Shown piece by piece: positions 1 through 64,000 of a stretch of DNA of 64,000 bases; the first letter of the stretch is position 1; every line of letters begins with the position of its first letter. The stretch comes from Flectonema sp. DT1601 (lineage: Eukaryota > Euglenozoa > Diplonemea > Diplonemida > Diplonemidae), in the NCBI GenBank assembly GCA_964019425.1, contig OZ025855.1, positions 496,001 through 560,000 of the forward strand, read 5' to 3'. A model generated the notes under the pieces. The model did no database searches. It was not told the origin of the DNA and worked only from the letters and a program-made list of their open reading frames with translations. Both the position numbers and the translations under genes were made by a program.

Positions 1-3000
1 GACAATCGCCCCTATACCTATACGATGCCCGAAAGGGTAAATGGTAAACACCTCGAGTCCAGCCTGATTGTTGAAACCTTCTGCTCTGTTTGAACTGCTT
101 CACTTTATGTTCTCAAGGAGTATTGCACGCCGCCTCCGACCTCACCCATTTGGAGTGATAACGGTGACTTGTCCTCTCCAAGACTTCATCTTCTTCAAAT
201 CCTTTTGCTTGTCAATGAAATAGCCAGCATTATAGAACAATCGAATCCTCGGTAGCAATGCGCTGCATTCTCCAAATCTTGTGATGAATAATACTAATTC
301 CGTGTTTCACATGAATACCTTGTGAGTTAGAAAATTGTATTTCGGGTTCCAAGCTGATTGATACTACTTATTGCCTTCATAACAACACGATCAACAATAT
401 GATGACACAACAAGCTACTACTTGGACAATCGCCCCTATACCTATACGATGCCCGAAAGGGTAAATGGTAAACACCTCGAGTCCAGCCTGATTGTTGAAA
501 CCTTCTGCTCTGTTTGAACTGCTTCACTTTATGTTCTCAAGGAGTATTGCACGCCGCCTCCGACCTCACCCATTTGGAGTGATAACGGTGACTTGTCCTC
601 TCCAAGATATGTTTCTCTTGTTCCAACTCATCATATCCGGAAACAACTCCACGGTTGCTCTCCTTAATTAATGGAGATGGTTATCACCAGACCCCCGGTA
701 GATTCACTTCCCTCTCTTCTCTTTTGTTCTCATCGTTCTCAAGGAGTATTGCACGCCGCCTCCGACCTCACCCATTTGGAGTGATAACGGTGACTTGTCC
801 TCTCCAAGACTTTGATAATTTCAAGAGCCGCAATCTACTTACGAAAATAAGAATACCATTCGGTCGCAATGGTTGGGAGGCACCCTCTTTCAAATGGTGC
901 AAAGCTCCCCGCTGGTCGTACCGTATAGCAAGTTGATAGGGTTCTTCGGGACCTTGTCATGTTACGTATATTCCATATTCCAACTTCTATGCTCAGTTGG
1001 GCTATTATGAAGTTTGGGACAACCATGCGTGATACAGTTTCTTGTTCTTCATCTTTTCTGTTGGAAAGAGGAAGAGTTCTGTCTTTCATTTTCTGTTTGG
1101 TCAGCGAGCTCAGTTCCCCGCCTGTTCTTTGTTACTGAACTGAGTGGGAGTTATGTTACGCGAGATTATATCTTCCTTCTTATGACTTCCCTTCGTGTTC
1201 TCAAGAAGAGTCATCTGTCTATTCCTCACCTCCCTCTCTCACAGTAAGGATGATTTTAACCGACTCCTGAGTAGCTTTTCGCTGCATTGCAGATACTGAT
1301 ACGAGTCAAAAGTGCAGGATCAACCACCTGAACAAATTCTGTTTGTCTTCTCGTTTGAGCTTCTTCATAAGGAGTATTGCACGCCGCCTCCGACCTCACC
1401 CATTTGGAGTGATAACGGTGACTTGTCCTCTCCAAGATTTTCTGGATTCCTGAGAGCTGTTCATTCGTCTTGCTGTCTTAACTTGAAGGTTGTTCCTCTC
1501 CACTTCTCTTCCTGAATCTTGTGATGAATAATACTAATTCCGTGTTTCACATGAATACCTTGTGAGTTAGAAAATTGTATTTCGGGTTCCAAGCTGATTA
1601 CTACTGCTTCCTGTTGTTGTGTCCGATATTTCCTTCCTGCTTAACTTCTTTGATAAATCGGTCGCAATGGTTGGGAGGCACCCTCTTTCAAATGGTGCAA
1701 AGCTCCCCGCTGGTCGTACCGTATAGCAAGTTGATAGGGTTCTTCGGGACCTTGTCATGTTACGTATATTCCATATTCCAACTTCTATGCTCAGTTGGGC
1801 TATTATGAAGTTTGGGACAACCATGCGTGATACAGTTTCTTGTTCTTCATCTTTTCTGTTGGAAAGAAGAAGAGTTCTGTCTTTCCTTTTCTGTTTGGTC
1901 AGCGAGCTCAGTTCCCCGCCTGTTCTTTGTTACTGAACTGAGTGGGAGTTATGTTACGCGAGATGTATAGAACAATTGAATCCTCGGTAGCAATGCGCTG
2001 CATTCTCCAAATCTTGTTATGAATAATACTAATTCCGTGTTTCACATGAATACCTTGTGAGTTAGAAAATTGTATTTCGGGTTCCAAGCTGATTGATATT
2101 ACTTATTGCCTTCATAACAACACGATCAACAATATGATGACACAACAAGCTACTACTTGGACAATCGCCCCTATACCTATACGATGCCCGAAAGGGTAAA
2201 TGGTAAACACCTCGAGTCCAGCCTGATTGTTGAAACCTTCTGCTCTGTTTGAACTGCTTCACTTTATGTTCTCAAGGAGTATTGCACGCCGCCTCCGACC
2301 TCACCTATTTGGAGTGATAACGGTGACTTGTCCTCTCCAAGATATGTTTCTCTTGTTCCAACTCATCATATCCGGAAACAACTCCACGGTTGCTCTCCTT
2401 AATTAATGGAGATGGTTATCACCAGACCCCCGGTAGATTCACTTCCCTCTCTTCTCTTTTGTTCTCATCGTTCTCAAGGAGTATTGCACGCCGCCTCCGA
2501 CCTCACCCATTTGGAGTGATAACGGTGACTTGTCCTCTCCAAGACTTCATCTTCTTCAAATCCTTTTGCTTGCCAATGAAATAGCCAGCATTATAGAACA
2601 ATCGAATCCTCGGTAGCAATACGCTGCATTCTCCAAATCTTGTGATGAATAATACTAATTCCGTGTTTCACATGAATACCTTGTGAGTTAGAAAATTGTA
2701 TTTCGGGTTCCAAGCTGATTACTACTGCTTCCTGTTGTTGTGTCTGATATTTCCTTCCTGCTTAACTTCTTTGATAAATCTGTCGCAATGGTTGGGAGGC
2801 ACCCTCTTTCAAATGGTGCAAAGCTCCCCGCTGGTCGTACCGTATAGCAAGTTGATAGGGTTCTTCGGGACCTTGTCATGTTACGTATATTCCATATTCC
2901 AACTTCTATGCTCAGTTGGGCTATTATGAAGTTTGGGACAACCATGCGTGATACACTTTCTTGTTCTTCATCTTCCTGGAAGGAAGACTTGTCTGTCTAT

Positions 3001-3691
3001 TCCTCACCTCCCTCTCTCACAGTAAGGATGATTTTAACCGACTCCTGAGTAGCTTTTCGCTGCATTGCAGATACTGATACGAGTCAAAAGTGCAGGATCA
3101 ACCACCTGAACAAATTCTGTGTCTTCTGTTTGCCTTCTCGTTTGAACTGTCTTCTGCCTTGAGCTTCTTCGTAAGGAGTATTGCACGCCGCCTCCGACCT
3201 CACCCATTTGGAGTGATAACGGTGACTTGTCCTCTCCAAGACTTCGATAATTTATTGTTCAGATTTCCAACTCGGTCGCAATGGTTGGGAGGCACCCTCT
3301 TTCAAATGGTGCAAAGCTCCCCGCTGGTCGTACCGTATAGCAAGTTGATAGGGTTCTTCGGGACCTTGTCATGTTACGTATATTCCATATTCCAACTTCT
3401 ATGCTCAGTTGGGTTATTATGAAGTTTGGGACAACCATGCGTGATACAGTTTCTTGTTCTGCATCTTTTCTGTTGGAAAGAAGAAGAGTTCTGTCTTTCC
3501 TTTTCTGTTTGGTCAGCGAGCTCAGTTCCCCGCCAGTTCTTTGTTACTGAACTGAGTGGGAGTTATGTTACGCGAGATTATATCTTCCTTCTTATGACTT
3601 CCCTTCCTGCCTTGTTGTTCTCAAGGAGTATTGCACGCCGCCTCCGACCTCACCCATTTGGAGTGATAACGGTGACTTGTCCTCTCCAAGA
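1..3691 (+). repeat. Mosaic repeat array 1 (cut by window start)
   Basis: The array is a chain of shared modules, all in the same orientation. Module names used here: K, 69-bp hub starting AAGGAGTATTGCACG and ending CTCTCCAAGA; A, starting near GACAATCGCCCCTATACC; B, CTTCATCTTC to CCAAGCTGATT; C, 133 bp starting TATGTTTCTC; D, starting CTTTGATAATTTC; E, starting CGGTCGCAATGG; F, starting CTGTTGGAAAG; G, containing CTCACAGTAAGGATG; H, starting TTTTCTGGATTCC; I, starting ACTACTGCTTCC. The order here is A-K-B-A-K-C-K-D-E-F-G-K-H-B'-I-E-F-B-A-K-C-K-B-I-E-G-K-D'-E-F-K. K copies start at 115, 539, 741, 1369, 2274, 2476, 3173 and 3623. The right end falls exactly at the end of a K copy, followed by unique DNA at 3692. 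No gene is credible inside; the short open frames repeat in every array and conflict across frames and strands. Confidence 0.93.
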
Positions 3692-3820
3692 AATGTTGTA
3701 AATTAATAACAAGATGTTAATACGCACGTTTTATAACCATCTAGACTATACTGAAGTAGAAATAGTTTTTATTTTAATGTCCTTGACGTGACTTATATTT
3801 ATTCTTACTAACCCCCACTA

Positions 3821-3822
3821 AG
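3821..3822 (+). promoter_or_regulatory. Possible trans-splice acceptor AG before the MYCBP gene
   Basis: A pyrimidine-rich stretch (TTATTCTTACTAACCCCC) ends in ACTAAG nine bases before the start codon. It fits the acceptor pattern of the other genes but the spacing is short, so it is one of the weaker cases. Confidence 0.4.
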
Positions 3823-3831
3823 TAGTTGAAA

Positions 3832-4257
3832 ATGGCATACCAATCGAGTGAGTCGAAAAAGGATGAATTTCGTAGATACCTGGAAAAGTGTAACGTGATT
3901 GATGCTTTAACAAAAGTGTTAGTTACCTTATATGAGGAACCAGAGAGACCTGATAAACCAGTAGAGTTCATAAGAAAGGCACTTGGTGGTCCATCCCAAG
4001 TATGTCATTTAAGAAAAAAAAAAATATAAACACAATAAATTAATAAAAAAAACAACAAACAACAACAGTCTGAGTTTGATACGCTAAAAGCAGAGAGAGA
4101 TGAACACCTTGAACGTATTAGAAAACTTGAAGCGGAACTGAAGGAAAAGGTTTGTGTTTTTTTTTTCTTCCCCCTTTTCTTTAAACTATTCAACACACCA
4201 ATTAAATAAAATAAAACACAAAACCAGAATAATGTGGAAGGAGCACAAGAGTCCTAG
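3832..4257 (+). CDS. MYCBP: c-Myc-binding protein (AMY-1) homologue, three exons
   Basis: Exons 3832-3999, 4069-4149 and 4228-4257 join in phase 0 to give 92 aa ending at TAG. The N-terminus (MAYQSSESKKDEFRRYLEK, then LTKVL and LYEEPERP) closely follows human MYCBP, which has 103 aa; the second half is a charged heptad-like coiled coil (LKAERDEHLERIRKLEAEL), as in the family. Introns are 69 and 78 nt with GTATGT and GTTTGT donors and CAG acceptors. In animals the family binds Myc and AKAPs and is found with ciliary and centrosomal proteins; in protists a ciliary adaptor role is more likely than a Myc one (inference). An in-frame TTG lies two codons upstream, but ATG at 3832 matches the family start. 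Array 1 ends 140 bp upstream. Confidence 0.93.
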
Positions 4258-4878
4258 TTGTAGTTTATACCTGAATGAGAAAATAATTTGTTAGAAATGA
4301 TAGTTAGGTTAATATTACTCAACCAAGCAGTCAATAGCCTTATTCAGGAAGCGGAACAGTTTTTTTTTCTTTTCGCGTAATAAACTGTAAGGGGGCACTA
4401 GTACTTGTAAGCTTTTTCCAAATCTAAAGAAATTAAATAAAACTTAAGTGGGAATACAACCTCTCCTGTCCTTCCCAAGGGAAAGAAAAAAAACAAAAAC
4501 AAAAACGGGAATAATCCCCACGAATTAGAGTGTGAAGGCCATGCGTGGAGGTAGCCCGCTGGTGTACTATTATTGTTAAGAAGGAGGTGTGTCAAGCTCG
4601 TTACGGGATTCGTGTTCTTTAAGTCCTTTCATATTGTCATAAGTTCAGACTTCTTGACTCGGCAAGCCAATATTGGCCAATCTAATCTCTGTAAACCTGT
4701 TTGGTCATTCCTTTTTAAAAATAGAGAAATAACATAATCTTGAATATTGAAGAGAAAGAAAAAAAAAAAAAAAAAAAAAAAAAAACCAAAAACTTTTTTT
4801 TTACTGGGTTTCGGCACTTCCCCATGAGCAATGTGGGTGGTGATTGAACAAGACCCCCACCCCCCTTGAGGGGAAAGG

Positions 4879-4910
<32 letters not shown>

Positions 4911-5037
4911 ACACCAACCCCCTGAAGAAAGAATATTGCTGATGTAAAAAATAACATTTTTTCTATCCCAAAAACTACTTTATCATTTTATTGAATTTAT
5001 TTTTCCTCCAAAAGGTACTGTCACAAAGACATGAACC
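4258..5037. other. Intergenic spacer with long A runs
   Basis: No gene seen. It contains two A-rich tracts (about 4750-4785 and 4880-4909) and an A/T-rich 3' half. The last 25 bases hold a pyrimidine run (TTTTTCCTCC) and an AG at 5013-5014, a likely processing site for the next gene. Confidence 0.7.
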
Positions 5038-7662
5038 ATGATTCGTCCATTATTATTATTATTAATAATATGCATCACAATGGTGACAGGAGTAGCTGAC
5101 GATGGAAGGGTTCTATTTTTCGGAGAAGACGGTTTGTATGAAGTTTCAATGGATGGTTCTGGTCTTCGACACATATCTAATTTTAATCGAGGGACTGTTG
5201 GAATGTCTACAAGGTACCCTCCTGCTATTGGTGGTGTTTGTGTTGATCCAACCAATCAATATGCAGTATGGACTGAAAACACAGATATCAATTATAACTT
5301 AGTCCATCAGGTTAATATTGTTGACATTACCAAATCAGCACCAAATCCACCTACACAATTATACACGAAGTTAAGAGGTGAAGTCTTAGATTGCGCAATT
5401 GATGTCGCAACACAAACTCTGTACTTTGCGGAGTATAACTACGGAGGATCTGTTAGTGGTATTCGTGTGTACAGCGGAGTTATTTCTATCAATCCATTCT
5501 CAGCAACTCCATTGCAGAAGAGTTCCGCACCTGCAGCTGCTGTCTTGGAGGCTATTGGAGGTGGAATAGTTTTTTCAGCAGGAAAGATATACTTATCAGC
5601 TGTCGATGCAGTCGGTGCCCCAGCAGTAACCACCCCAACAGGAGTTACATTTTTTGACTTAGCAACTGCCAAGTCATATGCCTCATGGCAACCAATAATA
5701 GGATACATGGTACTACAATCTGACGGTACAGCTATTGTCTGTGATGACACCGACCCAACGTCAAATGTCAATCTCGTTAAGGTTGACCTCTCTGACGCAA
5801 CTGGAGCTACATCACTCTGGAAAGGCAGTCCTGTCTCTGGTCATATCGCCTACGGTTTTTATGAGGGTTCGTTGTCTCCTACCATTTCAGCTACTGACAC
5901 ACTAGATTATATCGTATACCTGTCAGGACTTCCGAGTAATAAAATATCAAAAGTAGATCTTGCTGGGAGTAAAACACCAGAAGTGATATACACAGCTTCT
6001 ATGAATCAAATGGGGGACACCGGTCTCGGTCCGATTATTTGGATGACGAAGGATGCGGTTACAGATGCTCCAACGATGGTACCAACCCCAGGACCCAATA
6101 CAAGTGCTCCTACGTTTGTGCCGACTGATATGCCAACTTCATTGCCTGCGGGACAGACAGCAGTTCCGACGTCAGTTCCGACGTCAGTTCCCGCGACGGT
6201 TTCACCCGGAGCGACAGCTGCTCCTGTTGTTAACACATCTGCACCTCCAACTGTTGATTGTAATAAGACTGTTGATTCATCTATATGCTACAGTATGGCA
6301 CCTGACTGTGAATGGTCTGGTAAGGATTCTCTCTGTATTGCATTCGGTTCATCATGCGCAACCCAAACTGATAAAGACTCATGTTTTCAGTACAGCGCTT
6401 GTGTATGGGCTAGTTCATTAGGACAATGTTTAATAACAATAATATGTGATAATATTAGATACCCTGATGAATGCAATGATAATCCTGAATGTACTTGGTC
6501 TCGTGATATTGCTTCTTGTATTTTCCAAAAGCAGGCTGAGGAAAGCAACCGCGACGCACGTGACAATCTCGCAATCTTCGTTCTGATTGGCGCGGGTGCC
6601 CTCTGCTTGTTGATTCTTTTTGTTGGACTTTGCGTGTATCTCGTCAAGAGACGAGAGAAAAAAGAAGAAGAAAGGAAGAAAAAGGAAGAAGAAGACTATC
6701 TCCTTAAAATCCATGAGGAAGAGGAAGCTCTTAGAAATCCTGAAGTAGACGAGAATGGGAAGAGAGTAAGTAGACAACCGCCAACAGCTAATCCTGGAAA
6801 AATGTCTCAGCTTGCCTTGTTACAGGCTGCGATTCAAAGGGGGAATAAGGCTGCAGGAAATGGTCAAACTACTATCACAAAGAAAGAACTATACGGAGAA
6901 TCTCCATCAATAAGTGGAGATGAGGAGGAAAATGTAGTTCAGTTTCACGTACCTCTTCAAATGAAAGGACATCCGTCACTAACATCATCCAACACAGGAG
7001 TCACATCCTCATTCTCTTTGGGAGAACTAAAGTCAAATGACGATGAAGAAGAAGGAGGAGCTAACTTAGTATTACCAGACACTAAACCAACAGCCAGAAT
7101 GGAAGAACTTCGGGAACAGATTGCTGCAATGAGGAATGCGTCTGAAGCTCAAAATGCAGATATTGAAAAAACTCGCCAAGAAGTGTTAATTACGAAGAAT
7201 CGAAAACGAGTATCTTTACCTCGGGGAGATACCTTCTCACCAATCTCTCCAACAGCAGCTGGAACATCAGTCGGTAGTAAAAGGGAATCAACTACTTCAA
7301 GTGGTTTAGATGAAGGAGGAATGATATCGTTAGTTCCAGCCTCTCCAATGTCATCAAAAAGACAGTCTGCTTCAGAACTCGCCTCAGTAAAGAAATCAAC
7401 TGCTATTGTATCTGATTGGCAAGACACTGTAGAAGGAGATATCATTGACGTGGATGATAGTTCTAAAGATACCATCACATCATCATTCCCAACCCATCGT
7501 TCTACGGCTTATTTAAAATCAATTGACGAGGCTCGTCTTGGTGAAGGCGATGTCGATGAACGACAAAGACGGTTAGAAGCTATTGTCCAACGAGCACCCG
7601 AGCCGCCGCAACGTTCTGCTCCAAGAACGTCAAAAAAGGCAGCTGCTGTCAAAAAAATGTAG
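5038..7662 (+). CDS. Single-pass type I membrane protein with propeller-like ectodomain, Cys-rich repeats and long cytoplasmic tail
   Basis: One 874-aa exon. Residues 1-19 form a hydrophobic signal peptide (MIRPLLLLLIICITMV). Residues 20-340 contain weak propeller-like repeats of the YWTD/NHL style (for example FFGEDGLYEVSMDGSGLRHI). Residues about 342-400 are a Pro/Thr/Ser-rich, mucin-like stalk with repeated PTSVPTSVP units. Residues about 402-500 hold three short Cys-rich units of the form C..D...C......C.W.....C. A membrane helix covers about 508-536 and is followed by basic KRREKKEEE. The remaining ~335 residues are low-complexity Ser/Glu-rich with short coiled coils. A surface receptor or adhesion role is inference; I do not recognise an orthologue. 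An out-of-frame ATG lies 7 nt upstream of the chosen start, which alone gives the signal peptide. Confidence 0.85.
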   Translation: MIRPLLLLLIICITMVTGVADDGRVLFFGEDGLYEVSMDGSGLRHISNFNRGTVGMSTRYPPAIGGVCVDPTNQYAVWTENTDINYNLVHQVNIVDITKSAPNPPTQLYTKLRGEVLDCAIDVATQTLYFAEYNYGGSVSGIRVYSGVISINPFSATPLQKSSAPAAAVLEAIGGGIVFSAGKIYLSAVDAVGAPAVTTPTGVTFFDLATAKSYASWQPIIGYMVLQSDGTAIVCDDTDPTSNVNLVKVDLSDATGATSLWKGSPVSGHIAYGFYEGSLSPTISATDTLDYIVYLSGLPSNKISKVDLAGSKTPEVIYTASMNQMGDTGLGPIIWMTKDAVTDAPTMVPTPGPNTSAPTFVPTDMPTSLPAGQTAVPTSVPTSVPATVSPGATAAPVVNTSAPPTVDCNKTVDSSICYSMAPDCEWSGKDSLCIAFGSSCATQTDKDSCFQYSACVWASSLGQCLITIICDNIRYPDECNDNPECTWSRDIASCIFQKQAEESNRDARDNLAIFVLIGAGALCLLILFVGLCVYLVKRREKKEEERKKKEEEDYLLKIHEEEEALRNPEVDENGKRVSRQPPTANPGKMSQLALLQAAIQRGNKAAGNGQTTITKKELYGESPSISGDEEENVVQFHVPLQMKGHPSLTSSNTGVTSSFSLGELKSNDDEEEGGANLVLPDTKPTARMEELREQIAAMRNASEAQNADIEKTRQEVLITKNRKRVSLPRGDTFSPISPTAAGTSVGSKRESTTSSGLDEGGMISLVPASPMSSKRQSASELASVKKSTAIVSDWQDTVEGDIIDVDDSSKDTITSSFPTHRSTAYLKSIDEARLGEGDVDERQRRLEAIVQRAPEPPQRSAPRTSKKAAAVKKM

Positions 7663-7792
7663 TAATGTTAAAAAAAAAAGAAAATAATAATAATAATAAT
7701 ATTTCCATCTTTACCTGATGTGTTGCTTAGCGATCGTTGAGAATTCACAGAGATATAACCTATGTACTTAGGAGTGTGAAATCGAAATATCG

Positions 7793-7835
<43 letters not shown>

Positions 7836-8599
7836 GTTTTAAAAGAATCCCTTCAAATATAGGCAAGAGTAATTGCACGTATAAAAAAAAAAAAAAAAAA
7901 AAGAAAGTCAACCAACTCTGCCTATGTTCATCTCCGAACATTCTTATCCATCAAAATCATTTGCATTGTGATGGCACATCCTTCGCTCATGTGAATTGAT
8001 TGAGCAATATTACGTTCTACGTTTTCTTCGAACCTTTCTTTCAAAACACGTCGTGCGTGTCTCTTTTATTAGTCTTTTTTGATCTGCAACCTGAGCATTT
8101 CTGAAATTATTATTTCTAGAGTTTGCAGGAGCGCTGTTAACTCTTCTTATAATCAATAGATGCCAGTTGCTGTATAGGTTACTGAAAGAAATCGAAAAAA
8201 AAAAGAAAAGAAAAAAAAAAAAAAAAAGGAAGAAAAAAAAAAAAAAACGTCAAGTCTTGCTGGTTGTGGTTAATTAATTTTCATCTTCATCAGTAGAGCA
8301 ATACTCAGATTTATTCAAGGGTGCATAAATGAAAAAAAAAAAAATATATAAAAAAAAATTTGTTTTGTCTCTTTTTTTTTGAAAAAAAATATGTTTCTGA
8401 TTTATTTATTTTTTTTTTAATAATTTTTAAAAAAAAAAAACTTTTTTTTTTTTTAAATTCACTTCTATATAACTATGTTTTCTTACAGTGATTGACACAC
8501 ATCATAACAGCGGGTAGTCATTATTAAGTTTAAAGCTATCTTTCAATTTTCGTAAAATACATATTTTTCTTCAGGTAATTTCTTAAGTTGAATGTTGCA
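7663..8599. other. Homopolymer-rich intergenic spacer
   Basis: No gene seen. It contains a T run at about 7795-7829, A runs at about 7883-7902 and 8190-8247, and alternating A/T runs at 8330-8455. The right end carries a pyrimidine tract and AG just before the next start codon. Confidence 0.7.
8573..8574 (+). promoter_or_regulatory. Probable trans-splice acceptor AG
   Basis: The tract ATTTTTCTTCAG ends 25 nt before the first in-frame ATG at 8600. It is one of the clearest examples of the pattern shared by genes in this window. Confidence 0.55.
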
Positions 8600-10665
8600 A
8601 TGCAGTCTCTTCATCAAAGACTGTCTGATTTAATGAACTCCCGAAGAGACTCACTTATAACTGAGGATGAGTACACAGAGATGAAGAAAGAAATGCTCAA
8701 AGATACAACTATCGTTCATGGTGTTCAGAAGAGTGAACAAAAGAAAACAAGAGCCATGGACTCAACTGCTTCAGGTGTTACTCACGGAGAGGATGTTGAT
8801 GATGTATTTCCTCTTCCATTTCCATGCAAGACTGGTGCGAGTTCGAGGGAAGATATTGAAGAGCAAGACTACTACAATAGAGAAATGTTAGAAATATATA
8901 AAACTCATCACGGATTATGCCTAACTGAACGAAAGTCTGAAGCAACCAGAAGATACGCTCTCCGCCAACGTATTAGAAGTTTAAAAGAAGAGGTAAAGTC
9001 TGCAGTTAATTGGGCATCAAAGCTTCTTCACACCCGAGAAAAAAGAATCACCGTATCAAACAACAGCATTGTGACCCCGATGGTGATTAGTAGAAGGGGT
9101 GGTAGGCAGTCTAACACTCCGAATACGGCGAGTAATTTTACTGAGGAATCGCTGAGGCATTTACTTTTTTTGTGTGAAGATATCTCTTCCATTATTACAA
9201 AAGAACACGGTAAGATAATCACAACAGTAATACCAGCACTACCTGTTGAACTGATAGACAGGGAATCAAACATCTCTCTGTCATCTCGTGGTCTCTTTGA
9301 GAAGAAACCTCATCTATTTAACATTTTAAAAACTGCTGAGGTTGCGACAGTCGACAGTCATTGGATTGGTCAACTCCACTCAATGATTGCCATCAGCGTT
9401 TATTTGTGTAAGAAGTTAAAATGGTGCATTCGCGTTATATTTTCTGAGGTTGTGCCTCCCACCAGTGGTACGCAAAATCTTCCCATCTCGGGAAGTACCA
9501 AAGTAACTCCAAATCCAGCCATAAACTTGGCATGGAAGAAATTTGTTCGTTCGGCAAAGAATGAATTTTCAGAGTCGGAACTCCGATTAATTTCTGAAGA
9601 GACACTGCACACGTTACTGTCTCATTTTGGGAAACACATGACTGCCACAGAGTGTTATTGGGTTACGTTAAAGTTGAGAAATTTTCAAAACCAAGATCCT
9701 GGCAGCAGTCCTCGACGACACAAATCTATAACAAGTCCTGCGCCACTCATATCTGACACAGCTTACGCTCCCATTGTTTGTTCTGCTGCTGTACAAGAAA
9801 ATATAAGAGCAGTTCAGGAAGAGATATGTGAACGCGCTTCGACATCACAGGCGACTGATAGAGTTCGTTCTGATTATGAATCTGTTTTGGTAGAAATTTT
9901 AAAAGAAAATGCCAAACTGATATTGGAACGTAACACTACAGATAATCAACTCGTTGAGGAATTAGTAAAAAATGTTCAGGAGGAGTGCAATGCTTCTTTC
10001 ACAGAACAGAAGAAAGAACTACAGCAGCAACTAGACAACTGCGCCTCGACCAGTCAAGAACTCAGACGAGGTCTTCAAAAGCGCATTCAAGAAGTTGATC
10101 AGTCGGTGGCAGAACGTGTTACGATTGCTGAACAAGCCGCTAAAAATGAATTAAATAAAAGTTTTCAAAAAGAATTCGCAGAAGTTAGAAGCTTACGCCA
10201 GTACTACGAAGACCAAATCCAAGTGCTCAAAGGACAAGTCACACTTTGCTCAGAGCAAAACGACCGTTTAAAAACAGAACTGAACAGCGGATCTACAACA
10301 AGAATGGTAGAAGACTTAAAGAAGAAGATATCATCAGAACACGAAGTCACTATTTCTGAATTAAAAGCAACGATAGCATCTCAAGAAGCTCAACTAGTCT
10401 CCCAGGAAGTTGCTAATAAAAAAGCAGCTGACTTGCTCTATCAAGAATGCATTGCTGAGGCTCGTCGAACTGCGGAGTTAGCAAATCAACGAGGATCTCT
10501 TGTTACGGAAATTGATGTAGTTCAAAAAAAAGTTTTAGCATCTAGATCTGTTTCAGCTGCCACGTATGTACTTATTTGATTAAAGGAGGGAAGGGGAAAA
10601 AAAAAAAAAATTCCAACAGGCCGAGAGACTCTCCGATTTTATCGCCATCAAGGCCGTCCGGTTGA
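8600..10665 (+). CDS. Coiled-coil protein of unknown function, two exons
   Basis: Exon 1 is 8600-10563 and exon 2 is 10620-10665, giving about 669 aa. The 56-nt intron has a GTATGT donor and a TTCCAACAG acceptor; reading on without splicing adds only a few residues before a TGA. Splicing adds a short Ser/Pro tail (TPRDSPILSPSRPSG). Residues 1-400 are mixed helical with no domain I recognise; residues about 430-650 are a long coiled coil rich in Glu, Gln and Lys. In-frame TTG at 8588 is possible but the ATG at 8600 is preferred. A cytoskeletal or flagellar structural role is plausible from the coiled coil alone and is not established. Confidence 0.75.
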
Positions 10666-11645
10666 GACAGGAAAAAAAACAAAACTGTTGTGTAGATGAA
10701 CATGCTGCCCCTTCCAACAAATATTTTATACACTCATTGGAGTACTGTAAAGAGAATTCTACTTCCCCCATTTTAGTTATTGACTTTTTTTTTTGTTTTT
10801 TTTTAAAACTATGAATCCATATATCGTATTGGTACGCGACTCTTTTTTTTTCCTTTCTTTCCTCATCTCTCCTTTTTTTGTTTGTTTGTTTTACAATATA
10901 ATTATTATTAACCTTTGAATTTTGCTAGCTAAGCGAGTGACAGAATTCGGGGTAAGAAAAAAAAAAAAAAAAAAGGAACGAAAAACGAATAGTAACAACT
11001 TTCCTGCAGAGTAGATAATCAGGAAAGAACAGAATTCGAATTGCGCACCAGCTGCGGCTTTTTCCCGGTCTGAAGGTACTGAGGAACTGAATAAACAGCT
11101 TCAGCACGCATTATGAGAGCTTGCTGTGGCGACGGGCAGATAAAGGTCGCCCCAGTTCAATCCCTGCTCAGCGTGTGAAATATTCCTTCAAAACCCCTAT
11201 TTTATGTGCCGCTTCGACTGCACTTCAGTGAGACATGTCACAGGCAGCTTTATTCATGTGTTTTTATTTGTGTTTGCAGGATATTCGAGCCAAAGTAGTC
11301 TGCTGACCTTTTTTTTACTTCGTGACAGTAATGGTGTTGATTAACCCACGCTGCCCTTTCGAGTGAGAGGTAAGCAGATCACCACAAGAAGGGGTGGTGT
11401 TACCCGCCTTCCCTCTTCCCACCTCATTTGAGTGCAGAAAGAAAGGTATTTCCCAAAGAAACTCCAGCATTGCCCCCTCAGCTGGGGGGTTTTATTGTAT
11501 CTGTCCCTCTTCCCCCCAATTGAACCTGCTTTGTATACTGATTTCTTGTACTGTTATTACTTTAGATAATTATTTTAGTTAGTTAGTTGAGAGTGATGTG
11601 ATGTTTCATTTGTTACTTCAGTCAGGTATCATAATAAGAATTGAT
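10666..11645. other. Intergenic spacer
   Basis: No gene seen. Pyrimidine and T runs lie at 10784-10880 and an A run at 10958-10974. A small open frame at 11394-11582 has no protein-like composition and is not called. Two AG sites follow pyrimidine/T-rich DNA just upstream of the next gene (TACTTTAG at 11565 and TATTTTAG at 11578). Confidence 0.6.
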
Positions 11646-12896
11646 ATGGGGAATTGTTCTCGTGCTGAGCTGCCAAGGACTCGTAGTCGTAGTCGTCCAT
11701 CATCGGCCGTTAAAAAACAACATGCTGCAGGTGACATCACACCAACGTTGTCATCAATGATTGAAGTGACTTCTATTGATGATATGGCTACTAGTTCAAG
11801 AACTCTAACTGAATATTGGCTTTCAAATAAAACAGAAGAAGTCGGAGGAAGATACACAACAAACGTAATGAGTGTGTTTGTTAATTTCAGCAAAATGATT
11901 ATCGGCGTGGACTTAGATGACAGAATACGTTGCATTGATGTTCACAGCGATGACACTGTTGGTGATATCAGAAAGAACATAAACATGACTTGCCACGATA
12001 TGATTCCACCCCATGCATTGGATGATTTTATTATTCTGATTTCAGGAGAAGAGTATCCCGACACAACGTACCTCTCTGATACTTCAATTGGCATGGAAGA
12101 TGAAATATTCGTAGCATCAAGCGATCGAGACATTGCAAAGAATTATTTATGCTATGAAAAAATAGACATCCAGGTACAAGCTGCAGCTTATGCTGCAGTC
12201 CAGGTGATGAGATCTGTACGAAGTTTAGACTTATTGGAATCACTTATAACACTTCACGGTATTGATCACATAAACCAAATGGTACTTGACACAGCAGGTG
12301 TGTCGTTACTAATACTCGCTGTGACAAAGAATAATATTGCGGCACTTGAGTTGCTTGTCACCAAATACGACATTAATCCAAACGCTTGTTGTAGATATGG
12401 TCTCACGGCTATGTCATACGCAGCTCAACAGTGTGACATCCAATCGATGAAAGTACTTATAAAATACGGTGGGAGTATTAAAGGAACTGTAAAAAAGAGT
12501 ACTCCGTTGATGTACGCAGCTTCAGCTAATCATATAGAAATAGTTAAATTCATTCTGGAAGTGGATCCGTCAACAGCTCACGATACGAATGAATGCGGTG
12601 ACACTCCTCTCGCATTCTCAGCTCGTCGTCGATGTTTAGCGATATCCAGAATGATCTTGAAAGCGGGTGCAAATCCAAACTACGCAAACATACGGGGTAA
12701 CACTCCATTGATATGCGCTGCTCACGCAGGTGATCTTGGGGTAGTACGTCTCTTGGTTAGTCATGGAGCGTCACCGACGTTTGCAAATAAAAAAGATCAA
12801 ACATCAATCTCGATTGCTGAAGCTGTTGGAAATACTGATATTGTCTCGTTCTTAAAAAATATCGGAGAGAGCGAAGATCTCTGTGAGATGCCTTGA
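11646..12896 (+). CDS. Ubiquitin-like plus ankyrin-repeat protein with N-terminal MGNCS
   Basis: 416 aa from the ATG at 11646. An upstream in-frame ATG at 11601 would add 15 hydrophobic residues, but the start at 11646 gives MGNCS, a typical N-myristoylation/palmitoylation-like start, so it is preferred. Residues 1-70 are disordered. Residues about 73-158 read as a ubiquitin-like fold (KMIIGVDLDDRIRCIDVHS, later FIILISGEEYPD and DEIFVAS). Residues about 217-410 hold five to six ankyrin repeats with recognisable G.TPL..A....H..IV..L and GANPN turns. This would be a membrane-tethered adaptor (inference). No catalytic domain is visible. Confidence 0.85.
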   Translation: MGNCSRAELPRTRSRSRPSSAVKKQHAAGDITPTLSSMIEVTSIDDMATSSRTLTEYWLSNKTEEVGGRYTTNVMSVFVNFSKMIIGVDLDDRIRCIDVHSDDTVGDIRKNINMTCHDMIPPHALDDFIILISGEEYPDTTYLSDTSIGMEDEIFVASSDRDIAKNYLCYEKIDIQVQAAAYAAVQVMRSVRSLDLLESLITLHGIDHINQMVLDTAGVSLLILAVTKNNIAALELLVTKYDINPNACCRYGLTAMSYAAQQCDIQSMKVLIKYGGSIKGTVKKSTPLMYAASANHIEIVKFILEVDPSTAHDTNECGDTPLAFSARRRCLAISRMILKAGANPNYANIRGNTPLICAAHAGDLGVVRLLVSHGASPTFANKKDQTSISIAEAVGNTDIVSFLKNIGESEDLCEMP

Positions 12897-13155
12897 ATTG
12901 GTTGTTAAAAATAATTTTTATCGAATTTATTTCTTTAATGTTCCTGAAAAAAGGAATTCAAACCAATACCTTACTTCTGTTATTCTCCTCAATTTTCAAT
13001 TGACGTCTTTCACTCCCTTACAACTTATCAACTGTGAAGGTTATCGATCACCTTCACACACAATTTGTTTTTATTCAGATAGTCATTTTTATGTTGGCAT
13101 TACCCTGTCTGCATAAAAAAGAGAGAGCGAACCAAGCCTCTTCTTTTTATTTTAT

Positions 13156-13338
13156 ATATGAGGACATGTCAAAAGTCTGGTACCGTTTTGGTCAACGGTA
13201 AACTGTGGGCATGTACAACTCAATCGAGACCCAACCCCGTCTGAAACATGCCCCAAAAAATTCAATTCCGGGTGTGGGATCTCACTTTACTCGTAATACT
13301 TGTAAAAAAAAAAAAAAATCCTGCATTTTTTGCTTGTG
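13156..13338 (+). repeat. Left terminal inverted repeat
   Basis: Pairs with 14757-14940 in inverted orientation. Only a few mismatches are seen (GTGGG against GCGGG, CCCCGT against CCCTGT), so the element is probably fairly young. Confidence 0.9.
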
Positions 13339-13723
13339 GCTTACAGAGAACTGGCTTGTGGCTACAGAGAAACCCAAATATTACATATGCAGCCTTGCCA
13401 AAAGTATCATCCCCCAAATCTATATTCTAATATTTCATTATAAAAATAAATGGAATTATCGGTAAAAATAATACTTTTAACGTGAAAATTATTATTAGTT
13501 TTTAGCACCACGTTCTACACTTTTTGCACTTCCTTTGGACGTAGTCACATTCTGATCGAAAGCCCTGAGTAGAACCCTCGGAAGAGTTACCATCAGTTTT
13601 GAGTTGATTTGTTTGCGTCAAAAAAAAGTCAATTTGTCGAGTCTCATTGTGCAACTTGAAATGCATAGTTATACCCAAACTGTACTTCTCCTGCTGCTAA
13701 TAATGTGATGATGACTCTTGTGG

Positions 13724-13779
13724 TAAGGAGTCTTCTCCTTAGGTACCTGTGGCAAGGTACTGAAGGAGAAGACTCCTTA
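13724..13779. repeat. Long hairpin inside the inverted-repeat element
   Basis: TAAGGAGTCTTCTCCTT is followed, after GGTACC, an 8-nt loop and GGTAC, by AAGGAGAAGACTCCTTA. This is a near-perfect stem of about 23 bp. Confidence 0.9.
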
Positions 13780-13904
13780 TAATCAAGTTTTATAATTAAA
13801 TCATCTCTGTATCAGAAGTGTTTTCTGAATAGACTGCATTCTGTCTCTTAAACTCTTCTACATGATAATGAACCTCAACAAGTCTGTTGTATCATTATAA
13901 TGAG

Positions 13905-13933
13905 ATAGCAGCTGGTCGTACACCAGCTGCTAT
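13905..13933. repeat. Perfect 12-bp hairpin inside the inverted-repeat element
   Basis: ATAGCAGCTGGT and ACCAGCTGCTAT are separated by a 5-nt loop. Confidence 0.9.
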
Positions 13934-14756
13934 GACTGGTAAGCCACCCTTACTGGACACTATTGTCAGCGCACTGGCATGTGCAGCATTCCAAACGGTT
14001 AATGAACAGTTACTGAGTAACCATTCTGTCACTCAACACTTGCTAAGTAGTTTTGACAGTTTCTTTCTAATTGTCTGTCCACACGGCAGTAGGAGCAGAC
14101 ATCAGTTCACAGCGCAAGGTGATGGTATTTATTCCCACGCATACGATGGTATGTAGATTCTGATATCAGATTTCGAATACTGCTGACTTTATAGATTTAA
14201 ATGTCCCCCAAGGACACCCTGCAACGTAACAGTGTCACCTCGTTGACTTTTTGATACCATTGAAGTCGGGCGAGGCTGCCTTGAGCTCGTTCTCACTTGA
14301 CTGCACAACTTCAGGAAGATCTTCATTGGTTCTTATACTTATGGGCACGTGGATTCTAGCATCCCAGGCCTTTCTGCCTATTTTTAGCCCAGCTTCCTCT
14401 AGAAAGCTTAACTTCCATCCTATTCTTCTAGACACTTCTCGCCTGTCACCCGTTTCCATGCTCACAATTGTTTCATTTACTACTGAAAGGACAATTGACA
14501 CCATTCCACAGCACTGCTATTCCCACAACCCTCAGGGGCATAGCAGTAACATCACCACCCCCAGAAAGGCATTCTAGCAGTTTTGCATGTTTACCTTCCA
14601 AGGTTTTTGAACTCCCATTGGACTCTTTCCTGTCACTCCACTTCGGAGGGTCTCCCATCTTGTCAATCAGTAATTGCAGTTGCTCAATTATCGCTTTTGT
14701 GGTCATATTTTGCTTTTGTTATGCTTGGGGCTCTCTGTAACAGCTTTGTTACCGGC

Positions 14757-14940
14757 TACAAGCAAAAAATGCAGGAATTTTTTTTTTTTTTTACAAGTAT
14801 TACGAGTAAAGTGAGATCCCACACCCGGAATTGAATTTTTTGGGGCATGTTTCAGACAGGGTTGGGTCTCGATTGAGTTGTACATGCCCGCAGTTTACCG
14901 TTGACCAAAACGGTACCAGACTTTTGACATCCACTCATAT
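14757..14940 (-). repeat. Right terminal inverted repeat
   Basis: Inverted copy of 13156-13338; see the element entry. Confidence 0.9.
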
Positions 14941-15288
14941 TTTACTATTTTGTATTTTTTTTTTTTGAACACTCCTGCGTAATGAGTGTGTTGTGTGTGT
15001 GTGTGGATAAGTAGCTGAAAGGAATTCTTTCTAACTTCCTCCTTGACATCTTTCACTTTAGTATTTTGCGTAAAGTATGTTACTGTTTTACACAACAAAC
15101 CGATTACCACTTTCTTTGTGGTGTTTTATTATTTTAGTGACGCCCTGTGTGATCAGTATTAATTTAAAAGATGCTATCGCACGTGTGATGCTCTCCCTTG
15201 CTTTGTTATTTTTGTATTGCGTGTATGTATTATCCTTTGGTTGTGTTCTCTTTTGAAAGAGAGAACATAACTGAGGAATAAAGAGAAC

Positions 15289-15322
<34 letters not shown>

Positions 15323-15524
15323 AGAAAATCATGGAACTTTATAGCATTTACCCCTCTGTGTGCCTGTTGCCTGTTTTCTTTTTGGTATGTTACGCCCTCT
15401 CGAAATTCAAATCTCTCAGTTTTTTTCTTTTTTAGTTCTGTGAAATCCTTGTGGATGACATTATTCTTAAACCGCAACTAGAGTCCCACTAAAATCGTAT
15501 TTAAAAAAAAAAAAAAAAAAAAAT
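14941..15524. other. Intergenic spacer ending in a poly(A) run at the next start codon
   Basis: No gene seen. It has a short GT-repeat (14990-15003), an A run at 15290-15316 and another A run at 15503-15523 that abuts the ATG at 15525. A pyrimidine tract with AG (TTTCTTTTTTAG) ends at 15435. Confidence 0.65.
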
Positions 15525-17096
15525 ATGGGACCGCGTTCTAAGATAGGAATTATATGCCTGGCGGTTTCTTTATTAGCTGTTAGTAATGTGATGTTATCTA
15601 ACAATGAATCGCCTACAGAGTACTCGGATGTGGTACCAGATAAACCAATTAAAAGTGATAACGTAGTCAAAGAAAAGTTTGTTAGAGAAGATGGAAGTTG
15701 GGTAATTCGTCAGCACAATAATGATCTCTTAGATATTTATAAACGACTGAAGAAACCGATTGGAGATGAGGATGTATTCTCACGTGACTTGGACAGTGAG
15801 ATGTTTGGACCTGTCACTGGAAGATCTGCGAAACATTTTTGGTTTCCAAAAAAAGATGATATTCCTTTTTCAAAACTACCATCTGTTCCCCCAGCTCCAA
15901 TCGGAATCGAAGCTGTTCGATTGGCTGATAAGTTGGGCTATCCAAGACATTGGAGAGCAAGAATGAGACCAAAATTCTTTATTTTAGGTCCTCCGAAAAC
16001 TGGAACAACATTTCTTCATGATTGCTTTATATATTCGATGATCGGTAATAAGAATTCATTGGCCTACCCTTTAGCTAACCAACGATGGCCCACAGAGAGA
16101 TTTCCAAACGGAGAACCCACATTCATCCCGTCAATAGTACCTCAACTACACCACACCTGGAATCGAACTGGATTTAGAAGGTTTGATTTACCAAAGGAGT
16201 CTTGGTTGTATGTTGAAATTGGTCGTAATTTTAGATACAAAGGATCACCTAGAAAGTTCTGGGGTGCAGTTCAAATATCAAGATTCCCACCAGTTGAACC
16301 TGAATCTTCTAATTGGGTATTAACAGACAGCACACCTGATTACATCATGATTCCTAAAGCAGCACAGGCTTTGTATTTGGATATGGAAAATTCACCTTGG
16401 AAACCAAGATTTGTTGTCATGAGTAGAGACCCAGTCAGCAGGGGGTTCAGTCATTTCTTACTGTTCGCTGAATTAAAGCGATTATGGGGATGGAAATCAA
16501 CTGGTACAACTGACTATTCTATAAAACTGGATGAGCAACATGAGATTCTACTACAGCAACCAATCTGTAGACAGATGCTCTACGAACCTGAAATCGTACT
16601 AAACGATTTGAGTAAAACATATGACGCATTGAGGAGGTGTATGTACCATCCAAAGAAATTAAATGATATTATGTTTTTACCATTTGGTTTCACGGCTTTG
16701 GGATTGAGGTATTGGTTGTCTCTGTTCAGTCCGGAGCAGTTTACACTTCTGAAGATGTCGACGTTGAAGAGAATGAACACCACGGAGAGTTTGTGGGACT
16801 TTTTCGAAGATACTTTCCCAGGTATGAAACGACCTCTTCCCAGATGTGATTCTGAATCTATCGTTGACAGTGAGACTTGTACTCCTTGGAATCAATATGC
16901 AATAGCACTCGAGCGATGTGGTCCAAACTCACCAGCTCTTGCAGCCCAAGCATGGACTACAAGAGGAGGTCTAAATGAAACAAAAGGAAGTGATCAACGC
17001 CTCGAAAAGTATCGAGTTATTGGAAAAAAATGGGATAAGCTTCTCGCCCAATTAATGTCCAATCACGGCATTTCATGGTACACAAATCAAAGATGA
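15525..17096 (+). CDS. Golgi-type type II membrane sulfotransferase (copy 1)
   Basis: 523 aa, one exon. A signal anchor lies at residues about 6-24 (KIGIICLAVSLLAVSNVML). The lumenal domain carries both PAPS-binding signatures of the sulfotransferase fold: the 5'-phosphosulfate loop GPPKTGTTFLHDC (about 155-167) and the 3'-phosphate motif SRDPVSRGFSHF (about 299-310). This is the layout of carbohydrate sulfotransferases (heparan/chondroitin type), which move sulfate from PAPS to glycans in the Golgi lumen; the acceptor cannot be told. Conserved Cys residues near the C-terminus (CDSESIVDSETC and ERCGPNSPAL) suggest disulfides. The next gene is a clear paralogue. The start codon follows directly after a long A run. 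Confidence 0.9.
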   Translation: MGPRSKIGIICLAVSLLAVSNVMLSNNESPTEYSDVVPDKPIKSDNVVKEKFVREDGSWVIRQHNNDLLDIYKRLKKPIGDEDVFSRDLDSEMFGPVTGRSAKHFWFPKKDDIPFSKLPSVPPAPIGIEAVRLADKLGYPRHWRARMRPKFFILGPPKTGTTFLHDCFIYSMIGNKNSLAYPLANQRWPTERFPNGEPTFIPSIVPQLHHTWNRTGFRRFDLPKESWLYVEIGRNFRYKGSPRKFWGAVQISRFPPVEPESSNWVLTDSTPDYIMIPKAAQALYLDMENSPWKPRFVVMSRDPVSRGFSHFLLFAELKRLWGWKSTGTTDYSIKLDEQHEILLQQPICRQMLYEPEIVLNDLSKTYDALRRCMYHPKKLNDIMFLPFGFTALGLRYWLSLFSPEQFTLLKMSTLKRMNTTESLWDFFEDTFPGMKRPLPRCDSESIVDSETCTPWNQYAIALERCGPNSPALAAQAWTTRGGLNETKGSDQRLEKYRVIGKKWDKLLAQLMSNHGISWYTNQR

Positions 17097-17411
17097 ACTC
17101 CTCTCCCTTTATCCGTCGAATGTATTTATTTATTTTAACGGGTAATTCTTTCTTTACAATCCTCTTCTCTTGAAACGGTACTTTTTAATTACTGCTTTTT
17201 TTTTTGTCCTTTTACCTGACCTCTGTAACTAATCATGGTTAGATTTTTTTTAGTTCCCCTATCTTCGTTGCGTCAAAATTGAATTATATTGTCATCATTC
17301 AGAGGTTTTGGTGTTGTGTTTTTTTTTTTTTTTATTTTTTTTTTATTCCCCTTACTACTAAAAAATAAAATAAACAATCTTTTTTTTTTTAAAGTATGTT
17401 GTCACTCAAAT
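17097..17411. other. Spacer between the sulfotransferase genes
   Basis: No gene seen. T-rich throughout (T runs around 17318-17343 and 17380-17390). AG at 17393-17394 follows a T tract 17 nt before the next ATG, a likely trans-splice acceptor. Confidence 0.65.
17393..17394 (+). promoter_or_regulatory. Probable trans-splice acceptor AG
   Basis: A run of T followed by AAAG sits 17 nt before the ATG at 17412. Confidence 0.5.
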
Positions 17412-19136
17412 ATGTCTCGGGGTAGTACCAGACGGTTGATGTGGGTCGCTACCTTCGCTGTTTTATTATCGTTGCTGTTAATTAGTTCCGATTATGACAA
17501 GACTATTGCGATTGTGGTGACTTCAAAAAACACCTCCACAACAGAATCAAACAAAGGCATTGGCATCGACGCTAAAAGTAATTATTCTCTTGAGGGATTC
17601 TTGGTTAATACTTCAAAGAGACAGGGAAACCAAACACAGGATAAGATTATAGTCGAATCTAATAGCGAGGTTGATCCCAATGAAATTGAAAGAGAAAACA
17701 ACAACAGTAACAGCAGTAATTACAGCTTTACAGGTACTGCTGTAGTGCCTTGGTCTATGCCAGAGATTTTAAGAATTAAGTCGAAATTGGAGTATTTAAA
17801 AACTGATTACAGTAAACTTTCAAACTCTGAATTTGGTAAACTTGTAGATTTCAAATTAACACTTTCTACAACTTTAAGGAGACTTGTTCGATTCCCTGGA
17901 AACCAACGTGAAGCCGTTTTCCTTAGAACTGCCACACCGATATCTCCAGCACCAACGGGTGAAGATGCTGCTGCTCTCTCTCGGAAGTATGATTATCCTG
18001 ATCATTGGTTGGGAAGAATGCGGCCGGAGTTTTTCATATTGTCTCCTCCTAAGACTGGAACAACTTTTCTAGACGGCTGTTTGCGACACGGAATGAACGG
18101 AAATCCACTGAAAGTCGTATATCCTCAGGCATCTAGACGATGGCCTAGTAAGACAACAAAACACGGAGAACCAGTGTCTACAACATCACGATTTGAGTTA
18201 AAACGAAGGCTGTGGAATCGAAAAGGTTTTCGTCGATGGGACGTTCCAAAAGAGCCCTGGAACTACATCCAAATGGGACGACATGCTGGTACGTTTAGAG
18301 AGTATTTTGCTCGTCGAAGGTTCCCTCCAGTAGAAGAAGAAAGCAACCATTGGGGATTAGTAGACTCTACACCAGATCAAATAATGATCCCTGAAGCAGC
18401 AGTAGCGGCTTACTTAGATCTTCAAAAGTCACCTTTCATACCAAGATTTCTAGTCATTGATAGGGACCCAGTTGATAGAGCGTACTCTCATTTCATGTTA
18501 TTCACTGACTTGAAAAAGAAGTTTAATAGAAAACCTGAACAATTTACTGTTTTCGTAGACAGGCTTGACCAACAACACGACAAACTTATAAAAATACCAA
18601 TTTGTGAAGAAGCGTTATACAGACCTGAAAGAGTTGTATCTTCCAAAGACAAAGTGTTTTCTGCTTTAAAAAATTGTATGTACGAATACGATCCTTTACA
18701 GGACCCTCAAGTATACTACCTCCCTTTTGGATTTATAGCTCTCGGATTGAGGTATTGGGTTGAACTGTTTGGTATTAATAAGTTCCTACTACTTCGATTT
18801 ACTGACTTATCAAAAATGAAAACCCCAACTCAAGTTGTGCGAATGTTTGAAAAAGCATTTCCAACTTTGGTTCGAAATCCTCCTCTCTGTGAAAACCCCT
18901 CTGATTGGGTTGGTGGTCGTTGTACTGGACCACAACGATTTAATGAATCAGAACTTAATTGTGGACAGCAATCTCCATATTTATTCGCTCAGGCATGGAC
19001 AAAGAAAAGTGCTTCTCTGGGATACACCATCGGTGATGAAACTAGACTCGCAAAGTATCGCGAAATTGGAAAGAGATGGCAACGGGTACTCAAAAATATG
19101 TCTGATGAGCTTGATATAAAATATTATGATTCTTGA
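17412..19136 (+). CDS. Golgi-type type II membrane sulfotransferase (copy 2)
   Basis: 574 aa from the first ATG (MSRGSTRR). A signal anchor lies at about 9-28 (LMWVATFAVLLSLLLISS). Then comes an Asn/Ser-rich stem with several N-glycosylation sites. The catalytic domain begins near residue 180, with SPPKTGTTFLDGC (about 211-223) and DRDPVDRAYSHF (about 349-360). The domain aligns along its length with the gene just upstream (shared blocks such as RWP, PPVE, DSTPD, IMIP, LPFGF and ALGLRYW), so this is a tandem duplication old enough to have diverged in sequence and stem length. The substrate is not predictable. Confidence 0.9.
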   Translation: MSRGSTRRLMWVATFAVLLSLLLISSDYDKTIAIVVTSKNTSTTESNKGIGIDAKSNYSLEGFLVNTSKRQGNQTQDKIIVESNSEVDPNEIERENNNSNSSNYSFTGTAVVPWSMPEILRIKSKLEYLKTDYSKLSNSEFGKLVDFKLTLSTTLRRLVRFPGNQREAVFLRTATPISPAPTGEDAAALSRKYDYPDHWLGRMRPEFFILSPPKTGTTFLDGCLRHGMNGNPLKVVYPQASRRWPSKTTKHGEPVSTTSRFELKRRLWNRKGFRRWDVPKEPWNYIQMGRHAGTFREYFARRRFPPVEEESNHWGLVDSTPDQIMIPEAAVAAYLDLQKSPFIPRFLVIDRDPVDRAYSHFMLFTDLKKKFNRKPEQFTVFVDRLDQQHDKLIKIPICEEALYRPERVVSSKDKVFSALKNCMYEYDPLQDPQVYYLPFGFIALGLRYWVELFGINKFLLLRFTDLSKMKTPTQVVRMFEKAFPTLVRNPPLCENPSDWVGGRCTGPQRFNESELNCGQQSPYLFAQAWTKKSASLGYTIGDETRLAKYREIGKRWQRVLKNMSDELDIKYYDS

Positions 19137-19395
19137 GAAGATGTTTTAATCAGAGAATTGTTTTTTTATTTATTTATTTATTTTTTTTTTTTTTTGTTAA
19201 GTGTTCTTTTCATGTTGTATTTACACTTCATTTACCCTTTTCGCTAAATTAGTTTTGTTTTTTTTGGTAGATTTCATGTTTTTATATATTTTTTTCTTTT
19301 TTTTCAGTCCTCCACACTTCCCATTCCCGTTCCATTCAAAAAAAAAAAAAACAGACGTGTTGTAAACTTTACTGAAAGAGACTACAGGACATAAT

Positions 19396-22300
19396 ATGAT
19401 TGAAGACACTTTTGATGAACTGTTTGAAACGATACTGTGGGAGGGTCAGAGAGAGAACGTTGACCAAGATTGGGCAGAAGAAGTCGGAAGTGGATGCGGT
19501 CTGCCGGAAAACTTATCAACAGGAAAAGAGAAGACTACTGTCGAAGTAGAAGCAGTTCTCGAAAAATTAGCTCAAAACTGGCCAGTTACAGGCGGACTTC
19601 AATACGTCACAGCTGCAGCAACTGTCAAGTCAGTCAGGCAACGTGTTGCTGATTTATTTATACCAATTCTGTCGAGAGAATTAGCTTCAAATTCTGAAAT
19701 TGATGTTTCCTGGGCTGCTCTTTTAGTTTTTTTCATGGCACACGATGCCGGAAATCAACAATCAGTAATCTACAGTCTGACAACACTAAGTGTCCCTCAA
19801 TCAATCATCTACTCTGTAAGCAGATCTGATGCAACTCCAAGACTGGTGAGAGCAGTCTCAAAGATGTTGTCATTATTCTTCGAAGCTGATCCACAAGATA
19901 CCTTTAACATTAAATCAAGTGGAAAGAACGCTTTGTTGTCAGCTGCACAACAATACTCAAACATGCCTTTGATCTTGTCGGAGATTTTCGAATCACTCTC
20001 AAACATTAAAAATGATCTCACGACTGATAGTGAAGCTGCCCTTATTCAAACTTGTATGACGACACATCATCAGTCTGAAGGTTTGCTTTTACATCTTTCA
20101 AAGTGTTGTGATGGAATGATAATTAGAGTTGTGAAACAAGATTCTCTTCTTTTTATTGTCAGCAAATATAGAAGTTCTGATAACGTTGATCTACTTCGTT
20201 CATATTTGAGACTTTTAACGAAGACTTTCCAACTAGGTCAGGGTAGTTGTTGTGTTATGATGTATCCTTTACTGTGTGAACTCTTAAAGGGAAAGTCGTC
20301 TGGTGAAATTGTGGTTGAAATTTTGGAAGCGGGTTTTTCATGCCCTCTACCGGCAGGAAAGAATCTGCCTCCAGAGGACTTTGTGTCAATATCGATTCAG
20401 AGATTGATTAATGCTCATGAGAATGGCACTCTAGCAAGGCATACGACAACAACGAAGAAAATGGTTCAATTATTGTTAGCAGTCCCTCCTGGAGCTATGT
20501 TTACACCTGCTTGTCAAGACTTTTTAAATTTCTTATCAATGCCATCTCGACCCCTCGCGAAGTCAACACTTTCTCACATTCAATCAGACTACCAAAATAT
20601 ATCAAATAATCCTGACATGATATCTACTGTGTACACGTTGTTATCAAATTATTGTTATGATACTTTGTGTGATGATGTGGTCGTTTTAGAAATTCTTAAA
20701 GTGTTATTGACGGTTTCTTTTGGATGTTTAAATGCCTTCCCATACTTAGAAATATCAAAGAAGCAATTGGTTTTATCTGAAATGATTTCTCTGACTAACA
20801 GCACGTTGAAGTGTTGTGCAGAAGAAGCTTCTACTGTTGTGTTATCGATAGTAGGAGAACAGATTAAAACTGTCGAGAGTAATGACCTGATTCCTGTTAC
20901 GTTGGAATTATTGTCAACTTTAGTGTTGTCAGAGATCGCACCAAAAGTAGTCACATTCTCAGTTGATATCTGTTCTGTGATAACTTCGCAGAGATTGTTG
21001 GACAGTTTGTCTTTAATTTCACACAAGGCTGCGTTAGCTCAACCTGAGGAATCGATTAGCGTTCTTGGTGAGATCATCAACGATCTCCCACCTGGTGAGA
21101 TTAATGCAAATATTCTAACTGTCTTATTAGAAACACTTTCGTCTCCTCTCGTCAACGCTCAGAGTGCTCCTTGCATCGTCGAATTACTATTGTTGTTGGC
21201 ACCCGCCGCGATTCAATTTCCAATTTTTTGCACCACCCTGACAACTGCTGTGACAGCTTACCCTGTAGTCGTTACTGATATTATAATTTCTTTTGTTAGG
21301 AATAATCCGAAAGCATTCTCTCAAAGTTCAATTTGGTCAATTTTAGAACCACTGATTGGAACTCCAGACTGTAAAAGTGATTTAATTGTTTCGATAATTG
21401 ATTTACTAGTCATGCCTTCACTGTCTTCGTCAACACTCGGTGCGCCTGCACTGCTAGTTTCTATTTTGGATAGTTTCGGTAATGATATTGGTGTTTATAC
21501 GAAAATACAACAGCAGTTTGAAAAATTACCGAAAATAATTAAGAACGGTGAAGTTTTATGTGTCATTGCGAAATGTCTACTCGTCAATGGAAAGGAGTGT
21601 AATGTTGATAATGAAGTTCTACTTGATATCATAATAAAAACAATTGCATCTCTTGATAGTTGTAAACCACCACCACCTGCAACAGGTGAGCTTCTTATTG
21701 TTGAATCATCCTCAACAGTGTTGAGGCAGCTTCTACCTGACGGATGTCCAAACGAATCAGTTGCCTCATCCATCACAAGTCTTGTTTCACTAAAATCCCA
21801 TCCTCTACTAGCTGAGGCTTGGATTTATGCATTCCCTGAATCTCTGTATGTCGCTGAAGCGGTTATTACAGTTCTTCGAGAACGGGCTATCACAACTGAA
21901 AGTGAAAGAGAAAACAACGATTTGAATGAGCAAACAAAATCATTATTGCAAGGGTTCTTGCTCTCTGTTTCGAGTCAAAATACTTCTGAAGAAGCTGCTC
22001 CTGTTGTTGACAATTCAGATGAAGAAGATTGTTTCAAGAAAATAAAAACTGAAAAGACTGTGAGAATAATATGCACTCTTATGAAGAAGTTTATAAAATC
22101 AGCGGCGATCCAGGAAAAGGGTTTGCAACTTCTTCAAGAATTGAGTACGTCAACTCAGGACTCGGAGTACGTGTCTCACATTCCTGGAACACCGGACTTT
22201 AATAATCAACAAGGCAGCTCTGGGTTATTAACTGTGATCGATGTGATGTCAAATACAATGTCTCACCATCCTTCTTCTGCTTCCATCGTAAGAGGTTGCG

Positions 22301-23685
22301 CATCTGCTATTCTAAAATACATTCATTGCGTCTCTCCTTTAAACACAAGACGTTTAACAACAACATTAACAAACGCTATTGCTGATCACATGCACAGTGA
22401 AAGATCAGTTGTGTTGATTATGTCTGCGTTGTCAGAGGTTGTCACCAGACTACCAGTTTTAATAAGAATTAATGTAATCCAATCTGCAGTAACAAAGTAT
22501 TCAAATACTAAAAGCATCCTAATGTCTGTATGTGCAATAGCTGAGTCGCTTATTAGATGCTCTTTAATTGAAGAAACAGATAAACAAAGAATGATTCAAG
22601 TCATAAGTAACATCCTCGACTCCAACTTCATAAGAGAACCAACTCCAAACAAGAGTGATGAGGGTAGACTAAAAGTCATTACAGGTCTGTTTAGTATGAT
22701 CTCAACCACCGCTCCTTGTGGAAGTCTTTTAAAAAGAATTGTTGCGGATTTAGGTATCCTTCCGAGAATTATAAATCTAATAAACAAAAACAATACGTCT
22801 GCCGAAGTCGCGGCAGCTGGTTGCACTGCTCTTGCTCAACTGAGCTACGACACCCCTTTTATAACAAAAGAGTTAGTTGAAATCACTGCGGTGACTTGCG
22901 TTACTAAATCGATGCTTAATTTTCAGAATAGCGAATCAGTTCAGATTGCTGCGTGTTCTGCATTATCAGGTCTTGCGTTCAATAACGTTGATGGTCAACA
23001 GCAAATCTTAATGCAAGGTGGTCCTCAACAAGTCATATCTGCATTACAACAAAACTCCTTCAGTATTAAACTATTAGAAATCGGATGTCTAGTTTTAGGA
23101 ACTCTCTCATGGAACGACACGATAAGACAGGAAGTAGCAGCACTTGGAGGAATGTCTGCAGTTGTTGAAGCGATGAAAAGATTTCCTAACGAAGCAGCTT
23201 TACAGAAGAATGGATGTAGAGCAATGTCTCAACTTGCGTATAATAACAATGAAAACAGAGTTATACTTCAATCTGTGGGTGCCGTCACCGTCGTTTTAAA
23301 AGCATTGCGACTACATAGTTCAAATGATAGAGTGGTGCTTCATGCTATTGTCGCTTTGACTTATATGTCTTGGAGAACAGATGCTGTTATTCATGAAATC
23401 GTTGAAGGCGATGGTCTTCCGTTGATCGAAATGGCTGTTCAGTCTGCGAGATCTCAAAATAATGAAAAACTCCGAGTCAAAGCAGAGCATCTAATCTCCA
23501 TTCTGAATCGTTCAACCAGTGAAAGTCCGTCTGTTGGTCCAAGCACAGATTCACCGATTATAACTCCTGGATTATTCCCTCTTCGTGCTGTTACACATGA
23601 TCGTTGTCGAGATACACGCTGGCACAATGGAAATTCGTCTCCGAATAATCGCTGGGCAAGGCAAGACGTTGGAATGTATTCGTAG
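19396..23685 (+). CDS. Large armadillo/HEAT-repeat protein
   Basis: 1429 aa in one exon. The first ~1000 residues are helical, HEAT-like and low in charge patterning, with no domain I can name. An acidic linker (DNSDEEDCFKKIKTEKT) lies near residue 875. Residues about 1130-1395 are clear armadillo repeats, with turns such as AAAGCTALAQLSYD, AACSALSGLAFNN and NGCRAMSQLAYNN. The tail is short and basic/Ser-rich. Such proteins are protein-binding scaffolds; similar ARM repeats occur in ciliary proteins (for example the ARMC family), but the specific partner is unknown. A TTTTTTTTCAG acceptor-like site lies at 19306 and a second AG 8 nt before the ATG. Confidence 0.88.
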   Translation: MIEDTFDELFETILWEGQRENVDQDWAEEVGSGCGLPENLSTGKEKTTVEVEAVLEKLAQNWPVTGGLQYVTAAATVKSVRQRVADLFIPILSRELASNSEIDVSWAALLVFFMAHDAGNQQSVIYSLTTLSVPQSIIYSVSRSDATPRLVRAVSKMLSLFFEADPQDTFNIKSSGKNALLSAAQQYSNMPLILSEIFESLSNIKNDLTTDSEAALIQTCMTTHHQSEGLLLHLSKCCDGMIIRVVKQDSLLFIVSKYRSSDNVDLLRSYLRLLTKTFQLGQGSCCVMMYPLLCELLKGKSSGEIVVEILEAGFSCPLPAGKNLPPEDFVSISIQRLINAHENGTLARHTTTTKKMVQLLLAVPPGAMFTPACQDFLNFLSMPSRPLAKSTLSHIQSDYQNISNNPDMISTVYTLLSNYCYDTLCDDVVVLEILKVLLTVSFGCLNAFPYLEISKKQLVLSEMISLTNSTLKCCAEEASTVVLSIVGEQIKTVESNDLIPVTLELLSTLVLSEIAPKVVTFSVDICSVITSQRLLDSLSLISHKAALAQPEESISVLGEIINDLPPGEINANILTVLLETLSSPLVNAQSAPCIVELLLLLAPAAIQFPIFCTTLTTAVTAYPVVVTDIIISFVRNNPKAFSQSSIWSILEPLIGTPDCKSDLIVSIIDLLVMPSLSSSTLGAPALLVSILDSFGNDIGVYTKIQQQFEKLPKIIKNGEVLCVIAKCLLVNGKECNVDNEVLLDIIIKTIASLDSCKPPPPATGELLIVESSSTVLRQLLPDGCPNESVASSITSLVSLKSHPLLAEAWIYAFPESLYVAEAVITVLRERAITTESERENNDLNEQTKSLLQGFLLSVSSQNTSEEAAPVVDNSDEEDCFKKIKTEKTVRIICTLMKKFIKSAAIQEKGLQLLQELSTSTQDSEYVSHIPGTPDFNNQQGSSGLLTVIDVMSNTMSHHPSSASIVRGCASAILKYIHCVSPLNTRRLTTTLTNAIADHMHSERSVVLIMSALSEVVTRLPVLIRINVIQSAVTKYSNTKSILMSVCAIAESLIRCSLIEETDKQRMIQVISNILDSNFIREPTPNKSDEGRLKVITGLFSMISTTAPCGSLLKRIVADLGILPRIINLINKNNTSAEVAAAGCTALAQLSYDTPFITKELVEITAVTCVTKSMLNFQNSESVQIAACSALSGLAFNNVDGQQQILMQGGPQQVISALQQNSFSIKLLEIGCLVLGTLSWNDTIRQEVAALGGMSAVVEAMKRFPNEAALQKNGCRAMSQLAYNNNENRVILQSVGAVTVVLKALRLHSSNDRVVLHAIVALTYMSWRTDAVIHEIVEGDGLPLIEMAVQSARSQNNEKLRVKAEHLISILNRSTSESPSVGPSTDSPIITPGLFPLRAVTHDRCRDTRWHNGNSSPNNRWARQDVGMYS

Positions 23686-26600
23686 GGGGGAGGGGAATTT
23701 TTAAAAAAAAAGGAAAAAAAAAAAAAAAAAAAACGTATTCTGGTTAAAAACGTCTCAACATGACACAAATTGTAAGCAACCCACGTGAATTCAGTATCAA
23801 ACTTTTCTTAATGAGTTTCATTTTTTTTTTTTTTTTTTTGATTTTTTATTTAAGGTTTTACTATATTGTCGAACTATCTCTCCCCCCGTCGTCAACAAAG
23901 TATTTGTGAGAGGGAAAAAAAAAAAACAAAAACAAAAAAAAACAACACACACACATTTTCGACATACCACATGGTTTTGTGCATCATCGTAGTTTAAGTT
24001 GGAATTACATAAAGTTAAGTTTTGTTTGGGGAGATCAAAAACTGAAAATACTTTTTTTTTTTTTACAATTCCTTTTTTTATTCTCTAAATAATACACTTG
24101 AAAAAAATAAAATAAAAAATTGTACTCTCTAAGCCATTGAAGCCGACGAGTAAACATTTTTTTTTCTCTCCCCACTCCCTTCGCCGTTGACAGTCAAAAT
24201 TGTCGGAGAAATTATTGTTCCTTTTGAGCTTAAAAAGTGCAGTATCAAATTACCCCCCTTCTTACCAGTTCTTTTCAGTTTTCCTTTCAGTGTAAGAAAA
24301 TTAAAAAAAAAAAAAAAAAGTTATCAATTCACCTTTTTTTTTTAGCATATTTATTTTTTTCAGTAATTTTTTTTTTAGAAAAGAAAACACTACGGGAATT
24401 TACGAGACGAGTTGTATCCGATAAAACAGTTATGGCTTTTTATGAGGTGTCGGTTTTATTATTTTTTTTGCTCCTTTTTTTTTTTTCCTTCTATCCACTC
24501 TTCTTCTCTTCTCTCCTCTCCCACTAAATAATTCTTCTTTATAAAAAAAAAAAAAAAAATAAAAACCTTCTTTCTGTTTACTGTTTTTAATGTGACAGTG
24601 AAGTAGGGGGTACCTGAATGCAAATTTTTTGGTATGAAAAAAAAAAAAAAAAAAAAAAAAAGCCGAATTTTGATAAACTTTGTACCTTCACAATTCTTTT
24701 GGAATGGCAATACCAGAAAGCCTGATTCGTTCTCTCACGCTGCGGATGCGTTCTTTAAAAAAAAACAAAAAAAAAAAAAACTACACTTGTGCGAATTTGC
24801 TTCTTTTCTTCCCTCTTTTTAGCCACCAATTCAAATGTAGTTCTTGTGCAACTCTTATGGTCTTTACTTGTCAAATTATAGGGAAACGTCAGCTTCGTGG
24901 CTTTTCTGATTTTAGAGATCGTTTAGAGGCAGTGAGTTAGTATTTTATTGGTTATCGGCTGGGTGGCAAATCTATTCTGTCTGTGCAGAATGGAGCTGCA
25001 CAAAAAAAAAAAAAAAAAAAAAAAAAGTAATAATAATTATACACGTTAAAAAAAAAAATCTTTTGAAAAAAAAAAAATTAAAAAAAAAAAAGTTATTCAG
25101 TTGTTGCTGTTGTCAGGCAAGTATTCAAACTTATGATTTGCTTGTTTAGCCTAGCGGGGTTATGAGAAGCAAGGGATGGTGCACAAAATAAATATAATTT
25201 TTATTTTTTTTCTTGTTCTTGTTTCAAAACTTTTTCTTCCTTAAGCAGTCTTCCAACTCTGGTTCAACTCCCGTTAATGGGATGTTGGGTTGTGATTCAG
25301 AGTCGGTTGGTGTACACATTTTGCTCACGAATCCCACTCGCCCTTTTTTTCCCTCGACCCTCTTTCTTTTTCATTTCCTAATTTCCCTCATTTATATATG
25401 TTGTTCTTCTCCTTCACCTGCTTTCATTGTCTAGTCTATTTTTTTTTCTCCTCTATTTTTTTTTTTAAAACTCTAGTTGTGGTTCTATATATGTCTTTTG
25501 ATTACAATGCAAACTCTTTATAGTTATATATATATATAAAAAAAAAAAAAAAGAAATTAAAAGTGATGCAGCATCGCATCACTTCATCATTAAGGTATTG
25601 ACTTGCTCCTCATCATGTTCTTTTGCACGTGCGTATCAGGTTGTTAAAACTATTTTTTTTTCTTTCTCTTCTTTTTTTGTCTTCACTGATGATCTTCAGA
25701 ATAAAAGAACAAGAACGGGGAAAAAAAAAAAAAAAAAATCAGTGAAAAAATACACTTGTTAAAGAAAACAGTATGGAAGTGATAGGGGGAAAAAGAAAAA
25801 AAAAAAAATAATTATAACAAAACTCACACACTTTTTTTCCCCCTTTTTTTTTTTCTTTTTTTTTTTTTCCATGCTGCAGTAATGATATGTTTATTAGAGG
25901 GTAATAATAAAAAAGGGAAAATAAAAATTGAAATCTCATCATAAATTTAAAAAAAAAAAAAAAAAGTTTTTACGGTGACATCTGAACTGACCCTTTCAAG
26001 GGATACTTCCTTCAGATCTTTTCTTCTGTACCACGAGCGCTATCACAGCAATTAAGAGATAAGAAAATAAGCCACACATTTTATTACTAGTAGTGTTGGG
26101 GCTTTAATTTTTTTGATATAAAAAAAAAAAAAAAAAAAAAAAATGAAGAATTTAGCAATGAATTTCTGAGCTGTTTCTTTCGCTTTGTGTACTCAAAATA
26201 GAAAAGAAGGGGTGGAAGAAAAATAAAATAAAATAAAATACACAACGCTACCCAGAACAGAAATAAACGTCTTATTTACTTCTCTTTGGGGGGTTTTTTT
26301 TTGCAAAGTCAAGTGTTTTATCATGTTCTTAGTAGTATCCTTTTTTTTGAGACAAAAACAACGATGTCGGTTGCTGTTTTTTATTTTTTTTTAATTTTTT
26401 TTTTTTTTATTTATAAAAAAAACTTTTCTTTTTTTTTTTTTAAAAAAGTTTTTTCACCACAGAGTATCATCCCCTGATGATTTTTTTTTTAATCACCTCC
26501 AATCCCCTCCACCTTCCCTATTCCCGCAAAAAAACCCAGCACATCAAATTGGTAAAGAGGAGCCGATGAGTATTATTCCCCATTCTTTTTGTTAGGGAAG

Positions 26601-27262
26601 ATAGTGTGTTTTTCTTTTTTCTTTTTCTTCTTCTTCATCGAAGCAGGAATAGCCGACATAATTCATGCGCGTGGTAGTGAGTGAATATTGTACAAAGGAA
26701 TATTAAAAAAAAAAAAAAAAAAAAAAAGGCTGAGGTTGCCTTTAAGCAATCCTGTGGTGGAAAGCTGTTTATTTTATTTAAAATGTCTTTTTTTTTTTTT
26801 TTTGGTTTTTTTTTGGTTTTGTTTCCCCTTCCTGCCCTCGTACCCTACCCCCCTCAGTTTCTTCTCACAAAAAAAAAAAAAAAAAAAGCCGTACAAGAAG
26901 TATCGAGCATTCGACCGAACATTACTTTCTCTTTGGGTGGGTAGGGTGGGGAAAAAAAAAAAAAAAAAAAAAGAATAAAAATAAAGAAAGAAACGAGACA
27001 GCATAATAATAGAAAAGAAAAAGAGTGCCTTATTTCTCCACGTACACTTGCACACGCGTTTGTCATGCGCAAGTCAAGCTTTTTGTGTCCTTCAGTCCCT
27101 TGCAAATCCATTAGTATCCCACAGCTATTAACGAATAAGCAAGTTAAAGGGAATTCAACAGACTTGTTTTCGATCGTATAAGTTATAGTTGATTTTTTAT
27201 CTTTATTCTTTAAATTGTTATTTCCTTCTCAAAACAAAACAAAACAAAGGAACACTAAAACT
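23686..27262. other. 3.6-kb gene-free, homopolymer-rich region
   Basis: No convincing gene on either strand. A or T runs of about 15-25 bases recur (for example near 23715, 23820, 24302, 24640, 25004, 25720, 26120, 26705, 26870 and 26952). Open frames here are made of Lys or Phe runs and are not called. A perfect hairpin lies at 25561-25584. The right edge changes to AAAACAAAAC repeats before the next ATG. Confidence 0.75.
25561..25584. repeat. Perfect 9-bp hairpin in the gene-free region
   Basis: AAGTGATGC and GCATCACTT are separated by a 6-nt loop. Confidence 0.8.
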
Positions 27263-29658
27263 ATGGAGTACGCTACAGAAGCCCAAGAGCTATTCAAAGA
27301 ATATTACGAAGTAGTGCAAAACCTTTCAAAAGAGTACTACCAGTCGATAAATGAGTGGATTCAACAGACTGGTACAGAAGTACAGATCTTTATGGCTGTT
27401 TGTACCACCGTAGCTGTAATGCTGGCGGGGTACATGTTGATAGCTCCAAAGAAAAAGAAAGTTAAAGTTGAGGAACAACCGACTGAAATATCTGAAGAGA
27501 AATCTCAACTACAATCTGAAGCTGTTGTGTCAAAGCCAGAAGTTATTCAAGAATCACAACCTGTTGTGGATACCTCAGCGAGTATTACCAGAGAAGACAC
27601 AGAACCACAACAAAATGGATGGGTTCCAAGACACTCAGAAGTATCAGACATCGACTACGAGGAGGAAGTTCTCAAAAGAGATTCACTCATCGAAAGACTA
27701 GAAAGAGAACTCCAAGCTTCAGCAGACGCCATAGCTGAACGTGATCATCGCGTGAGTATACTCTCTCGTGATCTGCATGCCGTTCGGGAAGCTGATCGCG
27801 CAGTCAATGAAACCCTTACAACGATTGCTTCCTCAACAAATAACAATCCAGAAGTACTAGAACTCCGCTCCCGCATGAAGGATAAAGAAGACGCTCTCCA
27901 CAGGTGTGATTCTTATATCTTACAATACACGCCCTTGAGAGGTATGTTTTCAATAAAATTAACATAACATAATATAAACAGATATCGAATGGAAACCGAA
28001 TCAATGGGTGAGAAGATAATGGACCAAATGGTTAGAATCGATAACCTGACAACAGCCAACACGGAGTTGGAAGATCGCGCGATTGCTGCAGAAACAGCGC
28101 TCTCAGATGCAAGTGTTTGTCAACTTAAAACTGACACAGATATCTCTTCTATTCGTAGAAGGTATTTGGAAGCTGAGAATGAACGCGAAAGACTTGAACA
28201 TCAACATCATGAAGATGAGTATCAGTTATCTCAACTTAGAGTTGCTCATCAGCAAGAATTAGAAGCCTTCCACGAACAAAACCGTCACGAGTCACCAAGA
28301 CCACCTTCCCCTCCTTCTCCAAGTATTATAAATGAGGTATGCACTTCTACTGTCTTATCATTAGGAGGATACATAAAGAGTTTATACTTTTAAAATCATA
28401 ACTAAACCAGCTTAACCATTTACGTCAGCAAGAGTCACTTCTAAGACAACAAGAGACTCACCTTCGACAGAAGGAATCCGATCTTAGCAGCGCCGTAAAC
28501 GGTCTTGAGAGAAAATGTGATTCGCTAGAAGTATGTTTCGTATTGTATTTCTACTTGTGTTCAAAAAAAAAAGAGGAAAAAAAAAAAACAACTAAACAGG
28601 CACGTAACCAACAATTGGAACAAGAAAGCAACGACAAACTTGTATTAGAAGCAAGATGTAGTTCATTACAAGACTTGTTGTCAGATGCTAGAGAGAGGTT
28701 GGCTTTATTAGAAAAGCAACCAACAGTTCAGGCGGCAGCAGCACCACCAATGCCACAGCGAAGCAGTTCGAGTATCCCTCCAAATAATATTTATGGATCT
28801 CCTTCTAGGGTTGGAGGTTCTTCACCAAGTCAGGTAGAAAAGTTAAGAATGTCTCACGGGTTAATTGGACAGCCAAAGAGACAGCCACAGGCTTCACTTC
28901 CATCGTCACCAGTCGCTGCTGATAACCGCGCTATGTACGTCTACTCTGAGGAGAAACCAATATTACAAGGAGAGTATAAACGTTGTGGTACTCATAATAG
29001 TTACCCAATGTGGGCAAGTGGTTCTTTTAGAATATTCTCATCAACTGAAGGCTTCTGGATGGTCTCTGCTGATGCTGAAGGTCCAACTAGAAATGTTGGT
29101 CGTCTTGTGTCCTCAATAACTCACGAGGGAGCTGCACCTGATAAGATGACGTCTTGGGACTACTCGAATGGAAGTAATTGGGAGACTAGTAAATCAACCA
29201 GGATTAGCGCCTCAAGGAATCCATTACCGGTATTCGGATCTCCTTCAAGATTATCTCCTGCTTCTTCGAGTAGCAGAGGATCTTCATTCTCACCAACTGA
29301 GAAGAGGTTTCCAGTTCCTTCTTGTGTTCCTCGTTTATCACTACCAGCAGTAGATGAAAGTAGAGCTACAGATTATGGATTCCCAAGAGGATGGAAAGCA
29401 TCAGAAACAGGACGAGTAACCGCTCCTGATGGACGTATCCTTCCGACTGTTCATGAAGGCCTTGCTTGGCTTCACCGTACGAAATCACTTTCTGGATCCC
29501 CAAGCCGTAGAGGACAACAAGTGTGTACTTTATTCGCAGCAGGACGTTGTAACTCTGGTCCTGCATGTCCTCTTCTTCATGAATCTGTTACATCACTTCC
29601 AAGAGAACGATCAGCATCGTCATCGTTCTTAATATCTCCTCCTGCTGGAACTATGTAG
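27263..29658 (+). CDS. Membrane-anchored coiled-coil protein with C-terminal CCCH zinc finger, four exons
   Basis: Best join: 27263-27903, 27982-28336, 28429-28530, 28600-29658 (718 aa). Intron 1 needs a GTGTGA donor at 27904; the more usual GTATGT at 27942 leads to an early stop. Exon 3 may start at 28411 instead, adding six in-frame codons (LNHLRQ). A hydrophobic helix lies at about residues 36-56 (IFMAVCTTVAVMLAGYMLI), followed by KKKKVK. A long coiled coil covers about 130-420. Then comes a Trp-rich ~80-residue domain (YKRCGTHNSYPMW ... GFWMVSADAEGP ... SWDYSNGSNW) that resembles repeats I associate with kinetoplastid proteins (memory only). The C-terminal finger is C-x7-C-x5-C-x3-H (VCTLFAAGRCNSGPACPLLH). 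CCCH fingers usually bind RNA; together with a membrane anchor this is unusual. Confidence 0.78.
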
Positions 29659-30509
29659 TATAAAGTAATATCGATGTAACGTTGTTTTTTATTTGTGTTT
29701 TTTTTCTCATTGGTTGCCTTTTCGTAAAGGAGATTCCAACTTGTACACTGAGAGCTGATTTTATGTGTGAGTGCTCTCCGTGCTTAACATTTGAAGTAAA
29801 GTCTCTCTGACGTGCTCTATCTACAGTACTCATTCAGATTAGAAAAAGAAAAAAAAAAGGAGAGTTTCATAGAGTTTTTTTTTTTTTTTTTTTTTGTTGC
29901 CGTCATTGCAGTTTCCCGCTACCAGTTGTTGGTCATGTCTTCCCTCTCTTTTATTATTATTTTGTGTGATGTTCTTCCATGTTCTTTGTTTTTAATACGG
30001 AGTTTGGGGGAATTAAAAAAAATTAAAATAATTTAAAAAAAAAAAAAAAAACACACCATAGATAAATCTATTAGAAACATTATTCACCTCCCATTGTTGT
30101 TGTTGGTCATTTTAGAAGGTAATGATTTGATTTTAGAAAAAAAAAAAAAGAAAAGAAAAGAAAGATTAAAAACAGTTTATTCTCCTTTTTTTTTTTTGCA
30201 GAAGGATATAAATAATTTTCTTTCGGAGTTGTTCTGGTGATCGATTTGCGTTCTTTGCCTTTTTTTTTTTTTTTTTTGAGTAGACGAGAGAGGGAAAAAA
30301 AGTAGAGAGAGGAAAAGACAGCCACAGGGATGCTTTACTGCACCCTTTTGATCGTGATGTGAGTTTATTTTTCCTTTTTTTTTTTTTTCCTCCTTTTCTT
30401 TCCACATTGTAATGCGTATCTAAAAATGACGAAATTTTCTCAATGAAACTATAAATGGAGTTCGTTTAACCGAATTACTTATTTCTCAGAACCAAAGCCA
30501 TAAAATCAA
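29659..30509. other. Intergenic spacer with A/T runs
   Basis: No gene seen. T or A runs lie at 29877-29895, 30033-30050, 30138-30149 and 30260-30277. The right end has TTATTTCTCAG, an AG 20 nt before the next ATG. Confidence 0.7.
30488..30489 (+). promoter_or_regulatory. Probable trans-splice acceptor AG
   Basis: TTACTTATTTCTCAG lies 20 nt before the ATG at 30510. Confidence 0.55.
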
Positions 30510-31448
30510 ATGCAAATATTAGATGCCTGTCAGTGTCAATTATCAAACTTTGAAGTAGTCAGCAGTTTAAAAACATGGAGAAAGATAAGAAACGAAGAAC
30601 AAATACTTCCCTCTGATGAGGCTTTCGATTTAGAAACAAAACTACTTGGGTCTTATGCTTTACGAGGACAACGGAGATTGAAAAGGAGAAATATCGTAGC
30701 GTTTTTAAAGGCTACCGATGATCTTTGTAGGAAATATCAGGGAGCAGGGGGGATACCAGTTTTTCTAACAAAAACAGAGAAGATCCAACTACTAAATGTT
30801 CTACCAACGGAAGACATTACTCTCGATCTGTTACTTGACGGAATGAACTGCTTAGATACAGATCTGAGACTTGGAGCATCGAACCAATTAGAATTTAAAG
30901 AAGATATAATGAACTTGGTTAAAATTCATTTAAAAATACCTGATAAAGAACGAAGAGAAGAGACTTTTGAGCTTCGATCTGTAGCCAGTTCATGCAGCGA
31001 CTTGGGGGATGACAATCTCGAGTACGTACCTCCACCAAGACCTGAATTACCTGGAATATCAGATCAAATACTACCTCCTCAGATTTATAATCCAGCTCTG
31101 TATATGACTCCTGCAGTGGATGAGACCGTTACCCCAGCTGCCAACATGTTCGGTTCTTCGTCAGCATCAGAGTCATCTGCGCCATCGACCCCCAAAAAGA
31201 AGAAAAGTAAGAAAAAAGATGACAAAGACAAGAAGAAATCTTCCAAGAAAAAGAAGAAATCAAAATCTTCTTCAGACGAATCGTCAGAACCAGCGAAGAA
31301 GAAAAAACCATCGAAGAAGAAAGCAGCGACAAAGAGATCTAAAAAGATAGAAGTTTCTGAGACTTCATCTTCTTCATCTTCAGAGAAAAAAAAGAAGTCG
31401 AGAAAGTCATCAAAAAAGAAGAAGAAAGACTCCAAGAGCAAAGAGTAA
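30510..31448 (+). CDS. RNA polymerase III subunit RPC9 (CRCP/Rpb4 family) with Lys/Ser-rich tail
   Basis: 312 aa. Residues 1-145 match the Rpb4/RPC9 pattern: an N-terminal block like human CRCP (DACQCQLSNFEVVSSLK against DANSALLSNYEVFQLL), a middle helix, then the diagnostic LTKTEKIQLLNVLPTE. RPC9 pairs with RPC8 to form the Pol III stalk used in initiation at tRNA and 5S genes. The family is usually about 120-150 aa. Here a linker rich in Pro, Ser and acidic residues (150-225) leads to an ~85-residue tail made almost only of Lys and Ser (SKKKKKSKSSSDE-like repeats), a likely nuclear/nucleolar or phosphorylated segment. Plain Rpb4 (Pol II) is the alternative but the N-terminal match favours RPC9. 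Confidence 0.82.
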   Translation: MQILDACQCQLSNFEVVSSLKTWRKIRNEEQILPSDEAFDLETKLLGSYALRGQRRLKRRNIVAFLKATDDLCRKYQGAGGIPVFLTKTEKIQLLNVLPTEDITLDLLLDGMNCLDTDLRLGASNQLEFKEDIMNLVKIHLKIPDKERREETFELRSVASSCSDLGDDNLEYVPPPRPELPGISDQILPPQIYNPALYMTPAVDETVTPAANMFGSSSASESSAPSTPKKKKSKKKDDKDKKKSSKKKKKSKSSSDESSEPAKKKKPSKKKAATKRSKKIEVSETSSSSSSEKKKKSRKSSKKKKKDSKSKE

Positions 31449-31682
31449 ACCTATCCCTGTTAATCTATACAGCGAATCATTCTAAGCATAAGAGACTACA
31501 ACATCATTGCTGCCACTGGTCAGCAGGCGCGTGATGTAATTCGTATCTCTCTCTTTGTTATTCTCATTACTGAATAGTACTGAACGGTGTCACAATACCT
31601 GTTTACGTTATGTTCGTCTTCTTAAGTAGTTATTATGTAAAACCTTCTTCATTTCAAGAAGTAGAGTGGGGACTACAACAAC

Positions 31683-32486
31683 ATGCAAATTAGTGGACAA
31701 AAGAAGAAGAAGAAGAAAAGTAAACCAACACCCACAACGGGTGGGATTTCCCAAATGATGGGCGGCAGTGATGTGAAAATAGAATTTAAGGAAAGTGTGA
31801 AAGAAGAGAAGATTCAACCTGGAGTAGTCGTTCTGAGAGGAGTCATACCAATCAGTGAACAACAAAAGATAATGGATGATTGTTTTAAATTGGGTGAAAG
31901 AAAAGGTGATCAACCTGGTTTCTACGAACAACCAACAGAAGAAGGAGGAAAACTACGACTAAATCAGGGCAACAGAGGTCGTATTATCCACGCAATGTCA
32001 GCATACGATACATACCTTAGTGATAAGTGTCAGCAGTGGTTAAAGCTATCTCAAGCTGTTGATAATTCACTCCCTGACATGACTCCTTCAACTGTGTTGG
32101 TTAATTATTATAACGTCAAAGGAACATTCAAATGGCATAAAGACAGCGAACACCCTGACATCTTAGCAAAAGGTATAGGTCCGCCTATTGTCTCTGTCAC
32201 CATCGGAGAGTCTTGTGATTTCGCAATCAAAGACGACTATGAATGTCCACATAAGATAATAACTCTTCATTCTGGTGATATTATTGTTTTTGGAGGTCCA
32301 TCTCGAATGATTGTTCATTCAGTCTTAAAAATATATCCGAACACTCGACCTCCTCTGTTAAGGTTTCCTTACCAACCAGGTAGGCTTAACCTAACCTTTA
32401 GGGAAGTGAATGGTACTATTGACACATCAATGTTTCCAGCTTACAGAGTTAGTTACGATATTGAAGAGGATGGTGACGACGGTTGA
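31683..32486 (+). CDS. AlkB-family 2-oxoglutarate/Fe(II) dioxygenase
   Basis: 267 aa. It has the full AlkB signature: iron ligands H and D in FKWHKDSEHPD (about 149-151), the FGGPSRMIVHSV block with the third ligand His (about 210), and RLNLTFREV (about 233) with the two Arg that hold 2-oxoglutarate and substrate. The spacing and the FGGPSR block are very like bacterial AlkB and ALKBH1. The family removes alkyl groups (1-methyladenine, 3-methylcytosine) from DNA or RNA by oxidation. The N-terminus adds a Lys-rich stretch (QKKKKKKSKP), a possible nuclear signal. AG at 31657-31658 lies 24 nt before the ATG. Confidence 0.93.
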   Translation: MQISGQKKKKKKSKPTPTTGGISQMMGGSDVKIEFKESVKEEKIQPGVVVLRGVIPISEQQKIMDDCFKLGERKGDQPGFYEQPTEEGGKLRLNQGNRGRIIHAMSAYDTYLSDKCQQWLKLSQAVDNSLPDMTPSTVLVNYYNVKGTFKWHKDSEHPDILAKGIGPPIVSVTIGESCDFAIKDDYECPHKIITLHSGDIIVFGGPSRMIVHSVLKIYPNTRPPLLRFPYQPGRLNLTFREVNGTIDTSMFPAYRVSYDIEEDGDDG

Positions 32487-32524
32487 TATATTTTTGTAAG
32501 GAGACTTCAGTGGTTAACCTTCTG

Positions 32525-32558
<34 letters not shown>

Positions 32559-32646
32559 AAATAGTTTTATTTTATTGAGTTATTTTTTTAAAAAAGGGAG
32601 AAAGAAAAAAAAAAAAGGCAAACAACAACAACAACAACAACTAACA

Positions 32647-33648
32647 ATGGATTTGATTCTCTCGCAGTTTAATTTGGACAGTCCGCTGCCGACATTTTTT
32701 GAAATGCGAGCACAAGAAGAACTGATGCCGATATTAGGGAATGCTTTCACTTATGGACTAACAGTAACAGCACAACGAGTACCATTTCTCGTATCAGTAG
32801 TACCTTGGAGCAATGAGATATACACAACACTGTGGGCTGCACTCGATTGGAAATTACTTTCTTCAATCGATTCGACATTTGCTGAAAATTTTTATGGAAT
32901 CAAAAGAGTCATAGCTCCCCCTCGGAGTGACGTGTTAGAAGATGTTGAGGCTGGTCGATTGAATGCCTACGGAGGTCTAAGTCAAAGAACAAGATTATTA
33001 TCGTTACTTTTAGTAATAATAGTCCCTTACATAAAGAGAAAACTACATGCTTATATGTCATACTTGAGAGAAGACGACAACAATTCCGATTCTACCGCAC
33101 AGAAACGCCTGTTTAAAAAGATTTTTCCCATCGTAAACTTCATACTAGAAGGGATGACGCTAATCTTTTGGGTTCGATACTTATTTTCAAGCCCTTGGTG
33201 GTCATTTGGAATGATGACTCAGCGGATCGTATTAAGAAGGTTAGAAATGCAGGATTACCAACAGATGCAAACTTCACCAGATTCTGTTTTTCTTAATAGG
33301 ATGAAAAGTTTTATTTTGTGGTCAATTGTTGGATTTCGTGCTCTTGAATGGTACAACTCAACAGGAACTGGATCATCAGAAGTTAGTGACGTTGATCATC
33401 AAGGTCGATCCACGACTGTTCCACCTCCACCACCACCAGCATCACTGCAGTCATTAGGACTCGATCCTGAGGGTGAGACTTGTCCAATTTGCCGTCATCC
33501 AATTACTAATCCAACGCTTAATGCCTGTTCTGGTTTAGTATACTGTTATCCTTGTATTCATCAGTATGTTGATACTCATAAAGAGGATGCTATTACTAAA
33601 CAACAATGCACTCTTGATCATCTCAGAAGAATCTACGAAGCAGTATAG
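32647..33648 (+). CDS. PEX12: Peroxin 12, RING-type subunit of the peroxisomal ubiquitin ligase
   Basis: 333 aa from the ATG at 32647; the reading frame stays open upstream, but in a low-complexity leader. The family landmark FAENFYGIKR is intact (human FSENFYGLKR), followed by membrane helices near 115-135 and 160-185, then a Pro-rich linker and a C-terminal RING (about 279-315): CPICRHPITNPTLNACSGLVYCYPC. With PEX2 and PEX10 it ubiquitinates the PTS receptor PEX5 for recycling, so the organism should have peroxisomes or glycosomes. The last Cys pair of a full RING is absent, as is usual in PEX12. Other family features look complete. Confidence 0.95.
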   Translation: MDLILSQFNLDSPLPTFFEMRAQEELMPILGNAFTYGLTVTAQRVPFLVSVVPWSNEIYTTLWAALDWKLLSSIDSTFAENFYGIKRVIAPPRSDVLEDVEAGRLNAYGGLSQRTRLLSLLLVIIVPYIKRKLHAYMSYLREDDNNSDSTAQKRLFKKIFPIVNFILEGMTLIFWVRYLFSSPWWSFGMMTQRIVLRRLEMQDYQQMQTSPDSVFLNRMKSFILWSIVGFRALEWYNSTGTGSSEVSDVDHQGRSTTVPPPPPPASLQSLGLDPEGETCPICRHPITNPTLNACSGLVYCYPCIHQYVDTHKEDAITKQQCTLDHLRRIYEAV

Positions 33649-33862
33649 TAATAAACCACCACTGTGAATTGTTCTACACCTGTTGCGCACATAGTGCCAC
33701 CCGTACTATCCTATAAAGAAGTGACGGTACAAAGAAAGCTTTTACACCACAAAAGGCTGTTCTTTTTTTTTTAGGGCGTATGATTGATTTACTGTTAAGT
33801 CAGTAGTTGTTTTAAATTATCTTTTTACTAAGAAGGTTATTTGAAGAATAAGAGAAAAAACA

Positions 33863-34597
33863 ATGAGCAACAAAGTGTTCTTAGAGATTACCGCAGGTGA
33901 TGATACTGAAAACCAGAAAATTGCATTGCAGTGGAAGAAAGTATCGGATTTTGTTGCGAAGAAGGGAGTTGAGTATGGGTTGTCTACTGGTGATGCTGCA
34001 GCATTGTCTGATGATGATAAGGAAATATTAAAAGATTTAGTTGAAGGAGACCCAGCTCTCATGGGAGATGCAACAACCGCGTTGGTAGAACCTCCAGCAA
34101 ATCCGATTTTAGGAAAGCTGGTTATCGAATTAAACGAATCGAAGTGTCCTAAAACCTGTACGAACTTCCGAACCCTCTGCACTGGTGAAAAAGGAAAAGG
34201 AAAAGAATCTGGAAAACCCCTTCACTATCTCAATTCAGTAATTCACAGACTGGTTCCTGGCGTTCTATTCCAAGGTGGTGACTTCGTCAAAGGAACTGGA
34301 GCAGCTGGAGAATCCATCTACGGATTGAAATTTAAAGATGAAAAAGAAGGACTCAAAATCAAACACTCAGGTCTTGGTGATGTTGGTATGGCCAACGGAG
34401 GCAAAGATTCCAACAGCAGTCAATTTTACATTTCTATGTGTGATGATCCTCTCACTAAATTAGATGGTAAACATGTTATATTTGGTAAGGTCACTGAGGG
34501 ACTTGATGTTCTTCCGAAGATTGCGGCATTCGCTGGAGATAAAGACGGGTTCCCACGAGTCCCTCTTCGTATTACTTCATGTGGTGTTCAGAAGTAG
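33863..34597 (+). CDS. Cyclophilin-type peptidyl-prolyl isomerase with internal N-terminal insertion
   Basis: 244 aa. The catalytic core is recognisable: IHRLVPGVLFQGGDF (Arg, Phe and Gln of the active site kept), then SIYGLKFKDE, GMANGGKDSNSSQFYI and LDGKHVIFGKV (His where cyclophilin A has Trp121, which usually lowers cyclosporin binding). A first-strand-like VFLEITAG opens the protein, but about 70 residues of helical sequence separate it from the next strand (LGKLVIELNESKCPKTCTNF), so the fold has an insertion between strands 1 and 2. Isomerase activity is expected; location is probably cytosolic since no targeting signal is seen. Confidence 0.93.
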   Translation: MSNKVFLEITAGDDTENQKIALQWKKVSDFVAKKGVEYGLSTGDAAALSDDDKEILKDLVEGDPALMGDATTALVEPPANPILGKLVIELNESKCPKTCTNFRTLCTGEKGKGKESGKPLHYLNSVIHRLVPGVLFQGGDFVKGTGAAGESIYGLKFKDEKEGLKIKHSGLGDVGMANGGKDSNSSQFYISMCDDPLTKLDGKHVIFGKVTEGLDVLPKIAAFAGDKDGFPRVPLRITSCGVQK

Positions 34598-34795
34598 ATT
34601 ATAAGGATTCTGATTTGAGATTCAGACTTCTGGAGAGTTTAATAGCGAAGGGTATCTGTGAGAGGGAGTTGAGAGAGAGAGCACTTCTGACACAGCGCAC
34701 GCAACGCTTTACTTCTCATTTCTTCTTTGCGTTGAGAGGTGACGTAGTATGGGATTATGGAATGTATTGTTAACTTTATATTCAAAACTCCCGTC

Positions 34796-34797
34796 AG
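34796..34797 (+). promoter_or_regulatory. Probable trans-splice acceptor AG (eL32 copy 1)
   Basis: ACTCCCGTCAG lies 20 nt before the ATG. The 20-nt leader after the AG is shared with copy 2 (GTTCTTTCACAACCTAAAAA). Confidence 0.6.
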
Positions 34798-34817
34798 GTT
34801 CTTTCACAACCTAAAAA

Positions 34818-35344
34818 ATGGTTCGCGTTGTCAAGAAGAAGGTTAACAGGTTCAAGAGACATCACTCTGACAGACACTGCAGAGTTAAGGAGAGCTGGAG
34901 AAAGCCAAAGGGTATTGATTCCGTCGTTCGTCGTAGATGGAGAGGACAGATCAAGATGGCTAACATCGGGTTTGGAAACGCCAAGATCACCCGTAACGTT
35001 CACCCTGATGGTCTAAAGCACTTCAACATCAACTGTGAGAAGGTTTGTAATACTTTTTAATTGTTGTTAATATTTATATCATATTTTGGGTCTTCATGTC
35101 TAACTTTGTTTTTCAACCCTCTTTAAGTGGAAGGAAGGGACTGCGTGTGAGAGTTTGAGTATTTATCAACAAACAAAAACAGGACCTTGAGCTCCTCCTC
35201 ATGCACAACACTAAGTACGCTGCCGTCATCGGAACTAAGATCGGACAGAGAGTTCGTACTGCCATCCTTACCCGTGCCAAGGAACTTGACATCAAGGTTG
35301 TCAACGGAAAGGCCAAGGTACGCAAGGAGGAAGACGAGCAGTAA
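34818..35344 (+). CDS. RPL32: Ribosomal protein eL32, copy 1 (two exons)
   Basis: Exons 34818-35042 and 35183-35344, phase 0, 128 aa. It follows eL32 along its length ([77 protein letters not shown]). It belongs to the 60S subunit. The intron is 140 nt with a GTTTGT donor and an AAAACAG acceptor. Copy 3 has a closely similar intron; copies 2 and 4 share a different one. Codon choice is strongly biased toward C-ending codons, as expected of a highly expressed gene and unlike its neighbours. Confidence 0.97.
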
Positions 35345-35710
35345 GCATTCTATTAGGAGGATATTAATTGTGCCAAGAAAAAGATCAAAAAAAAAAAATT
35401 TATTTTATTTTTCTTTCTGTTGGCATTTTACTTTCCCCCGCACTGGGGACGGTAATGAAAGAACCATTTGCCGTCATTTGACTCTCCGCGACGACATCAG
35501 TTACATCATCGTATCAATAGTTGATAGTGATTCCGTTTTAGGCCTCCCATCCAGCTTCCAGTGTTGATATGATTTTAGGTTACTTTTAAATTAGTTTTAT
35601 ATTTCATTCATCTCTTATCAGAAGACGGTATCAGTAGTTATCTTCGATCAGCATAGAGGTATCATTTTTTATTAAACAATTTATCATCAGGTTCTTTCAC
35701 AACCTAAAAA
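35345..35710. other. Spacer between eL32 copies 1 and 2
   Basis: No gene seen. It holds the 3' UTR of copy 1 and ends in TTTATCATCAG plus the 20-nt leader shared by copies 1 and 2. Confidence 0.7.
35689..35690 (+). promoter_or_regulatory. Probable trans-splice acceptor AG (eL32 copy 2)
   Basis: TTTATCATCAG lies 20 nt before the ATG at 35711. Confidence 0.6.
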
Positions 35711-36220
35711 ATGGTTCGCGTTGTCAAGAAGAAGGTTAACAGGTTCAAGAGACATCACTCTGACAGACACTGCAGAGTTAAGGAGAGCTGGAGAAAGCCA
35801 AAGGGTATTGATTCCGTCGTTCGTCGTAGATGGAGAGGACAGATCAAGATGGCTAACATCGGGTTTGGAAACGCCAAGATCACCCGTAACGTTCACCCTG
35901 ATGGTCTAAAGCACTTCAACATCAACTGTGAGAAGGTTTGTTTAATTATTATTTATTGAGTGTTCTCTTTCTCTTGTTGTTCTTTACACAAGCAGCTGTT
36001 TAGAATGTTGATGCGACTCATCACCTCCAAATTAAGAAAGTACAAAAAACAAAAACAGGACCTTGAGCTCCTCCTCATGCACAACACTAAGTACGCTGCC
36101 GTCATCGGAACTAAGATCGGACAGAGAGTTCGTACTGCCATCCTTACCCGTGCCAAGGAACTTGACATCAAGGTTGTCAACGGAAAGGCCAAGGTACGCA
36201 AGGAGGAGGACGAACAGTAA
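35711..36220 (+). CDS. RPL32: Ribosomal protein eL32, copy 2 (two exons)
   Basis: Exons 35711-35935 and 36059-36220, 128 aa, same protein as copy 1. Exon 1 is identical base for base to copy 1 by eye, and exon 2 differs only at synonymous positions near the stop. The 123-nt intron is unrelated to that of copy 1 except for its donor and a short acceptor-side stretch (AAAAACAAAAACAG-like). A nearly identical intron is found in copy 4. Confidence 0.97.
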
Positions 36221-36539
36221 GCATTGCGTCTCATTTGTTATTGATGTCAAAAATTACGAGAACTTTTTATTTGTTCTCTTTCTTTTTTTTCATTCAATTA
36301 AGCAATCTTGATGTCACCAGTCACAATTAATCAGAAATACGATCAGCTTGAAGGAATCTCGTCTTTCTAAAGCTTAACCAGCAGTACTACTCTGACTTCT
36401 TTATAAGGTTTTATCATATTGCACCAGTAGCTTTATGTCAGTCTTTCTGTGTTTTCGGATCTTTGGTGAATAAGTGTGCATTTTTTTTTGCAGGTAATTC
36501 TTTTTAATAAAATAATGGAATTGGTCATTGGATTGTATT
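36221..36539. other. Spacer between eL32 copy 2 and array 2
   Basis: No gene seen. TTTTTTTTTGCAG at 36493 is an acceptor-like site with no gene behind it; the mosaic array starts about 46 bp further on, so this may be a leftover gene start replaced by the array. Confidence 0.5.
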
Positions 36540-37504
36540 TCTCCAAATCTTGTGATGAATAATACTAATTCCGTGTTTCACATGAATACCTTGTGAGTTA
36601 GAAAATTGTATTTCGGGTTCCAAGCTGATTGATACTACTTATTGCCTTCATAACAACACGATCAACAATATGATGACACAACAAGCTACTACTTGGACAA
36701 TCGCCCCTATACCTATACGATGCCCGAAAGGGTAAATGGTAAACACCTCGAGTCCAGCCTGATTGTTGAAACCTTCTGCTCTGTTTGGACTGCTTCACTT
36801 TATGTTCTCAAGGAGTATTGCACGCCGCCTCCGACCTCACCCATTTGGAGTGATAACGGTGACTTGTCCTCTCCAAGATATGTTTCTCTTGTTCCAACTC
36901 ATCATATCCGGAAACAACTCCACGGTTGCTCTCCTTAATTAATGGAGATGGTTATCACCAGACCCCCGGTAGATTCACTTCCCTCTCTTCTCTTTTGTTC
37001 TCATCGTTCTCAAGGAGTATTGCACGCCGCCTCCGACCTCACCCATTTGGAGTGATAACGGTGACTTGTCCTCTCCAAGACTTCATCTTCTTCAAATCCT
37101 TTTGCTTGTCAATGAAATAGCCAGCATTATAGAACAATCGAATCCTCGGTAGCAATGCGCTGCATTCTCCAAATCTTGTGATGAATAATACTAATTCCGT
37201 GTTTCACATGAATACCTTGTGAGTTAGAAAATTGTATTTCGGGTTCCAAGCTGATTGATACTACTTATTGCCTTCATAACAACACGATCAACAATATGAT
37301 GACACAACAAGCTACTACTTGGACAATCGCCCCTATACCTATACGATGCCCGAAAGGGTAAATGGTAAACACCTCGAGTCCAGCCTGATTGTTGAAACCT
37401 TCTGCTCTGTTTGAACTGCTTTACTTTATGTTCTCAAGGAGTATTGCACGCCGCCTCCGACCTAACCCATTTGGAGTGATAACGGTGACTTGTCCTCTCC
37501 AAGA

Positions 37505-37679
37505 CTTTTGATAATTTATTATTCAGATCGCAGGGATCGACTTTTTGTTTAAAGACCCCAACTGTTTCAACTTGCAGTACCTCACTCAGTGGTATAGCGA
37601 GCGGATGAAGGGGGAGATCACTTTCTATTACTTCGACAAAGAGAACCTTCTGTCTTTGTCAATCCCTCTCTCACAGTAA
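37505..37679 (+). repeat. Module J, copy 1: coding-like unit in array 2
   Basis: After an acceptor-like TTATTATTCAG, the + strand is open for 50 codons (37527-37679), beginning IAGIDFLFKDPNC and ending LSLSIPLSQ. The composition is that of a normal globular protein (QYLTQWYSERMKGEITFYYF). I do not recognise it. Further copies lie at 39629-39803, 53387-53561 and, altered, 61547-61691. Confidence 0.75.
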
Positions 37680-39628
37680 GGATGATTTTAACCGACTCCT
37701 GAGTAGCTTTTCGCTGCATTGCAGATACTGATACGAGTCAAAAGTGCAGGATCAACCACCTGAACAAATTCTGTGTCTTCTGTTTGCCTTCTCGTTTGAG
37801 CTGTCTTCTGCCTTGAGCTTCTTCATAAGGAGTATTGCACGCCGCCTCCGACCTCACCCATTTGGAGTGATAACGGTGACTTGTCCTCTCCAAGATTTTC
37901 TGGATTCCTGAGAGCTGTTCATTCGTCTTGCTGTCTTAACTTGAAGGTTGTTCCTCTTCACTTCTCTTCCTGCATCTTGTGATGAATAATACTAATTCCG
38001 TGTTTCACATGAATACCTTGTGAGTTAGAAAATTGTATTTCGGGTTCCAAGCTGATTGATACTACTTATTGCCTTCATAACAACACGATCAACAATATGA
38101 TGACACAACAAGCTACTACTTGGACAATCGCCCCTATACCTATACGATGCCCGAAAGGGTAAATGGTAAACACCTCGAGTCCAGCCTGATTGTTGAAACC
38201 TTCTGCTCTGTTTGAACTGCTTCACTTTATGTTCTCAAGGAGTATTGCACGCCGCCTCCGACCTCACCCATTTGGAGTGATAACGGTGACTTGTCCTCTC
38301 CAAGATGTGTTTCTCTTGTTCCAACTCATCATATCCGGAAACAACTCCACGGTTGCTCTCCTTAATTAATGGAGATGGTTATCACCAGACCCCCGGTAGA
38401 TTTACTTCCCTCTCTTCTCTTTTGTTCTCATCATTCTCAAGGAGTATTGCACGCCGCCTCCGACCTAACCCATTTGGAGTGATAACGGTGACTTGTCCTC
38501 TCCAAGACTTCATCTTCTTCGAATCCTTTTGCTTGTCAATGAAATAGCCAGCATTATAGAACAATCGAATCCTCGGTAGCAATGCGCTGCATTCTCCAAA
38601 TCTTGTGATGAATAATACTAATTCCGTGTTTCACATGAATACCTTGTGAGTTAGAAAATTGTATTTCGGGTTCCAAGCTGATTACTACTGCTTCCTGTTG
38701 TTGTGTCCGATATTTCCTTCCTGTTTCACTTCTTTGATAAATCTGTCGCAATGGTTGGGAGGCACCCTCTTTCAAATGGTGCAAAGCTCCCCGCTGGTCG
38801 TACCGTATAGCAAGTTGATAGGGTTCTTCGGGACCTTGTCATGTTACGTATATTCCATATTCCAACTTCTATGCTCAGTTGGGCTATTATGAAGTTTGGG
38901 ACAACCATGCGTGATACAGTTTCTTGTTCTTCATCTTTTCTGTTGGAAAGAAGAAGAGTTCTGTCTTTCCTTTTCTGTTTGGTCAGCGAGCTCAGTTCCC
39001 CGCCTGTTCTTTGTTACTGAACTGAGTGGGAGTTATGTTACGCGAGATGTATAGAACAATCGAATCCTCGGTAGCAATATGCTGCATTCTCCAAATCTTG
39101 TGATGAATAATACTAATTCCGTGTTTCACATGAATACCTTGTGAGTTAGAAAATTGTATTTCGGGTTCCAAGCTGATTGATATTACTTATTGCCTTCATA
39201 ACAACACGATCAACAATATGATGACACAACAAGCTACTACTTGGACAATCGCCCCTATACCTATACGATGCCCGAAAGGGTAAATGGTAAACACCTCGAG
39301 TCCAGCCTGATTGTTGAAACCTTCTGCTCTGTTTGAACTGCTTCACTTTATGTTCTCAAGGAGTATTGCACGCCGCCTCCGACCTCACCCATTTGGAGTG
39401 ATAACGGTGACTTGTCCTCTCCAAGATATGTTTCTCTTGTTCCAACTCATCATATCCGGAAACAACTCCACGGTTGCTCTCCTTAATTAATGGAGATGGT
39501 TATCACCAGACCCTCGGTAGATTCACTTCCCTCTCTTCTCTTTTGTTCTCATCGTTCTCAAGGAGTATTGCACGCCGCCTCCGACCTAACCCATTTGGAG
39601 TGATAACGGTGACTTGTCCTCTCCAAGA

Positions 39629-39803
39629 CTTTTGATAATTTATTATTCAGATCGCAGGGATCGACTTTTTGTTTAAAGACCCCAACTGTTTCAACTTGCA
39701 GTACCTCACTCAGTGGTATAGCGAGCGGATGAAGGGGGAGATCACTTTCTATTACTTCGACAAAGAGAACCTTCTGTCTTTGTCTATCCCTCTCTCACAG
39801 TAA
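39629..39803 (+). repeat. Module J, copy 2
   Basis: Near-identical to copy 1, with the same 50-codon open frame (39651-39803) after a K hub of the CCTAACCC type, and again followed by module G. Confidence 0.75.
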
Positions 39804-41089
39804 GGATGATTTTAACCGACTCCTGAGTAGCTTTTCGCTGCATTGCAGATACTGATACGAGTCAAAAGTGCAGGATCAACCACCTGAACAAATTCTGTGT
39901 CTTCTGTTTGCCTTCTCGTTTGAGCTGTCTTCTGCCTTGAGCTTCTTCATAAGGAGTATTGCACGCCGCCTCCGACCTCACCCATTTGGAGTGATAACGG
40001 TGACTTGTCCTCTCCAAGATATGTTTCTCTTGTTCCAACTCATCATATCCGGAAACAACTCCACGGTTGCTCTCCTTAATTAATGGAGATGGTTATCACC
40101 AGACCCCCGGTAGATTCACTTCCCTCTCTTCTTTTTTGTTCGCATCGTTCTCAAGGAGTATTGCACGCCGCCTCCGACCTAACCCATTTGGAGTGATAAC
40201 GGTGACTTGTCCTCTCCAAGATTTTCTGGATTCCTGAGAGCTGTTCATTCGTCTTGCTGTCTTAACTTGAAGGTTGTTCCTCTTCACTTCTCTTCCTGAA
40301 TCTTGTGATGAATAATACTAATTCCGTGTTTCACATGAATACCTTGTGAGTTAGAAAATTGTATTTCGGGTTCCAAGCTGATTACTACTGCTTCCTGTTG
40401 TTGTGTCCGATATTTCCTTCCTGTTTCACTTCTTTGATAAATCGGTCGCAATGGTTGGGAGGCACCCTCTTTCAAATGGTGCAAAGCTCCCCGCTGGTCG
40501 TACCGTATAGCAAGTTGATAGGGTTAAGGACCTTGTCATGTTACGTATATTCCATATTCTAACTTCTATGCTCAGTTGGGCTATTATGAAGTTTGGGACA
40601 ACCATGCGTGATACAGTTTCTTGTTCTTCGTCTTCCTGGAAGGAAGACTTGTCTGTCTATTCCCCACCTCCCTCTCTCACAGTAAGGATGATTTTAACCG
40701 ACTCCTGAGTAGGTTTTCGCTGCATTGCAGATACTGATACGAGTCAAAAGTGCAGGATCAACCACCTGAACAAATTTTGCTTGTCTTCTCGTTTGAGCTG
40801 TCTTCTGCCTTGAGCTTCATAAGGAGTATTGCACGCCGCCTCCGACCTCACCCATTTGGAGTGATAACGGTGACTTGTCCTCTCCAAGACTTCGATATTT
40901 AATTGTTCGTTTTCCAACTTGGTCGCAATGGTTGAGAGACACCCTCTTTCAAAAGGTTGTGCCGTATTTCGAGTTCCAAGCTGATTGATACTTTGCTGTT
41001 GTAAAACGTCCTCCGATTTGTTCACTTTAGACATTCTATTCGGCTTAGTATTGTCTTTACATATGCTGTGCTATGATTATTTAATTCTC

Positions 41090-41091
41090 AG
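41090..41091 (+). promoter_or_regulatory. Probable trans-splice acceptor AG (eL32 copy 3)
   Basis: TTATTTAATTCTCAG lies 20 nt before the ATG. The leader differs from that of copies 1 and 2. Confidence 0.6.
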
Positions 41092-41111
41092 TAGTTGCAT
41101 CACAAGTCAAA

Positions 41112-41637
41112 ATGGTTCGCGTTGTCAAGAAGAAGGTTAACAGGTTCAAGAGACATCACTCTGACAGACACTGCAGAGTTAAGGAGAGCTGGAGAAAGCC
41201 AAAGGGTATTGATTCCGTCGTTCGTCGTAGATGGAGAGGACAGATCAAGATGGCTAACATCGGGTTTGGAAACGCCAAGATCACCCGTAACGTTCACCCT
41301 GATGGTCTAAAGCACTTCAACATCAACTGTGAGAAGGTTTGTAATACTTTTTAATTGTTGTTAATATTTATATCATATTTTGGGTCTTCATGTCAAGCCT
41401 TGTTTTTTACCCCTCTTTAAGTGGAAGGAAGCGACTGTGTGTGAGAGTTTGAGTATATGTCAACAAAAAAAACAGGACCTTGAGCTCCTCCTCATGCACA
41501 ACACTAAGTACGCTGCCGTCATCGGAACTAAGATCGGACAGAGAGTTCGTACTGCCATCCTTACCCGTGCCAAGGAACTTGACATCAAGGTTGTCAACGG
41601 AAAGGCCAAGGTACGCAAGGAGGAAGACGAACAGTAA
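41112..41637 (+). CDS. RPL32: Ribosomal protein eL32, copy 3 (two exons)
   Basis: Exons 41112-41336 and 41476-41637, 128 aa, same product. The 139-nt intron matches that of copy 1 with a few differences (for example GCCTTG against AACTTTG), so copy 3 is the duplicate of copy 1, while the 5' leader is unrelated. Exon 1 is identical to the other copies. Confidence 0.97.
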
Positions 41638-41988
41638 GCAGTTTTTGCTTCAAGTGTGTAGTGCTCTACTGGTGTCTTTTCTGATTGCTTAGTAGTAATG
41701 CATTCCTAGTTTTGACTTATTTTTATCATCGTATGTGTAATGCTTCGATGGAAGTGGCAGAAGAAACAAATTCTAACAAAACTTATTACTGACTTTCTCA
41801 TCCTCATTAGATATCTTTAGAAAATGGTCCAGAAAGGGTTTATTAGTTTTGAAGAATGAAGAGGTTTTAAGTTGGACTTGGTTTGTATGTAGTAGGCAAC
41901 TCAAGTTGGATTTTATCTTAGCCGAGTTTGTAAGATGAAATGCTCAGTATTGTTTAAGACTATCTTCCCCAGATTTATTAACCAAAAA
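41638..41988. other. Spacer between eL32 copies 3 and 4
   Basis: No gene seen. Not obviously similar to the copy 1-2 spacer, so the two pairs differ outside the transcribed core. Confidence 0.6.
41971..41972 (+). promoter_or_regulatory. Probable trans-splice acceptor AG (eL32 copy 4)
   Basis: ACTATCTTCCCCAG lies 16 nt before the ATG at 41989. Confidence 0.6.
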
Positions 41989-42498
41989 ATGGTTCGCGTT
42001 GTCAAGAAGAAGGTTAACAGGTTCAAGAGACATCACTCTGACAGACACTGCAGAGTTAAGGAGAGCTGGAGAAAGCCAAAGGGTATTGATTCCGTCGTTC
42101 GTCGTAGATGGAGAGGACAGATCAAGATGGCTAACATCGGGTTTGGAAACGCCAAGATCACCCGTAACGTTCACCCTGATGGTCTAAAGCACTTCAACAT
42201 CAACTGTGAGAAGGTTTGTTTAATTATTATTTATTGAGTGTTCTTTTTCTCTTGTTGTTCTTTACACAAGCAGCTGTTTAGAATGTTGATGCGACTCATC
42301 ACCTCCAAATTAAGAAATTACAAAAAACAAAAACAGGACCTTGAGCTCCTCCTCATGCACAACACTAAGTACGCTGCCGTCATCGGAACTAAGATCGGAC
42401 AGAGAGTTCGTACTGCCATCCTTACCCGTGCCAAGGAACTTGACATCAAGGTTGTCAACGGAAAGGCCAAGGTACGCAAGGAGGAAGACGAACAGTAA
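41989..42498 (+). CDS. RPL32: Ribosomal protein eL32, copy 4 (two exons)
   Basis: Exons 41989-42213 and 42337-42498, 128 aa. The 123-nt intron is nearly identical to that of copy 2 (a few single-base changes), marking copies 2 and 4 as one lineage. Exons match all other copies. Confidence 0.97.
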
Positions 42499-42804
42499 GC
42501 TTCTCAGCATTCTGTCGTTGGTGCCAATTGCAGTACATCCTGCTGACTTCTTCTTAACGCTTAGGTAGTGGTTTATCAAAAAAAAGAAAAAAAAAAGACA
42601 AAAAAAAAATAGTGCCGGGGGGTTGGCTGGTGTCCCCGTTTGACTATCAAGTGAGTTGATCAAATTAATTATTGCAATAAACTTCTTCATAACCAGCCTG
42701 ACACACAATATGATATTAGAGTATATCCAGTACAACCCCCTTTTGTAAAACTATAAGGTAGTAAAGAAATCAATAACTTCTTCTAAGATTAATATTATAA
42801 CAAA
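42499..42804. other. Spacer before NOP16
   Basis: No gene seen. It holds the 3' UTR of eL32 copy 4 and short A runs. ATAACTTCTTCTAAG ends at 42787, 17 nt before the next ATG. Confidence 0.65.
42786..42787 (+). promoter_or_regulatory. Probable trans-splice acceptor AG (NOP16)
   Basis: AACTTCTTCTAAG lies 17 nt before the ATG at 42805. Confidence 0.55.
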
Positions 42805-43411
42805 ATGGGTGTCCGTAACAGGAAGCATACTGCCAAGGGGAAGGTGATGAAGATTGTGGGAAAGTCAAACAGGACTAAACAATTTTCAGCTAAAGGATCA
42901 ATGAAGAATCCTGTATTCACTAGTTTAATTAATGGAAACGAACCCCTCGCTAGATCCTACGGAAGGTTGGGTCTTGATTCTAACGCGTCACTTCGAAAAG
43001 ATAAGAAACTCAAATACTTGGCTGCAATTCCTGAAGGGGAGATTGTATGTATTTTTTATTTTGTACAAAGTGGCGCATATTCAAAAAAAAAAAAAAAGGT
43101 TTAACAAAGCATAAAAAAAAACATCACCACAGGGAAGCAAGTTATTACCGGCAGTCAGACCAGATGGTCCTCCAAAACCAAAACACGTGTCTGAGTTAGA
43201 GTATGCATACGTTCAGAAATTAGTCGAAAAACACAACTTAAACTTCGTGGAAATGGCGAAGGACATTAAAGTGAACGAATATCAGCAAACTGCAAAACAG
43301 TTGCAAAAGAGAGTGTTAAAATGTATCAAATTAGAAAGACAATTATTCCCAAAAGAGTTTGAAGGTATCACTATGGATAGCGGAATAGTTGGATCTGATA
43401 ACGAGTGGTAA
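42805..43411 (+). CDS. NOP16: Nucleolar protein 16 homologue (60S assembly), two exons
   Basis: Exons 42805-43044 and 43133-43411 join in phase 0 to give 172 aa. The intron is 88 nt (GTATGT donor, CACCACAG acceptor). The N-terminus is basic (VRNRKHTAKGKVMKIVGKSN), as expected for a nucleolar protein. The C-terminal half carries the Nop16 signature: a Y..LVEKH..NF..MAKD.K.N.YQ.T..QL..R segment followed by LERQLFPKEFEG. NOP16 joins early pre-60S particles. It lies next to the eL32 cluster, a ribosome-themed neighbourhood. Confidence 0.85.
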
Positions 43412-43483
43412 GTATGCGAAGTTGGTTATCACATTGTTAATTATGCTTCCTGCTGTCTAATTATGTACAGTCTTGCTATTTAG

Positions 43484-43502
43484 AGAGAGACGTGGTCTCT
43501 CT
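43484..43502 (+). other. Hairpin downstream of NOP16
   Basis: AGAGAGAC and GTCTCTCT pair perfectly around a 3-nt loop, probably in the 3' UTR. Confidence 0.6.
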
Positions 43503-43679
43503 ACTAACAAAAACCCTTCTAACCTGTTGAAGGTATCGTGAGTACCTTTTTTTTTTATTTTTATTATCAGTCCTACTTGTTATCAAGAAATTATCTTTCA
43601 GTTTCGTTATCAACATATATTTTTTTTTATATAAATAAAATTGTTTTGATGTCCTCGTTAAAATGTTCTCCCATCACTC

Positions 43680-43681
43680 AG
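43680..43681 (+). promoter_or_regulatory. Probable trans-splice acceptor AG (sulfatase)
   Basis: GTTCTCCCATCACTCAG lies 20 nt before the ATG at 43702; the leader is A-rich. Confidence 0.6.
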
Positions 43682-43701
43682 AACGCAAAATATAAAAAAA
43701 A

Positions 43702-45294
43702 ATGATAACATCATTATCAGTAGTTGCAATTATTAGTGTCTCACCACCAAATATAATTCACATCGTAGGTGATGATATTGGACATAACGATTTTAATTTT
43801 TCATTTGGAACTGACCCGCTTACGATTGCTCCAAATATTGAAAAACTAGCCAACGGCGGAGTGATCCTCGATGACTTGTACACTTTTAAACTGTGTGCTC
43901 CTTCAAGAGGTCAGATTATGACTGGCAGGTATACTTATCACTTTGGATATTACGACAATATTGATGTTTATGGTCCAACTGGTGGAATTATGCTGAACTA
44001 CACCCTCACACCTTTCGACTTAAAGAAAGCTGGTTATGCAACACATGCTATTGGTAAATGGCACTGTGGTTTTCAACTAACTGAACAGACTCCAACATAC
44101 AGACATTTTGATTCTTTTCTTGGATACTACCACGCAGAAGAAAACTATTATACTCAGATGTATGGTAACACAAATTCAGCCGACTGCGGGAATAGAACTT
44201 GTTGTGGTATTGATTTTTCTGAAGGGAATTCACCGAACGAAATCAGACCATCAAGTCGCAATGGGACGTACAGTACTTACACATACACATCAAGGGCTGT
44301 CGGGATTATTCAAAACCATCCAATTGATAAGCCGTTGTACATGTATTTACCTTTTCAGAATATCCACGGACCGACAGAAGCACCAGATCGGTTTAAGAAT
44401 TTATACAATCAGTCAGACTTTGTTCCTCCCAGATCTCGAATTGTCGCGTGTTTAAGTGCCTTAGACGAGGCAGTCGGTAACATAACAAACGCACTAAAAG
44501 AAAAGGGAATTTGGAGCAACACAATAATAGTATTCCACAGTGATAATGGAGGTGATATTGGTGTTCATGGTAATGGAATGAATAATTATCCACTCAGAGG
44601 TGGTAAATGGACTCACTGGGAAGGAGGTGTCAGGATCGTTGGATTTATTCACTCACCGCTATTACCAGAATCAAGAAGGGGAACTCATTATGATGGAATC
44701 TTACATGTGACTGATTGGAGAGCGACATGGGCAGCACTAGCAGGTGTTGAGCCTGATAATTCTGGTCCATATCCAGTTGATGGATTTAACATTTGGCCAG
44801 CTCTTCTTTCTGGTGGTGAAAGTCCCAGAAATGAAGTAGTTCATCAAGTACTGACATACCCTTGGGTGAATCAATCATGTTCAATTCATAATTGGGATCA
44901 TCGTTCAACAACTTGTCATTATTCTAATTGTGGGGGTTCAATAAGAATTGGTAAGTACAAACTGATGTTAGGATATCCTGGTTTCCCTGATCACGTATTC
45001 CCAATCCCGTATCCTAAACACCCTGATCAGGTTGAAGAGTGTCGCAATGCGACTATCCCTGGGACTTTGGAATCACTTCCTTGTAATAATGGATGTCTTT
45101 TCGATCTCAGTACCGACATCTCGGAGGCTCATGATGTCAGTGCGGAGTTTCCTGAAATTGTTACTAAAATGACTAATCGGTTACTCGAAGTTTCAAAGGA
45201 AGGTCTTCCCAGACGTAATCAAGGAATTCCCGATCCTCCCACTAAATGTCACATTGTCCGTGAAACAGGTTATTGGCAGCCATACATGGATTGA
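43702..45294 (+). CDS. Secreted or lysosomal arylsulfatase (arylsulfatase B-like)
   Basis: 530 aa, one exon. A short hydrophobic N-terminus (ITSLSVVAIISVS) probably acts as signal peptide. Metal ligands DD open the domain (IIHIVGDDIGHND). The formylglycine motif C-x-P-S-R is at Cys65 (KLCAPSRGQIMTGR), which needs an FGE enzyme to become active. Later landmarks include IGKWHCGF, FHSDNGGD (metal-binding DN) and GGKWTHWEGGVR. Order and length fit arylsulfatases I, J and B, which remove sulfate from GalNAc-4-sulfate or similar. All expected catalytic residues that I can locate are present. It may act on the glycans made by the two sulfotransferases in this window (inference). Confidence 0.93.
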   Translation: MITSLSVVAIISVSPPNIIHIVGDDIGHNDFNFSFGTDPLTIAPNIEKLANGGVILDDLYTFKLCAPSRGQIMTGRYTYHFGYYDNIDVYGPTGGIMLNYTLTPFDLKKAGYATHAIGKWHCGFQLTEQTPTYRHFDSFLGYYHAEENYYTQMYGNTNSADCGNRTCCGIDFSEGNSPNEIRPSSRNGTYSTYTYTSRAVGIIQNHPIDKPLYMYLPFQNIHGPTEAPDRFKNLYNQSDFVPPRSRIVACLSALDEAVGNITNALKEKGIWSNTIIVFHSDNGGDIGVHGNGMNNYPLRGGKWTHWEGGVRIVGFIHSPLLPESRRGTHYDGILHVTDWRATWAALAGVEPDNSGPYPVDGFNIWPALLSGGESPRNEVVHQVLTYPWVNQSCSIHNWDHRSTTCHYSNCGGSIRIGKYKLMLGYPGFPDHVFPIPYPKHPDQVEECRNATIPGTLESLPCNNGCLFDLSTDISEAHDVSAEFPEIVTKMTNRLLEVSKEGLPRRNQGIPDPPTKCHIVRETGYWQPYMD

Positions 45295-45800
45295 TGTCAG
45301 GATGTTGTTTTACTTACTTTGATTCGAAGCTGATTAGTCTCCTTCAAATAATGGAATGGAAATCAAGGAAGATACAAAAAAACTTAAAGGAACCACTTTA
45401 CATCTTTGCAGTTTTTTTGTTTTTTTTTTATACTTTTTTTCCATCCCAAAAATAATCTCAAACGATACTCTTTTGTTCAATAAAGTACGTTTTTTTTTTT
45501 TTTTTTTTGTTTTTTTTGCGATTCATTACACTTTCCCTTGTTTTTTTGAACTTTCACTGCTCTAGTGTCTCATGGTAAGCTAATCGATCTTTACTTGTTG
45601 TTACGTGCTCTGTTTTTTTTTTTTAAATTAAATAAAGCAACCCCTCTTTATATGAGACTACTGGAGTTAAACTGTTCAGAAATTGATACGAAAATGGGGT
45701 CTACATGGTATTGAATTTATATTTATATTTTTTTTTTTTTTTTGGACAGTAAAAAAAAAAAAAAAAAAAAGTTCGACAAAAAAAAAAAAAAAAAAAAAAA
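45295..45800. other. Intergenic spacer ending in poly(A)
   Basis: No gene seen. T runs lie at 45490-45508 and 45730-45742, and A runs at 45751-45770 and 45778-45800; the last directly touches the next start codon. Confidence 0.7.
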
Positions 45801-46418
45801 ATGCTTCCAATGCAAAAAGAATCCGACAGACTTAGTAACAACATAACGAGCATTTTAACAACTGTGATGACTGCCGATGAGATTGCTCGTGGATACGAAA
45901 CGCAATTTGGAGTGAGTTTGAGAAACGAAATGAGAAAATGTGGATACGGAAACATGAGGGAAGTTCTCGAAGGAATGTCTGGCATAGAACGAATTGGAGG
46001 AGGTCCAAACCCCTCCTACAGATGCATTGGTAGATCAAATGATGAATTAACGCCATTAAGAAGTGTCAGACGGATAGAACATGAACGAGTTGCTTTGATC
46101 AGGAGAGCACAGAGCTCACCAGATTACATGAAATTACTGTCCAATTGTGTTATTTTTAATAAACAACAAAACTATTCAGAATTCATCATACCGACAGACC
46201 TTCAAATGCACAGCCGTGATGATCCGGTTCTCGTGACACTTCCAATTTCACTTCATTCTATTTCGGGTATCACTTCAGCACTCTCTCAGCAAGGAGTTGA
46301 TTTCAGAATTCAGGGATCATCATCAGCAACAGCAGTTGATATTTGTAATTTATTTGTGACACCCGATGCAATTAGTATCGTCGATCAATTACAGAGCACT
46401 CCTTCAAGAAGATGCTGA
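45801..46418 (+). CDS. Small protein with possible LOTUS/OST-HTH domain
   Basis: 205 aa. Residues about 15-75 (ILTTVMTADEIARGYETQFG, then RKCGYGNMREVLEGM and IERIGGG) follow the winged-helix LOTUS/OST-HTH pattern: a helix, then Y...FG..L.....GY.....L. ......... LOTUS domains bind RNA, notably G-quadruplexes, or Vasa-type helicases. The second half has no match I know. The ATG immediately follows 23 A residues, so the 5' UTR may be almost all A. The domain call is tentative. Confidence 0.6.
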   Translation: MLPMQKESDRLSNNITSILTTVMTADEIARGYETQFGVSLRNEMRKCGYGNMREVLEGMSGIERIGGGPNPSYRCIGRSNDELTPLRSVRRIEHERVALIRRAQSSPDYMKLLSNCVIFNKQQNYSEFIIPTDLQMHSRDDPVLVTLPISLHSISGITSALSQQGVDFRIQGSSSATAVDICNLFVTPDAISIVDQLQSTPSRRC

Positions 46419-46688
46419 AAACTTCCCTTTAAAAAAAAAAACTTTCCCCCCTAGCCCGTATTGTCAAAAAAGGGTTCACGAGCGATGTACATAAAGATTT
46501 TGTGCTCGATTCCCTTTGGTGTCATACACCGTTGTCTCCGTTCCCCATGTTTTAGATTTTTTAGATTGAAAAAAAAAAAAAAAAAAAAAAAATGTCTTCA
46601 CAGACTTTTGTTTTTATCGTGGGTTACTGTATTTTTTTTTGTCAGATTCATTTGTCTTGAATTAACACAACAAAAAAAAAAAAAAAAG

Positions 46689-47627
46689 ATGGGAATAAAA
46701 CGTGAACGTGCTCATGAATTTAAATTTTTTGACACCGCATTTGACGTTCCTCGCGACGTGGCCATCCAGTGGTTGAATGGTGTGCTTGAGTTGGATATTC
46801 TAGAAATTGAGCAAGTCGCTGAGAGGGGTGGAGAGTGGTGTCAACTTATTCATTACTGTACAATCCCTGAGAAGGGAATTATAGATTTGAATAAAGTTCA
46901 CTTTAACGATAAACTGACTGCTAATCAGGTTGAAGAAAATTACGAGACTTTCAAAGAAGCGCTGTCTAACCTTGAAGTAGAATGTCCATACTTCACAGAC
47001 AACATCTGCCAGTTAAAGTCTGGTAGTTACAGTGAGTCAATCGATTTCCTTCATTGGATGAAGTCATTTATTGAATTCATGGGAAAACCAATGTACTACA
47101 GCGCAAAGAATGAGCGCGTGTTAATAATAAAGAAATCTGAAGAAAAGAAAGCCAAGGAAGAAGCAGCTAAGGCTGAACAACGGGCAACTGAGTCCAGACA
47201 GGCAAGAAGAGGAACAGGAACAGCAAGAAGCAGACTAATGGAATCAACACAATCAAGAAGAACAAGTATGATACCTAGAGGTGGCGTAGTTAGTAGAACA
47301 ATGTCTGCTCCGAGAACAACAGCAACAAGAACACCAATGCATCAGCCGTCAGCAAGAAACAGTATGCAAGTTGGTGTTAGGAATCTTCCTTCAACTATTC
47401 CGAGGCCTCGTCCAAATAATTCCGCAGAAGTCGATCTTCTGAAATCTAAAATTAAATCACTCGAAGCTGAGCTCGAAGAACAACGTGACCTTGCTGAAAC
47501 AGTCGCAACAAACTTTGACAAGGCGTGGAAGGGTATCCACTCTTACTTTGCAGAAGACGATTCCATCCCAGAGTCGATCAAACACAACGTCGCTACTATT
47601 CTGAGAGACTCCATGAGAGTTCAGTAG
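46689..47627 (+). CDS. EB1-family microtubule plus-end-binding protein
   Basis: 312 aa from the ATG at 46689, the first one that directly precedes conserved sequence; the open frame upstream is Lys/Phe-run noise. Residues about 15-135 form an EB1-type calponin-homology domain (WLNGVLELDILEIEQVA, GEWCQLIHYC, KVHFNDKL, NYETFKEAL, FLHWMKSFIEFMG). A basic Ser/Arg/Thr-rich linker (150-250) follows, then a coiled coil (LKSKIKSLEAELEEQRDLAE) and an EB-homology-like end (FDKAWKGIHSYFAEDD). The C-terminal EEY/F motif that recruits CAP-Gly proteins is missing; the protein ends SMRVQ. It tracks growing microtubule ends in the spindle, cytoskeleton or flagellum. Confidence 0.9.
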   Translation: MGIKRERAHEFKFFDTAFDVPRDVAIQWLNGVLELDILEIEQVAERGGEWCQLIHYCTIPEKGIIDLNKVHFNDKLTANQVEENYETFKEALSNLEVECPYFTDNICQLKSGSYSESIDFLHWMKSFIEFMGKPMYYSAKNERVLIIKKSEEKKAKEEAAKAEQRATESRQARRGTGTARSRLMESTQSRRTSMIPRGGVVSRTMSAPRTTATRTPMHQPSARNSMQVGVRNLPSTIPRPRPNNSAEVDLLKSKIKSLEAELEEQRDLAETVATNFDKAWKGIHSYFAEDDSIPESIKHNVATILRDSMRVQ

Positions 47628-48189
47628 GTCATAACTGTTCTTCAAGAAAAAAAAAAAAAAAAAAAGAGAAAAAAACACAAAAAAGTAAATATTACTGCTC
47701 TATTATTGCCCTTTTAGCACGCCACAGTTTTTTTTTTTTTTTTTTTTTTTCCCTTTTCCAAGATTTATGGAAAAAAATAGATCTCTCTTTTCCGTGTCAA
47801 TATCCCTTCTTCATTTTTTTAGAATTAATTTTTTTTATTTCTCCCGTTTTTTTTCTAGCATTGGTATTGATTCGTTGCTATTATCGATTAATGTTTTATT
47901 GTTTGTTAGAATATAATGGGAGACTGTTTGTTTTACCAACCTTTTGTAGTTAGGGAATTTCTTTCTTTTTTTTAATATTTTTTTTTCATTTCTCTTGTTA
48001 AACATTCTTTAGATATCTTTAAGACCTTTTTATTTATCGATTCTTATGTTTTTTGTAATTGGTGTTCTTCCTTCTACTACAGCTTCTTATAGGAAGGTCA
48101 AATTGCATCAAAAAGACGATTTATTTTTAGTGCGATGCAGTTGATAACTTCATAACTAATTCTCAGAAGCTCTCAGTTAGTCTATCAAA
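47628..48189. other. Intergenic spacer
   Basis: No gene seen. An A run at 47647-47665 and T runs at 47728-47750 and around 47970. The end carries AATTCTCAG and GCTCTCAG, 23 and 13 nt before the next ATG. Confidence 0.7.
48175..48176 (+). promoter_or_regulatory. Probable trans-splice acceptor AG (eL31 copy 1)
   Basis: Two candidates: AATTCTCAG (AG 48165-48166) and GCTCTCAG (AG 48175-48176), both within 25 nt of the ATG at 48190. Confidence 0.5.
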
Positions 48190-50698
48190 ATGGCCAAGGG
48201 ATACGTACCAAAGGGAAGACAGGACCGTAAGCGTTCCGAAACCGCTGTCATTGACACCACCATCCACATGCACAAGTACATGAAGGGTCGTACTTTCAAG
48301 AAGAGAGCCCCATTCGCCGCCAAGGTTGTTCGTAAGATCGCTAAGCAGATCATGGGAACCACTGACAACAGAATTGAGGTTAGGTTGAACAAGGCCATCT
48401 GGTCAAAGGGAATTAAGGGATGCCCAACCAGAATCCGTGTCCGTTTGGAGCGTAAGAGAAACGAGGACGAGGACGCCAAGCAGCCATTGTACACCGTATG
48501 TCACCCTTTTTCATTTTTCACACGCGTTTGCACATTTCCAACTCGGTCGCAATGGTTGGGAGGCACCCTCTTTCAAATGGTGCAAAGCTCCCCGCTGGTC
48601 GTACCGTATAGCAAGTTGATAGGGTTCTTCGGGACCTTGTCATGTTACGTATATTCCATATTCCAACTTCTATGCTCAGTTGGGCTATTATGAAGTTTGG
48701 GACAACCATGCGTGATACAGTTTCTTGTTCTTCATCTTTTCTGTTGGAAAGAAGAAGAGTTCTGTCTTTCCTTTTCTGTTGATTACAATAACAATATGAT
48801 GACACAACAAGCTACTACTTGGACAATCGCCCCTATACCTATACGATGCCCGAAAGGGTAAATGGTAAACACCTCGAGTCCAGCCTGATTGTTTGCTCTG
48901 TTCCACTCCATCACATCAAGGAGTATTGCACGCCGCCTCCGACCTCACCCATTTGGAGTGATAACGGTGACTTGTCCTCTCCAAGATATGTTTCTCTTGT
49001 TCCAACTCATCATATCCGGAAACAACTCCACGGTTGCTCTCCTTAATTAATGGAGATGGTTATCACCAGACCCCCGGTAGATTCACTTCCCTCTCTTCTC
49101 TTTTGTTCTCATCGTTCTCAAGGAGTATTGCACGCCGCCTCCGACCTCACCCATTTGGAGTGATAACGGTGACTTGTCCTCTCCAAGACTTCATCTTCTT
49201 CAAATCCTTTTGCTTGTCAATGAAATAGCCAGCATTATAGAACAATCGAATCCTCGGTAGCAATGCGCTGCATTCTCCAAATCTTGTGATGAATAATACT
49301 AATTCCGTGTTTCACATGAATACCTTGTGAGTTAGAAAATTGTATTTCGGGTTCCAAGCTGATTACTACTGCTTCCTGTTGTTGTGTCCGATATTTCCTT
49401 CCTGTTTCACTTCTTTGATAAATCGGTCGCAATGGTTGGGAGGCACCCTCTTTCAAATGGTGCAAAGCTCCCCGCTGGTCGTACCGTATAGCAAGTTGAT
49501 AGGGTTCTTCGGGACCTTGTCATGTTACGTATATTCCATATTCCAACTTCTATGCTCAGTTGGGTTATTATGAAGTTTGGGACAACCATGCGTGATACAG
49601 TTTCTTGTTCTTCATCTTCCTGGAAGGAAGACTTGTCTGTCTATTCCTCACCTCCCTCTCTCACAGTAAGGATGATTTTAACCGACTCCTGAGTAGCTTT
49701 TCGCTGCATTGCAGATACTGATACGAGTCAAAAGTGCAGGATCAACCACCTGAACAAATTCTGTTTGCCTTCTTGTTTGAGCTGTCTTCTGACTTGAGCT
49801 TCTTCATAAGGAGTATTGCACGCCGCCTCCGACCTCACCCATTTGGAGTGATAACGGTGACTTGTCCTCTCCAAGATTTTCTGGATTCCTGAGAGCTGTT
49901 CATTCGTCTTGCTGTCTTAACTTGAAGGTTGTTCCTCTTCACTTCTCTTCCTGCATCTTGTGATGAATAATACTAATTCCGTGTTTCACATGAATACCTT
50001 GTGAGTTAGAAAATTGTATTTCGGGTTCCAAGCTGATTACTACTGCTTCCTGTTGTTGTGTCTGATATTTCATTCCTGCTTCACTTCTTTGATAAATCGG
50101 TCGCAATGGTTGGGAGGCACCCTCTTTCAAATGGTGCAAAGCTCCCCGCTGGTCGTACCGTATAGCAAGTTGATAGGGTTCTTCGGGACCTTGTCATGTT
50201 ACGTATATTCCATATTCCAACTTCTATGCTCAGTTGGGCTATTATGAAGTTTGGGACAACCATGCGTGATACAGTTTCTTGTTCTTCATCTTTTCTGTTG
50301 GAAAGAAGAAGAGTTCTGTCTTTCCTTTTCTGTTTGGTCAGCGAGCTCAGTTCCCCGCCTGTTCCTTGTTACTGAACTGAGTGGGAGTTATGTTACGCGA
50401 GATTATATCTTCCTTCTTATGACTTCCCTTCCTGCCTTGTTGTTCTCAAGGAGTATTGCACGCCGCCTCCGACCTCACCCATTTGGAGTGATAACGGTGA
50501 CTTGTCCTCTCCAAGATTTTCTTAATCGTTATAGTTTTGTACTGAATTATATTATATAGAAGTAAGTTATAGTAGAAAGATGACTGTGTTGAAAGAAAAA
50601 AAAAAAATAAACAAAATCAGGTTGCATCATACGTCAGACTTCCACGTGATGGATTCAAGGGTCTCTGCACCAAGGTTGTCAGCACTGACGAGGAATAG
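48190..50698 (+). CDS. RPL31: Ribosomal protein eL31, copy 1, with 2.1-kb repeat-filled intron
   Basis: Exons 48190-48495 and 50621-50698 join in phase 0 to give 127 aa. It follows eL31 throughout: IHMHKYMKGRTFKKRAP, the GTTDNRIEVRLNKAIWSKG block, RIRVRLERKRNEDED, then VASYVRLPRDGFKGL in exon 2. The intron (48496-50620) has a GTATGT donor and an AAAATCAG acceptor and consists mostly of mosaic array 3. It belongs to the 60S subunit, close to the exit tunnel. Codon use is highly biased, as for eL32. If the intron is not spliced the frame runs into repeat sequence, so expression depends on removing a large repetitive intron. Confidence 0.96.
48534..50522 (+). repeat. Mosaic repeat array 3 (inside eL31 copy 1 intron)
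   Basis: Module order: E-F'-A'-K-C-K-B-I-E-G-K-H-B'-I-E-F-K. K copies start at 48918, 49120, 49808 and 50448. It starts at ATTTCCAACTCGGTCGC, a junction also present in array 1 (about 3265), and ends just past a K copy. F' and A' are shortened forms (for example TGATTACAATAACAATATG) found otherwise only in array 4. Confidence 0.93.
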
Positions 50699-50770
50699 AA
50701 TTCTCTTTGTTTGTTCTTTTTTTTTGTAGTAATTTTTCAAAAAAATTTTAAAAAAAGAGTTAAGAGAAGG

Positions 50771-50797
50771 AGTAGTGACCTTATAGAGGTCACTACT
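50771..50797 (+). other. Hairpin in eL31 copy 1 downstream region
   Basis: AGTAGTGACCT and AGGTCACTACT pair perfectly around a 5-nt loop (TATAG), 73 nt after the stop codon. Absent downstream of eL31 copy 2. Confidence 0.7.
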
Positions 50798-51040
50798 GAC
50801 AACTACTAATGATATCAACTCTGATGTGGTGAGAGCAGTCTCGTATTCATTTGTTCTCAAAGCAGATCATAACATTATCTTACTAATGACAGGAAAACTT
50901 AAACTATGAAGTAGGGTATGAAATTACCCATATCAGTATAATGATGTACTAAGGAAAACAGTTTATAGTTGATTTAACTTAGTGTCTTACATAAGTAATC
51001 TGTGTTGTATGAAATATCTGTCTAATTATAGTCATCTTTC

Positions 51041-51042
51041 AG
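51041..51042 (+). promoter_or_regulatory. Probable trans-splice acceptor AG (eL31 copy 2)
   Basis: TAGTCATCTTTCAG lies 22 nt before the ATG at 51065. Confidence 0.6.
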
Positions 51043-51064
51043 GTTGCTCTACTTCATCACAAAA

Positions 51065-54000
51065 ATGGCCAAGGGATACGTACCAAAGGGAAGACAGGAC
51101 CGTAAGCGTTCCGAAACCGCTGTCATTGACACCACCATCCACATGCACAAGTACATGAAGGGTCGTACTTTCAAGAAGAGAGCCCCATTCGCCGCCAAGG
51201 TTGTTCGTAAGATCGCTAAGCAGATCATGGGAACCACTGACAACAGAATTGAGGTTAGGTTGAACAAGGCCATCTGGTCAAAGGGAATTAAGGGATGCCC
51301 AACCAGAATCCGTGTCCGTTTGGAGCGTAAGAGAAACGAGGACGAGGACGCCAAGCAGCCATTGTACACCGTATGTCAACCTTTTTCATTTTTCACACGC
51401 GTTTGCACATTTCCAACTCGGTCGCAATGGTTGGGAGGCACCCTCTTTCAAATGGTGCAAAGCTCCCCGCTGGTCGTACCGTATAGCAAGTTGATAGGGT
51501 TCTTCGGGACCTTGTCATGTTACGTATATTCCATATTCCAACTTCTATGCTCAGTTGGGCTATTATGAAGTTTGGGACAACCATGCGTGATACAGTTTCT
51601 TGTTCTGCATATTTTCTGTTGGAAAGAAGAAGAGTTCTGTCTTTCCTTTTCTGTTGATTACAATAACAATATGATGACACAACAAGCTACTACTTGGACA
51701 ATCGCCCCTATACCTATACGATGCCCGAAAGGGTAAATGGTAAACACCTCGAGTCCAGCCTGATTGTTTGCTCTGTTCCACTCCATCACATCAAGGAGTA
51801 TTGCACGCCGCCTCCGACCTCACCCATTTGGAGTGATAACGGTGACTTGTCCTCTCCAAGATATGTTTCTCTTGTTCCAACTCATCATATCCGGAAACAA
51901 CTCCACGGTTGCTCTCCTTAATTAATGGAGATGGTTATCACCAGACCCCCGGTAGATTCACTTCCCTCTCTTCTCTTTTGTTCTCATCGTTCTCAAGGAG
52001 TATTGCACGCCGCCTCCGACCTCACCCATTTGGAGTGATAACGGTGACTTGTCCTCTCCAAGACTTCATCTTCTTCAAATCCTTTTGCTTGTCAATGAAA
52101 TAGCCAGCATTATAGAACAATCGAATCCTCGGTAGCAATGCGATGCATTCTCCAAATCTTGTGATGAATAATACTAATTCCGTGTTTCACATGAATACCT
52201 TGTGAGTTAGAAAATTGTATTTCGGGTTCCAAGCTGATTACTACTGCTTCCTGTTGTTGTGTCCGGTATTTCCTTCCTGCTTCACTTCTTTATTAAATCG
52301 GTCGCAATGGTTGGGAGGCACCCTCTTTCAAATGGTGCAAAGCTCCCCGCTGGTCGTACCGTATAGCAAGTTGATAGGGTTCTTCGGGACCTTGTCATGT
52401 TACGTATATTCCATATTCCAACTTCTATGCTCAGTTGGGCTATTATGAAGTTTGGGACAACCATGCGTGATACAGTTTCTTGTTCTTCATCTTCCTGAAA
52501 GGAAGACTTGTCTGTCTATTCCTCACCTCCCTCTCTCACAGTAAGGATGGTTTTAACCGACTCCTGAGTAGCTTTTCGCTGCATTGCAGATACTGATACG
52601 AGTCAAAAGTGCAGGATCAACCACCTGAACAAATTCTGTGTCTTCTGTTTGCCTTCTCGTTTGAACTGTCTTCTGCTTTGAGCTTCTCCATAAGGAGTAT
52701 TGCACGCCGCCTCCGACCTCACCCATTTGGAGTGATAACGGTGACTTGTCCTCTCCAAGACTTCATCTTCTTCAAATCCTTTTGCTTGTCAATGAAATAG
52801 CCAGCATTATAGAACAATCGAATCCTCGGTAGCAATGCGATGCATTCTCCAAATCTTGTGATGAATAATACTAATTCCGTGTTTCACATGAATACCTTGT
52901 GAGTTAGAAAATTGTATTTCGGGTTCCAAGCTGATTGATACTACTTATTGCCTTCATAACAACACGATCAACAATATGATGACACAACAAGCTACTACTT
53001 GGACAATCGCCCCTATACCTATACGATGCCCGAAAGGGTAAATGGTAAACACCTCGAGTCCAGCCTGATTGTTGAAACCTTCTGCTCTGTTTGAACTGCT
53101 TCACTTTATGTTCTCAAGGAGTATTGCACGCCGCCTCCGACCTCACCCATTTGGAGTGATAACGGTGACTTGTCCTCTCCAAGATATGTTTTTCTTGTTC
53201 CAACTCATCATATCCGGAAACAACTCCACGGTTGCTCTCCTTAATTAATGGAGATGGTTATCACCAGATCCCCGGTAGATTCACTTCCCTCTCTTCTCTT
53301 TCGTTCTCATCGTTCAAAAGGAGTATTGCACGCCGCCTCCGACCTAACCCATTTGGAGTGATAACGGTGACTTGTCCTCTCCAAGACTTTTGATAATTTA
53401 TTATTCAGATCGCAGGGATCGACTTTTTGTTTAAAGACCCCAACTGTTTCAACTTGCAGTACCTCACTCAGTGGTATAGCGAGCGGATGAAGGGGGAGAT
53501 CACTTTCTATTACTTCGACAAAGAGAACCTTCTGTCTTTGTCAATCCCTCTCTCACATTAAGGATGATTTTAACCGACTCCTGAGTAGCTTTTCGCTGCA
53601 TTGCAGATACTGATACGAGTCAAAAGTGCAGGATCAACCACCTGAACAAATTCTGTGTCTTCTGTTTGCCTTCTCGTTTGAGCTGTCTTCTGCCTTGAGC
53701 TTCTTCATAAGGAGTATTGCACGCCGCCTCCGACCTAACCCATTTGGAGTGATAACGGTGACTTGTCCTCTCCAAGATATGTTTCTCTTGTTCCAACTCA
53801 TCATATCCGGAAACAACTCCACGGTTGCTCTCCTTAATTAATGGAGATGGTTATCACCAGACCCCCGGTAGATTCACTTCCCTCTCTTCTTTTTTGTTCG
53901 CATCGTTCTCAAGGAGTATTGCACGCCGCCTCCGACCTCACCCATTTGGAGTGATAACGGTGACTTGTCCTCTCCAAGATATGTTTCTCTTGTTCCAACT

Positions 54001-55234
54001 CATCATATCCGGAAACAACTCCACGGTTGCTCTCCTTAATTAATGGAGATGGTTATCACCAGACCCCCGGTAGATTCACTTCCCTCTCTTCTCTTTTGTT
54101 CTCATCGTTCTCAAGGAGTATTGCACGCCGCCTCCGACCTCACCCATTTGGAGTGATAACGGTGACTTGTCCTCTCCAAGACTTCATCTTCTTCAAATCC
54201 TTTTGCTTGACAATGAAATAGCCAGCATTATAGAACAATCGAATCCTCGGTAGCAATGCGCTGCATTCTCCAAATCTTGTGATGAATAATACTAATTCCG
54301 TGTTTCACATGAATACCTTGTGAGTTAGAAAATTGTATTTCGGGTTCCAAGCTGATTGATATTACTTATTGCCTTCATAACAACACGATCAACAATATGA
54401 TGACACAACAAGCTACTACTTGGACAATCGCCCCTATACCTATACGATGCCCGAAAGGGTAAATGGTAAACACCTCGAGTCCAGCCTGATTGTTGAAACC
54501 TTCTGCTCTGTTCGAACTGCTTCGCTTTATGTTCTCAAGGAGTATTGCACGCCGCCTCCGACCTCACCCATTTGGAGTGATAACGGTGACTTGTCCTCTC
54601 CAAGATTTTCTGGATTCCTGAGAGCTGTTCATTCGTCTTGCTGTCTTAACTTGAAGGTTGTTCCTCTTCACTTCTCTTCCAAGTTTGTCTGCGTCTTCGT
54701 TTCCAACAATACCACAGTGGGAAAAAACATGTTGAAAAATAAATCTTGTTTTAAATTTACTGTTGAAATACTCTGTAAACTGCCAAATACGGCTTCCAAG
54801 TCTCGTTTTTTGTTTTGTCCCCTCTTTTTCCAGTTCCATCAAATCACTGGAAGAGTCTGACACAAATAAAACTGACGCTTCTTCTGGCGGTTTATATCCT
54901 TAAAAAGTAAAACTCCGCTGGTCGTACCGTATAGCAAGTTGATAGGGTTCTTCAGGACCTTGTCATGTTACGTATATTCCATATTCCAACTTCTATGCTC
55001 AGTTGGGCTATTATGAAGTTTGGGACAACCATTCGTGATACAGTTTCTTGTTCTTCATCCTTTGAGTCGGGTCTTCTGAGTAGGTAACCAGTTTGGAATG
55101 AAAGAAATTTGGTAAAAAATTTTCTTTTAGAGTAGTAAGAAATTAAATTAAATCAGGTTGCATCATACGTCAGACTTCCACGTGATGGATTCAAGGGTCT
55201 CTGCACCAAGGTTGTCAGCACTGACGAAGAGTAG
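51065..55234 (+). CDS. RPL31: Ribosomal protein eL31, copy 2, with 3.8-kb repeat-filled intron
   Basis: Exons 51065-51370 and 55157-55234 join in phase 0 to give the same 127-aa protein as copy 1. The intron (51371-55156) has the same donor and a closely similar AAATCAG acceptor, but is longer because array 4 has extra modules. The first ~1.1 kb of gene and intron match copy 1 almost exactly, so the duplication included the array's left part; the right part differs. Confidence 0.96.
53387..53561 (+). repeat. Module J, copy 3
   Basis: Same 50-codon open frame as in array 2 (53409-53561), with one change near its end (CACATTAAGG in place of CACAGTAAGG). Confidence 0.75.
54606..54897 (-). mobile_element. 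LINE-type (non-LTR) retrotransposon fragment: RNase H domain
   Basis: Read on the - strand, one frame shows VLFVSDSSSDLMELE (the SDS..DL block with an active-site Asp), then an amphipathic helix, then HVFSHCGIVGNEDADKLGRE, the classical RNase H end of ingi/I/Jockey-type LINEs. The frame runs directly into module H, so H is the continuation of a LINE 3' coding region and the fragment is the parent from which H was cut. Only the C-terminal part of such an ORF is present; no reverse transcriptase or endonuclease region is seen in the window. Confidence 0.75.
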
Positions 55235-55537
55235 AGACTTCTTATCAGCTCCTGGTCAATTAGGTGAAAAGCAATAAACATAACCTGCATCAAAAAAAGT
55301 GAAGTTATGATGCGAAATGATCTATTGTTTTTATTTTTTTTTGTTTTTTATTGTTATTGAATGTTGTGAATGACAAGAGGAAAAAAAAAAAAAAAATAAG
55401 GAAGGGAAAAAAAAAAAAAAAAAAAAAAAGTTTTCAAAAGTTGAAATAATCATGTTGTTTATGAATAGTTTGAACCAATCACGAAAAATTTCTTTTAAAC
55501 AGGAAAACATTATCTTTAATGAAAAACCGCAATGTAA
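55235..55537. other. Spacer before the Mpv17-like gene
   Basis: No gene seen. A runs at 55381-55396 and 55408-55429. TTTCTTTTAAACAG ends at 55502, 35 nt before the next ATG. Confidence 0.65.
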
Positions 55538-56266
55538 ATGAGCAACTGTGGAGTGTTATTTGTATTTAATTCAGAATCTCGCAACATGCCGGCACCCTTC
55601 GTAGTATTAGGCTACTCAGCACTCCTAAGCACAGTGATGGCCACAGCAGACATAATTGCGCAGTGCGGTATAGAGAGACGGAAGACCAAAAATCCGAAAA
55701 ACTATAAAGATAAGGAAGAGGAAGAAGAAGAAGACTTGCTTGACGAAGATGACAAGTATTACAGCCTTTCCAGGACTGGGAGATTTGCGGCTTTTGGAGC
55801 CTTTGCGGGAGTGTCACTTTCAGTTTGGTTTACAGCACTTCACAAAGGATTGACAAGGCAACATATTATATACGTCGAACTATTTCGTAAATGCATCGGA
55901 ACGGTCATCGCAAATAATTTCGTAATCGGACTAAACCACAGCATCTCCAGAGATGTACACACTGTTCCGACTAAACTCCGACAAGAATTTTGGAAAGTTG
56001 TATGTCTCGATTGGATGCTATGGCCACCAGTCATCCTACTGCAGTGGTTAGTTCTGCATCCTCCTTATAGGTTTATACTTTATGCTATAGCTGATGGTTG
56101 TCATGATGTTGGTTTATCATACATTGCTCATATCCCATTGCGAAATAAAGTAAAAAGCAATCAAACCAACAGTGATATCAAACTACAATATAAAGAACTT
56201 GCAACAGCTCAACCTGATGTGGAGGAGTCGGAGGAATCCGATAAGATTCTTATTGAGGAAGGGTAG
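55538..56266 (+). CDS. Mpv17/PMP22-family membrane protein
   Basis: 242 aa. Family blocks are in order: SALLSTVMATADIIAQ (the usual GD..Q helix), then TGRFAAFGAFAG.SLSVWFTALH, then the signature KLRQEFWKVVCLDWMLWPP, and a last helix near LYAIADGCHDVGLSYIAH. Four hydrophobic segments are expected. Members sit in the mitochondrial inner membrane or peroxisome and may act as channels. An acidic insertion (EEEEEEDLLDEDD) lies between helices 1 and 2, and an acidic C-terminal tail is added. A second in-frame ATG at 55586 gives a start closer to the family; both are possible. Confidence 0.87.
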   Translation: MSNCGVLFVFNSESRNMPAPFVVLGYSALLSTVMATADIIAQCGIERRKTKNPKNYKDKEEEEEEDLLDEDDKYYSLSRTGRFAAFGAFAGVSLSVWFTALHKGLTRQHIIYVELFRKCIGTVIANNFVIGLNHSISRDVHTVPTKLRQEFWKVVCLDWMLWPPVILLQWLVLHPPYRFILYAIADGCHDVGLSYIAHIPLRNKVKSNQTNSDIKLQYKELATAQPDVEESEESDKILIEEG

Positions 56267-56672
56267 GAACTCGTTTTTTTTTTTTTATATCGAATCGAGA
56301 TGTTTACACTTTATGACTATGTACCACTTACCAGTATGCTCAAGGCAACTTTAATATTGTTTTTATTAATCTTTTTTCTGTAGGTGAATTATGTGAAGGG
56401 GTTTTTTTGAGAGTTTTTTTTTTTTCTGCTTCCAGTATAAAGTATCTTTTCCTGTTCCATCCTCTCTGATCTATATTTACTTTCCCATCACAACAGCGTC
56501 AAGAGAGATATAATTTCATAATTATATATTTCTTGTTTTTCTTTTTCAATAAAAAGAAAAAAATAAATAAATAACTTCAAGAAAACAATTATAACATAGC
56601 AGCTACCTCCGACTGCAATTATTTCAACTGAAAAAAAAAAAAAAAAATAACAAACTCCATAACTATAGAACA
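56267..56672. other. Spacer before the first phosphatase-like gene
   Basis: No gene seen. T runs at 56275-56287 and 56417-56427, an A run at 56631-56647. ACTATAG ends 4 nt before the next ATG, a weak acceptor candidate. Confidence 0.65.
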
Positions 56673-57718
56673 ATGGCTGACCAAGTGCAAAAAATATCAT
56701 CCGAGAGGCAACGAAAGAGAGGTGTTTCATTTAAACAGGAATATCAAGGAGGGGCAGGTAGAGTAAAGGGAAGAGCAAGGGCACCGTCTATGCTTCACGA
56801 GCCTACAAAGCACATGATTCCACCACAGGCGAAAGCAGACAAAGGTAAATACACCGTAGTATTCGATCTTGATGAGACACTTATCTACGCGAGAGAGGGT
56901 CCACTCTACGCACGTCCAGGACTCGATGAATTATTCGACACGGTTAGAGACAGTGTAGAAGCTCTAGTCTGGACTGCTGGGCTTCGTGCCTACGCACAGG
57001 TATGACATGTTTGCTTTAATCTAACATATTACAATGTGAAATAATTCTTTTTTTTTTTTTTTTTTTTTTTAAAAATTTCCCAAACAGGCGATCATAAAGA
57101 ATATCGACAAAACTAATGCCATCAAGCACTGCGTTTACCGGCATGCGAAGTGGTTTACTGGTCAGGTGTGTTTTTGTGTTTTAGTTTGAATTATTTTATT
57201 TGAGTAAGACACCTCAATAATATAACTACCAACAGGCCGGATATCGTAAAGATTTAGGTGTTCTTGGACGTGATTTAGATAGGACTATCATTATTGAAAA
57301 TACCCCCGACTGCATTAGAGGGTACGTTACTTTATATTTTAGTATTAACGTTTATCTACACATCAACACCATAATAAACAATAATCACAGTTATCAACAA
57401 AACGGAATCCTAGTAACTGACTACGAAGGTGGTGAGATGCCTGACTTTACTATTCCTGCTTTGAATGAATTTATTAAAAAGCTAATTGAGTCTGGTCTTA
57501 CTGTATGTGTTTGTTTTATTACAAGATTCCTTAGCAATTAGTAAGGAAATAAGAGCTATATATCCAAACAGGTTCCACAATACATCACATCATCATCGAT
57601 GCTTGTGAGAGCTCCTATTCAAACTGATACTGGTGATTTCATTCAGTGTTACACATTGAACATTAACACATGGAAACCTGAAGGATGGTCACGTAATAAT
57701 AGAGACTTAAATCGCTAA
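56673..57718 (+). CDS. FCP1/SCP-type HAD phosphatase-fold protein, paralogue 1 (five exons)
   Basis: Exons 56673-56999, 57088-57165, 57236-57321, 57391-57502, 57572-57718 join without a stop to give 249 aa. Residues 1-60 are a basic Arg/Lys-rich leader (SSERQRKRGVSFKQEY). The FCP1-homology core follows: VVFDLDETLIYARE (DxDxT nucleophile), ARPGLDELFDTV, VWTAGLRAYAQ (motif II), GYRKDLGVLGRDL (catalytic Lys) and IIIENTPDC. The last motif is DNSP in SCP/FCP1 enzymes; here the metal-binding Asp is Glu. Such proteins dephosphorylate the Pol II CTD or other Ser/Thr sites, and the fold is also used by TIM50. Introns are 69-88 nt with GTATGA, GTGTGT, GTACGT and GTATGT donors. Confidence 0.88.
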
Positions 57719-57729
57719 GTCTCTCAATT

Positions 57730-57920
57730 AGGGTTTGCACCCTTTCCCTACATACGACCTCCACACCCCCCCCCTATTCCTTTTATAGTCCCCTGGATTA
57801 GGTGTCACATAAGCTGACATGTTTCTTGGGTGAGAGGGGGGTCACTAAAGAGGGTAAAAGTCCTCTGTTATGGATAAAGCTTTGGGAGGTGAACCGGTAT
57901 ACTAATACTGGCTCTCCTTT
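57730..57920 (+). ncRNA. Possible structured RNA element
   Basis: Three hairpins lie in 190 bp: AGGGT-TTGC-ACCCT (57730-57743), AGAGG/CCTCT (57849-57866), and a composite stem CCGGTAT-ACTA-ATACTGG flanked by GGAG and CTCC (57885-57917) followed by T-rich DNA. No snRNA, snoRNA or tRNA consensus is recognised; this may only be 3' UTR structure. Confidence 0.3.
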
Positions 57921-58701
57921 TATATGTACAACAGAATTAACAAAAAAAAAAAAAAAGAGACATTAACAGCTTTTATGTGAGAGTAGGATGCCCGCTGACA
58001 TCCGTTTGCGAATTGTTATAATTCCGTTATTTTTTTTTTTATTTTATTTTTTTTTTTTTGACGTACCTTTTTTTAATTACCACCACTGATGTGATTATTG
58101 AAAATAGCTTCTTAGTTTTCTTTTCATTGCGACAGTCTTCAGTTTTGCACGAAGCAAGTCTCTTTATCTTGAGAGCCTTGTTGATGTTTTTTTCTTTTCT
58201 TTCTTCTTCCCGTAGCATATAAAAACACACAACTTGTTGTTTTTATCTCTCTCTTATGCAGCTAATCGATTTTAATTTTTTTTCTTGTTGTGGAACAATT
58301 GCAGTACCTAATGCTTTGAATGTTTTCGAAAGAAACAAACAAACAAAAAAAAAAAAAAAAAAGAAGAAGAGGGTAACGTAAAGGAGGTGCAATTTTATCT
58401 CGTGTTCTGTTCTTTACAGGCGATTCATTTCAGCTTACGGTGATATCTTTTTTGCACGGCAACCATGCTCTGGTGTTTACGACAAGTTGAGAACAAAAAA
58501 AAAGGTGATTCTGAATGATGATACTAAAATTATTTTTATGTCTTTTTTTTTTTATTATTAATCAGGTTCTGGATTGTGTAACCCTGTAACCGTTTGACAA
58601 GAAATCGTTTTTTTTTTTTTTTTGTTTTTTTTGCAAAAAACAAACAAGTATAGGCAACACGTAAACCTCTTGTACTCACGGGTTTCGTGGCACAAACAAA
58701 C

Positions 58702-58737
<36 letters not shown>

Positions 58738-59370
58738 AATAGTCCGTAGTTAGTAGTGTTTTTTTCTCTTCTTTCTCTTTCCGCTATTCCTTACGTTATT
58801 TATCTACAGCTTTTTTTTTAATTTTTACTTATTTTTTTTTCGCTTTTCCCGTTTTGTTCACACGCACACACTCCCCTCATGCCCCGTTTTTTTTTTTTTC
58901 CCCCTTTCTGCACTAGTGAGATCCACACATTTGTTTGTTTTTTTTTATCTTTTTCTTACTAAAAATATCGCGGTATTATTTATTATTAGTTGAATCGAAG
59001 TGTTTGCCCAAACTGCCTGGGATGGTGGAGAGAGAGAGAGAAATTCTGTAGGAAGACGACGCATGTATTTTCTGATTTTCTGTAAAATAAATTGTTATAT
59101 TTTTACACATTCTTGTTCACAACACGAAGAAAGATCTACAAAGGCATTACCCTACTCGGTTGCCCTACCGTCACATCTCACGCAACAACACTCTGTTTCG
59201 ATTAGAAATCTCTAAGTGTTTATTCAGCAGTAAAAAGGAAAAGAAGAAAGAAGAAGAAGACGTTCTTTTTTTAATTTGCAGAATAAGAACAAGTCTGTCA
59301 ACGTTTTTCTTCAGTTTGGTGTACTTTGAGATACTGTTTACCGTTTTTATTAGAAATTATTTTTAATCTC

Positions 59371-59372
59371 AG
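59371..59372 (+). promoter_or_regulatory. Probable trans-splice acceptor AG (paralogue 2)
   Basis: TTATTTTTAATCTCAG lies 23 nt before the ATG; a second AG at 59390-59391 is closer. Confidence 0.5.
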
Positions 59373-59395
59373 GGTGTGTTGAGCTACGCAGGATA

Positions 59396-62300
59396 ATGTC
59401 GGATGCGGATGTGCAGATACAAAAAATATCCTCTGAGAGGCAGAGGAAAAGAGGAATCTCCTTCAAACAAGAATACCAAGGGGCTCGGGCAAAGGGAAGA
59501 GCAAGGGCACCGTCTATGCTTCACGAGCCTACAAAGCACATGATTCCACCACAGGCGAAAGCAGACGAAGGTAAATACACCGTAGTATTCGATCTTGATG
59601 AGACACTTATCTACGCGAGAGAGGGTCCACTCTACGCACGTCCAGGACTCGACGACCTCTTCAGCACCGTCAGAGACAGTGTAGAAGCTCTAGTCTGGAC
59701 TGCTGGGCTTCGTGCCTACGCACAGGTATGTGATTTTTATTAAATATCTATATTCATAGTATTTTTTTCAAGAAAAATTATTATGGCTTTGTCTTTTATT
59801 TTTTTTTGAAAAAAACTATAAAATACAACTACTCGTTTGTTACATCTTAAAGTGAAATATCCGATCACAAAATAACCATCACATAGGCGATCATAAAGAA
59901 TATCGACAAAACTGGTGCCATCAAGCACTGCGTCTATCGGCATGCGAAGTGGTTCAGCGGACAGGTATGCTTATTCGTGTAGTGACACGCTGAGGTTTTG
60001 CAAAATTAAAAAAAAAAAAAAAAAAACTCACAGGCTGGATACCGTAAGGATTTGGGAGTTCTCGGTCGGGACCTGGACTACACAATAATGATAGAAAATA
60101 CCCCCGACTGCATTAGAGGGTACGTAACTTTATATTTTAGTATTAACGTTTATCTACACATCAACACCATAATAAACAATAATCACAGTTATCAACAAAA
60201 TGGAATCCTAGTAACTGACTACGAAGGTGGTGAGATGCCTGACTTTACTATTCCTGCTTTGAATGAATTTATTACAAAATTAATAGCGTCGAAGATGACC
60301 GTATGTATTTCAATGTTTCTTAGTATTATAAAATTCAGCCTATTTAGGGCATTGCAGTATTGTCCTTCCTGACTTCTTTCACATTAGCACTATCAACAAT
60401 TTGATGACACAACAAGCTACTACTTGGACAATCGCCCCTATACCTATACGATGCCCGAAAGGGTAAATGGTAAACACCTCGAGTCCAGCCTGATTGTTGA
60501 AACCTTCTGCTCTGTTCGAACTTCTTCACTTTATGTTCTCAAGGAGTATTGCACGCCGCCTCCGACCTCACCCATTTGGAGTGATAACGGTGACTTGTCC
60601 TCTCCAAGATTTTGATAATTTCAAGAGCCGCAATCTACTTACGAAAATAAGAATACCATTCGGTCGCAATGGTTGGGAGGCACCCTCTTTCAAATGGTGC
60701 AAAGCTCCCCGCTGGTCGTACCGTATAGCAAGTTGATAGGGTTCTTCGGGACCTTGTCATGTTACGTATATTCCATATTCCAACTTCTATGCTCAGTTGG
60801 GCTATTATGAAGTTTGGGACAACCATGCGTGATACAGTTTCTTGTTCTTCATCTTTTCTGTTGGAAAGAAGAAGAGTTCTGTCTTTCCTTTTCTGTTTGG
60901 TCAGCGAGCTCAGTTCCCCGCCTGTTCTTTGTTACTGAACTGAGTGGGAGTTATGTTACGCGAGATGTATAGAACAATCGAATCCTCGGTAGCAATGCGC
61001 TGCATTCTCCAAATCTTGTGATGAATAATACTAATTCCGTGTTTCACATGAATACCTTGTGAGTTAGAAAATTGTATTTCGGGTTCCAAGCTGATTGATA
61101 CTACTTATTGCCTTCATAACAACACGATCAACAATATGATGACACAACAAGCTACTACTTGGACAATCGCCCCTATACCTATACGATGCCCGAAAGGGTA
61201 AATGGTAAACACCTCGAGTCCAGCCTGATTGTTGAAACCTTCTGCTCTGTTTGAACTGCTTCACTTTATGTTCTCAAGGAGTATTGCACGCCGCCTCCGA
61301 CCTCACCCATTTGGAGTGATAACGGTGACTTGTCCTCTCCAAGATATGTTTCTCTTGTTCCAACTCATCATATCCGGAAACAACTCCACGGTTGCTCTCC
61401 TTAATTAATGGAGATGGTTATCACCAGACCCCCGGTAGATTCACTTCCCTCTCTTCTTTTTTGTTCTCATCGTTCTCAAGGAGTATTGCACGCCGCCTCC
61501 GACCTAACCCATTTGGAGTGATAACGGTGACTTGTCCTCTCCAAGACTTTTGATAATTTATTGTTCAGATCGCAGTGATCGACTTTTTGTTTAAAGACCC
61601 CAACTGTTTCAACTTGCAGTACCTCACTCAGTGGTATAGCGAGCGGATGAAGGGGGAGATCACTTTCTGTATTTTCTCTTTGTCGAAGTAACGTGTCTTC
61701 TGTTGTTGTTTATTCCTCATCTGCCCTCTCTCAAAGTAAGGATGATTTTAACCGACTCCTGAGTAGCTTTTCGCTGCATTGCAGATACTGATACGAGTCA
61801 AAAGTGCAGGATCAACCACCTGAACAAATTCTGTTTGTCTTCTCGTTTGAGCTGTCTTCTGACTTGAGCTTCTTCATAAGGAGTATTGCACGCCGCCTCC
61901 GACCTCACCCATTTGGAGTGATAACGGTGACTTGTCCTCTCCAAGACTTCATCTTCTTCGAATCCTTTTGCTTGTCAATGAAATAGCCAGCATTATAGAA
62001 CAATCGAATCCTCGGTAGCAATGCGCTGCATTCTCCAAATCTTGTGATGAATAATACTAATTCCGTGTTTCACATGAATACCTTGTGAGTTAGAAAATTG
62101 TATTTCGGGTTCCAAGCTGATTACTACTGCTTCCTGTTGTTGTGTCTGATATTTCCTTCCTGCTTCACTTCTTTGATAAATCGGTCGCAATGGTTGGGAG
62201 GCACCCTCTTTCAAATGGTGCAAAGCTCCCCGCTGGTCGTACCGTATAGCAAGTTGATAGGGTTCTTCGGGACCTTGTCATGTTACGTATATTCCATATT

Positions 62301-63006
62301 CCAACTTCTATGCTCAGTTGGGCTATTATGAAGTTTGGGACAACCATGCGTGATACAGTTTCTTGTTCTTCATCTTTTCTGTTGGAAAGAAGAAGAGTTC
62401 TGTCTTTCCTTTTCTGTTTGGTCAGCGAGCTCAGTTCCCCGCCTGTTCTTTGTTACTGAACTGAGTGGGAGTTATGTTACGCGAGATGTATAGAACAATT
62501 GAATCCTCGGTAGCAATGCGCTGCATTCTCCAAATCTTGTGATGAATAATACTAATTCCGTGTTTCACATGAATACCTTGTGAGTTAGAAAATTGTATTT
62601 CGGGTTCCAAGCTGATTGATACTACTTATTGCCTTCATAACAACACGATCAACAATATGATGACACAACAAGCTACTACTTGGACAATCGCCCCTATACC
62701 TATACGATGCCCGAAAGGGTAAATGGTAAACACCTCGAGTCCAGCCTGATTGTTGAAACCTTCTGCTCTGTTCGAACTGCTGATTTCTGATTCAATTTTG
62801 ATGTGTAATTTGGTTCCGAAATGTGCCTTTAGAATTGTATCACTAAAATAAATAAACAGGTTCCACAATACATCACATCATCCCCGATGCTTGTGAGAGC
62901 TCCTATTCAAACTGATACTGGTGATTTCATTCAGTGTTACACATTGAACATTAACACATGGAAGCCTGAAGGATGGTCACGTAATAATCGTGATCTTGCA
63001 CGTTAA
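59396..63006 (+). CDS. FCP1/SCP-type HAD phosphatase-fold protein, paralogue 2, with repeat-filled fourth intron
   Basis: Exons 59396-59725, 59887-59964, 60034-60119, 60189-60300 and 62860-63006 give 250 aa. Exon order and phases equal those of paralogue 1. Motifs: FDLDETL, VWTAGLRAYAQ, YRKDLGVLGRDL, MIENTPDC (again Glu in place of the last Asp). Intron 4 (60301-62859, 2.56 kb) holds mosaic array 5; in paralogue 1 the same intron is 69 nt. Parts of the two genes are identical (middle of exon 1, end of exon 3, intron 3, start of exon 4, most of exon 5) while other parts differ at many synonymous sites, a patchwork typical of gene conversion. Confidence 0.88.
60392..62781 (+). repeat. Mosaic repeat array 5 (inside paralogue 2 intron 4)
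   Basis: Module order: A-K-D-E-F-B-A-K-C-K-J'-G-K-B-I-E-F-B-A. K copies start at 60541, 61276, 61478 and 61878. Both ends lie within module A: it starts at ATCAACAATTTGATGACAC and stops inside the end of another A copy. Confidence 0.93.
61547..61691 (+). repeat. Module J, copy 4, with a 16-bp internal inversion
   Basis: Matches the other J copies up to GATCACTTTCT, then carries CTCTTTGTCGAAGTAA (61676-61691), the exact reverse complement of TTACTTCGACAAAGAG found at that place in the other copies. The sequence after it differs before module G resumes. Confidence 0.85.
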
Positions 63007-63370
63007 AGAGTAAGATGTCGTGTTTTGGGTTGCAGTTTTGCTGGGAAAGACGAAAACGCAAACAGATTGAAACCGATTTTGTGGTTTCGAAAGAATGAGC
63101 TAATTGAATGCCTGTCTGCCTGTCTTTGTGTTTAACTTCTTTCCCGGGTCTCTGGTTCGCCCTACTTTTATTCCCCTTCTCACTCCACCAAGAAAGAATA
63201 AAATTAAAAAAAAAAAATGCGATGTATGTTACCTTCCTCATTATTGATCTTAGGATCTTACCCCTCCCCGATTTCTTACTGTGATCGACAGCTGCATGGG
63301 AAAAAAAAAAAAAAAAAAAAAAATAGTAAAAAAAAATGCGGCAATATTTTTCCAGAAATGTGTCACCACT

Positions 63371-63403
<33 letters not shown>

Positions 63404-64000
63404 TGACGGTTGCAAAATAAAAGAAAAGCACTATACGGGTGTAGTTTTCTTTTTTTTTAGTTTTTATTTATTTTTTATTCACTTTTTTTATTCAGATCTT
63501 TTGTTTGGACGGACAAGTAGGAGATTTTGAAATCTAGGCTTTCTTTACCTGTCCGTTGACAAGCAAAAAAACAGAACAAAAGAAAAAAAAACAACAACTG
63601 GAGCAAGGCTCCACTTTCTACAACGTTTCCCCTGCCTGCGTGGTTCACGTGAAGTTGACGCCTGTTGCCCAGTGGAAGCAAAGTAATTGTGATTCTGATT
63701 TCTTTCTTTCAAGTATAGCACATAGCGTGCGTCATTTAATCTCTTTATTCCCTTTCGTAAACTCAACTGTGTTTTTAGCTGCTCCGTGAATATTTTCTTT
63801 TTTTTTTTTTCATACCTTCAGCATCTGCTTCTTTGCGTTTGGTAGAAGATTGCGTAGGTACATGATTTACCTTTTTTTTTTTCTTCTTCTTCTTCTTCTT
63901 TTTTTTTTTTTTGTGCAGTTGTTCCCTTAATCTAATAACCTTAATTGCCTACAGAAAAGTCCTATCTACTTTATTGGATTATTCTACATAAGTAATGCAA
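63007..64000. other. Intergenic tail of the window
   Basis: No gene seen. A runs at 63301-63323 and 63371-63398, T/pyrimidine runs at 63792-63810 and 63872-63913. Open frames here come from homopolymers or lack protein-like composition. Confidence 0.65.

Follow-up and report, generated by a model that had tools for sequence, protein, structure and literature searches.

Mosaic Arrays of Candidate snoRNA Genes in and near Protein-Coding Genes of a Diplonemid

Genes and Arrays at the Locus

The window analysed here, a stretch of 64,000 nucleotides from contig C76 of the diplonemid Flectonema sp. DT1601, contains arrays of short repeated blocks, which belong to a set of seven on that contig. Five of the seven are located in coding introns, namely those of both eL31 copies, a NIF/HAD phosphatase, a UPF0014 protein, and a TPR-like protein, and exon joins on the sense strand keep the frame for five of the seven. 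For the TPR-like gene, the frame is kept with the GT donor, one of three donor positions tried, and the joining of exons 48190-48495 and 50621-50698 yields a complete eL31 reading frame (Table 1). The arrays placed by an earlier note on this DNA at 48534-50522 and 51409-55059 are both real, but they are housed in two separate introns; the array that it bounded at 1-3691 is likewise real but extends to the left past the window, to contig position C76:494770, and any host intron for it is putative. The setting of array 2 is a candidate 5′UTR intron or outron of eL32 copy 2, with an AG at 41090-41091, an ATG at 41112, and no upstream coding exon found. On contigs C43, C66, C19, and C7, which carry related arrays, no host intron was recognised. 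The window also holds many runs of A or T.

Table 1. Positions of the arrays, introns, and representative blocks in the window.
Feature	Position	Strand	Description
Array 1	1..3691	+	Putative snoRNA array upstream of an ORF starting at about 3832
Array 2	36551..40889	+	Upstream of eL32 copy 2
eL31 copy 1 intron, array 3	48496..50620	+	2125 nt, GTATGT..CAG
eL31 copy 2 intron, array 4	51371..55156	+	3786 nt; joined protein the same as that of copy 1
NIF/HAD-type phosphatase copy 2 intron, array 5	60301..62859	+	2559 nt; frame kept; Pfam NIF
Phosphatase paralogue, equivalent intron	57503..57571	+	69 nt, without array
CD1	36551..36630	+	C/D snoRNA candidate; C box GTGATGA, D box CTGA
CD2	36666..36765	+	C/D snoRNA candidate; ATGATGA..CTGA; terminal stem CAACAAT/ATTGTTG
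CD3	37678..37770	+	C/D-type candidate; weak C box
K	36810..36878	+	Single-hairpin H/ACA-like snoRNA candidate (fold); AGA box
A	36903..36976	+	CCGG/CCGG closing stem, then T-AGA-TTC
D	37526..37625	+	H/ACA-like candidate; 3′ part a hairpin CCCC..GGGGG-AGA-TCA
G	38983..39048	+	H/ACA-like candidate; single hairpin ending GCG-AGA
H	38743..38921	+	U17/snR30 candidate; 5′ hairpin, ATAGCA H box, extra hairpin, 3′ hairpin, ACA box
J + I	37081..37178	+	Segment of higher variability between K and CD1
N	37896..37956	+	Unclassified block

Composition and Order of the Arrays

The block search located the 11 defined blocks on the + strand only, and the blocks of the whole contig all lie on this strand, which is that of the host genes checked. 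The single orientation described in the earlier note is borne out for K, with 36 copies on the + strand of the window and none on the − strand, 28 of them exact and eight with one mismatch. The K-to-K distances listed there recur with the exception of 632, which is in fact 628. Those that are repeated are 202 (12 times), 424 (4), 391 (3), and 697 (2), while 400, 410, 450, 628, 640, 668, 688, 735, 905, and 919 occur once each, and one more distance, 1345, bridges two arrays. Each array contains 4-12 copies of K.

The order of the blocks was examined for 221 blocks in the seven arrays of C76, with the indel-bearing H of array 2 added manually and a truncated H behind the last N of array 4 omitted. 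Only 21 kinds of neighbouring pairs occur, against a mean of 84.4 and a minimum of 74 in 2000 shuffles, in keeping with the restricted transitions noted before. K comes next after A, CD2, and CD3 wherever a successor exists, 54 times in all (18, 22, and 14, respectively), and one further CD2 forms an array end. K is succeeded by six kinds of block (A, J, D, N, H, and K) or by the array end; it is not the sole branching block, as CD1, H, and G branch too.

Minority letters amount to 0.24% in the RNA blocks and 1.49% in the spacers, the former varying 6.2 times less. The spacers are common to the arrays of C76, with a divergence of 2.1% inside arrays and 2.4% between arrays.

Candidate C/D-Type RNAs

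On the basis of their boxes and rRNA complementarity, CD1, CD2, and CD3 are candidate C/D snoRNA genes and putative methylation guides. These three modules carry rRNA guides of 11-15 bp, and in each a guide of about ≥10 nt is found beside a D or D′ box. RUGAUGA and CUGA boxes are present in two of the three, CD3 having GATGATT..CTGA, and CD1 and CD2 have non-canonical D′ boxes. Antisense elements to the LSU rRNA are TTGGGACCCGAAA before the D box and TGAAACACGGA before the D′-like ATGA of CD1, as well as TGGGTATAGGGGCGA of CD2, while the guide of CD3, GCAGGATCAACCA, lies one nucleotide ahead of CTGA and is complementary to SSU nt 5-17. Across four array regions, three unique guides with 12-13 Watson-Crick pairs were found one nucleotide before CTGA, where 0.25 would be expected from shuffled rRNA. 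At a threshold of ≥9, the array regions scarcely surpassed the shuffles, with 2, 4, 1, and 1 guides versus 0.65, 0.35, 1.46, and 0.51, and control stretches gave 2, 0, and 1. CD1 alone is without significance when the position of the box is ignored (45/300 shuffles).

Candidate H/ACA-Like RNAs

K, G, and D are hairpins with a terminal AGA box, and A is one less clearly. The fold and the edges of conservation delimit K as a single hairpin with an AGA box, in the size range of ~60-75 nt of euglenozoan H/ACA-like RNAs, and among 57 copies K varies only at sites 29, 32, and 33 in the apical loop. Its pocket, GCAC / GACTTGTCC, is predicted to target SSU U610, with AGA 15 nt away; SSU 1670, which scored equally in an unconstrained scan, was dropped, as its guide would use the lower stem. 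The pocket of A, ACTCCAC / ACCAG, is predicted to target SSU U1495, with AGA 14 nt away, and its AGA and closing stem are present, but the lowest-energy fold is branched inside. The target scans were run with constrained stems and shuffled rRNA; the unconstrained scan did not separate real from shuffled RNAs, the score of 13.0 obtained for K without stem constraints being matched by 6 of 15 shuffled RNAs. Under constraint, the pocket score of K was reached by 0/40 and then 9/400 shuffles and that of A by 0/40 and then 7/400, values uncorrected for the number of RNAs tried, and the two pockets plausibly mark pseudouridylation sites of the 18S rRNA. The best target score of D is weak, reached by 7/200 shuffles. 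For G, the lowest-energy fold of which pairs part of the AGA, no rRNA target was found, 40/200 shuffles reaching its score with a relaxed lower stem. The spliced leader as a target of D or G fell outside the best three.

H is a strong candidate for U17/snR30, judged by fold and motifs. It exhibits a hairpin-hinge-hairpin-tail organisation, with the H box and tail kept unpaired in the last fold, and shares with U17/snR30 the H/ACA fold, m1- and m2-like motifs at the pocket of the 3′ hairpin (ATATTCCAT and CAACCAT), and an ACA box 3 nt from the 3′ end; the copy on C19 has ACG in place of ACA. The m1-like string could pair over 8 nt with SSU 937-944 and the m2-like string over 5 nt with SSU 976-980, both short matches, in the presumed ES6 region of the 18S rRNA, where rm1 and rm2 would lie. 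No modification pocket of H exceeds chance, with 20 and 34 of 40 shuffles reaching the scores of its two hairpins, which fits the expectation for snR30. The U17/snR30 motifs are tabulated in PMC7601244; from the consensus AUAUUCCUA/AAACCAU the m1-like string differs by two letters and the m2-like string by one. Rfam yielded no match of H to a U17/snR30 family, permissive levels included, and a weak alignment to snoTBR17 (RF00294, E 0.7).

At least 41 matches of H, pieces included, are present in the genome, and by eye its unit of 177-179 bp has different flanking sequence on C53 and in the first copy on C46. The label "LINE fragment" formerly attached to H has no support, as a 120-aa reverse-strand ORF running through H at 1567-1929 shows no Pfam family up to E 1. 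A LINE origin was rejected, this one scanned ORF containing no reverse transcriptase or endonuclease family. J, I, and N display no recognisable snoRNA features. A segment of C19 is 82% identical to positions 1-45 of H, and by eye a J-like stretch on C7 runs into a whole H; I probably represents the 5′ end of an H copy in eroded form.

Identity of the Arrays and Origin of Their Order

The arrays are very probably clusters in which C/D and H/ACA-like snoRNA genes are mixed, lying in sense orientation in spliced introns (5/7) or just upstream of an ORF (2/7). The earlier view that they are no plain satellite agrees with the snoRNA features of most modules, while the statement that no named family fits them has to be withdrawn, since by their features the modules are snoRNA genes, with K as an H/ACA-like and H as a U17/snR30 candidate. 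Searches of the window against Rfam gave 0 gathering-level matches, with weak ones at permissive levels only, and a tRNA scan gave no match. According to the proposed mechanism, the host pre-mRNA would be transcribed and spliced, the snoRNAs would be cut from excised introns or outrons, and the mosaic order would arise as blocks are duplicated or deleted and as introns undergo ectopic homologous exchange, for which K and H, RNAs that occur in more than one type of array, could offer shared homology.

Block duplication explains part of the order. The idea that K is an exchange point is partly supported, in that unlike array blocks meet at K, but free exchange is opposed by neighbour dependence, shared runs, and the arrangement on C43; the mechanism of exchange is itself inferred. 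Two block types that are separate at contigs C19/C7 and C66/C46 are joined on this contig only via K or H. K joins a C19-type to a C66-type block in 18 of the 52 copies that are closely flanked on either side, and the joins run in both directions (10 and 8 cases); the stricter count is 16, because in two cases K is linked to H through a 51-nt spacer not seen at C66. Direct contact of the two types without K, H, or an unassigned block occurs 0 times versus 21.2 expected. Site 29 of K tracks the downstream block (6/8 before D, 4/33 before A or J; Fisher p 0.001). It is tentatively suggested that, over about 96 kb, the introns of genes unrelated to one another form one recombining pool of snoRNA genes, in which K and the U17/snR30-like H, common to two kinds of founding cluster, would supply shared homology, and RNAs required for making ribosomes would be kept uniform while being reshuffled among different host genes.

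It is also quite possible that these are repeated snoRNA clusters shaped by block duplication and deletion from one ancestral order, with no exchange at K or H. The runs of 5-13 blocks that arrays have in common are consistent with such a history, as are the first 11 blocks shared by arrays 3 and 4, which would be expected if eL31 was duplicated with its intron, and the mutual dependence of the upstream and downstream neighbours of K (permutation p 0.037). On C43, a relative of CD1 (86%) stands beside part of CD3, so that the two block types are not strictly separate everywhere, and the form of K with A at site 29 also occurs on C19 and is therefore no marker of C66 origin; both observations again favour descent without exchange. 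Against it stand the joining at K, in both directions, of types that are apart elsewhere, the tracking of the downstream block by site 29, and spacers that are almost as similar between introns as within them.

Retroposition of mature snoRNAs, with arrays forming later from the scattered units, is an unlikely source of the spread. The occurrence of H on C53 and C46 as a unit with RNA-like ends and different flanking sequence would suit it, and the A or T runs, together with a solitary spliced-leader sequence shortly upstream of an ATG, hint at reverse transcription; however, selection on the RNA combined with spacer decay yields an equal picture, and the spacers common to the arrays of C76 argue against it. 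That a novel satellite or composite transposon family exchanges modules at K without any cellular RNA function, as the high copy number, the mosaic order, and a decayed K-H piece outside an array on C8 might suggest, is highly improbable and was rejected in view of the rRNA guides adjoining D boxes, the H/ACA pockets, the 6.2-fold lower variation of the RNA blocks, and the common strand of all contig blocks and checked host genes.

Relation to Known Systems

Clusters of several snoRNAs within one intron, often that of a ribosomal-protein gene, occur in plants and animals. The candidate snoRNA gene clusters read here differ from those intronic clusters in their AGA-type RNAs, in the many copies of the same RNA, and in the recurrence of identical block types in genes that are otherwise unrelated. 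They resemble the trypanosomatid clusters described in PMC2613932, where C/D and H/ACA-like genes, the latter single hairpins with an AGA box, are mixed in repeated clusters, as the C/D and AGA-box single-hairpin candidates are here. The trypanosomatid clusters are described there as polycistronic, whereas five of the seven arrays here are in predicted cis-spliced introns of protein genes, and the mosaic order with 4-12 K copies per array is also unlike them. The word "intron" is absent from the main text of PMC6411936. No description of diplonemid snoRNAs was found in the literature searched, and neither "snoRNA" nor "small nucleolar" appears in the main text of PMC10161547. The gene type is known, while its shuffled arrangement across introns looks new. 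If the reading as snoRNA genes holds, clusters of the trypanosomatid kind are housed in introns, the construction, erosion, and mixing of such clusters can be read from the arrays, and exchange between the introns of genes without any relation to each other can be put to a test here.

In the sea, diplonemids rank with the most abundant protists, according to PMC10161547. As the same source describes for Diplonema papillatum, spliced-leader RNA is tandemly repeated, cis introns are of the GT-AG type, and the 28S rRNA is unfragmented in this genome, which measures 89.5 Mb compared with an assembly of about 280 Mb reported there for Diplonema papillatum.

Array composition and host introns

The mosaic arrays are built from 11 defined blocks, comprising H/ACA-like candidates (K, A, G, and D), C/D snoRNA candidates (CD1, CD2, and CD3), a U17/snR30 candidate (H), and the remaining blocks J, I, and N. 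In the window, positions 496001-560000 of contig C76, and its flanks, seven arrays contain 57 copies of K, 29 of CD1, 23 of CD2, 23 of I, 18 of A, 17 of H, 16 of J, 14 of CD3, 10 of G, 8 of D, and 6 of N. The 36 K copies and K-to-K spacings described in the earlier note are present in the window, and the single orientation it reported was confirmed, with all blocks on the + strand and none on the other. The restricted transitions were also borne out when compared with chance, as 21 kinds of neighbour pair occur versus a mean of 84.4 in shuffles.

Five of the seven C76 arrays are located in coding introns, and the exon joins preserve the frame in all five, eL31 copies 1 and 2 yielding identical proteins. 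Among the hosts, the Pfam matches are UPF0014 (E 2e-37), NIF phosphatase (E 3e-8), and TPR_12 (E 9e-5, under its cut-off), and the equivalent intron of the phosphatase paralogue is 69 nt long and array-free. Each of the remaining two precedes an ORF (that of eL32 copy 2 and the one at about 3832) and could occupy either a 5'UTR intron or a trans-spliced outron. By eye, the first C46 copy of H lies downstream of GTATGT after a coding stretch, an apparent exon stands among the C53 arrays, and no exons flanking both sides were recognised for the C43, C66, C19, and C7 arrays. Outside the arrays inspected, matches also occur on C6, on C11, on C88, and at two more sites of C66.

Mixed repeated snoRNA clusters are a known kind of arrangement, as are intronic snoRNA clusters; the combination of the two, and the mosaic, are undescribed in the literature covered by these searches. 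No description of diplonemid snoRNAs was found in titles and abstracts of the papers retrieved, and the main text of the Diplonema papillatum genome paper contains no snoRNA or small nucleolar wording (PMC10161547). The term small nucleolar occurs once in PMC9082867.

Array regions, hosts, block orders, and neighbouring features
Feature	Position	Observation
Host intron genes	C76	eL31 copies 1 and 2, phosphatase copy 2, UPF0014 protein, TPR-like protein; in-frame joins
eL31 intron arrays	window 48190-55234	Two arrays with the same first 11 blocks, different after
Gene-like ORFs	window 5035-47627	Long, + strand, resembling polycistronic euglenozoan transcription units; numerous A and T runs between them
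C43 array	C43:83592-97074	1189-bp period over part; K, H, CD1 relative, partial CD3, more C/D-like units, one with 12-nt guide to LSU 1360-1371
C53 array family	C53:233001-243000	Separate family with H; hairpin-like units end CCCCGGTAGA; C/D-like units start ATGATGATA; 12-nt guide to LSU 914-925
K-H piece	C8:439793-439984	Decayed, not within an array
C19 block order		CD2-K-A-K-(J-like)-CD1-H
C7 block order		CD2-K-A-K-H
C66 block orders		CD3-K-H and CD3-K-D
C46 block order		CD3-K-H

Block H as a U17/snR30 candidate

Block H, previously labelled a LINE fragment, is a 177-179 nt unit with a predicted H/ACA fold and U17/snR30-like motifs. Computed with the H box and tail kept unpaired, the fold consists of a 5' hairpin, ATAGCA, an extra hairpin, a 3' hairpin, and ACA followed by 3 nt. 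In the 3' pocket, ATTCCATA stands opposite CAACC; extended into the stem below, the strings are ATATTCCAT and CAACCAT, which resemble the U17/snR30 motifs m1 (AUAUUCCUA) and m2 (AAACCAU), respectively (PMC7601244). The sole Rfam alignment, to TBR17 of trypanosomes, is weak (E 0.7). An snR30 homologue exists in Trypanosoma brucei (PMC6411936). H is a strong candidate for snR30. At least 41 matches exist genome-wide, pieces counted, and by eye the flanks on C53 and of the first C46 copy are unlike those on C76, whereas those on C43 are similar to some of them.

C/D and H/ACA-like blocks

The C and D boxes are present in CD1 and CD2, while the C box of CD3 is weak. CD1 is antisense to LSU at two stretches (TTGGGACCCGAAA and TGAAACACGGA), CD2 to LSU TGGGTATAGGGGCGA, and CD3 to SSU nt 5-17. 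Under a strict definition (unbroken Watson-Crick pairing of at least 11, ending at most 2 nt from CTGA), four array regions contain three unique guides versus 0.25 summed with shuffled rRNA: CD3, one on C43, and one on C53, each one nt before CTGA. Three control stretches of the window have no guide of at least 11. With guides of at least 9, the four regions give 2, 4, 1, and 1 versus 0.65, 0.35, 1.46, and 0.51 in shuffles, barely above. When box position is ignored, the scores are reached by 45/300 shuffles for CD1, 1/300 for CD2, and 11/300 for CD3; the case for CD1 therefore rests on its boxes and on the C43 relative, which has 86% identity with the guide TTCCGTGTTTCA intact.

K folds into one hairpin followed by AGA, as does G, although the lowest-energy fold of G pairs part of AGA. 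In D, such a hairpin lies in the 3' part, and A has a closing stem and AGA with a branched lowest-energy fold. The single hairpin with AGA is likewise described in trypanosomatid RNAs (PMC2613932). With stems constrained, the predicted pockets pair with SSU GGACAAGTC-U610-G-GTGC for K and CTGGT-U1495-G-GTGGAGT for A, scores reached by 0/40 shuffles each and, in a larger test, by 9/400 and 7/400, respectively (per RNA, uncorrected). The same kind of scan found a weak rRNA match for D and, against shuffles, no target for G. The 57 K copies differ from one another only at three apical-loop positions, sites 29, 32, and 33.

Across the seven C76 arrays, minority letters amount to 35/14711 (0.24%) in the RNA blocks K, A, G, H, CD1, CD2, and CD3 taken together and 76/5116 (1.49%) in spacers seen at least three times; the blocks kept out of the RNA sum show 2.5% (D), 1.8% (I), 1.0% (J), and 0.27% (N). 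Block I looks like a worn-down start of H, since C19 carries at its place a stretch 82% like H 1-45 and since, by eye, a J-like stretch on C7 runs into a complete H.

Origin of the mosaic

Blocks kept together on C19 and C7 (C19-type) and those on C66 and C46 (C66-type) are mixed in the C76 arrays, and the pattern fits exchange via K and H between introns. Near neighbours on both sides accompany 52/57 K copies: 25 have C19-type blocks and 1 has C66-type blocks on either side, 18 connect one type to the other (10 in one direction, 8 in the reverse), and 8 lie beside N or a second K. H after K was scored as C66-type, and 2/18 joins reach H via a 51-nt spacer not seen at C66. Type-specific blocks never touch directly, versus 21.2 contacts expected with H, K, G, and N neutral, and spacers differ about as much within arrays (2.1%) as between them (2.4%). 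Site 29 of K is A in 6/8 copies before D and 4/33 before A or J; it is no tracer of the C66 type, because the A form is that of C19 and the C66 K is one base shorter.

The earlier proposal of exchange at K is partly supported by the joins, the absent direct contacts, and the like spacers, but not as free exchange. The upstream and downstream neighbours of K are dependent (p 0.037), runs of 5-13 blocks are common to arrays, and the CD1 relative on C43 adjoins part of CD3; together these argue that part of the block order is plain block duplication. The same test gave no neighbour dependence at CD1 or H (p 0.12 and 0.31; small samples).

Genome traits

The spliced-leader pattern has 754 matches in the 89.5 Mb assembly versus 0 for the reversed control, with tandem repeat periods of 623 and 610 among the matches listed. 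The nearest solved structure to eL32 is entry 6zj3, from Euglena gracilis. The 28S gene is a single piece matching the eukaryotic model over its full length; a contiguous 28S is described for all nine diplonemids studied and for basal prokinetoplastids, not for euglenids or metakinetoplastids (PMC9082867). Together these traits point to a euglenozoan, most likely a diplonemid and less probably a prokinetoplastid. Solitary spliced-leader sequences, one just upstream of an ATG, also occur apart from the tandem arrays and may be marks of retroposed mRNAs.
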